DNA of 34,403 nucleotides from Deltaproteobacteria bacterium RBG_16_64_85 (GTDB taxonomy: Bacteria > Desulfobacterota > Deferrimicrobia > Deferrimicrobiales > Deferrimicrobiaceae), in assembly GCA_001798885.1 (NCBI GenBank), contig MGQW01000055.1, positions 1-34,403 of the forward strand, written 5' to 3'. Under the pieces are notes generated by a model. That model worked only from the letters and a program-made list of their open reading frames with translations, was not told the DNA's origin and searched no databases. Shown piece by piece: positions 1-34,403 of this stretch. Numbering within the stretch: the stretch's first letter is position 1; each line of letters starts with the position of its first letter. A program made the position numbers and the translations under genes.

Positions 1-5
1 GAACC

Positions 6-272
6 GTGCTGATCCTGATCATCTTCCTGCTGGCGCTGGTGGCGGCGTTTGCCGTCCAGAATCCAGGGGTCCTGGCCGTCCGTTTTCTCCACCTCTCCGG
101 GAGCACCTCCCTCCTGGTGGTGATCGTCGTCGCTTTCGCGATCGGCGTTCTCGTCGGTTTTCTTGGCGGCGTACCGTCCTCGCTTCGCCGCGGCCGCAGG
201 GTCCGGGAGCTGGAGAGAGAGCTGGCCTCCCTCCGCAAGCCTTCCGAATCTCCCCCGCCGGAGAAGCCGTGA
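6..272 (+). CDS. LapA-like (DUF1049) small membrane protein, possibly 5'-truncated
   Basis: An 88-residue protein with two hydrophobic segments (about residues 2-18 and 33-54), separated by the QNP-x-V/F-x-F element typical of LapA/DUF1049 proteins. The tail is basic, then acidic and helical (RVRELERELASLRK), and ends in a proline-rich stretch. The family sits in the inner membrane; in E. coli LapA works with LapB in lipopolysaccharide assembly and LpxC turnover. No LapB/TPR partner is visible here. The frame opens with GTG at position 6, only five bases from the window edge, so the true start may lie outside. Its TGA overlaps the next start in a GTGA coupling. Confidence 0.7.
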   Translation: MLILIIFLLALVAAFAVQNPGVLAVRFLHLSGSTSLLVVIVVAFAIGVLVGFLGGVPSSLRRGRRVRELERELASLRKPSESPPPEKP

Positions 273-532
273 TCGATCGGCCGCTTTCCTCCGCCGAGGA
301 GAAGCTGCTGTTCTGCCTCCTGGCCTTTTACCGCGAGATCGGGCCCGGTGCGACGCCGGGGCTTTCCGGCCTGGATGAAGAGGCGGGGCTGGAACGGCAC
401 GAGCTGGAGGATGCGGTCCGGGGGCTGCGGGCAAAGGGATTGATCGAGTATTGGGAGCTTCAGCCGGCGGTCCGCCTGAGCGAGCCGGGGCTTCGCCTGG
501 CGGTCCGCATCGAGGGGGACGGCAGGGGGTGA
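269..532 (+). CDS. Small hypothetical protein, possible winged-helix fold
   Basis: An 87-residue soluble, leucine- and glutamate-rich protein. I do not recognise a named family. The pattern of three predicted helices (residues about 7-23, 36-54), followed by a short strand-like segment GLIEYWELQPAVRLSEPGLRLAV, resembles a compact winged-helix domain, but no DNA-binding claim is justified. It starts with GTG inside the GTGA overlap with the LapA-like gene and its stop overlaps the GTG of nth. It is therefore the middle gene of a translationally coupled set, which supports it being real despite its size. Confidence 0.6.
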   Translation: MIDRPLSSAEEKLLFCLLAFYREIGPGATPGLSGLDEEAGLERHELEDAVRGLRAKGLIEYWELQPAVRLSEPGLRLAVRIEGDGRG

Positions 533-1242
533 CCGGGTGCCCGGTGCCGCGAAAGACTCTCGCGGCGCGCCTTCGCGACGTGTCGGATCGGCTCTCCCGG
601 TGGTTCGGCCGGCCGCGCCGGTCGTCGCACCGGACCGACCCGCTTTCCAACCTCGTCCTCACCATCCTCTCCCAGAACACGACCGACGCGAACCGCGACC
701 GGGCCTTCGCGACCCTCACGGAACGGTTTCCCACGATCCCGCTCCTTGCCGAGGCCTCCCCCCAGGCCCTGGAAGAGGCGATCCGCGCGGGGGGGTTGGC
801 CCGCGCCAAGGCGAAGGCGATCCTGGGCTGCCTCTCCCGCATTCACCGGGAGCGGGGCGAATACTCCCTGGACTTCCTCGCCGGGATGCCGCTTGCCGAG
901 GCGCGGAACTACCTCACCTCCTTTCCCGGCGTCGGCGTGAAGACGGCCAACGTCGTCCTTCTCTTTTCCTTCGGCAAGGAGGCGTTCCCCGTCGACACCC
1001 ACATCCTGCGGGTGACGAAGCGGCTGGGCTGGGTTTCCCCCTCGGCGGACCTCTCCCGCGCGGCGCTCCTTCTGGAGCCGCATGTCCCTCGCCGGGAGTC
1101 GATGGCGCTCCACATTCATCTGATCCGACTGGGGCGGGAGATCTGCAGACCGCGAAAACCCCTGTGCCCGGAATGCCCGCTGCTGCCGGTCTGCCCGGAG
1201 GGGCAACGGCGGACGGGAGTGCGGCGATCACCGACGCGATGA
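529..1242 (+). CDS. nth: Endonuclease III (DNA glycosylase/AP lyase)
   Basis: Base-excision-repair enzyme that removes oxidised pyrimidines and cleaves the abasic site. The 237-residue product carries the helix-hairpin-helix FPGVGVKTANVV with the catalytic lysine at about K138, the catalytic aspartate in VDTH at about D156, and a C-terminal [4Fe-4S] loop with spacing C206-x6-C213-x2-C216-x5-C222. Length and motif order match the family. The GTG at 529 overlaps the upstream TGA (GTGA) and is preceded by a G-rich Shine-Dalgarno-like stretch; a GTG at 544 is the alternative. The open frame extends up to 451 but that part overlaps the upstream gene and has no family similarity. The TGA overlaps the plsC ATG (ATGA). 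Confidence 0.93.
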   Translation: MTGCPVPRKTLAARLRDVSDRLSRWFGRPRRSSHRTDPLSNLVLTILSQNTTDANRDRAFATLTERFPTIPLLAEASPQALEEAIRAGGLARAKAKAILGCLSRIHRERGEYSLDFLAGMPLAEARNYLTSFPGVGVKTANVVLLFSFGKEAFPVDTHILRVTKRLGWVSPSADLSRAALLLEPHVPRRESMALHIHLIRLGREICRPRKPLCPECPLLPVCPEGQRRTGVRRSPTR

Positions 1243-1961
1243 CGCTTCTCAACGCCCTGCAATTGTTCCTCATCGGTATCCTCACGCTGGTCTTCGGGGT
1301 GCCGGGAACCCTCCTGGCCCTGCTGCTGCCCGGAAAGGCGCTAAAGGGGAAATTGTTCCTCTGGGTCTCAAAGAACTACTCCCGGATCGTGTTGCTCGCC
1401 CTCGGGGTCAAGGTTGCGGGCCGCGGGCTCGAGAACATCGACGTAGGGAAACCGTACGTCTTCATGTCCAACCACGTGAGCCACGCCGACTCGCCGGCCC
1501 TTGCCTCCGTCATCCCTCATCCCCTCCATTGGGTATTCAAGAAGGAGCTGTCGAAGATCCCCGTCTTCGGATGGATCCTGCTCGCCGGCGGGCAGATCAT
1601 GATCGACCGGTCCGATCCGGAGGGATCGAAGGCCGTTCTGGAACGGGCGCTCGCCGGGCTTTCGGGAAACAACTCGGTGATGATCTACCCGGAGGGGACG
1701 CGCAGCCGGGACGGGAAGCTGCAGCCCCTGAAAAAAGGCGGTTTCTGGATGGCCCTGCAGGCGGGCCTGCCGATCGTCCCGGTGCGGGTTTCCGGTACGC
1801 GGGAGATCGTGGCCGCCGACACGCTCCGGATCCGGCCCGGGAACGTGGTGGTGGAGGTGTTTCCCCCGATTCCGACGGTGGGGAAGGCGGCGGCGGACCT
1901 CCCGGAGCTCATGCGGCAGGTCCAGGAGGTGATGCTTTCCGGAACGCCGGATCCTGGGTGA
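1239..1961 (+). CDS. plsC: 1-acyl-sn-glycerol-3-phosphate acyltransferase (PlsC/LPLAT family)
   Basis: A 240-residue membrane-associated acyltransferase that adds the second acyl chain in phosphatidic acid synthesis. It has N-terminal hydrophobic segments at about residues 7-31 and 47-58. The catalytic motif NHVSHAD (H79-x4-D84) is present, as is the substrate-binding motif PEGTRS at about 151-156, with the later block LPIVPVRVSG typical of the family. The ATG at 1239 overlaps the nth stop (ATGA); the much longer open frame upstream of 1239 is a shadow of nth. The last 53 bases overlap the 3' end of the convergent MFS gene. Confidence 0.92.
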   Translation: MTLLNALQLFLIGILTLVFGVPGTLLALLLPGKALKGKLFLWVSKNYSRIVLLALGVKVAGRGLENIDVGKPYVFMSNHVSHADSPALASVIPHPLHWVFKKELSKIPVFGWILLAGGQIMIDRSDPEGSKAVLERALAGLSGNNSVMIYPEGTRSRDGKLQPLKKGGFWMALQAGLPIVPVRVSGTREIVAADTLRIRPGNVVVEVFPPIPTVGKAAADLPELMRQVQEVMLSGTPDPG

Positions 1962-3075
1962 AGAAGAAGAGAGCGCCAGCACCGGTGATCGCCGCGGCCG
2001 AGCAGAACATGACGGCGTATCCCAGGTGTTCGGCGACGAACCCGAACGCTGCCGCCCCGATCACCCCTCCCATGTCGAACGCTCCGGTGAACATCGCCAT
2101 CGCGATCCCTCCTTTCTCCTCTCCCGCGCGGTCGAGGATCAGCGCCGAAAGGGACGGGAAGAGGAACCCGTGCCCGGTTCCCGAGACCACCGCCACCAGG
2201 CAGAGCCCGACGGAGCCGGTGAGGAAAGGGATGGCGAGGATGCCCGCCCCCAGGAGCAGGAGGGAGATCAGGCTCAGCCGTTCCCGTGGCATCCGGTCGG
2301 CGAGCTTCCGCGCCAGGGTCCGGGTGCCGATGACGGAGAGGGCATAGACGAAGAGGAAAATGCCGAGCGAGGAGATCTTCCGGATCAGCAGGAAGACGGG
2401 AAGGAACGTGAAAAGGGAGCCGTACGCCATCCCGAACAGAAACCCGGCGGAGTTGGGGATGAAGTACAGGCGCGAGAGGAAGTCGAGAAGCGAGGAGGGG
2501 GACAGACGCGAACTCACCCTGGGCTCCTTCATGCGCATGGGCGGGAGGCCGGATAAAAAAGCGATCGCGGCAGCGGACAGGAAGAGCGCCTTGAACCCCG
2601 CCCGCCCGATCACCCACTCCCCGAGCCACCCCCCCAGTGCCGTCGGAATGAAGAAGGATAGTCCGAATACGCCGAGCGCCTCGCCCCGCCGGTCCGCGGG
2701 CGCCACCGCGGCGATGTAGGCGTACGAGGCCGTGGCGAAGAAGGAGTACGCGGCCCCCTGGAAAATGCGGATGGCGAAGAGATGCGCTCCCCGCCCGGTC
2801 ACGAACAGCCAGGGGACGGTGGAAGCGCAGGCGAGCAGCGCCCCGGAAACCAGGAACGCCGTGCGCCCCCCGCGGTCCACGAAGAGCCCGTTGACGGGTT
2901 TCAGCGCCACCGACACCAGCGCCCCCGTCGCCATGATGAGGCCGATCTCCCCCTCCCGGACGTTCAGCTGGTAGAGGAACGGGGGGAGGAAGATGAACAC
3001 CGTGGCGTACAGCGAGTAAAGGAAGTTCGAGGTGTTGAGCAGGATATAGTTCCGATCGTAGAGGGAGCGGGGCAT
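1909..3075 (-). CDS. Major facilitator superfamily transporter
   Basis: A 388-residue polytopic membrane protein with about twelve hydrophobic segments and the MFS layout of two six-helix halves. Between helices 2 and 3 is the loop KPVNGLFVDRGGR, a variant of the MFS motif A (G-x3-D-x2-GRR). The middle loop is short and basic (RMKEPRVSSRLS). The substrate cannot be read from the sequence; sugar, drug and metabolite exporters are all possible. The start is set at the ATG at 3075 (MPRSLYDRNY), because the upstream part of the open frame lies over the divergent nadE. Its 3' end overlaps plsC by 53 bases. Confidence 0.85.
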   Translation of the reverse strand: MPRSLYDRNYILLNTSNFLYSLYATVFIFLPPFLYQLNVREGEIGLIMATGALVSVALKPVNGLFVDRGGRTAFLVSGALLACASTVPWLFVTGRGAHLFAIRIFQGAAYSFFATASYAYIAAVAPADRRGEALGVFGLSFFIPTALGGWLGEWVIGRAGFKALFLSAAAIAFLSGLPPMRMKEPRVSSRLSPSSLLDFLSRLYFIPNSAGFLFGMAYGSLFTFLPVFLLIRKISSLGIFLFVYALSVIGTRTLARKLADRMPRERLSLISLLLLGAGILAIPFLTGSVGLCLVAVVSGTGHGFLFPSLSALILDRAGEEKGGIAMAMFTGAFDMGGVIGAAAFGFVAEHLGYAVMFCSAAAITGAGALFFFTQDPAFRKASPPGPAA

Positions 3076-3162
3076 ACAGGGTACTATACCGGGCGAGAGA
3101 TATTTTTCCAGCCGCCCCCCTCCGGTCTTCCCCCCCGGCCCGATTTCCCGGAGAATGGGGAT

Positions 3163-4779
3163 ATGAAGCCGCTTCGCATCGCGCTGGCGCAGATCAACGC
3201 GACGGTCGGGGACATCTCCGGCAACGCGAGAAAAATCCTGGAAACCGCGGACCGGGCCAGGGGAGAGGACGCCCGCGTGGTCGTCTTCCCCGAGCTGGCG
3301 CTGACCGGCTACCCGCCGGAGGACCTGCTGCTGAGGTCCTCCTTCATCGAGGAGAACCTTGTTGCCTGGCGCGACCTCGCCCGGAAAATTTCCGGCATCG
3401 CGGCGGTCGTGGGGTTTGTCGACCGGGGAAAAGACGGGCGGATCTACAACGCGGCGGGGATCGCATCGAGGGGGCGCGTCCGAGGCGTCTACCGCAAGAT
3501 GCACCTGCCCAACTACGGCGTGTTCGACGAGGTCCGGTATTTCCGCCGGGGCAAGGAGCCGTTCCTCTTCCGGGCGGGGAGTTCAACCGTCGGCGTCACG
3601 ATCTGCGAGGACATCTGGGTCCGCGGCGGCCCGCTCCCCCGCGAGGCGAAGGCCGGGGCGCGCCTGATCCTCAACCTCTCCTCCTCTCCGTACCACGCGG
3701 GGAAGTGGGAAACCCGCAGGGAGCAGGTGACCCGGCACTCGCGGCGCACCGGAAGGCCCGTCGCCTACTGCAACCTGGTGGGGGGGCAGGATGAGCTCGT
3801 CTTCGATGGCGGGAGCATGGTGGTCTCGGGCAAAGGGAAGCTGCTGGCGCGCGCGAACCTCTTCACCGAGGAGCTCCTGGTCTGCGACGTCGACGGGGAC
3901 GGAGAGGGGGGGACGATCGCACCGGTTCCCGGGGAGGAAGAAGAGATTTTCAACGCGCTGGTCCTGGGGACACGCGACTACGTGGAGAAGAACCGGTTCC
4001 CCGGCGCGATCATCGGGCTGTCCGGCGGGATCGACTCCTCGCTGGTGGCGGTGATCGCGACGGAGGCCCTGGGGCCTTCCCGCGTGACGGGGGTGACGAT
4101 GTCGTCCCCCTACACGTCGCCGCAGAGCGTGGAGGACGCCCACGCGCTTACGAGCCGCCTGGGGATCCGGTGCATCGACCTTCCCATACAGGAACCTTTC
4201 GCCGCGCTGCTTGCGACGCTCGCCGGCCCGTTCCGGGCCTGCCCGCCCGACACCACGGAGGAGAACATCCAGGCGCGAATCCGCGGGACGCTCCTGATGG
4301 CCCTCTCCAACAAGTTCGGCTCGCTCGTGCTGACGACCGGGAACAAGAGCGAGATGAGCGTCGGGTACGCCACCCTGTACGGGGACATGGCCGGCGGGTT
4401 CGCCGTCATCAAGGATCTCTACAAGACGATGGTCTACCGGGTCTCCCGGTATTGCAACGAGAGGTGGGGCCGTACGATCATCCCGGAACGGGTCCTCACG
4501 CGCCCGCCGTCGGCGGAGCTTCGGCCCGACCAGAAGGACTCCGATTCCCTCCCCGACTACAGTGTTCTCGATCCGATCCTGCGCATGTACGTGGAGAAGG
4601 ACCGCAGCGTCCCGGAGATGGTGGCGAAGGGGTTCCCCGAAGAGGTCGTTCGGAAGGTCGTCTCCCTCGTGGACAAGAGCGAGTACAAACGCCGCCAGGC
4701 CCCGCCCGGCGTGAAGATCACGCCGCGCGCCCTGGGGAAGGACCGCCGCATGCCGATCACCAGCCGGTCGAACGGCTGA
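3163..4779 (+). CDS. nadE: Glutamine-dependent NAD+ synthetase
   Basis: Catalyses the last step of NAD+ synthesis, amidating nicotinic acid adenine dinucleotide with ammonia released from glutamine. The 538-residue protein has an N-terminal nitrilase/glutaminase domain with the triad E44 (FPELALTGY), K112 (YRKMHLPNYG) and C148 (TICEDIW). The C-terminal ATP-pyrophosphatase domain carries the PP-loop SGGIDSS at about 287-293, followed by TGNKSEMSVGY. Length fits the two-domain enzyme. The start is the ATG at 3163, with GGAG about nine bases upstream; the open frame extends 5' but that part runs over the divergent MFS gene. The two genes share an 87-base divergent promoter gap. Confidence 0.95.
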   Translation: MKPLRIALAQINATVGDISGNARKILETADRARGEDARVVVFPELALTGYPPEDLLLRSSFIEENLVAWRDLARKISGIAAVVGFVDRGKDGRIYNAAGIASRGRVRGVYRKMHLPNYGVFDEVRYFRRGKEPFLFRAGSSTVGVTICEDIWVRGGPLPREAKAGARLILNLSSSPYHAGKWETRREQVTRHSRRTGRPVAYCNLVGGQDELVFDGGSMVVSGKGKLLARANLFTEELLVCDVDGDGEGGTIAPVPGEEEEIFNALVLGTRDYVEKNRFPGAIIGLSGGIDSSLVAVIATEALGPSRVTGVTMSSPYTSPQSVEDAHALTSRLGIRCIDLPIQEPFAALLATLAGPFRACPPDTTEENIQARIRGTLLMALSNKFGSLVLTTGNKSEMSVGYATLYGDMAGGFAVIKDLYKTMVYRVSRYCNERWGRTIIPERVLTRPPSAELRPDQKDSDSLPDYSVLDPILRMYVEKDRSVPEMVAKGFPEEVVRKVVSLVDKSEYKRRQAPPGVKITPRALGKDRRMPITSRSNG

Positions 4780-4800
4780 CGAGGTGCTGGTGAAGAGGTG

Positions 4801-5871
4801 TCAGGCGCCCGCAAGCCGGCGCCTGGCGATCCTCGCCCCCTCCACCATCGCTGTGAGCTTCCCGAACGCCACGTCGCGCGGCAGGTGGTTGAGCCCGCAG
4901 TCCGGGTTTGCCCAGAGACGGTCCGGGCCCACGACTTCGGCGACGCGCAGCAGGGTTTGCGCCACTTCGCCGGGTGTTTCCACCCGGTTGTCCTGCACGT
5001 CCACGCAGCCGACGCCGATCGCCTTCCCCTCGGGGAAGGCCCGCAGTGCCGCGAGGTCGCCTACGCCCAGCGAGGCGAAAGCCATGAGGACCACGTCGAC
5101 GTCAGCCCCCCGCAGCACGGGGAGGATGGCGGAAAACTCGGCGGGGAAGATCCTTAGACCCACGTGCGCGGAGGGGTCGGGGTTGTAGTTCCCCTGGCAG
5201 ACGTGGAGCGTTTTCTTCGCGCGCTTCACCCCTTCGAAGCAGGAGTTGATCGCGCGGATCCCCCACGGCTGGTCGCCCGCAAGGAACCAGAGGATCGGCT
5301 CGTCGAGCTGGATCACGTCGCAGCCCGCCTTGTCCAGCCTGCGCAGCTCGGCGTTGATCACGGCGGCCATGTCCATCGCCAGCGCCTCCGGGTCGCGGTA
5401 GTGCTCGTCCCAGACGACCCGGGCGAACATGTGGGGCCCGGTCATCGCGATCTTCACCGGACGGTCCGACGTCTCGCGCAGGAACCGGAGCTCCTTCTCG
5501 AGCCCGAGAGCAGCGGGCTTGAGCCGCCCGACGACGATTGGCGCCGGCAACGACGCCTCCGGCGCCACGGGGGTGATGCCGGTTTTTTCGCGGAGCTCCC
5601 CGGAGAATCCCGGGATCTTCGCAGCGAAGTAGTTGATCATCGCGTTGGGAGGCCCGAACCGGTTGTCGTCGCGCCGGAACAGCTCTCCGTCGCTGACCAC
5701 GTCCACCCCGGCCCGTTCCTGATCCTTGATCGCCGACCGGGCCGCCGTCGCCTTGGCGTCGCGAAACGCATCGGGGTGGAGCCTGCCTGCCGCGACAGCT
5801 TCCTGCAGGGCGGGATACCAGTCGGGGACGGTGTACGAGCCGACAACGGTAGTCGTAAGATGCGCGGCCAT
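4801..5871 (-). CDS. MetE C-terminal-domain family protein (cobalamin-independent methionine synthase-like)
   Basis: A 356-residue TIM-barrel protein resembling the catalytic half of MetE, which transfers a methyl group to homocysteine thiolate bound to zinc. Seen: VVGSYTVPDW near the N-terminus, IQLDEP at about 187-192, H223-x-C225 (HVCQGN) and C325 (NPDCGL), matching three of the four zinc ligands. The fourth, a Glu in family blocks of the LEFA type, aligns with A264 (MAFAS). The folate-binding N-terminal half of full MetE is absent. It could be a core-MetE using another methyl donor, or a related alkyl-thiol transferase. The start is ATG after GGAGGTTCTC. It lies 17 bases downstream of the rqcH-like gene on the same strand. 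Confidence 0.8.
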   Translation of the reverse strand: MAAHLTTTVVGSYTVPDWYPALQEAVAAGRLHPDAFRDAKATAARSAIKDQERAGVDVVSDGELFRRDDNRFGPPNAMINYFAAKIPGFSGELREKTGITPVAPEASLPAPIVVGRLKPAALGLEKELRFLRETSDRPVKIAMTGPHMFARVVWDEHYRDPEALAMDMAAVINAELRRLDKAGCDVIQLDEPILWFLAGDQPWGIRAINSCFEGVKRAKKTLHVCQGNYNPDPSAHVGLRIFPAEFSAILPVLRGADVDVVLMAFASLGVGDLAALRAFPEGKAIGVGCVDVQDNRVETPGEVAQTLLRVAEVVGPDRLWANPDCGLNHLPRDVAFGKLTAMVEGARIARRRLAGA

Positions 5872-5888
5872 GAGAACCTCCTTCCCCG

Positions 5889-7547
5889 TCAGCGAACGTT
5901 GATGGTCCGATACCGGGCGATCCGGACCAGGCCCGGCCTGGCCCCCTTGAACTTGGAGACGTGCCGCGCCTCGGCCAGGAACACCGGCACGTTCGACTGC
6001 CCTCTCGCCTTGCTGTGCAGTACGGCGAGGCGCGCGGCCTCTTCGATGACGCCCGGGGGGGTCTCCTCCTTTGGTTTGACTTTGATGAGGACGTGGCTCC
6101 CCGGGATCCCCTGCGCGTGCAGCCAGAGGTCGCCGGGCGCCGCGAGCTCCTTCGCGATCCGGTCGTTGCCCACGTTGTTCTTTCCCACGAGGATCGTGTA
6201 ACCCGCAAACTCCAGGCGGTCCACCAGGGGGACCACCGGCTTCGGGGCCTCTTGGCGCCGTTGTTTTTTCCCGCTCTTCCGCGCCTTCTTCGGCGCGAAC
6301 GCCTGGGAGAGCTCCTGCCGGACGGCGATCAGCTCCTCCCGGCTCTCCGCCTCTGCGAGCTGGCCTTCCAGGGACTCCAGGTAGTACACCGTTTCGGCCA
6401 CCTCCCGCTTCCGCTTCCGGACGATGTCGACCGCCCGCTTCGCTTTTTTATGGAGAAGGAAGTACCGGTTCATGTTTTCCACGGGGGTTTTCGCGGGATC
6501 GAGAGGAATCCCCGCGACCTCCGTCATCCCCTTTCGCAGCTCCTGCAGGCGGGTCTTGAGGATCTCCCCGTACCCGCCCCCTTTGAGCCCCTCCGCGAGC
6601 CGCTCCTCGTCTCCCCCGACGTTTTCCAGCTTGTGCCGCTCTTTTTTCAGCAGGGCGGATGTGCGCGAGCGGAGCTGCTGCCGAAGGACCGCCAGTTCCC
6701 GGGTCGCCGCCGCTTCCGAATGGTAGGCGTCCGCCGCCGCGTTGGCGCTGTCGAACGGAGTAAATCCCGTGAAGCCCGCGGCGGGGCAAGGAAACGGGAG
6801 GAGCCGCTTCTTTCCGGAAGGAAGCGTGCCGATCCCCGGGGAAAAGTCGCTCTCTTCGTACCTCCGGACGAATTCCCGGATTGCCGCATAAAGGTCCGCG
6901 GGGCCGCCCTCGCCGCGTTCGGCCGCCTCTCGCGCCAGCTCCTGCCCCAGGCCGGAGATTTCCTGCTGCAGGGTGCGCGGGAAGCTCTCAAACGACAGCG
7001 CGCAGACACGTTCGGCGTCGGCCAGGGTGAAGTCCGGCAGGAAGATCCGCTCGGGCCGGGGAAGCGGGCGATACGGGATCCCCGCCGCGACCTCCCGGAT
7101 CCGGCTCTCCTCGGCGGGCACCTCCCGCAGCGGCTCGAGGATGGTCCCGCCCTCGTCCACGTAGATCAGGTTGGCGTGCCGCCCGTACAGTTCGGTGTAA
7201 AGGGTGGTTCGCCGGTGAAGTGCGTCCGGACGCTTCGCGATGGATTCCATCCGCACCAGACGGTCGAACGGCGCGACGGACAGGCCCTCGATGCGCATCC
7301 CTTCCAGGTGGCGCCTCAGGAACTGGCAGAACCGGGGCGGGGAGGGCGGATTGGGGACCTTGCGCGTGGAGAGGTGGATGCGGCAAGCTTCCGGGTCGGC
7401 GGAGAGCAGGAGCCGCTTCTCTTCCCGGCCCGTCCAAAGGGTAAGGACGATTTCCTTTTCCGCGGGCTGGTGGACCTTGGATACGAGCGCGCCGCGCAGC
7501 TCCCCGGAAAGTTCCGCGACGATTTGCTTCAGGAGAAATGCGTCCAT
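5889..7547 (-). CDS. rqcH: NFACT-family ribosome quality control protein (RqcH/FbpA-like)
   Basis: A 552-residue protein of the Rqc2/RqcH/FbpA family, which binds stalled 50S-peptidyl-tRNA complexes and, in bacteria, directs alanine tailing. The N-terminal NFACT-N domain carries the conserved aspartate-arginine pair at about D95-R96 (APFDRLVRM). The centre has helix-hairpin-helix and long coiled-coil segments (about 280-420). The C-terminal NFACT-R (DUF814) domain reads YTILVGKNNVGND, then DLWLHAQGIPGSHV. A lysine/arginine-rich linker (KKARKSGKKQRRQE) precedes it. The ATG at 7547 lies 46 bases from the divergent hydrolase start. Older annotations call this family fibronectin-binding protein, a misleading name. 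Confidence 0.9.
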   Translation of the reverse strand: MDAFLLKQIVAELSGELRGALVSKVHQPAEKEIVLTLWTGREEKRLLLSADPEACRIHLSTRKVPNPPSPPRFCQFLRRHLEGMRIEGLSVAPFDRLVRMESIAKRPDALHRRTTLYTELYGRHANLIYVDEGGTILEPLREVPAEESRIREVAAGIPYRPLPRPERIFLPDFTLADAERVCALSFESFPRTLQQEISGLGQELAREAAERGEGGPADLYAAIREFVRRYEESDFSPGIGTLPSGKKRLLPFPCPAAGFTGFTPFDSANAAADAYHSEAAATRELAVLRQQLRSRTSALLKKERHKLENVGGDEERLAEGLKGGGYGEILKTRLQELRKGMTEVAGIPLDPAKTPVENMNRYFLLHKKAKRAVDIVRKRKREVAETVYYLESLEGQLAEAESREELIAVRQELSQAFAPKKARKSGKKQRRQEAPKPVVPLVDRLEFAGYTILVGKNNVGNDRIAKELAAPGDLWLHAQGIPGSHVLIKVKPKEETPPGVIEEAARLAVLHSKARGQSNVPVFLAEARHVSKFKGARPGLVRIARYRTINVR

Positions 7548-7581
7548 CGCGGTTCCATTCTACGCCGGTTCCGCTCCGATC

Positions 7582-7587
7582 TATAAT
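7582..7587 (+). promoter_or_regulatory. Candidate -10 box giving a leaderless transcript
   Basis: A perfect TATAAT occurs in this GC-rich gap seven bases before the ATG of the hydrolase at 7594. If used as a -10 element, transcription would begin at or next to the A of the ATG, giving a leaderless mRNA. No Shine-Dalgarno sequence precedes that ATG. The -35 region (near 7558-7563, TTCTAC) is poor, so this is a suggestion only. Confidence 0.35.
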
Positions 7588-7593
7588 GGGCTC

Positions 7594-8388
7594 ATGCCGT
7601 CTACCGACGCCCCGGGATTCCGGATGGCCTACGAAGTCCGCGGGACCGGTTTCCCGCTGCTGCTGATCAACGGGCTGGGGAGCGACCGGCGGGAGTGGCT
7701 CTCCCAGGTTCCCGCGTTGGAGGGGCATTTCCGGGTGATTGCCTTCGACAATCGAGGTTCTGGGGAGAGCGAGTCCCCGCCGGGGCCTTACACAACGGCG
7801 GGAATGGCGTGCGACGCCGCGACGCTTTTATCTTTCCTTGGGGCGGAACGCGCCCATGTGCTGGGGGTGTCCCTCGGAGGGATGATCGCGCAGGAAGTCT
7901 GCCTGAGCTATCCGGGGAAGGTAGAGCGGCTGGTGCTGGCGTGCACTTCCCCCGGGGGAGCCGTGTCGTCGCGCCCGTCGCCCGATGCGCTATCCGCCTT
8001 CGTCCGCACCTCCGGGGGGGACCGGGAGGCGGAGCTGCGAAGGATGATCCCCTTTCTCTACACCGAGCGATTCCGGCGGGAGCATCCCGAGGAGATCGAG
8101 GCGTTCATCGCGCGAAGACTCTCGGCGCCGGCGTCTGCGGAAGGGTACGCGGCGCAGCTGGCGGCGGCCGTCGGCCATTCCGCGGGGGACCGGCTGAAAG
8201 GCATCCGTGCGCCCACTTTCGTGATCGCGGGGACCGCGGACCTCCTCGTGCCGTCGGTCAATTCGGAGCGGATCGCGGAGCGCATCCCCGGCGCGAAACT
8301 CGTGCTGCTGCCCGGCGCACCCCACCGGCTGTTCGCCGAGAACGCGGAAGCGTTCAACCGCGAGGTGCTTGCGTTCCTTGACGTGTAG
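7594..8388 (+). CDS. Alpha/beta hydrolase
   Basis: A 264-residue single-domain alpha/beta hydrolase. The catalytic triad is visible: nucleophile S93 in GVSLGG, acid D216 in GTADLLVP, and H244 in GAPHRLF. The oxyanion region LLINGLGSDRREW and the FDNRGSGES block are typical of the 3-oxoadipate enol-lactonase/BioH-like group. The true substrate cannot be read from sequence. The start is placed at ATG 7594, since the frame upstream overlaps the divergent rqcH-like gene; ATG 7624 is an alternative. Its last codons lie within the left arm of a 120-nt palindrome, so the final residues AFLDV are encoded by repeat sequence. Confidence 0.87.
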   Translation: MPSTDAPGFRMAYEVRGTGFPLLLINGLGSDRREWLSQVPALEGHFRVIAFDNRGSGESESPPGPYTTAGMACDAATLLSFLGAERAHVLGVSLGGMIAQEVCLSYPGKVERLVLACTSPGGAVSSRPSPDALSAFVRTSGGDREAELRRMIPFLYTERFRREHPEEIEAFIARRLSAPASAEGYAAQLAAAVGHSAGDRLKGIRAPTFVIAGTADLLVPSVNSERIAERIPGAKLVLLPGAPHRLFAENAEAFNREVLAFLDV

Positions 8389-8490
8389 GAATAGAAAGTT
8401 AGGGACGTTGTTGAACTTTAACAACGGCCCCAAACTGAAAAGTTCTACAACGTCCCTTAACTTTCCCCGTCTCAACACGTCAAGGAACGC
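8371..8490. repeat. 120-nt palindromic repeat element between convergent genes
   Basis: The outer arms 8371-8386 and 8475-8490 are a perfect 16-nt inverted repeat (GCGTTCCTTGACGTGT and its complement). A second stem pairs 8394-8411 with 8447-8465, with a single bulged T, and an inner stem pairs 8413-8419 with 8439-8445. The core GGGACGTTGTTGAACTTT matches the unit of the 19202-19346 cluster at 16 of 18 positions, so the two are one family. Its arms encode the last codons and stops of both the hydrolase (+) and glutaredoxin (-). As RNA it would form a long hairpin from either strand and could end transcription in both directions. A REP/BIME-like or MITE-like element is the likeliest class. Confidence 0.8.
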
Positions 8491-8737
8491 CGGCGGCGCG
8501 CAGGTCGCTCTCGAACCTCGCCGCATCGAACCGGTCCCCCGAGACGATCTTTCCCTCGATGTCGAGCGTGGGAACCTTCCTCATCCCGTCGTTGAGCTTC
8601 CTCACGATTTCCGCCGCGTCGGGATTCTTCTCGATGTCGATCTCTTCGTAGGGGATCCCCCGTTCGTCGAGGAACTTCTTGGCGGCCCGGCAGTCGCAGC
8701 ACCAGGAGGTGGTGTAGATGAGGATCCGCTTTGGCAT
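8480..8737 (-). CDS. Glutaredoxin-family thiol-disulfide oxidoreductase
   Basis: An 85-residue thioredoxin-fold protein with the redox motif C13-C-D-C16 (SWCCDC) after the first strand. The cis-proline block is KVPTLDIEGKIVSGDRFD. The helix and strand order fits small glutaredoxins and mycoredoxin/NrdH-like proteins. The second Cys inside the CxxC motif is uncommon. The likely role is reduction of disulfides or mixed disulfides in the cytoplasm; the partner is unknown. It follows the LOG-family gene by 34 bases and probably shares its transcript with the zinc-ribbon gene. Its stop codon is inside the right arm of the palindromic element at 8371-8490. Confidence 0.88.
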   Translation of the reverse strand: MPKRILIYTTSWCCDCRAAKKFLDERGIPYEEIDIEKNPDAAEIVRKLNDGMRKVPTLDIEGKIVSGDRFDAARFESDLRAAGVP

Positions 8738-8771
8738 GGAAGGCCCCTTTTCCCGATCCGAAGCTTTTCCG

Positions 8772-9470
8772 CTAAAGAGTCGGCGGCTCCTCCGGAGGGA
8801 GGGCGGGAGTCCTCCTCCGCTCGCCTACGGGACGGATGCGGTCCATGTGAAATTTGAAGATGTGTTCCGCAGCCTGGTGCGGGTTGTCGGTCAGATAAAA
8901 GTAGTGGAGGTCGGACGCCGAGATCGTCCCTTCCGCCAACATCACCTTCTCCATCCACCGGAGGAGCCCATCCCAGTACTTCTTCCCCATCATCACGATG
9001 GGGAACCGCCGGATCTTCCCCGTCTGCAGGAGGGTCAGGGATTCGAAGAACTCGTCGAGCGTGCCGAACCCTCCCGGCATGATGAGATAGCCGGAGGCGT
9101 ACTTGACGAACATCACCTTGCGGGCGAAGAAATGGCGGAAGACCAGCGTTTTGTCCTGGAACCGGTTCGGCTTCTGCTCCAAGGGGAGCGTGATGTTCAG
9201 GCCGATGGACAGCCCCTTCCCGCGCTTGGCGCCGCGGTTGGCCGCCTCCATGATGCCCGGGCCGCCGCCGGAGATGATCGAATAGCCGCGCCGGGAGAGG
9301 ATCTCGGTCGTCTTCACCGTGATCTTGTAGGCCCAGTCGTTCCGCTTGGTGCGCGCGCTTCCGAAGACGGAGATGGCGGGGCCGACGTTGCGGAGGGACT
9401 CGAACCCGTCCACGAACTCGCTCATGATGCGAAAGACGCGCCACGTTTCGGTTCCCGCGAACTCCTCCAC
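8772..9470 (-). CDS. LOG-family protein (TIGR00730-type, Rossmann fold)
   Basis: A 232-residue protein with the family signatures SGGGPGIMEAANRGA (about residues 68-82) and PGGFGTLDEFFE (about 131-142). These form the nucleotide-monophosphate phosphoribohydrolase active site in LOG proteins, which release free bases (cytokinins in plants) from nucleoside monophosphates. Many bacterial members were wrongly called lysine decarboxylases. The in vivo substrate here is unknown. It starts with GTG at 9470, preceded by GGGAGGATTC, 12 bases after the stop of the zinc-ribbon gene. The C-terminus is proline/arginine-rich (GERRRTPALPPEEPPTL) and probably disordered. Confidence 0.88.
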   Translation of the reverse strand: MEEFAGTETWRVFRIMSEFVDGFESLRNVGPAISVFGSARTKRNDWAYKITVKTTEILSRRGYSIISGGGPGIMEAANRGAKRGKGLSIGLNITLPLEQKPNRFQDKTLVFRHFFARKVMFVKYASGYLIMPGGFGTLDEFFESLTLLQTGKIRRFPIVMMGKKYWDGLLRWMEKVMLAEGTISASDLHYFYLTDNPHQAAEHIFKFHMDRIRPVGERRRTPALPPEEPPTL

Positions 9471-9482
9471 GAATCCTCCCGC

Positions 9483-9647
9483 CTACGATTTCTTCGACGT
9501 CTTTGCGTAGAATCCTTCCAGGAGCTGCGCCAGACTTTTGCTGCCGCACTTCGGGCACTTCCGTTTCCCCTCCTCGTACTCTCGAAAGGAAAGGATTTCC
9601 TGGAACCGCTTGCCGCACTTTTTGCACTGAAAAGAATAGGTTGGCAT
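9483..9647 (-). CDS. FmdB-type small zinc-ribbon protein
   Basis: A 54-residue protein read directly from the minus strand: it begins MPTYSFQCKKCGKRFQE and contains two CxxC knuckles, C8-x2-C11 and C31-x2-C34. This is the regulatory FmdB-type zinc ribbon (usual start MPxYxYxCxxCG). The biochemical role of this family is not established; members are often encoded beside RNA or metabolic genes. The ATG at 9647 is preceded by GGAAGGGGGAGAATAG, a good ribosome-binding site, and the TAG lies 12 bases before the LOG-family GTG. It heads the three-gene set zinc ribbon, LOG protein, glutaredoxin. Confidence 0.85.
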   Translation of the reverse strand: MPTYSFQCKKCGKRFQEILSFREYEEGKRKCPKCGSKSLAQLLEGFYAKTSKKS

Positions 9648-9669
9648 CTATTCTCCCCCTTCCGTAAAG

Positions 9670-9760
9670 TGTGAGAAGACGTGCTCGGACCCCCAGCTTG
9701 TAGATGCCACAAAGCAGGGTTATAGGCAAGGGGAATGAAATGGCGGGCACGTTTCCGGCA
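9670..9760 (-). ncRNA. Candidate structured RNA or leader of the zinc-ribbon operon
   Basis: Read on the minus strand, 9747-9752 (ACGTGC) pairs with 9679-9684 (GCACGT). An apical hairpin spans 9719-9692: CCC-GCTT-GT pairs with AC-AAGC-GGG across a seven-base loop, with single-base bulges. The two stems are separated by a large asymmetric bubble, the general shape of 6S RNA, but I cannot match its sequence to 6S. It lies in the 141-base divergent gap between the zinc-ribbon gene and the epimerase gene. Strand is uncertain because the inverted repeats would fold on either. Confidence 0.25.
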
Positions 9761-9788
9761 TCATAAGAACATGATTCTGGGAGCCGCC

Positions 9789-10808
9789 ATGGATTACCGG
9801 GAAGTCCTGGTCACCGGGGGGACCGGCTTCGTGGGCACACACGTGTGCCGGGCCCTGATCGCGCGGGGATTTCTGCCCCGGCTCCTCGTCCGAGTGGGGT
9901 CGGAGGGGAAGATCCCGGAGGACGTCCGAAGCGCCTGTCGCGTGACCCCGGGGGACGTCAACGACCGGGAAGCGGTGGAGTACGCGGCCCAGGGGACGAT
10001 GGCGATCGTGCACCTGGTGGGGATCATCCGGGAGTTCCCGGAGCCGGGCGTCACGTTCGAACGGCTCCATGTGGCCGCCACCCGCAACGCCGTGGACGCC
10101 GCCAGGCGGTGGGAAATCCCCCGGTTCGTCCACATGAGCGCCCTGGGGGCGCGTCCCGGCGGCCCCACGGGGTATTTTGATACCAAGGGCAGGGCCGAGG
10201 AGTACGTCCGGCGATCCGGGCTCTCATGGACGATCTTCCGGCCCTCCGTCATCTTCGGGCCGGGAGACCGGTTCCTGAACGAGCTGGCCCGGATTCTCCG
10301 AAAGACACCCTTCTTGCCGGTGCCTGGGGACGGAACCTACCGCCTGCAACCGGTATTCATCGGCGACGTGGCGAAGGGGTTCGCGGACGCGCTCCTTAAG
10401 GCCGGCACGGGAGGCAAGGTCTTCGAGGTGGGCGGTCCTGAACGGTTCTCTTATAACGAGCTGCTCGACAAGGTGGCGGCGAGCATCGGACTCCGAGCCC
10501 GCAAGGTCCACGTCCCGCTTTCGCTCCTGCGCCCGATGGTCCTGCGGATGGAACGATTCAGGAAGTTTCCCCTCACGACGGATCAGCTGGAGATGCTCCT
10601 CGCGGAGAACATCTGCGACCACGAGCCGTTCTATTCCGCTTTCGGATTTACTCCGCTTTCGCTGTCGGACTACCTCTCCGGGGGGTTCGGAGGCCGCCCT
10701 TCTGCGTCGGAAGGCGGGCGTAAGGGCCCTCCGCGACGCGAGATCCCCCGGGAAGGAGAGGCGGCACCATCAAGGGAACAGGAACCGTCACTGCGGAAGA
10801 CGGCATGA
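9789..10808 (+). CDS. NAD-dependent epimerase/dehydratase (atypical SDR, NDUFA9-like)
   Basis: A 339-residue protein with the dinucleotide-binding motif TGGTGFVG at residues 9-16 and the later block HMSALGA. A Y-x3-K pair (YFDTKGRAEEY) is followed by FRPSVIFGPGDRF. This order is typical of the atypical SDR group related to the complex I accessory subunit NDUFA9 and plant PCB2-like reductases. The substrate is unknown. The ATG at 9789 is chosen because GGGAG lies six bases upstream and the Rossmann fold begins immediately; ATGs at 9735 and 9771 would add an unusual basic leader. The last 40 residues are Gly/Arg/Glu-rich and look disordered. Confidence 0.83.
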   Translation: MDYREVLVTGGTGFVGTHVCRALIARGFLPRLLVRVGSEGKIPEDVRSACRVTPGDVNDREAVEYAAQGTMAIVHLVGIIREFPEPGVTFERLHVAATRNAVDAARRWEIPRFVHMSALGARPGGPTGYFDTKGRAEEYVRRSGLSWTIFRPSVIFGPGDRFLNELARILRKTPFLPVPGDGTYRLQPVFIGDVAKGFADALLKAGTGGKVFEVGGPERFSYNELLDKVAASIGLRARKVHVPLSLLRPMVLRMERFRKFPLTTDQLEMLLAENICDHEPFYSAFGFTPLSLSDYLSGGFGGRPSASEGGRKGPPRREIPREGEAAPSREQEPSLRKTA

Positions 10809-11007
10809 CACCTGCGGCCCGGAACGGGAAATAAAGGAAATAATTTACCCACAACGGGAGAATGTGTGTAATTAATTGCCCAACAATTTCTTCCGGCTTC
10901 CCTGTCCGAAAAAAAACATCTTTAAAAACAGAAGATTAAAAACAAAGACCCGAAGGACCGGTAGTTGCTTTCCTGATTGAAAGGAATTCGTTGTCGGAAG
11001 GGAATCG
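10809..11007. other. AT-rich intergenic region upstream of the HAF-repeat gene
   Basis: A 199-base gap that is far richer in A+T than its surroundings, with A-tracts near 10911-10946 and the palindrome-like TTAATTAA-type run near 10870. It probably holds the promoter of the secreted protein gene at 11008. I see no convincing terminator hairpin, riboswitch or small gene. GGAAGGGAATCG just before 11008 is the likely ribosome-binding site. Confidence 0.4.
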
Positions 11008-12174
11008 ATGAAAGCAACCTGCTGGGGTCTGCTCCTCCTCGCGACTCTCTGGCTGTTTCCTGCCCAGGCCTTCTCCTCTTATACCTACGTTGACCTTCAT
11101 CCTCCCGGATGGAACGAATCGCATGCGACGTCTGTGAACGCGTGGGGAGAGGTGGCCGGCTACGGGATCGGCAATGCGGGGGAGAGAGGATTCCTGTGGA
11201 CCTCCGGCGGGCATACGGAGCTTCTCCCGCCGGGAGCCAGCGGGGCGAGAGCCGCATGGGTGAACGGCCAGGGAGACGTCGCCGGGACCGCCGTCATCGG
11301 CGGCCGCTCCCGCGCATTCCTCTATCGCAGCGGAAGTTATCTGGATCCGACGCCGGGATGGGCGTTCTCCGAGGCTACCTACGTTGCCGAAGACGGGGCC
11401 GTCACCGGGACCGGAGAGTTCGGGGCCTACATCTCCCGGGACTTCGTACCGGAACTTCTCCCGGGATTTACGGTTGCGGTGGGTGCGAACGCTGCCGGGC
11501 AGCTCCTGGGAAGCGCGGAGAACACGGCCAGGTTATTCCTTCCCGGAAGGGGATATCTCACGATCTGTCCTCCCGGGGCGAGCACCGCGGTGCCGGGCGG
11601 GCTCAATGAATCCGGGCTCGTCGCGGTTTCCACCCGACAGGCGAATTCCGAGAAAGGGTTCGTCTATTCCGGCGGCTTCTACGTTTTCATGACGCCTCCC
11701 GGCTGGTCGTCCTCCAACGCGATGGCGATCAACAACCGTTCCCAGGTGGCAGGATACGGTGATTCCCCCGCAGGGCGCCGCAGTTTCCTGCGGTCCGGGG
11801 CCGATTACGTGGAACTCTCCTTCCCGGAATGGACGAGGACGGAGGCGGTCTCCCTGAACGATTCCGGGCAGGTGGCGGGATCGGGGGAAGCCCCTTCGGG
11901 GGAAACGCACGCCTTTCTGGCTTCGCCCGGGAATACCTCGGCGGCCGGGGACGGACCGGGGACATCGTTCGGCGGGTCTTCCGGAGGAGGCGGTTGCGCC
12001 ATGGTCGCCGGGGGCGTCCGCGATCCGTTTACCGCGGGTTCGGCGCTGAATCTATTCTTGCTCTTCTCCCCGCTCCTGGCGCTGCTGGCACGCCGGCGAA
12101 AAAGAGAATCCGCGCTCACGCACGAGTCGGATTCCGGCAGGATGCGGACAGGACCGCCGGAACGTTCGCCCTGA
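11008..12174 (+). CDS. Secreted HAF-repeat protein with C-terminal sorting signal
   Basis: A 388-residue exported protein. A signal peptide covers about residues 1-22 (LLLLATLWLFPAQAFS). Seven repeats of about 40-50 residues follow, each with a Y/F-x-x-L-x-P-PG-W/A block, then a V/I-N-x-x-G-x-VAG block, as in HAF-repeat beta-propeller-like proteins. The C-terminus has SSGGGGCAM, a spacer, a hydrophobic helix (SALNLFLLFSPLLALLA) and RRRKR. This is the tripartite shape of Cys-containing CTERM sorting tails (MYXO-/Synerg-CTERM type) processed at the cell envelope. About 20 residues follow the basic cluster, which is longer than usual, and this tail overlaps the convergent pabBC gene by 59 bases. 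The function is unknown. Confidence 0.8.
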   Translation: MKATCWGLLLLATLWLFPAQAFSSYTYVDLHPPGWNESHATSVNAWGEVAGYGIGNAGERGFLWTSGGHTELLPPGASGARAAWVNGQGDVAGTAVIGGRSRAFLYRSGSYLDPTPGWAFSEATYVAEDGAVTGTGEFGAYISRDFVPELLPGFTVAVGANAAGQLLGSAENTARLFLPGRGYLTICPPGASTAVPGGLNESGLVAVSTRQANSEKGFVYSGGFYVFMTPPGWSSSNAMAINNRSQVAGYGDSPAGRRSFLRSGADYVELSFPEWTRTEAVSLNDSGQVAGSGEAPSGETHAFLASPGNTSAAGDGPGTSFGGSSGGGGCAMVAGGVRDPFTAGSALNLFLLFSPLLALLARRRKRESALTHESDSGRMRTGPPERSP

Positions 12175-14026
12175 CGGAGTTCGTCAGAAAGATCTTGTCG
12201 GCCTTTTCCAGGTCCTCCGGGAACAGGACCCGCTCGGAGGCGCGCAGCCTCCGACCCGACAGGATCTGTCGCCGGTAAACGCCCTCCAGGAGGCCGCATG
12301 CGGCCGGAGGCGTGTACAGCCGTCCGGAAATCTCCAGGAAGACGTTGGTGATCGCCCCTTCCGCCAACTCTCCGCGCTCGTTCAGGAACAGCACTTCATC
12401 GAATCCTGCCTCGCGCGCCTTGCGCAACTCGTCGTCTCTCCAGGCGCGGTTCGTGGTCTTGTGACGAACAAAGGGATCGCGGGACGAAACGGCGATGCGC
12501 GAGAGCGCGATCGGACAGGGCGCCCGTTCCTTCCCGGCATCGTGGAAAGGCGACATTGTCACCGATACGTGCCCGTCCCGCCGGAGCAGCAGGCGCACCT
12601 TGCCGGCGTCGTTTGTTCCATGGCCCCGGATGGCCGATCCCAACGCGGCGAGGGCGGCATCGCTGCGGAACCGGAACCCGAAATACCGCGCCGATGAAGA
12701 AAGCCTCCGCAGGTGGTCGGCAAGAAAACGGAACCCCCCCCTCGGGGTCCAGAGGAACGATTCGATCAGTTCGAAGTCGACGTACGGTTCGACGAGGTAA
12801 AGCGCCTTCTGGTGAGCTTCCCGGAACTCCGCCTCCGGCTGCGAGTCCCAGACAATCCCGCCGCCCGCGCCGGCTTCCCCCCGACCGTTTTCCACCGTCA
12901 CCGTGCGTATCGCTACGGAAAACGTCATGTCTCCGCCCGGCAGGAGGATTCCGATCGCGCCGGTATAGACTCCTCTCGGAACGGGCTCCAGGCACCGCAG
13001 CAAGCGCATCGAGGAGATCTTGGGCGCCCCGGTGATGGAGCCGCATGGGAACAGGGCGCGGAGAAGCGTGCACAGCTCCGTTTGCGGATGGAGCGTTCCG
13101 GAGACGGTGGAAACCATTTGCAGCAAGGTGCGGTATCGCTGGACCTCGAACAGGCGGGAGACCCTGATGGAACCGGTACGGCACACCCTCCCCAGGTCGT
13201 TTCGGAGGAGGTCGACGATCATCACGTTTTCGGCCCGGTTTTTCGGGTCCGCCTTGAGGGCTCGGGATGCCTTGCGGTCCAGGGCGTCCGTCAATCCGCG
13301 CGGGGCGGTCCCCTTCATCGGTCGCGTTTCGATCTTCTCTCCCCTGACGCGGAAGAACAGTTCCGGGGACTGGGAGACGATGCAGGCCGACTCCGTGCGC
13401 AGGAATGCCCCGTACGGCACCGGTTGTGCGGCGCGCAGCCGGAGATAGAGGGAGAACGGATCTCCGGAGAACGGGAAGGCGAACTTCCCGGTCAGGTTGG
13501 CCTGGTAGACATCGCCCTTCGCGATGGATCGGCGGACTTCGTGAACCTTCCCTATATAGTCCTCTTCGGAAATGGAAAACCGGGGAGCGAGCGGTCCGCC
13601 GTAAAGAGAGAGCGGGTTCTCCGGTTCGTGGTCGGGCCACTCCGTAGCCGAAGGGCCGCCCTGCTCCCATCGGCCGCGCAGGTGGTCGAACCGCAGGAAC
13701 CCCGGGTAGACGCCGAACCAGCCCAGGGGGAAGGGAAAGGCGGTCTGATCCCCCGGCGCAAAGGTGTTCTCCAGGGCGTATCCCGCTTCGTAGGCGAGAA
13801 AACCCGCGACCGGGAATCCCTTGGCCTGCCATGCGCCCGCCTCTTCCAGCAGGGAAGGGATGTCTTCCAGGCGATGGGTGACCAGAATTCTGTCGGGGTC
13901 CTTCAGAAGGTAGGAATACCGGTCCCGGACGTCCGCCCGCTGGGTTTCCAGAAGGATCGCGCCGGTCTTCCCGGAAGCGGCGCCAAACACCGAAACGGGG
14001 CTGCGTTGAGAAATCAGGCCCGTCAT
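12116..14026 (-). CDS. pabBC: Fused aminodeoxychorismate synthase component I / aminodeoxychorismate lyase
   Basis: Makes p-aminobenzoate for folate. The 636-residue protein joins a PabB domain (about 1-425) to a PabC domain (about 426-636). PabB features are [12 protein letters not shown], with the PabB-type lysine at about K238 where TrpE has alanine, then [11 protein letters not shown] and CGSITGAPK at about 328-336. The PabC half has the PLP-binding lysine at about K523 (RHKTTNR) and the block [20 protein letters not shown]. The glutaminase subunit PabA is not in the window. The ATG at 14026 overlaps the yjbQ stop (ATGA); the open frame upstream of it is a shadow. The 3' end overlaps the HAF-repeat gene. 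Confidence 0.93.
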
Positions 14027-14442
14027 TCGCCGATGATCTTGACGAGGACTCTCTTCCTGCGGCGGCCGTCGAACTCGCCGTAGAAGATCCGCTCCCAGGT
14101 GCCGAAGTCGAGCTTCCCCCCGGTCACGGCCACCACGACCTCGCGGCCCATCACCTGGCGCTTCAGGTGGGCGTCGCCGTTGTCCTCTCCCGTGCGGTTG
14201 TGAAGGTAACGGGAGACGGGCTCGTGGGGTGCGAGTTCCTCCAGCCAGCGCGCATAATCCCGGTGCAGACCGCTCTCGTCGTCGTTGATGAAGACGGAGG
14301 CGGTGATGTGCATCGCGTTGACCAGGCACAGGCCTTCCGCAACGCCGCTCTCCAGCAGGCACCGCTCGACGTCAGGCGTGATGTTGACGAACCCCATCCG
14401 CTGAGGAAGTTGGAACCACAGCTCCTTCCGATAGCTTTTCAT
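14023..14442 (-). CDS. yjbQ: YjbQ/UPF0047 family protein
   Basis: A 139-residue protein of the YjbQ family (UPF0047). Seen: [51 protein letters not shown], with the conserved H/D/E positions, then [21 protein letters not shown] and the [13 protein letters not shown] block near the end. Some members have weak thiamine-phosphate synthase activity and metal-binding histidines; the physiological role is not settled. The ATG at 14442 is preceded by a GGGGCGTCTCC region. It sits between the Fe-S protein gene (18 bases upstream) and pabBC (4-base overlap) and is clearly co-transcribed. Confidence 0.9.
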
Positions 14443-14460
14443 GGAGACGCCCCTTCCCCT

Positions 14461-15717
14461 CTAGAAATCGGCAAGGGCCCTGAAAAAGCGGGACGGGACC
14501 TGGCCGGCGAGCAGCGACTTTTTCACCGGCGGCAGGCCCACCACGAGCCGGGTGATGACCCGCAGGGCGGCGTGATCGAGCCGGTCGAAATCGTCGAACA
14601 GGAAGTTCTGGAACTTCCCCCGCTCGATGGCCATCTCAACACCCCTGCGCCAGGCGGTTTCCGGGACGAGGATGCGCTCCTTCCGCCGTTCCATGCGCAG
14701 CGCGCCGTTGGCGCACGCCGGTTTGCAGACCCCGCACCCCAGGCACGCCCGTTCGTCCACGAAGGCTTTCCCCTCCTTTTTCTTCCCGCGGACCTCGATC
14801 GCGCCGATGGGGCATCTCTTCGAGCAAAGTCCGCACCCGATGCATTTCCCGCCGTTGATCTCCGCCAGGAACGGGGAGGTGACCACCGCGTCGAAGATCT
14901 TGAACAGGTGGATCGCCGAAAGCATCGCGCAGCAGCAGCCGCAGCAGTGGCAGACGTAGGCCGGCCGCTTCCGGACGTTGTCGCCGATGTGCACCAGCCC
15001 TGCCTCCCGCGTCGCCGCGAAGATGTCCAGCGCCTCCTCGCGGGAGATCTTCCGGGCGAGACGCCGTCGCGCGAGAAAATCGGCGGCGGCGTTGAGCGTC
15101 GTGCAGACCTCCATCGGCTTGCCGCACCGCTTCCCCTCGTGCTCCATGACGTGCCTGCAGTAGCACAGGGAAACGGCCCACGCCCCGGCGTCCCTCACGA
15201 CCTGCGTCGCCCGCTCGTAGTCGAGGACGTGCGTCGCATCCTCCGGATCGATGCTGCTTTCGTGCACGAGCGTCCGGCCGGGTTGCGTCTTGCCGGCGAA
15301 GACCGCGCGCGCGAAGTCCTCATTGTTGTGGACGTACTCGACCATGCAGCGCGCCAGGTCCTTCTGGGGGATGTCGTCCCGGACCCTCATGAAGGCGAAC
15401 TCGAAGAACCCCAGGAGGGTGGGAGAAAGCATGTAGACCGTCTTGCCCTTCCGCTCGAAATCCATCACCAGGCCCTTGCCGGCCATGTTCTCCAGGACCG
15501 CGCGGAGGGGTTTCGGCGACTTTCCGGTGCGGCGGGCGATCTCCTCCAGGCCGGTAAATCCCATCGGCATCCGGCATCCGATCTCCGCCTCCTCCACCGT
15601 GTAAAGACGTTTCAGGATTTCGTAAAGCGCGTCGGCGGGCGGAGCGCCGATCGGGTTCCGGTCGAGCCGTTTCTGAAGCCTGCCGTAGACTCCCTGCCCA
15701 TTGCGGAGGTGACCCAT
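14461..15717 (-). CDS. Winged-helix / cysteine-rich / double [4Fe-4S] ferredoxin protein
   Basis: A 418-residue cytoplasmic iron-sulfur protein. The N-terminal part (about 25-110) looks like a winged helix (GLEEIARRTGKSPKPLRAVLENMAGKGLV). A Cys-rich centre has C185-x-C187, C198, C205, and a dense cluster C256-x-C258-C259-x-C261-C262-C263. Two ferredoxin motifs follow: C292-x2-C295-x2-C298-x3-C302 and C325-x2-C328-x2-C331-x3-C335. There is no membrane segment. It lies 20 bases after hemY in a heme operon, so it may pass electrons to or from a heme-pathway enzyme, but that is inference. I do not know a characterised member. Confidence 0.75.
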   Translation of the reverse strand: MGHLRNGQGVYGRLQKRLDRNPIGAPPADALYEILKRLYTVEEAEIGCRMPMGFTGLEEIARRTGKSPKPLRAVLENMAGKGLVMDFERKGKTVYMLSPTLLGFFEFAFMRVRDDIPQKDLARCMVEYVHNNEDFARAVFAGKTQPGRTLVHESSIDPEDATHVLDYERATQVVRDAGAWAVSLCYCRHVMEHEGKRCGKPMEVCTTLNAAADFLARRRLARKISREEALDIFAATREAGLVHIGDNVRKRPAYVCHCCGCCCAMLSAIHLFKIFDAVVTSPFLAEINGGKCIGCGLCSKRCPIGAIEVRGKKKEGKAFVDERACLGCGVCKPACANGALRMERRKERILVPETAWRRGVEMAIERGKFQNFLFDDFDRLDHAALRVITRLVVGLPPVKKSLLAGQVPSRFFRALADF

Positions 15718-15737
15718 GCGCTCTCCTTATCCTTGCG

Positions 15738-17147
15738 CTACACGGAGGGATAGAGTTCTTTCGCGATCCGCTCCGCGGTGAGCCGGGACTGCAGGACGCA
15801 GTCGTTCAAGGCGATCCCGCGGTAGGCGTTGCTGTTGAGATAGAGGCCGGGGTAAGCGGCGAGCCGCGTTTTGATGCGCTCCAGCACCTTCCCGTGCCCC
15901 ACCAGGTACTGGGGGATCCCCTTGTCGTGGAAGAAGGCCCGTGCAAGCACCGGGGCAACCGCGATCCCCATCGTCGCGGTGAGCTCCTTTCGGGTGAGAT
16001 CGATGAGTTTTTCGGCGGGCAATGCGGCAAGTTCGGGATTGCGGACTCCGCCGACCATCGCACGGATCAGGGCTTTTCCCGCTGGCGCGCGGTTGGGGAA
16101 GACGCTGGAATCCCACAGGGCGCCCAGGATCTTCCGTTTTTCGAGGCGAGGGATGAGGAAGCCGAACCCGTCCAGGGGGTGACCGAGCGTCGCCTGGTCG
16201 TATCCCAGCGCAACGACGGAGATCGGGGAATAGGGGATGGCGGCGAGGGCTTCCGAAATCCGCGGGTCGAGCCGGACAAGGACAGCGGCGGCGGAATACG
16301 CCGGCGTCGCCAGCACCAAGACGTCCGTGTCGATCTCGCCCCGCCCCCCGTTCTCGACGAGCGAGAGGAGGAACTTGCCGTCGCGATGCCTCACGCTCTC
16401 GACGGAAACCCCCGTGTGAAGGCCCTCCGAGAGCAGCTTCGCTAGGACGTCGGTGAGCGCCTGCACCCCGGCGTCAAACGACATGAGCACTCCGCCCGGC
16501 CCCGCGGACATCTCGCGCTTCTCCCCGGCACGACGGCGCTCCCACTGGAGGGAGATCATTCCCTTCACGAGCCCGCCATGCTTCCGCTCCAGGTCGTGGA
16601 TCAGGGGGAAGCAGCTGCGCAGCGACATCTTGTCGGGATCCCCCGCGAAGATTCCCGTCACCATCGGGTCGAGCAGCTTCTCCAGCGCTTCGGCGCCCAG
16701 CCTCCGGCGGGCGAAGTCGCCGAGCGACTCGTCCACGCCGGGGGGAGGACCCGGCGCGAAGGGCTCCCAGAGGATCCGGAGCCGGCCGCGAAGGGAGAGG
16801 AGGTTGGAGGCAAGAAACGCCTGCGGGGTCTCGGGGAGGCGATGGAGCCTGCCGTCCGAATAGATGAACCGTTTCCGGGCCAGGTCCGAAGAGCGCGCCA
16901 GCCGGTCCTCGATCCCCAGCTCCTTCACCAGCTCCAGGGAGTAGGGCTTGTTGGTGAGGAACCCGTTGGGCCCCCACTCCAGGTTGAAGCCGTCCTCCCG
17001 GATGGTGCGCATCTTGCCGCCAGGAACCTTCTCGGCCTCGAAGAGAACGATCTCGGCTTCCCTGCCGGCGGTCGAGAGGGTCTTCACGAGGTAATGGGCC
17101 GTGCAGAGCCCCGAGATGCCCGCGCCGACGATGACGATGCGCGGCAT
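15738..17147 (-). CDS. hemY: HemY-type protoporphyrinogen/coproporphyrinogen oxidase
   Basis: A 469-residue FAD flavoprotein that removes six electrons from a porphyrinogen. The FAD-binding motif IVIVGAGISGLCTAHYL is at residues 4-20, followed by FEAEKVPGGKMRT and GPNGFLTN. The C-terminal block GLYLNSNAYRGIALNDCVLQSRLTAERIA is the second FAD/Gly-rich signature of this family. Sequence alone does not say whether the substrate is protoporphyrinogen IX or coproporphyrinogen III. The ATG at 17147 shares its A with the hemH TGA. A much longer open frame upstream is a shadow over hemH and hemE. Confidence 0.92.
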   Translation of the reverse strand: MPRIVIVGAGISGLCTAHYLVKTLSTAGREAEIVLFEAEKVPGGKMRTIREDGFNLEWGPNGFLTNKPYSLELVKELGIEDRLARSSDLARKRFIYSDGRLHRLPETPQAFLASNLLSLRGRLRILWEPFAPGPPPGVDESLGDFARRRLGAEALEKLLDPMVTGIFAGDPDKMSLRSCFPLIHDLERKHGGLVKGMISLQWERRRAGEKREMSAGPGGVLMSFDAGVQALTDVLAKLLSEGLHTGVSVESVRHRDGKFLLSLVENGGRGEIDTDVLVLATPAYSAAAVLVRLDPRISEALAAIPYSPISVVALGYDQATLGHPLDGFGFLIPRLEKRKILGALWDSSVFPNRAPAGKALIRAMVGGVRNPELAALPAEKLIDLTRKELTATMGIAVAPVLARAFFHDKGIPQYLVGHGKVLERIKTRLAAYPGLYLNSNAYRGIALNDCVLQSRLTAERIAKELYPSV

Positions 17148-18121
17148 CAAGCCACCTCCTCCGCCAGCACGATCTCCTTCAGCGCCCGGATGAAGGCGGG
17201 CGAGTCGTTGAGCGCCGGAACCCGCAGAAAGGTGAGGATACCGGCCTGTTCCGCGGTGGCCTTGAGCCGGATGTCCAGCTCGTGCAGCGTTTCCACGTGG
17301 TCCGAAACGAAGCTCACCGGCACGACGACCAGCGTTTTGAGTCCCCCCCGCCCCAGCCGCACGACCTCCGCCACGGAGTCGGGGGCAAGCCACTGCGCCC
17401 TTCCTGCGCGGCTCTGGTAGGAGATCGAATGGGGAATCCCCGGAAACCCCCGCTGGACGGCCGCCACGGTCCGCCCGACTTCCTCCTGGTATGGGTCGCC
17501 CGCGTCGATGAACGATTTCGGGACGCCGTGGGCGCTGAACAGCAGGTGCGCCCCCGCAGGAGCGACGCCGCGCAGCGTCTCCGCGATCTTCTCCGAGAGG
17601 GCTGCGATGTAGGCGGGGTGGTCGGGGAAGGAACGGACCTCCCGAAGGGGGAAGCCGGTTCCCTCCCGGTGCATCCAGCCTTTCAAGTCTTTCAGGCTCG
17701 ACCCGGTGGTCGCCGCAAAGTACTGCGGGTAGAGGGGGAGGGCGATCGCCCGTGAAACGCCGTCCTCCTTCATTTCCAGGACGGCGTGCCTGGCCAGCGG
17801 GTGCCAGTACCGCATCCCCACGTAGACCCGGAAGTTCCTCCCTGTCCCCCGGAGCGCCGCCTCCAGCGCGGCCCGCTGGAGCTCGGTCAGATGTCCGATC
17901 GGGGAGCTGCCGCCGATCTCCTCGTAATACGTTTTCACCTTGCGGGCGCGCAAACCGGAAACGAGCCAAGCGAAGACCGGCTGCGTGAGGAAGGCAGCGG
18001 GGAGGCGGATGAGGTCCCGGTCGGAGAAAAGCCTCGCCAGGAACGGTCGGACGGCCGAAAGGCTGTCCGGCCCTCCCATGTTCAGGAGAACGACGCCCGT
18101 GAGCGGGGTGGTTGCGGGCAT
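17147..18121 (-). CDS. hemH: Ferrochelatase (proto- or coproporphyrin)
   Basis: Inserts Fe2+ into a porphyrin. The 324-residue protein starts with GVVLLNMGGPDSLSAVRPFL and has LYPQYFAATTGSS. The catalytic histidine is in LLFSAHGVPKSFIDAGDPY, followed by ISYQSRAGRAQWLAPD and VVPVSFVSDHVETLHELD, which holds the conserved glutamate. Length fits bacterial enzymes without the C-terminal extension. No [2Fe-2S] cluster cysteines are seen. The TGA overlaps the hemY ATG by one base, and hemE lies 24 bases upstream, so the three genes form one unit. Confidence 0.95.
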   Translation of the reverse strand: MPATTPLTGVVLLNMGGPDSLSAVRPFLARLFSDRDLIRLPAAFLTQPVFAWLVSGLRARKVKTYYEEIGGSSPIGHLTELQRAALEAALRGTGRNFRVYVGMRYWHPLARHAVLEMKEDGVSRAIALPLYPQYFAATTGSSLKDLKGWMHREGTGFPLREVRSFPDHPAYIAALSEKIAETLRGVAPAGAHLLFSAHGVPKSFIDAGDPYQEEVGRTVAAVQRGFPGIPHSISYQSRAGRAQWLAPDSVAEVVRLGRGGLKTLVVVPVSFVSDHVETLHELDIRLKATAEQAGILTFLRVPALNDSPAFIRALKEIVLAEEVA

Positions 18122-18145
18122 GCCAGCTCCCCCTTCGCGGAAGGA

Positions 18146-19180
18146 TTATCCCTTCCGGCCGAACCGGTGAACCGCCTCGACCATTGCGACTGCGTGCTCG
18201 GGGTCGGTCGGCGGCAGGATGCCGTGGCCCAGGTTGAAGATGTGGGAGGCGGCGGACTCCCCGCGCTGCAGCACGTCGCGCACGCACTCGTCGATCTTCT
18301 CCGGCGGGTGGAAGAGCATCGTCGGGTCCATGTTTCCCTGGAGCGCAACGCCTTGCCCTACGACGGCCGCGGCCACGTCCAGGGGGATCCTCCAGTCGAC
18401 GGCGACGACGTCCACGCCGAGGGTCCGAATGGCCGGCAGGAGGGTGGCGCAGTCGTTGACGAAGTGGATGACGGGAACCTTTTCGCGCTTCAGGCCCTCG
18501 ATCACCTGGCGGGTGTACGGAAGGGCGTACTCCTCGTAGTCGCCGGGCGTCAGCACCCCCGCCCAGGTGTCGAAGATCTGAACCGCCTGCGCCCCCGCCT
18601 CGATCTGGGCGTTGAGATAGGCGATCACGGTCCGGGTGATCTTGATCATCAGCGACCGGTAGACCTCGGGAGCCTGGTACATGAGAGTCTTCAGCTTGAT
18701 GAAGTTGCGCGAGGTCCCCCCTTCCACGATGTAGGAGCACAGAGTGAAGGGAGCCCCGGAGAAGCCGATCAACGGGACCTTACCTTCGAAGGTCTTTCGC
18801 AGGATCCGGATCGCCTCCAGGACAAAAGGGACCCTGTCGGCCGGGTCGGGAACGGCGAGCGCGTCGACGTCGGCCTGCCCGCGGATCTCCTTCCCCAGGA
18901 TCGGTCCCTTCCCATCGTGGAACTCCAGCGGAATGCCCATCGCCTCCACCGGAATGAGGATGTCGGAGAAGAGGATTGCAGCGTCCACGCCCAGACGCTC
19001 CACCGGCTGGATCGTCACTCTCGCGACCAGCTCCGGCGTCTTGCACATCGTGAGGAAGGAGTGCTTTCCGCGGATTTGCTGGTACTCCGGGAGGTACCTT
19101 CCGGCCTGGCGCATGATCCAGACGGGGGTGACATCCACCGGCTCCCGCCGGCAGGCCTTCAGGAACCGGTAACCGCCCAT
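18146..19180 (-). CDS. hemE: Uroporphyrinogen decarboxylase
   Basis: Removes four carboxyl groups from uroporphyrinogen III to give coproporphyrinogen III. The 344-residue protein shows the substrate-binding signature WIMRQAGRYLPEY near the N-terminus, FSDILIP with the key aspartate, GFSGAPFTLCSYIVEG, FDTWAG and the C-terminal NLGHGILPPT. Length is typical. The ATG at 19180 is preferred over the in-frame GTG at 19186, because that GTG is part of the Shine-Dalgarno AGAGGTG five bases upstream. The gene heads the hemE-hemH-hemY run; the repeat cluster at 19202-19346 lies directly upstream. Confidence 0.95.
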   Translation of the reverse strand: MGGYRFLKACRREPVDVTPVWIMRQAGRYLPEYQQIRGKHSFLTMCKTPELVARVTIQPVERLGVDAAILFSDILIPVEAMGIPLEFHDGKGPILGKEIRGQADVDALAVPDPADRVPFVLEAIRILRKTFEGKVPLIGFSGAPFTLCSYIVEGGTSRNFIKLKTLMYQAPEVYRSLMIKITRTVIAYLNAQIEAGAQAVQIFDTWAGVLTPGDYEEYALPYTRQVIEGLKREKVPVIHFVNDCATLLPAIRTLGVDVVAVDWRIPLDVAAAVVGQGVALQGNMDPTMLFHPPEKIDECVRDVLQRGESAASHIFNLGHGILPPTDPEHAVAMVEAVHRFGRKG

Positions 19181-19201
19181 TTTCACCTCTCCGGCCGTAG
19201 T

Positions 19202-19346
19202 AAAAACTTTAAAGCGGGGACGTTCTTAAACTTTTTAATCCCGGGACGTCCCAAAACAACTTTATCTCGGGGACGTTCTTAAACTTTTTAATTGATACGA
19301 TCGGGAGCATTAAAAAGTTTAAGAACGTCCCCGTTAGAAAGTTTTT
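19202..19346. repeat. Cluster of inverted/direct repeats (GGGGACGTTCTTAAACTTT family)
   Basis: Three identical 23-nt units, each beginning GGGGACGTTCTTAAACTTT and ending TTAA: direct copies at 19216-19238 and 19269-19291, and an inverted copy at 19310-19332. The second and third form a perfect 23-bp stem with an 18-nt loop. Between the first two is a palindromic partial copy, GGGACGTCCC, at 19243-19252. The cluster is bounded by the inverted ends AAAAACTTT (19202-19210) and AAAGTTTTT (19338-19346). It occupies the gap between the AhbD-like gene and hemE. It has no coding capacity and looks like a non-autonomous REP/MITE-type element; no transposase is in the window. Confidence 0.85.
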
Positions 19347-19378
19347 CGAACGCTCCGGTTCCGGGATTTTTTGCGGAC

Positions 19379-20494
19379 TTACTGGTTCTCCGCTGTCCGC
19401 TTTCCCGTCTCGACCGCCTGCGCGAGCCGCTTTCGGGTCTTCAGCGGGACATAGGAGCAGAACGGCTCCTCCTCGAGGTAGTCTTCAAGTACCGCGTCCG
19501 CCCGGGCGCGGCAGCCGCCGCAGACATTCAGGTACTCGCACTCCCCGCACCGACCTTTATACTTTTCGAAGGCGCGTAGCGACTCGAACAACTCGGAATG
19601 GTACCAGATCTCCTTGAACGACTGCTTCTTGACGTTCCCCGCGACCACGGGGAAGTAGGAGCAGGGCTGGACGTTCCCTTTCGAGTCGATGAAGGCGATC
19701 GTCTGCGCGCAGATGCACCCCTTGCCCCCGCCCGTCGAAAAGGTGAGCGACCGTCGCTGGAACTTGTGCCCCTCCTCCTTGGCCTTCTGCAGAACGACCC
19801 TGTAGTAATGCGGGGCGCAGGTGGGCCGGACCAGCATGTCGGCCTCCTGCTTCTCCATCCGGTAGTGCCACTCGAGGATCTCCTCGTAGTCCTCCTTGCT
19901 GATCAACTCGTCCAGGATCTCCTTGCCGCGGCCCGTGGGCACGATCATGAACATATACCAGGCGTGTGCGCCGATTTCCTTCGCCAGCCGGTAGACGTTG
20001 GGAATGTCGCGCTGGTTCCGCTTGGCGAACGAGGAGTTGACAATGAACTGGATCCCGTTGCGACGGAACGTCTCCGCCGCCCGCAGCGTCCCCTCGAACG
20101 CGCCCGGCTGCTTCCGGAAGTCGTCGTGGATCGCGGCGGTCGACCCGTCCAACGACAGCGACACGATCTTGATCCCGCTCTCCTTCATCTGCGCGCAGAC
20201 CTCGTCGGTGACGAGCGTCCCGTTGGTCGCGATGCACATCCGCAGACCCTTCCCGGTCCCGTACTTCGCGATCTCGAAGAGGTCCTTTCGCAACAGCGGC
20301 TCCCCGCCGGAGAGGACGAGCACGGGGCTGCAGAAGGAGGTGATGTCGTCGATCAGCTGTTTCGCCTCTTCCGTCGTGAAGTCGGTGTCGTGGGAGACCA
20401 TCGAGGAGGAGGCCCGGCAGTGGATGCAGTTCAGGTTGCAGCGCCCGGTGACCTCCCAGGCGATCCATTTCGGGATGAATTCTTCCTTGGCCAC
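19379..20494 (-). CDS. ahbD: Radical SAM/SPASM protein, AhbD-like (heme b synthase candidate)
   Basis: A 371-residue radical SAM enzyme. The [4Fe-4S]-SAM motif is C19-x3-C23-x2-C26 in [18 protein letters not shown], followed by [11 protein letters not shown]. The C-terminal SPASM region has cysteines in [29 protein letters not shown] and EPFC, fitting extra clusters. The WEVT-CNL-C-HCRA block and length resemble AhbD, which decarboxylates Fe-coproporphyrin III to heme b; PqqE/NirJ-like relatives share the fold, so the assignment rests largely on the neighbouring hem genes. The GTG start at 20494 has AAAGGA upstream. A TATAAT at 20554-20559 may be its -10 box. The repeat cluster separates it from hemE. 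Confidence 0.72.
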
Positions 20495-20553
20495 GCAGGG
20501 TCCTTTCTCCGCGGAAAATCGTTGTGCGTCTGCCTCTGTCGAGCAATCTTTTT

Positions 20554-20559
20554 ATTATA
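20554..20559 (-). promoter_or_regulatory. Candidate -10 box for the AhbD-like gene
   Basis: On the minus strand this reads TATAAT within an AT-rich patch (TTTATAATAAAAAG) in otherwise GC-rich DNA, about 60 bases upstream of the GTG at 20494. The -35 region 17 bases further upstream (TGTCCC) is a poor match, so another sigma factor or an activator may be needed. Confidence 0.4.
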
Positions 20560-20604
20560 AACGATGCGCTTCCCGCGGGACATGGAATTCCCGGCAATGG
20601 AGGT

Positions 20605-21852
20605 TTATTGCGCCATTTCGGCGTATTTCTTCGCGTTCTGCCGGTCGCCGATCGCCTCGTACGATTTCGACAGGTAGGCCGCCGCCTGCTTGGTCGGAAG
20701 AAGGTCCATGCTGCGCGACAGCTCCGGGATCGCTCCCCGGTAGTTCCTTTCCTGGTAGCGCAGAACGCCCATGAGGAAGTGCGGCTCGAAGAATTCGTCG
20801 TCCAACTGTTTGGCCTTGCCCAGGGAACCCTCCGCCGCGGAGTAGTCCTTTCGGATCAAGTGCACTCGCCCTGCGGAAGAGTGGAAAGGCGCCTGCCCGG
20901 GCTCCTGAAGGATCGCCTGCCGGTATTGAGCCAGCGCCTCCTCGTATCGCTTCTCCTGGAACAGCCTGTCCCCTTTGTCGGCGATGTCGTACGCCTTCTG
21001 GACCTCCCGCAGGCGGGCGGTTTTCTCTGTGAAGATCGTCTCGTTGAACGTATAGTTCGGATTGCGCACCGTGTCGGGGTACCGTTGCGCGATCAGGGCG
21101 CGGGCGTTTTCCAGCCGTTCCTTGGAAAACGGGTGCGTCCGGAAGAGCCCCTGGACGAAGTCGGGGTTTTTCTTTCCCTCGAGCTGTTCATAGAAGTATT
21201 CCTGGAGCTTGATCGCTCCTTCGGGGTTGTACCCCGCCTTGACCATGTAATCGATCCCGATCCAGTCCGCCTCGCGCTCCTGGTCCCTCGAAAAGCCGTT
21301 CTCGATCAGGGAAGTGGTGACGGCCGAGAGCTGCATCACGCCGGCCCTCCCCCCCGCGGCGACCGAGACCCCCGTGAGCAGCAGGTTGGCCGCAACCGAC
21401 CGCTGGTAGCCGGCCAGGGAGTGCTTGGCCGTAACATGCCCCGTTTCGTGTCCCATAACCGCCGCCACTTCGGCCTCGCTTTTGAGGTGCACGAGCAGGC
21501 CGCGGTTGATCACGATGAAACCGCCGGGAAGGGCAAATGCGTTGGGGACCGAGGAGTTCAGGACCCGGTACCGGTAGGCGAGATTCGGACGGTGGGACAC
21601 GCGGGCGATCCGCATCCCGATCGACTGGATGTACTCCTCCAGCGCGCGGTCTCGGTAGAACCCGCCCTGCTGCTGGACCGCTGGGGTGTAGGCCTTCGCC
21701 CCGAGCGCCACCTCCTCCTCTTCGGAGAAGGAGACGAGGGCGAATTCGGATCTCCCCGTCACCGGGTTCACGGCGCAGCTGTAGACGAGCAGCCCCAGGA
21801 GGGCGAACAGGCAAAGAGATGCGCCGAGCACGTCGTGCGGACGAGCCTTCAT
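20605..21852 (-). CDS. M48-family metalloprotease lipoprotein with TPR domain (BepA-like)
   Basis: A 415-residue probable outer-membrane-facing lipoprotein. The signal peptide ends in LLVYSC with the lipidated cysteine at C26. The zinc motif H135-E-T-G-H139 lies in AAVMGHETGHVTAKHS, and the third ligand is in READWIGIDYM at about residue 194. The C-terminal part (about 290-415) contains tetratricopeptide repeats (QEKRYEEALAQYRQAILQEPG). This matches the BepA/YfgC type, which degrades or chaperones stalled outer-membrane proteins such as LptD. The ATG at 21852 has GGAAGG upstream. It is 110 bases from the AhbD-like gene on the same strand, with a likely promoter between them, so the two are probably independent. 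Confidence 0.9.
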   Translation of the reverse strand: MKARPHDVLGASLCLFALLGLLVYSCAVNPVTGRSEFALVSFSEEEEVALGAKAYTPAVQQQGGFYRDRALEEYIQSIGMRIARVSHRPNLAYRYRVLNSSVPNAFALPGGFIVINRGLLVHLKSEAEVAAVMGHETGHVTAKHSLAGYQRSVAANLLLTGVSVAAGGRAGVMQLSAVTTSLIENGFSRDQEREADWIGIDYMVKAGYNPEGAIKLQEYFYEQLEGKKNPDFVQGLFRTHPFSKERLENARALIAQRYPDTVRNPNYTFNETIFTEKTARLREVQKAYDIADKGDRLFQEKRYEEALAQYRQAILQEPGQAPFHSSAGRVHLIRKDYSAAEGSLGKAKQLDDEFFEPHFLMGVLRYQERNYRGAIPELSRSMDLLPTKQAAAYLSKSYEAIGDRQNAKKYAEMAQ

Positions 21853-21912
21853 CCGGAAGACCCCTTCCTGTCGAATGGTTATATTATTTCATGCTCCCGA
21901 TAACGGCCGCAA

Positions 21913-21953
21913 TTACGGGTTGGACATTACGGGTTGGACCTGCGGGTTGGACC
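21913..21953. repeat. Short tandem repeat, about 14-nt period
   Basis: Three near-identical units in a row: TTACGGGTTGGACA, TTACGGGTTGGACC and TGCGGGTTGGACC (14, 14 and 13 bases). They lie in the divergent gap between the M48 protease and corA. Each unit holds TTGGAC, loosely like a -35 hexamer, but no -10 box sits at the right distance from them. It could be an operator array or slippage product. Confidence 0.6.
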
Positions 21954-22016
21954 TGTTTCCCGGATTTTTGCCGTCTGATATAAGAGAAGGAAAGAAAAAG
22001 CACAAGGAGGCGACCG

Positions 22017-23084
22017 ATGGCGCGGAAGCGGAGAAAACGGTGGCACTCTCCAGGAACTCCTCCGGGGACGCTTGCGGTCCACGTCGAGGCCGACCGGGAG
22101 CCCGTCAGGGTCGCCCTCTCCCGGTACGATGCCGCCGGCCTCGAGGAGCGCACCCTGCGTCCGGAGGAGATCGCCTCGCTTTCCGTCCCCGCAGGCGGGG
22201 TCTTGTGGCTGAACATCTGCGGGCTGTCCGATCCGGGCGTCGTCCGTGCGGTTGGAGAGCGGTTCGGCTTCCACCCTCTTGCCCTGGAAGACGTCCTGAA
22301 CGTCCCCCAGCGCCCCAAGGTCGAGCGGTACGAGGGGCACCTCCTGATTATCCTGCGGGAGGTCCGCTATCCGGAGCCCCCGGAGCAGGTGAGCCTCTTC
22401 CTCGGAGACCGGGTGGTGGTGTCCTTTCAGGAGCGTCCGGGCGATGCTTTCGACCCCGTCCGTGAGCGCCTGCGCCAGGCGAAGGGACAGATCCGGGCCT
22501 TGGGCGCCGATTTCCTGGCGTACGTCCTCTGCGACGCCGTGATCGACGCCTTTTTCCCGACGTTGGAGAAGCTCGGCGACGAGGTCGAGGAGCTCGAGGA
22601 GAGGGTGATCGCCTCCCCCTCCCCCGAGGCATTCCACGAGATCCGCCAGGCGAAGCAGCGGCTGCTCGATGTCCGCCGCGCCGTGTGGCCCGCCCGCGAC
22701 GCGATGAACGAGCTGCTCCGGGAGGAGTCCCCCCTGATCCTGGCCGCGACGCGGCCGTACCTCCGGGACTGCTACGACCACTTGGTCCAGCTGATGGACA
22801 TGGTGGAGACGTTCCGCGAAATGGCCGCCGGACTGGTCGAGGAATATATGTCCTCGATGTCGAACCGGATGAACGAGATCATGAAGGTGCTCACCGTGAT
22901 TGCGACGATCTTCATCCCCCTGACCTTCCTCGTCGGGGTGTACGGGATGAACTTCAACCCGCAGGTCTCCCCCTACAACATGCCGGAACTGGGCTGGCGG
23001 TACGGCTACCCGACCGTCCTGCTGATCATGGCCGTGATTGCGGCGGTGATGCTGCAATACTTCCGCAGGAAGAAGTGGCTCTGA
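22017..23084 (+). CDS. corA: CorA-family magnesium/cobalt transporter
   Basis: A 355-residue pentameric divalent-cation channel of the inner membrane. A large acidic N-terminal cytoplasmic domain and a long coiled-coil stalk helix (FRE..LVEEYMSSMSNRMNEIMKVLTVIATIF) lead to two C-terminal membrane helices. The selectivity signature YGMNF is present at about residues 309-313, and the protein ends in the basic FRRKKWL. The ATG at 22017 follows AAGGAGG with a six-base spacer. The extra basic N-terminus (MARKRRKRWHSPG) is longer than in E. coli CorA but common in deltaproteobacterial members. The cupin gene begins 26 bases after its stop. Confidence 0.95.
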   Translation: MARKRRKRWHSPGTPPGTLAVHVEADREPVRVALSRYDAAGLEERTLRPEEIASLSVPAGGVLWLNICGLSDPGVVRAVGERFGFHPLALEDVLNVPQRPKVERYEGHLLIILREVRYPEPPEQVSLFLGDRVVVSFQERPGDAFDPVRERLRQAKGQIRALGADFLAYVLCDAVIDAFFPTLEKLGDEVEELEERVIASPSPEAFHEIRQAKQRLLDVRRAVWPARDAMNELLREESPLILAATRPYLRDCYDHLVQLMDMVETFREMAAGLVEEYMSSMSNRMNEIMKVLTVIATIFIPLTFLVGVYGMNFNPQVSPYNMPELGWRYGYPTVLLIMAVIAAVMLQYFRRKKWL

Positions 23085-23110
23085 AAACGGACTCCGAAGG
23101 AGGACCCATC

Positions 23111-23491
23111 ATGAGCGCTCCCGTGTTTGCCCGTCCGAAGGAAAACGTCGAGTTCGATCCCAGCCGCTTCGCCGCCAGGCCGCTGTACGAATGCCCGGAG
23201 ATGAAGGTCGTCCAGGCGGCTTTCCGGGCCGGCCAGTTCATCCCCGTCCACACCCCCGACGTCCACGTCGTCATTTACATCCTTTCCGGCGAGGGCGAGG
23301 TCGTGGCGGGGGAGGAGCGCCGGCGCGTCAAGGAGGGCGATCTGGTCGTTGTCCCCCGCAAGACGAAGCGGGGGGTGAAGGCGAAGACCGACATGGTGAT
23401 CCTCCACGTCGTGTCCCCTCCGCCCACCCAGGCCGACCACGGCGACATGGCGGCAAGGATCGCCCGGGGGGATTTCGAATTGCCCGCTTGA
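23111..23491 (+). CDS. Cupin-domain protein
   Basis: A 126-residue single-domain cupin. The first cupin motif is FIPVHTPDVHVVIYILSGEGEV, with metal-binding histidines at about H42 and H46, and the second reads VKEGDLVVVPRKTKRGVKAKTDMVILHVV. It is probably a small metal- or ligand-binding protein; no enzymatic role can be assigned. A clear ribosome-binding site, GAAGGAGGACCC, precedes the ATG at 23111. It lies between corA and the exporter genes on the same strand, 26 bases after corA and 41 bases before the HlyD gene. The open frame upstream of 23111 is a corA shadow. Confidence 0.85.
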   Translation: MSAPVFARPKENVEFDPSRFAARPLYECPEMKVVQAAFRAGQFIPVHTPDVHVVIYILSGEGEVVAGEERRRVKEGDLVVVPRKTKRGVKAKTDMVILHVVSPPPTQADHGDMAARIARGDFELPA

Positions 23492-23532
23492 GGCGGCGCC
23501 CTGTGAACCAGGGTTTCCATCCGGAGGGAAAG

Positions 23533-24522
23533 ATGAACCGGAAAAAAGCGTTGGTGATCCTGGCGGTCGGCCTCGCGGTCGCGGCGGTCGCCGCGGCATG
23601 GTTCTTCCTCCGCGTGGGGAAGGAAGACGGAGTCCTGCAGGTCTCCGGGAACATCGAGGTGACCGACGTGGACGTGAGCTTCAAGATCCCGGGCCGGGTG
23701 ATGCAGCGGGCGGTGGACGAAGGGATGTCCGTCTCCGCGGGGCAGTTCATTGCCCGGCTGGACAGCGCCGACCTGGAAAACGAGGTGGGCCTCCGGGAAG
23801 CCGAGCACCAGGCGGTGGCGGCGGCCCTGAAGGAGTTGTCTGCCGGGTCGCGCCCCCAGGAGATCGCCAGGGCCAGGGCGGCGTTGGCGGCGGCGCAGGC
23901 CGAAGCGGATCGGCTCTCCCGGGAGTTCATTCGCGCAAAGGCCCTTCATGCCAGGGACGTGATCTCCCGCCAGGAACTCGAGAGGGCACAGGCTGCCTTT
24001 GAGATCGCCGAGGAGAGGAGGAAAGAAGCGAGGGAAAGCCTCCTGCTCGTAGAGGAAGGGGCGAGGCGGGAGCAGATCGACCAGGCCCGCGCCCGGGTTC
24101 GGCAGGCGAAGGAGGCCTTGGAGCTTGCCCGTACCCGTCTTTCCTACGCAACGGTCGCTTCCCCCCTTGCGGGTGTGGTCCTTTCCAAAAACGCGGAGCC
24201 GGGGGATTACGTCGCCGCCGGGACCCCCGTCGTGACGGTAGGGGATCTTGCGGATGTCTGGCTGCGCGCCTACATCGAGGAGACGGAGCTGGGCCGGGTC
24301 AAGGTGGGACAGCCGGTCGACGTGACCACCGACACCTTCCTCGGAAAGACATACGCCGGCCGCATCTCGTTCATCGCCCCGCAGGCGGAGTTTACGCCGA
24401 AAAGCGTCCAGACCCGCAAGGAGCGTGTCAAGCTGGTCTACCGCATCAAGGTAGCCATCGCCAACCCATCGATGGAACTCAAGCCGGGAATGCCGGCGGA
24501 CGGGGTCGTCAGGTTCCGGTAA
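23533..24522 (+). CDS. HlyD/YbhG-like membrane fusion protein of an ABC-2 exporter
   Basis: A 329-residue periplasmic adaptor. An N-terminal membrane anchor (LVILAVGLAVAAVAAAWFFL) is followed by the biotinyl-lipoyl-like half VSGNIEVTDVDVSFKIPGRV. A long alpha-helical hairpin (about 90-200) is rich in Ala, Glu and Arg. The second lipoyl half, SYATVASPLAGVVLSKNAEPGDYVAAGTPVVTV, and a beta-barrel domain ending in ELKPGMPADGVVRF complete the fold. It links the inner-membrane ABC-2 permeases to an outer-membrane channel. The ATG at 23533 follows GGAGGGAAAG. With the four downstream genes it corresponds to E. coli ybhG-ybhF-ybhS-ybhR. Confidence 0.9.
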   Translation: MNRKKALVILAVGLAVAAVAAAWFFLRVGKEDGVLQVSGNIEVTDVDVSFKIPGRVMQRAVDEGMSVSAGQFIARLDSADLENEVGLREAEHQAVAAALKELSAGSRPQEIARARAALAAAQAEADRLSREFIRAKALHARDVISRQELERAQAAFEIAEERRKEARESLLLVEEGARREQIDQARARVRQAKEALELARTRLSYATVASPLAGVVLSKNAEPGDYVAAGTPVVTVGDLADVWLRAYIEETELGRVKVGQPVDVTTDTFLGKTYAGRISFIAPQAEFTPKSVQTRKERVKLVYRIKVAIANPSMELKPGMPADGVVRFR

Positions 24523-24534
24523 GAGGCGATTGTT

Positions 24535-25467
24535 TTGGAAGCCATCCGCACGAAGGACCTGAGCCGCCGTTTCGGTGACACGGTCGCGGTGGACTCCCTC
24601 TCGCTGTCGGTTGCGGAGGGAGAGCTGTTCGGGCTGGTCGGCCCGGACGGGGCCGGCAAGACCACCGTAATGCGCCTGCTCACCGCCATCCTCGATCCCT
24701 CGGGGGGAGAGGCGTGGGTGACGGGCCGGTCGGTCCGCACGGAGGCCGGAGAGATCCACAAGGAGATCGGGTACATGAGCCAGCGGTTCGGGCTGTACCC
24801 CGACCTCTCCGTTCTGGAGAACCTCCTCTTGTACGCCGACCTGTACGGGGTTCCCCGGCGCGGGCGGGAGGGCAGGTTCGAGGATCTGCTCTCCTTCAGC
24901 AACCTTGGCCCCTTCCGGAGCCGGCTGGCGGGGAACCTCTCCGGAGGGATGAAGCAGAAGCTCGGGCTTGCCTGCGCGCTCGTCCACACTCCCCGCGTCC
25001 TTTTCCTCGACGAGCCGACCAACGGCGTCGATCCCGTCTCCCGCCGGGAGTTCTGGCGAATTCTGTACCGCCTCCTGAGGGAGAAGGTCACGATCTTCGT
25101 CTCCACAGCGTACCTGGACGAGGCGGAACGGTTTCAGCGGCTGGCCCTCCTCCATCGGGGGAAGCTTCTGGCCGTGGGGGCGCCGGAAGAAGTGAAGGCC
25201 CTCTTCCCGGGGGCGATCCTGGAAGTGCGGTGCGCGGAGCCGCGGCGGGCGGTGGCGATTCTCCGAAAGGAGATCGCCGGCGCGTCCGTGGGGCTGTTCG
25301 GGGATCGCATCCACGTGGGGGCGCGGAATTCCGGATTCGCCGTGCGCGAGATCGAGAGGGCGCTTGCGAGCGCCGGCATCCCCTTTTCCCCGGTACAACC
25401 GGTCGAGCCCGCGCTCGAGGACGTCTTTGTCTCGGTGCTCTCGTCCGGGCAGGACGCGAGCCCGTGA
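24535..25467 (+). CDS. ABC exporter ATPase, equivalent to the N-terminal half of YbhF
   Basis: A 310-residue nucleotide-binding subunit. Walker A GPDGAGKTT is at 36-44, the signature LSGGM at 135-139 and Walker B VLFLDE at 155-160. The H-loop histidine is missing: STAYLDEAE has A192 where an ABC-2 ATPase usually has His. That loss is also seen in the N-terminal halves of YbhF/RbbA-type proteins as I recall them. The C-terminal 80 residues form the usual accessory domain ending EDVFVSVL. It starts with TTG at 24535, after AAGAGGCG, 12 bases after the HlyD stop. The TGA overlaps the next GTG (GTGA). It probably pairs with the next ATPase as a heterodimer. Confidence 0.88.
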   Translation: MEAIRTKDLSRRFGDTVAVDSLSLSVAEGELFGLVGPDGAGKTTVMRLLTAILDPSGGEAWVTGRSVRTEAGEIHKEIGYMSQRFGLYPDLSVLENLLLYADLYGVPRRGREGRFEDLLSFSNLGPFRSRLAGNLSGGMKQKLGLACALVHTPRVLFLDEPTNGVDPVSRREFWRILYRLLREKVTIFVSTAYLDEAERFQRLALLHRGKLLAVGAPEEVKALFPGAILEVRCAEPRRAVAILRKEIAGASVGLFGDRIHVGARNSGFAVREIERALASAGIPFSPVQPVEPALEDVFVSVLSSGQDASP

Positions 25468-26438
25468 TCCCGGCGGACCGGGAGCTGTCGGTCACGGTGC
25501 GGAGCCTCGAAAAGCGCTTCGGGGATTTCATCGCGGTCAACCGGGTTACCTTCGACATCCGCAAAGGGGAGGTCTTCGGCTTCCTGGGACCCAACGGGGC
25601 GGGGAAATCAACCACCATCCGGATGCTGTGCGGGCTCCTTTCCCCCACGTCGGGCGAGGGGACGGTGGCCGGTTACGACCTGCGGACGGAACCGGAAAAG
25701 ATCAAGCAGCACATCGGCTACATGTCCCAGCGCTTCTCCCTCTACGAGGACCTCACGGTCGAGGAGAACATCGATTTCTACGGGGGGATCTACCGGATTC
25801 CGGCGGAGAAGAAGCGCGACCGCAAGGAGTGGGTCATCGAAATGGCGGGGCTGTCGGATCACCGGGGGACGAAGACGGCGTTCCTTGCCGGCGGCTGGAA
25901 GCAGCGCCTTGCGCTGGGGTGCGCCATCCTCCACGAGCCCCCCATCCTGTTTCTCGACGAGCCCACCTCGGGGGTGGACCCGATAAGCCGCCGCAGCTTT
26001 TGGGACCTGATCTACGACCTGTCCGGGAAAGGAGTCACGGTCTTCGTGACGACGCACTACATGGACGAGGCGGAGAACTGCGACCGGCTGGGGCTCATTT
26101 ACCGGGGCGAGCTGGCGGCGCTGGGGACCCCGGAGGAACTCAAGACCCGGCTGATGAAGGAAGAGGTGGTGGAGATCCGCTGCGAGCGGCCCCAGGACGC
26201 CATCGCGTTCCTGGAAGGTCTTCCGGGCCTGCGGAGTGCCGCCCTGTTCGGCACCGGGATCCACGCGGTCGTGGCGCGGGCGGTGGAGGCGGTCCCGCTG
26301 CTCCGGGAGGCGCTCGGGGCCAAGGGAGTTCCCGTCATGCGGGCCGAGCGGATCGCCCCGTCGCTGGAGGACGTCTTCGTCTCCGTGGTGGAGGAGAAGG
26401 ACCGGCGAGAGAAGCCCTTTGAAGAGGTGCGGCGGTGA
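25464..26438 (+). CDS. ABC exporter ATPase, equivalent to the C-terminal half of YbhF
   Basis: A 324-residue nucleotide-binding subunit with Walker A GPNGAGKST at 42-50, Walker B ILFLDE at 161-166 and an intact H-loop histidine at H198 (TTHYMDEAE). The signature motif is degenerate: LAGGWKQR at 141-148 in place of LSGGQ. The C-terminal accessory domain again ends EDVFVSVVEEKD. It starts with the GTG of a GTGA overlap and its own TGA overlaps the first permease GTG, so subunit amounts are coupled. Its defects complement those of the first ATPase, which implies one canonical and one degenerate ATP site in the pair. Confidence 0.88.
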   Translation: MIPADRELSVTVRSLEKRFGDFIAVNRVTFDIRKGEVFGFLGPNGAGKSTTIRMLCGLLSPTSGEGTVAGYDLRTEPEKIKQHIGYMSQRFSLYEDLTVEENIDFYGGIYRIPAEKKRDRKEWVIEMAGLSDHRGTKTAFLAGGWKQRLALGCAILHEPPILFLDEPTSGVDPISRRSFWDLIYDLSGKGVTVFVTTHYMDEAENCDRLGLIYRGELAALGTPEELKTRLMKEEVVEIRCERPQDAIAFLEGLPGLRSAALFGTGIHAVVARAVEAVPLLREALGAKGVPVMRAERIAPSLEDVFVSVVEEKDRREKPFEEVRR

Positions 26439-27568
26439 ACCTCCGGCGGGTGCGAGCCGTGGCGCGCAAGGAGTTTCTCCACATCCGCCGGGACCCGCGC
26501 AGCCTCGGCATGGCGATCGCCATCCCGATGCTGATGCTGCTTCTCTTCGGAACCGCCCTGACGCTGGACGTCGACCGCGTTCCGATCGCGGTCTGGGACC
26601 AGAGCGGCTCGCCGGAAAGCCGGGAGCTGGTCAGCCGGTTCGAGGGATCCCGGTACTTCGACGTCCGCCTGCGCGCTGGCGGATACCGGGACATCGAGGG
26701 CGCGATCGAGGAGGGGAGCGTGCTGGCGGCGCTGGTCGTCCCCCGGGAGTTCACCGCCCGCCTGGCGGCGGGGCGCGAATCTCCCGTTCAGTTTCTCCTC
26801 GACGGGTCGGACTCGAACACCGCCACGATCGCCTTGGGATACGCCGAGGCCGCAGTCCGCGGTACCTCCCGGGACATCGCGGTGCGGGCGGCGGGGGTTG
26901 CCGCACAAGGACTTCTGCGCGACCCGCTCGAAATGCGCCCACGGGTCTGGTTCAACGCCGACCTGGAGTCGAAGAACTACATCATTCCGGGCCTGATCGC
27001 CGTCATCATGATGGTGATCGCGGCCCTGCTCACGTCGCTGACCGTGGCCCGGGAGTGGGAGCAGGGGACGATGGAGCAGCTCATCTCCACTCCCGTCACC
27101 CCCCGCGAGCTCATCCTGGGCAAGCTTCTCCCGTATTTTGCCCTTGGGATGCTCGACGTCGCCATCGCGGTAGGGATGGGGGAGTTCCTGTTCCGTGTGC
27201 CATTGAGGGGGAATCCGGCGATCCTGTTCGGGATGGCGGCCGTTTTCCTTGCCGGGTCGCTCTCCCTGGGGATGGTGATCAGCATCGTCACGAAATCGCA
27301 GCTGCTGGCGACCCAGATGGCGATGATCCTCACCTTTCTTCCGTCCTTCCTGCTGTCGGGGTTCGTCTATGCGATCGGGAACATGCCGAAAGCGATCCAG
27401 GTGGTGACCTATGCCATCCCCTCCCGCTACCTGGTATCCATCCTCAAAGGGGTTTATCTCAAAGGGGTCGGGTTTTCCGTGCTCTGGGGGGAGGCGGTGG
27501 CGCTGACGGTGTTCGGGGTGACGATCGTACTTCTTGCGAACCGGAAGCTCCGCAAGAAACTCGGGTGA
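26435..27568 (+). CDS. ABC-2 type permease (YbhS-like)
   Basis: A 377-residue inner-membrane permease. The N-terminal elbow VARKEFLHIRRDPRSL precedes membrane helix 1 (GMAIAIPMLMLLLFGTAL). A large extracytoplasmic domain of about 140 residues (DVDRVPIAVWDQ... RVWFNADLESKNYIIPG) follows, then five helices with the conserved EWEQGTMEQLISTPVTPRELILGKLLPY loop. This is the ABC2_membrane_3/YbhS-R architecture. It starts with the GTG overlapping the ATPase stop. The second permease follows after 16 bases, so the transporter likely has a heterodimeric membrane part. The substrate is unknown; E. coli YbhFSR exports cationic drugs and ions. Confidence 0.9.
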   Translation: MNLRRVRAVARKEFLHIRRDPRSLGMAIAIPMLMLLLFGTALTLDVDRVPIAVWDQSGSPESRELVSRFEGSRYFDVRLRAGGYRDIEGAIEEGSVLAALVVPREFTARLAAGRESPVQFLLDGSDSNTATIALGYAEAAVRGTSRDIAVRAAGVAAQGLLRDPLEMRPRVWFNADLESKNYIIPGLIAVIMMVIAALLTSLTVAREWEQGTMEQLISTPVTPRELILGKLLPYFALGMLDVAIAVGMGEFLFRVPLRGNPAILFGMAAVFLAGSLSLGMVISIVTKSQLLATQMAMILTFLPSFLLSGFVYAIGNMPKAIQVVTYAIPSRYLVSILKGVYLKGVGFSVLWGEAVALTVFGVTIVLLANRKLRKKLG

Positions 27569-27584
27569 GGGAGGAACGCTTCGG

Positions 27585-28715
27585 ATGCCAGAGCGCCTGC
27601 GCCGCATGCTCGTCAAGGAATTCCTCCAGCTCTTTCGGGACCCGAAGATGCGCCGGATGGTCTTCCTGATGCCGATGGTCCAGGTCCTGGTCTTCGGCTA
27701 CGCCGTCTCCACGGACGTGCGCAACGTCCCCACGGCGGTGATGGACTTCGATCGGAGCGTTTCCTCGCGGGAGCTGCTGTCGGGCTTTTCCGCCTCCGGC
27801 ACCTTCCGGTTCGTGGCGGAAACGCGGGACACCGCGGCGGCCCAGGAGCTGCTCGACCGGGGAACGGTCGGGGCGATCCTGCGGATCGACCATGGTTTCG
27901 AGGGGGACCTGCGGGCGGGCCGGACGGCCAGTCTCCAGGTGATCGCCGACGGGACGGATTCCAACACCGCCCGGATCGCGCTCGACTACGCGGGGCGGAT
28001 CGCCGGAAAATTCTCCGATCGGATCCTCCTGGCCCGCATGGCCCGCCTCCGTGGGGCCCTTCCCCCACCGGGCGGAGTCGCTCTCGTCTCCCGCGCCTGG
28101 TTCAACGAGAACCTGGAAAGCCGCAACTTCTACGTTCCGGGAGTGATCGCGCTCATCGTGATGCTTATCACGCTGATGCTGACCAGCATGGCGGTGGTGC
28201 GGGAGAAGGAGATCGGCACCATCGAGCAGATCCTCGTGTCGCCGATCACCCCCCTGGAATTTACCCTCGGCAAGACGCTCCCCTTCGCCTTGGTCGGATA
28301 TGCCGACGTGCTGCTCATCGCCGCGATCGGGGTGTTCTGGTTCGACGTGCCGATCCGGGGAAGCCTGCTCCTGCTGCTCGTGGCGACGACCTTCTACCTG
28401 ATGACCACGCTGGGGATCGGGCTCTTCATTTCCACGGTCAGCCGTACGCAGCAGCAGGCGATGATGAGCGTCTTCTTCTTTTACTTCCCTTGCGTGCTTC
28501 TGTCCGGCTTCATGTTCCCCATCGCGAACATGCCGACGGCCGTGCAGGTGCTCACCTACGCCAACCCCTTGCGGTATTTTCTGGTCATCCTGCGGGGAGT
28601 CTTCCTGAAAGGCGCGGGTGCGGATACGCTCTGGCCCCAGGTGGCTGCGCTCCTTGCCATGGGGCTGGTGACGCTCTTTTTCACCACGCGCCGGTTCCGC
28701 AAGACCCTCGCGTGA
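27585..28715 (+). CDS. ABC-2 type permease (YbhR-like)
   Basis: A 376-residue second permease with the same layout: elbow LRRMLVKEFLQLFRDPKMRR, helix 1 (FLMPMVQVLVFGYAVS), a large outer domain from about 40 to 180, then five helices with EKEIGTIEQILVSPITPLEFTLGKTLPF. The ATG at 27585 has GGGAGG upstream, whereas an in-frame ATG at 27534 falls inside the preceding gene. It ends the ybhGFSR-like operon. The following 40 bases (AAAAAACCGGCGG...) include A-rich DNA but no clear terminator stem. An outer-membrane partner of TolC type is not in the window. Confidence 0.9.
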   Translation: MPERLRRMLVKEFLQLFRDPKMRRMVFLMPMVQVLVFGYAVSTDVRNVPTAVMDFDRSVSSRELLSGFSASGTFRFVAETRDTAAAQELLDRGTVGAILRIDHGFEGDLRAGRTASLQVIADGTDSNTARIALDYAGRIAGKFSDRILLARMARLRGALPPPGGVALVSRAWFNENLESRNFYVPGVIALIVMLITLMLTSMAVVREKEIGTIEQILVSPITPLEFTLGKTLPFALVGYADVLLIAAIGVFWFDVPIRGSLLLLLVATTFYLMTTLGIGLFISTVSRTQQQAMMSVFFFYFPCVLLSGFMFPIANMPTAVQVLTYANPLRYFLVILRGVFLKGAGADTLWPQVAALLAMGLVTLFFTTRRFRKTLA

Positions 28716-28758
28716 AAAAAACCGGCGGCTCGATTCTTTCGATGGCCAGATGATGATA

Positions 28759-28772
28759 TTGATGTGTATCAA
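28759..28772. promoter_or_regulatory. Perfect FNR-type (CRP/FNR family) operator
   Basis: TTGATGTGTATCAA is an exact match to the FNR consensus TTGAT-N4-ATCAA, a perfect inverted repeat around GTGT. Its centre is 90 bases upstream of the ATG at 28856, at a distance compatible with activation of a start point near 28807-28827. It sits in an A+T-rich patch and is flanked by the short inverted repeat GGCCAG/CTGGCC (28744-28749, 28784-28789). FNR responds to oxygen, and the related Dnr/NnrR regulators respond to nitric oxide; the sequence cannot tell which binds here. Confidence 0.75.
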
Positions 28773-28855
28773 TGTAAAAAAACCTGGCCCTGTGTGAAAC
28801 TGGCGACATGGAAACCGAAAACAACGGCTCTCGGAAGCGCAAGAGGGAGGGGAAA

Positions 28856-29503
28856 ATGAAAGGGTGGGCTGGAATCAGAAGCGTTGCCGTGGCGGTCATC
28901 CTCCTGACGTTATCCACCGCGGGGAACGGCCTGGCGCATTGCGATACGCTGGACGGCCCCGTCATAAACCTCGCCCGGCAGGCCCTGGCCAAGGGGGACG
29001 TGAAGATCATCCTGCCGTGGGTGGCGGCGGACAAGGAGGCGGAGATCCGGAAGGCGTTCGACCTGGCGATGGCGGTCCGGGGGAAGGGGGAGAAAGAGAA
29101 GGAACTGGCCGACAGGTACTTCTTCGAGACTCTTGTCCGGGTCCATCGGGAGGGAGAGGGGGCACCCTACACCGGGTTAAAACCCTCAGGGCTTGACATG
29201 GGTCCGGCGATCCCCGCCGCCGACAAGGCGCTGGAAACGGGTGACCCGAGGCCATTGCTCAAGCTGATCAACGAGAAGATCCATGAGGGAATCCACAAAT
29301 ACTACACGGAAGCGAAGGAGAAAAAAGCGCACGCGGGAGAGAGCGTGGAGGCGGGGCGCGCCTACGTGCAGGCCTACGTGCCGTACCTGCACTTCGTGGA
29401 GCGCCTCTATCTCGATGCGAGCACGCCTGTCACGCACGGAGGGGAAGAGGGAACGCATGATGCTCGCCTGAAACCGGGGGCGGCGGCGGAGCATAAACAA
29501 TAA
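28856..29503 (+). CDS. DUF6448-family exported protein
   Basis: A 215-residue probable periplasmic protein. A signal peptide covers about residues 1-26 (VAVAVILLTLSTAGNGLAHC). The mature part is helical with the family blocks HCDTLDGPVINLARQAL, YFFETLVRVHREGEGAPYTGLKP and AYVPYLHFVERLY. Several conserved histidines (start of the mature protein, VHRE, GIHKYY, LHFVE) suggest metal or heme binding, but this is unproven and no function is known. The ATG at 28856 has GGGAGGGG upstream; the in-frame ATG at 28808 would add 16 charged residues before the signal peptide. It is the first gene after the FNR-type box. Confidence 0.82.
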   Translation: MKGWAGIRSVAVAVILLTLSTAGNGLAHCDTLDGPVINLARQALAKGDVKIILPWVAADKEAEIRKAFDLAMAVRGKGEKEKELADRYFFETLVRVHREGEGAPYTGLKPSGLDMGPAIPAADKALETGDPRPLLKLINEKIHEGIHKYYTEAKEKKAHAGESVEAGRAYVQAYVPYLHFVERLYLDASTPVTHGGEEGTHDARLKPGAAAEHKQ

Positions 29504-29514
29504 ACGTTAACGGT

Positions 29515-29536
29515 GCGGGGGGGCGCGCCCCCCCGC
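29515..29536. repeat. Perfect 22-nt G/C palindrome
   Basis: A run of seven G and a central GGCGCGCC form a perfect 22-nt palindrome just after the DUF6448 stop. As RNA it could fold into a very stable hairpin with a tiny loop. No T-run follows (next bases GGTCGATCC), so it is not a standard intrinsic terminator; it could slow transcription or protect the upstream mRNA end. Confidence 0.6.
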
Positions 29537-29614
29537 GGTCGATCCGGTAGACGGCCGCTTCTCCGTTCGATGGGGGCGGCCACGGAATTCGAACTCGATC
29601 CCCGGAGGTATCCC

Positions 29615-30619
29615 ATGCGCTACCTGATCCTGGGAAGCGGCCCGGCCGGAATCGCCGCCGCCAAAGCTATCCGCAAGGCGGAGAAGGACGCGGAAATCGT
29701 CATCGCAACGGAGGATCCCGACGTCCCGTATCTGAGGCCCCTCCTGCCCGACTTCATCGCCGGAGACATCACGCTCGCCGCCCTGTCCGACCCGCAGGCG
29801 GAGGATCTTGCCTTGAACGGAATCGAGGTCCGCAAGGGAAAGCGCGCCCGAAAGGTGGACGCGGACGGGAGAAAGGTGTTCTTCGATGACGGGACCGAGG
29901 AGGCGTACGACTTCCTGCTCGTTGCCACGGGAGGGAAACCGGTGCTGCCGACCCCGCTCGACCGGCACCCGGAGGCGGTCATTCCGTTCGATTCCTTGAG
30001 CGATACGAAGAGGATCCGGGAGCGTGCGGCAGGGCCCGGCCCCATCGTCGTGTACGGGCCGGGGTATGTGGGGATCGAGACGTGCCGGGCTCTGGCGCGA
30101 CTGGGAAGGAAGGTGGTGTGGATCAAGCCGGCTCTCCCCCGGTTCGGCTACCCGATCTCGGGAGAGTTCGAGGCGAGCGTCCTCGACCAGGTCCGCAGCC
30201 GGGGGGTCCGTATCCAGGAGGGGGACGATATCGCCTCCATCCGCGAGATCGACGATGGCGCATTCGAGATCCGGGACCTGAGCGGGCAGGAGATCCGCTG
30301 CTCGATGATCGTGGCGGCCACAGAGCGGCTCCCTGCGGTGGCTTTCCTGAAAGGAAGCGGGGTGAAGGTTGGAACCGGGGTTGTCGTGGACGACCGACTG
30401 CGGACCAGTGCACCGTACATTTATGCGGCGGGAGACTGTGCGGAGCTGGTTGACGAGAAGACCGGCGAGGTCCGGATCAACTTCGGCTGGCGCAGCGCCA
30501 TCCGGCAGGGGCAGCTGGCCGGCGAGAACATGGCCGGCGGCGGAAAGCTCTACATCCGGAATCGGCAGGATTACTTTTGGCTCCTCTTCGGCTCTTCGCT
30601 CCTCGACCGCACGAGGTGA
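29615..30619 (+). CDS. FAD-dependent NAD(P)H oxidoreductase (rubredoxin reductase/NirB-like)
   Basis: A 334-residue flavoprotein of the two-dinucleotide-binding-domain family. The FAD motif GSGPAGIAAAKAI is at residues 6-18, followed by YLRPLLPDFIAGD. The NAD(P)H motif YGPGYVGIETCRAL is at about 145-158 and the second FAD contact YIYAAGDCAEL at about 269-279. This pattern fits NADH:rubredoxin, nitric-oxide reductase or NirB-N-terminal-like reductases, which pass electrons to a small redox partner. None of rubredoxin, flavorubredoxin or NirD is beside it. The ATG at 29615 follows GGAGGTATCCC. Its TGA overlaps the GTG of the cytochrome fusion. Confidence 0.88.
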   Translation: MRYLILGSGPAGIAAAKAIRKAEKDAEIVIATEDPDVPYLRPLLPDFIAGDITLAALSDPQAEDLALNGIEVRKGKRARKVDADGRKVFFDDGTEEAYDFLLVATGGKPVLPTPLDRHPEAVIPFDSLSDTKRIRERAAGPGPIVVYGPGYVGIETCRALARLGRKVVWIKPALPRFGYPISGEFEASVLDQVRSRGVRIQEGDDIASIREIDDGAFEIRDLSGQEIRCSMIVAATERLPAVAFLKGSGVKVGTGVVVDDRLRTSAPYIYAAGDCAELVDEKTGEVRINFGWRSAIRQGQLAGENMAGGGKLYIRNRQDYFWLLFGSSLLDRTR

Positions 30620-31551
30620 CCCGCAGGAGGCCGGTGCGGAGAGGGAAAGCTCTCCTTGCGGCGCTGGCCGTCCTCCTCCCGGCCCTGCTGTTTCCGGTCC
30701 GGGGATCCGGCACGGAGGAATACGCCGTGCGAACCGGAAAACCGTGCATCGCCTGCCACTTGAACCCGGCGGGCGGGGGAGATCTGACCGCGGAGGGGGT
30801 GGCGTTCCGGAAGGAGATGCGCTCTGCCGGCGGATCCGCGCAAAGGGGGGGCGGTTTGCGGATGGTCAGGTTCTTCGCCGGCCTGGTCCACCTCGTCACG
30901 GGGGTCCTGTGGTTCGGGACGATCCTTTATGTGCACTTACTCCTGAAGCCGGCGTACGCCGCGAAGGGACTCCCCCGGGGAGAGCTGCTGGTCGGCTGGA
31001 TCTCGATCGTTCTCATGGCTGTCACGGGGGTCATCCTCACGGCCTTCCGGATTTCCTCCCTGGAGGCTCTCTTCCATACGAGGTTCGGAGTTCTCCTCAC
31101 GGCCAAGATCGCCCTCTACCTTGTCATGGTGACAACGGCCGTCCTCGTGACCTTCGTCATCGGCCCCCGCCTGAAGAGGAGGCAGCAGACCGTCGACCAG
31201 CGGAAAAAGGACATGACCGCGGACGAGATCTCCCTGTTCGACGGGAGGGAAGGGAGGCCCGCCTATTTCGCCTTCCAGGGCAGGATCTACGACGCCACAG
31301 GCAGCGGGTTGTGGAAGAAGGGGAGTCACGTCGGCAAGCACCAGGCAGGGTTCGATCTGTCCGACGCACTGAAGCTGGCGCCCCACGGAGAAGACAAGAT
31401 CGCATCGCTGCCTTTCGTCGGCCGTCTCCTGGAAACGGGGGAGGCAAGCAAGAAGCCCTTTCACGTGAGGGGTTTCTACTTCATGGCTTACCTAAACCTG
31501 GGCCTGGTTTTTTGCGTCCTGCTGATCATATCCCTGTGGCGCTGGTGGTGA
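30616..31551 (+). CDS. Membrane cytochrome fusion: c-type heme, CopD-like membrane unit and b5-like domain
   Basis: A 311-residue exported membrane protein of unusual build. The signal-type hydrophobic stretch (LLAALAVLLPALLFP) is followed by a c-type heme site C44-I-A-C47-H48 in the CHLNPAGGG context. Three membrane helices (about 86-110, 126-146, 157-183) resemble CopD-type membrane cytochrome units. A cytochrome b5/steroid-binding-like domain spans about 204-272, with candidate heme ligands H242 (GKHQAGFD) and H257 (APHGED). A last helix covers 288-308. It starts with GTG overlapping the reductase stop (GTGA), the start pattern common in this region; GTG at 30634 is the alternative. Coupled translation suggests that it takes electrons from the upstream FAD reductase. 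Confidence 0.75.
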   Translation: MTRRRPVRRGKALLAALAVLLPALLFPVRGSGTEEYAVRTGKPCIACHLNPAGGGDLTAEGVAFRKEMRSAGGSAQRGGGLRMVRFFAGLVHLVTGVLWFGTILYVHLLLKPAYAAKGLPRGELLVGWISIVLMAVTGVILTAFRISSLEALFHTRFGVLLTAKIALYLVMVTTAVLVTFVIGPRLKRRQQTVDQRKKDMTADEISLFDGREGRPAYFAFQGRIYDATGSGLWKKGSHVGKHQAGFDLSDALKLAPHGEDKIASLPFVGRLLETGEASKKPFHVRGFYFMAYLNLGLVFCVLLIISLWRWW

Positions 31552-31576
31552 TCGCCGCGGGCGGGGAGGAGAGTCT

Positions 31577-31975
31577 ATGAGTCCGACGACAATCCGCTTT
31601 CTCAAGGTCGGGATGGCCTATTTCATCCTGGGAACGCTGCTGGGAACCCTGCTGGTCGTGCCGGCCACCCGGGATCTCCTGTACAAGGCGTCCGGGGCGC
31701 AGTGGAGGCTGGCGCACACGCACCTCAACCTCGCCGGCTTCGTCATCATGATCATCTTCGGGATCGCGTATCACATCCTCCCGCGCTTCGCGGGAAAGCC
31801 GCTGCGCAGCGAGGCGTGGGCCTCGGCACACTTCTGGATCGCGGCGTCCGCCACGGCGGGGATGGCCATCGGCTTCATCGTGCCGGCTGCCGCGATCCTG
31901 CTTTGGGCTGGAAGCGTTGCACAGTTTTTCGGCATCGTTCTCGGAGTCGTCAACCTCTGGCTCACGATCCGGTGA
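31577..31975 (+). CDS. Small heme-copper oxidase subunit I-like membrane protein
   Basis: A 132-residue protein with four membrane helices. Helix 2 carries AHTHLNLAGFVIMIIFGIAYHILPRF, with H47, H49 and H66, resembling the heme-ligand helix of cbb3/NorB-type subunit I. The rest of a catalytic subunit I, including the copper-ligand helices, is absent, so it is not an oxidase. It may bind heme or serve as an assembly/electron-transfer unit, as in small NorB/NnrS-like proteins. The ATG at 31577 follows GGGGAGGAGAG, 25 bases after the cytochrome fusion. Confidence 0.75.
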   Translation: MSPTTIRFLKVGMAYFILGTLLGTLLVVPATRDLLYKASGAQWRLAHTHLNLAGFVIMIIFGIAYHILPRFAGKPLRSEAWASAHFWIAASATAGMAIGFIVPAAAILLWAGSVAQFFGIVLGVVNLWLTIR

Positions 31976-32008
31976 CGGCGCCCGGATAAGAAAGGAAGGG
32001 GGTATCCC

Positions 32009-32311
32009 ATGTTTGACGCTCGGAAAGAGGCGGACTTTTCGCCCGACAGGCCCGTGTCCAAGCTTCTGTACGACTCCGACGCGATGCGCGTCGTCGTCTT
32101 CGGACTCCTGCCGGGGCAGGAGATCCCGCCCCACACGGCGCCTTCCCGCGTCGTGCTCCACATGGTGCAGGGGAAAGGCGCTTTTATCACCGGAAATGGC
32201 GAGCAGGCGGCCCAGGCCGGGGCTTTCGTCGTCACGGAACCGAACGAACCACACGGCCTCAAGGCGGTGGAAAAAACCGTCCTGCTGGCCGTCATCGCGC
32301 CCAGGCCGTAA
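32009..32311 (+). CDS. Small cupin-domain protein
   Basis: A 100-residue cupin. The first motif is LPGQEIPPHTAPSRVVLHMVQGKGAF, with metal-type histidines at H42 and H51. The second is AGAFVVTEPNEPHGLKAVEKTVLLAVI with H82. It is likely a metal-binding sensor or accessory protein; the reaction is unknown. The strong ribosome-binding site GGAAGGGGG precedes the ATG at 32009. It lies between the oxidase-like gene and the DUF542 gene in one run of same-strand genes. Confidence 0.85.
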   Translation: MFDARKEADFSPDRPVSKLLYDSDAMRVVVFGLLPGQEIPPHTAPSRVVLHMVQGKGAFITGNGEQAAQAGAFVVTEPNEPHGLKAVEKTVLLAVIAPRP

Positions 32312-32346
32312 AGCCGGGCGCTAACGCATCCAGGGAGGAATCGGTA

Positions 32347-32544
32347 ATGGAAACCATCACCCGCAACATGGTCATCAACGACGTCATCAAGAAGCACCCG
32401 CAGACGATCAAGGTGTTCAACGATTACAAGGTGGACTCCTGCTGCGGCGGCGGGGCGCCGATCGAGACGACGGCGAAACGGGACGGCGTCGATATCGAGG
32501 GGCTGCTCAAGGCGCTGAACGAAGCCCTTGGGAAAATGGAATAA
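32347..32544 (+). CDS. DUF542/ScdA N-terminal domain protein
   Basis: A 65-residue protein consisting only of the domain found at the N-terminus of ScdA/YtfE (RIC) proteins, which help repair iron-sulfur centres after nitric oxide or oxidative stress. The signature is VFNDYKVDSCCGGGAPIE, with paired cysteines at C33-C34. The hemerythrin-like di-iron domain of full-length RIC is absent here; stand-alone DUF542 proteins are common and usually encoded near nitric-oxide or denitrification genes. The ATG at 32347 follows AGGGAGGAATCGGTA. Its presence supports reading this set as a stress operon. Confidence 0.88.
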   Translation: METITRNMVINDVIKKHPQTIKVFNDYKVDSCCGGGAPIETTAKRDGVDIEGLLKALNEALGKME

Positions 32545-32614
32545 AGGGACACCCCCCGTGTGATAATTTTTCAACAGGTCTGCTGCGAGCATGCGGGAGG
32601 GCGAGGATGGGGAG

Positions 32615-33253
32615 ATGAGAGAGAAAATCGCCTTCCTGGTCGTCTTCGCCGCCGCGATGGCTTTCGTCGAGGCGGCGGTCGTCATTTACCTCCGCGCGCT
32701 GATCGGCGGCGGCCCACTCTTCCCGATGAGGGACCTGCCGCCTGCGCTGCTGGCGGTGGAGGTCGCCCGGGAGGGAGCCACCTTGGTCATGCTGCTGTGC
32801 GCGGCTTCCCTTGCCGTCCGCGGAGGGGCGAGGCGGCTCGGCGCGTTCCTCCTTGCGTTCGCCGTCTGGGACATCTTCTACTACCTGTGGCTTTACGCAG
32901 CGATCGGCTGGCCCGCCGGCGTGACCGATTGGGACATCCTGTTCCTGATCCCGCTTCCCTGGGTGGGCCCCGTCTGGTCGGTGCTTCTCCTTTGCGCCGG
33001 GATGATCGGCTCCTCCGTTTTTTTCCTCCGGGCTCCCGAGGAGGCCCCCTTCGCTCCCGGCTTATGGGGGTGGGCGACCGGCGCGGCCGGCTCCCTGGCG
33101 GTCATCGGGACCTACATCTTCGAGTGGGTTAAGATCGGGTACGGGAGAGGAATCCCTTCCGGGTTTTCCCTTCCACCCTTCGTTCTGGGGATCCTTCTCC
33201 TTGCCGCATCGGGCTGGATCACGTACCGCAAGTCGCAAGGCCTCCCCCGATAG
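32615..33253 (+). CDS. Hypothetical six-helix membrane protein
   Basis: A 212-residue polytopic membrane protein with about six hydrophobic segments (residues near 6-24, 41-62, 69-88, 105-126, 139-161, 182-200). I do not recognise a family. Aromatic and acidic residues cluster in AVWDIFYYLWLYAAIGWPAGVTDWDILFLIPLPWVGPVWS. The start is placed at ATG 32615, with GAGG about eight bases upstream; an in-frame ATG at 32591 would add eight charged residues. It is the last gene before a 77-base gap and may belong to the same operon as the DUF542 gene, though 70 bases separate them. Confidence 0.65.
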   Translation: MREKIAFLVVFAAAMAFVEAAVVIYLRALIGGGPLFPMRDLPPALLAVEVAREGATLVMLLCAASLAVRGGARRLGAFLLAFAVWDIFYYLWLYAAIGWPAGVTDWDILFLIPLPWVGPVWSVLLLCAGMIGSSVFFLRAPEEAPFAPGLWGWATGAAGSLAVIGTYIFEWVKIGYGRGIPSGFSLPPFVLGILLLAASGWITYRKSQGLPR

Positions 33254-33330
33254 GACTCTTTCCGGGGCGCATCCCGGCGGAGGCGCCGCTCATCTACTTT
33301 AATAGGTTTTTTTAGGAAAGGAGCCGCCCG

Positions 33331-34320
33331 TTGGACTGGTTTCCGGCGATGATTGCCCGGTACGGCGGTGCGGCGATCTTCCTCGTCAGCTTCCTGGAGA
33401 ATATCGGCCTTCCGTTCCCCGCTTTTCCGTTCCTTATGCTCGGGGGAGCCTTCTCGGTATCGGGGATTGTGTCGTTCCCTCTGGTCGTGGCAGGGGCGGT
33501 GGCGGGGGCGCTGGGAGCGGACATGATCTGGTACGTCGTAGGAAAATGGCGGGGGCGGGGGATCCTCGTGACCCTTTGCCGGATGTCGTTCAACCCGGAT
33601 GTTTGCGTGGAGAGTGCCGTGGACCAGTTCCACCGCCGGAAGACCGCCACGATCCTGTTTGCGAAATTCCTCCCTGGTGTGAACACGATCATGCCCCCGC
33701 TGGCGGGGGTGGCCTCCGTCCCGCCGCACCGTTTTCTCGCCGCCGACCTGATCGGATCGCTGCTCTGGGCCTCGATCGGGGCGGGGCTCGGACGGATCTT
33801 CGGGAAGGAGATCGCCGAGCATGGCAAGGCGCTCCACGAAGGGATGGGATGGATCCTGGTGGGCGGCCTGGCCGCCTACATGGTGTGGAGGATCGCGTAC
33901 CGGTACTACCTGATCCGGCATTACAGAGCCCCCCGGATCGGGGCGGATGAGCTGTACCGGAGGCAGTCGGAGCCGGAACCGCCTCTCGTGCTGGACCTTC
34001 GGCGGGACGACGATTACGAGCGGTCCGAACGGATGATCGAGGGGTCGTATCGTTTGCGGCCGGCGACCTTCCACCGGTTTGCCCATCACCTGCCGGCGGA
34101 CCGGGACCTCGTCTTCTACTGTACCTGACCGGGGGAAGCCACCAGCGCCAGTCTGGCGCGGATCCTGATCAAGCGGGGGATCGACCGGGTGAGCGTCCTC
34201 CACGGCGGCTTCGACGCCTGGCTCGAACTGGGGCTTCCGACCGGACCCAAGGACCGCGAGTGGAAGGTTGGCGAGGCGCCCCCTAACCCTCTTGACGCTG
34301 CGAGGGGGGCGGGATTATAG
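33331..34320 (+). CDS. DedA-rhodanese fusion, probable selenoprotein (in-frame UGA as Sec266)
   Basis: Without the UGA the frame would end at 34128 (265 residues). Read through, it gives 329 residues. The first 200 form a DedA/SNARE-associated membrane protein (FLENIGLPFPAFPFLMLGG, FAKFLPGVNTIMPPLAGV). A short linker leads to a rhodanese domain: VLDLRRDDDYERSERMIEGS, then LVFYCT-U-PGEATSASLARIL, then VSVLHGGFDAWLELGLP, ending at TAG 34318. UGA 34126-34128 falls where homologous DedA-rhodanese proteins, as I recall them, have Cys (YCTCP). A hairpin follows directly (see separate entry). The start is TTG at 33331, with GGAAAGGAG eight bases upstream. A sequencing error or pseudogene remains possible. 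It likely handles sulfur or selenium species at the membrane. Confidence 0.8.
34145..34159 (+). promoter_or_regulatory. SECIS-like hairpin downstream of the UGA
   Basis: GCGCC-AGTCT-GGCGC forms a five-base-pair stem with loop AGUCU (six pairs if A-U closes). Two more G-C pairs are possible with one bulged A. The stem starts 16 nt after the UGA and the loop begins after 21 nt, inside the spacing used by bacterial SECIS elements. The loop has G in its first two positions and resembles the AGGUCU loop of E. coli fdhF. It lies wholly within the coding sequence, as in other bacteria. Confidence 0.7.
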
Positions 34321-34342
34321 TTTTCGTCTGCCGTCTTTTCGT

Positions 34343-34403
34343 TCCCTGGTAGCTCAACCGGCAGAGCGGGTGGCTGTTAACCACTAGGTTGCAGGTTCGA
34401 GTC
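34343..34403 (+). tRNA. tRNA-Asn (anticodon GUU), cut by window end
   Basis: The cloverleaf is visible as far as the T loop: acceptor strand TCCCTGG, then TA, D arm GCTC...GAGC, anticodon stem GGTGG/CCACT with loop CTGTTAA giving anticodon GTT, and T arm beginning GCAGG-TTCGAGT. The 3' acceptor half lies beyond the window. It begins 22 bases after the TAG of the DedA-rhodanese gene. Confidence 0.95.

Follow-up and report, generated by a model that had tools for sequence, protein, structure and literature searches.

A DedA-rhodanese gene with an in-frame UGA

The window, by which we mean the whole stretch of 34,403 nucleotides that was analysed, carries a gene at 33331..34320 that, from direct reading and from its homologues, encodes a DedA-rhodanese protein of 329 residues; this gene and the features described within and before it all lie on the forward (+) strand. 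It has a TTG start and a TAG stop codon that could be read directly (34318..34320), and is preceded, 7 nt 5' of the TTG, by a Shine-Dalgarno-like AGGAAAGGAG that was likewise read directly (33314..33323). The initial annotation had described an in-frame UGA inside a rhodanese after which the frame stays open for 63 codons, and both statements hold: the TGA at 34126..34128 is codon 266 in frame with the TTG at 33331, and 63 codons follow it before the TAG.

Two Pfam domains are recognised in the read-through protein, a VTT/DedA membrane domain (PF09335) at residues 29-154 (33415..33792), scoring 46 bits against a gathering cut-off of 33.9 bits, and a rhodanese domain (PF00581) at residues 205-299 (33943..34227), scoring 40.1 bits against a cut-off of 22.2 bits, with the latter match running straight across the TGA. 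An AlphaFold model of the read-through protein, built with 49 natural relatives, has a mean pLDDT of 85 and a pTM of 0.66, and its C-terminal part adopts a rhodanese fold that resembles solved rhodaneses in a structure search (VIA-align Z up to 16.0), the matches being to the rhodanese half only so that the DedA half was barely probed.

Directly 3' of the gene lies a tRNA gene cut by the contig end (34343-34403; Rfam tRNA, 42 bits), which judged by its anticodon stretch is probably a tRNA-Asn. Upstream, at 29513-32311, are a number of redox genes encoding a pyridine nucleotide-disulfide oxidoreductase, a CopD-like membrane protein, a short COX1-like fragment and a cupin. Apart from one peroxidase-like gene, the gene neighbours of the family have nothing in common across lineages, and no conserved neighbour explains its role. 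This cytochrome c peroxidase-like gene (L055:4331-5560, and Nitrospira loci such as L061:110-1195) accompanies the DedA-rhodanese gene in 17 further loci, most if not all of them from Nitrospira, and in one Deltaproteobacteria-type MAG. The Nitrospira loci have a transporter-like and the peroxidase-like gene in common and the acidobacterial loci a UbiD-like gene, all of these names having been read from sequence.

Conservation of the UGA codon, its hairpin and the decoding machinery

Scanning 84,980 bacterial and archaeal genomes gave 80 loci, and the genome searches together with three plasmids provided 91 non-redundant DedA-rhodanese genes; a single locus ended too early to be read at the column in question. 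The codon aligned with Sec266 is TGA in 32 genes and TGC or TGT in the remaining 59, with no other codon found. Since two peptide patterns were used to collect the genes, these proportions are not population estimates. The homologue alignment proposed in the initial annotation thus returned Cys in every homologue that lacks the TGA. Besides the window gene, 31 non-redundant DedA fusions have the TGA at the identical column, and its presence is accordingly not due to chance. Same-family relatives that reach beyond residue 266 all have one TGA, in the same place (40 genomes including the window's own). Hosts of the TGA form include Deltaproteobacteria-type MAGs (among them CSP1-8), Rokubacteria, Acidobacteria and one betaproteobacterium, and those of the Cys form Nitrospira, Verrucomicrobia, Acidobacteria and Proteobacteria. 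When the Sec and Cys labels were placed on a tree of 49 proteins at least 4 changes were required, two of them forced by well supported branches, as against 16 for shuffled labels. The in-frame sequence 3' of the TGA is conserved as protein among the homologues, and in the closest pair it is the third codon positions that differ most, both before and after the TGA.

A hairpin GCGCC-AGUCU-GGCGC, predicted in the initial annotation to begin 16 nt after the TGA, is located there (34145..34159) and conforms to the bacterial SECIS (bSECIS) model. The constraints of this model, as quoted in PMC13188914, are an apical loop of 3-9 nt with a G within its first two positions followed by G or U, a stem of 4-16 bp, a loop 16-37 nt past the UGA and an MFE of -7.5 or lower. 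The window hairpin has a 5-nt loop (AGUCU) with G at its second position, a 5-bp stem and a spacing of 21 nt between UGA and loop, and on its own has an energy of -8.7 kcal/mol. Rfam gave no match to the window SECIS, and the 45 nt from the TGA, taken from the window alone, fold no more stably than shuffled GC-rich sequence (z = 0.08); the case for the hairpin therefore rests on comparison across genes and not on energy. Of the 40 TGA genes, which include both fused and stand-alone ones, 38 form all five stem pairs, and the loop G is present in all 40. The 32 fused TGA genes form a mean of 4.9 of the 5 pairs compared with 3.1 when synonymous codons are redrawn within each gene, a value that none of 2000 redraws reached. 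Cys forms average 3.6 pairs, which is also above their own synonymous null, and the stem is therefore due in part to shared ancestry or codon choice. Covariation is evident within the alignment, where 98.5% of cells pair and three of the five pairs have changed on both sides (8 cells), giving a score reached by 0 of 500 shuffles.

The genome of origin (2.2 Mb, 99% complete, a draft assembly of 96 contigs) encodes a tRNA-Sec with anticodon TCA (UCA) at 73.9 bits, selA at 570 bits and selB at 295 bits. The initial annotation had asked for selA, selB, selC and selD; selD was recovered in part, its C-terminal portion lying at a contig edge (G000:C32:6-467, L144) and scoring below the full-length cut-off as expected for a cut gene, and nowhere else in the assembly did we find its N-terminal part. 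Among the 36 genomes reached through the loci, tRNA-Sec was found in 14 of the 18 TGA-form genomes and in 2 of the 18 that carry the Cys form (Fisher p = 1.3e-4); the four TGA-form genomes with no tRNA-Sec match are possibly incomplete MAGs. A search of the window's genome with TIGR01553, the profile of formate dehydrogenase alpha, was intended to reveal a second textbook selenoprotein and returned only sub-threshold relatives.

These observations bear on three ways in which the gene might not be a selenoprotein gene. Were the TGA a true stop, as the mechanical ORF list has it in closing the frame at 34128, the product would be a truncated DedA protein followed by only half of the rhodanese, and the remainder a decaying pseudogene. 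This is very unlikely given that the same TGA is present in 32 distinct fusions from several phyla, that the downstream frame is open and conserved with a Rhodanese profile spanning the TGA, and that differences after the TGA in the closest pair are still commonest at third positions. Reading of the TGA as another amino acid such as Trp, or by read-through that is not programmed, would account for the open frame, which taken alone speaks for it, but we regard it as extremely improbable: the homologue column holds Cys and never Trp, selA, selB and tRNA-Sec are present and a covarying bSECIS-like hairpin lies at the expected distance. An error that turned TGC or TGT into TGA is conceivable in a draft of 96 contigs, yet independent assemblies from different studies share the identical TGA together with a SECIS hairpin that is less maintained in the Cys forms, leaving this explanation with a practically negligible probability. 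All three were rejected.

The proposal of the initial annotation that this is a probable selenoprotein is therefore supported by the Sec/Cys column, the covarying hairpin and the Sec machinery, with each of its suggested checks that was run speaking for it, and the gene almost certainly encodes a real selenoprotein, the exact biochemistry of which we infer. Taken as a whole, a reading of the product as a 329-residue inner-membrane selenoprotein with a CxU rhodanese, and with a DedA half that is probably not a flippase, appears to us very likely from comparative sequence evidence. SelB with Sec-tRNA would insert Sec at the UGA, and premature termination would leave a DedA protein with half a rhodanese.

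The active-site loop and the DedA half

In the invariant pair C264-x-[U/C]266 residue 266 comes second, Cys264 (34120..34122) and Cys or Sec at 266 both being kept in 49 of 49 proteins. The initial annotation had equated U266 with the catalytic Cys of rhodaneses, and here the outcome depends on the alignment. A gapless alignment from the helix/Gly-Gly end matches U266 to the catalytic Cys65 of E. coli GlpE; a profile alignment, which introduces a gap of two residues, puts Cys65 at C264 instead. The match to the classical nucleophile is thus ambiguous. U266 is likely, though not certain, to be the catalytic residue, and both C264 and residue 266 may be involved, with one of them attacking and the other resolving.

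Among stand-alone CxU rhodanese relatives from the same phylum, 5 of the 27 read have TGA in place of both loop Cys codons (YUTUP, YUAUP and similar). These U-x-U loci (L148, L150, L151, L152 and L174, with L022 being the same gene as L148) come from several genomes and each has a SECIS hairpin after the second TGA. Such a double-Sec rhodanese is absent from the motif list for the CxU rhodanese family in PMC13188914. The five stand-alone relatives fit the view that both loop positions are redox active.

The DedA half was compared with the residues expected of an undecaprenyl-phosphate (UndP) flippase of COG0586, an acidic pair that we take to be E39 and D51 and the basic R130 and R136, all in YqjA numbering. 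The E39 position, E23 in the window protein, is mostly kept (41 of 49), and Lys is found at the R130 position without exception. At the D51 position only 2 of 49 fusions have D, and at the R136 position none has R or any other basic residue, so that two of the four key residues are missing. R136 and, in the numbering taken here, D51 of YqjA belong to the set of residues reported as essential for flippase function (PMC10127716). In addition, all 49 aligned DedA-rhodanese proteins have both C83 (33577..33579) and C92 (33604..33606), which are absent from E. coli YqjA and YghB. With two of the four key residues lost and an invariant Cys pair gained, it is improbable that the DedA half is an ordinary UndP flippase.

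It could nevertheless be argued that the protein is a selenoprotein whose DedA half remains an ordinary UndP flippase, with the rhodanese regulating or accompanying it. DedA-rhodanese fusions are listed in COG0586 among putative UndP flippases (PMC10127716), and the kept E23 and the invariant Lys at the R130 position speak in favour of this, yet YqjA and YghB keep both of the residues whose equivalents the fusions have lost, and we consider it rather doubtful.

Most simply, the protein would be a Cys-Sec rhodanese tethered to the membrane by a DedA domain that has departed from the usual flippase role. An abundance of Arg and Tyr in the linker that follows the last helix makes a cytoplasmic location of the rhodanese probable. 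In this position it would act on sulfane sulfur or in selenol/disulfide redox reactions, Sec266 serving as the nucleophile and Cys264 as the resolving partner, and the C83/C92 pair could pass electrons or sulfur to and from the CxU site. As a tentative possibility we put forward a DedA half that has been repurposed, no longer flips UndP and works as a membrane chalcogen/redox relay, in which sulfur, selenium or electrons pass between the cytoplasmic C-x-Sec rhodanese and the C83/C92 pair. Were such a relay to operate, it would link the handling of sulfane sulfur or of selenium oxyanions to transport.

Comparison with known selenoproteins and DedA proteins

CxU rhodaneses are a catalogued form of selenoprotein (NF041203; PMC9312934, PMC13188914), and DedA-rhodanese fusions are known within COG0586, where their connection to UndP has been called unclear (PMC10127716). 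In the literature searched, mostly open papers with few subscription ones, we found none that joins selenoprotein, rhodanese and DedA, or selenoprotein and VTT domain, and no protein of the DedA, VTT or PF09335 type is named in a catalogue of prokaryotic selenoproteins from 2026. The novelty suggested in the initial annotation accordingly stands for the DedA fusion, which was not found described as a selenoprotein, and not for selenium in a rhodanese. The invariant, fusion-specific Cys pair of the DedA half and its loss of two of the four flippase residues also appear to be new. Selenium had been linked to DedA once before, through selenite resistance in Cupriavidus metallidurans (Ledgham 2005, as cited in PMC10127716 and PMC8679861), by a protein that may or may not be of the fusion type.

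With the fusion the bacterial selenoproteome gains a membrane-protein architecture that is widespread in uncultured Acidobacteria, Rokubacteria and Deltaproteobacteria-type MAGs. Gene callers would cut such proteins short at the UGA. The fusion also provides a way into the question of why DedA proteins carry rhodaneses, as the shared Cys pair and the lost flippase residues make a redox or sulfur role testable.

Among the closest known counterparts are the Cys-type fusions of Burkholderia and Nitrospira ('DedA family protein/thiosulfate sulfurtransferase GlpE'; COG0586 with PF00581), which have the same two domains with Cys exactly at the Sec position but are not selenoproteins and are mostly found in genomes without tRNA-Sec. 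The C-terminal domain resembles NF041203 (rhodanese_LYCAU, rhodanese-like selenoprotein form 3, CxU) in its C-x-U loop and the E-x-T/S-S motif that follows, and stand-alone relatives of this kind have a related SECIS hairpin with compensatory changes, as does the fusion. The NF041203 profile covers a rhodanese alone (126 positions), whereas the fusion adds a DedA membrane domain; the fusion has the C-x-[U/C] motif and scores 86.6 bits over profile positions 15-126, short of the curated cut-off of 115, and its rhodanese half is on this basis a close relative of NF041203 rather than a member by the cut-off rule. TsoB, a rhodanese/DsbD fusion-like selenoprotein (NF045694), is likewise a Sec rhodanese fused to another domain (PMC13188914), but its partner is DsbD-like and its motif UxxxxU, and the present protein scores 26 bits against the NF045694 cut-off of 805 bits. 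With E. coli GlpE, a single-domain thiosulfate sulfurtransferase, the protein has the rhodanese fold in common (VIA-align Z 13.5 over 107 residues, 2.6 Å), GlpE having the single active-site Cys65 where the fusion has a C-x-U pair. The E. coli UndP flippases YqjA and YghB belong to the same DedA family at 23-25% identity and share the E39 position, but they retain D51 and R136, whereas the fusion has lost both equivalents, gained a Cys pair and added a rhodanese.
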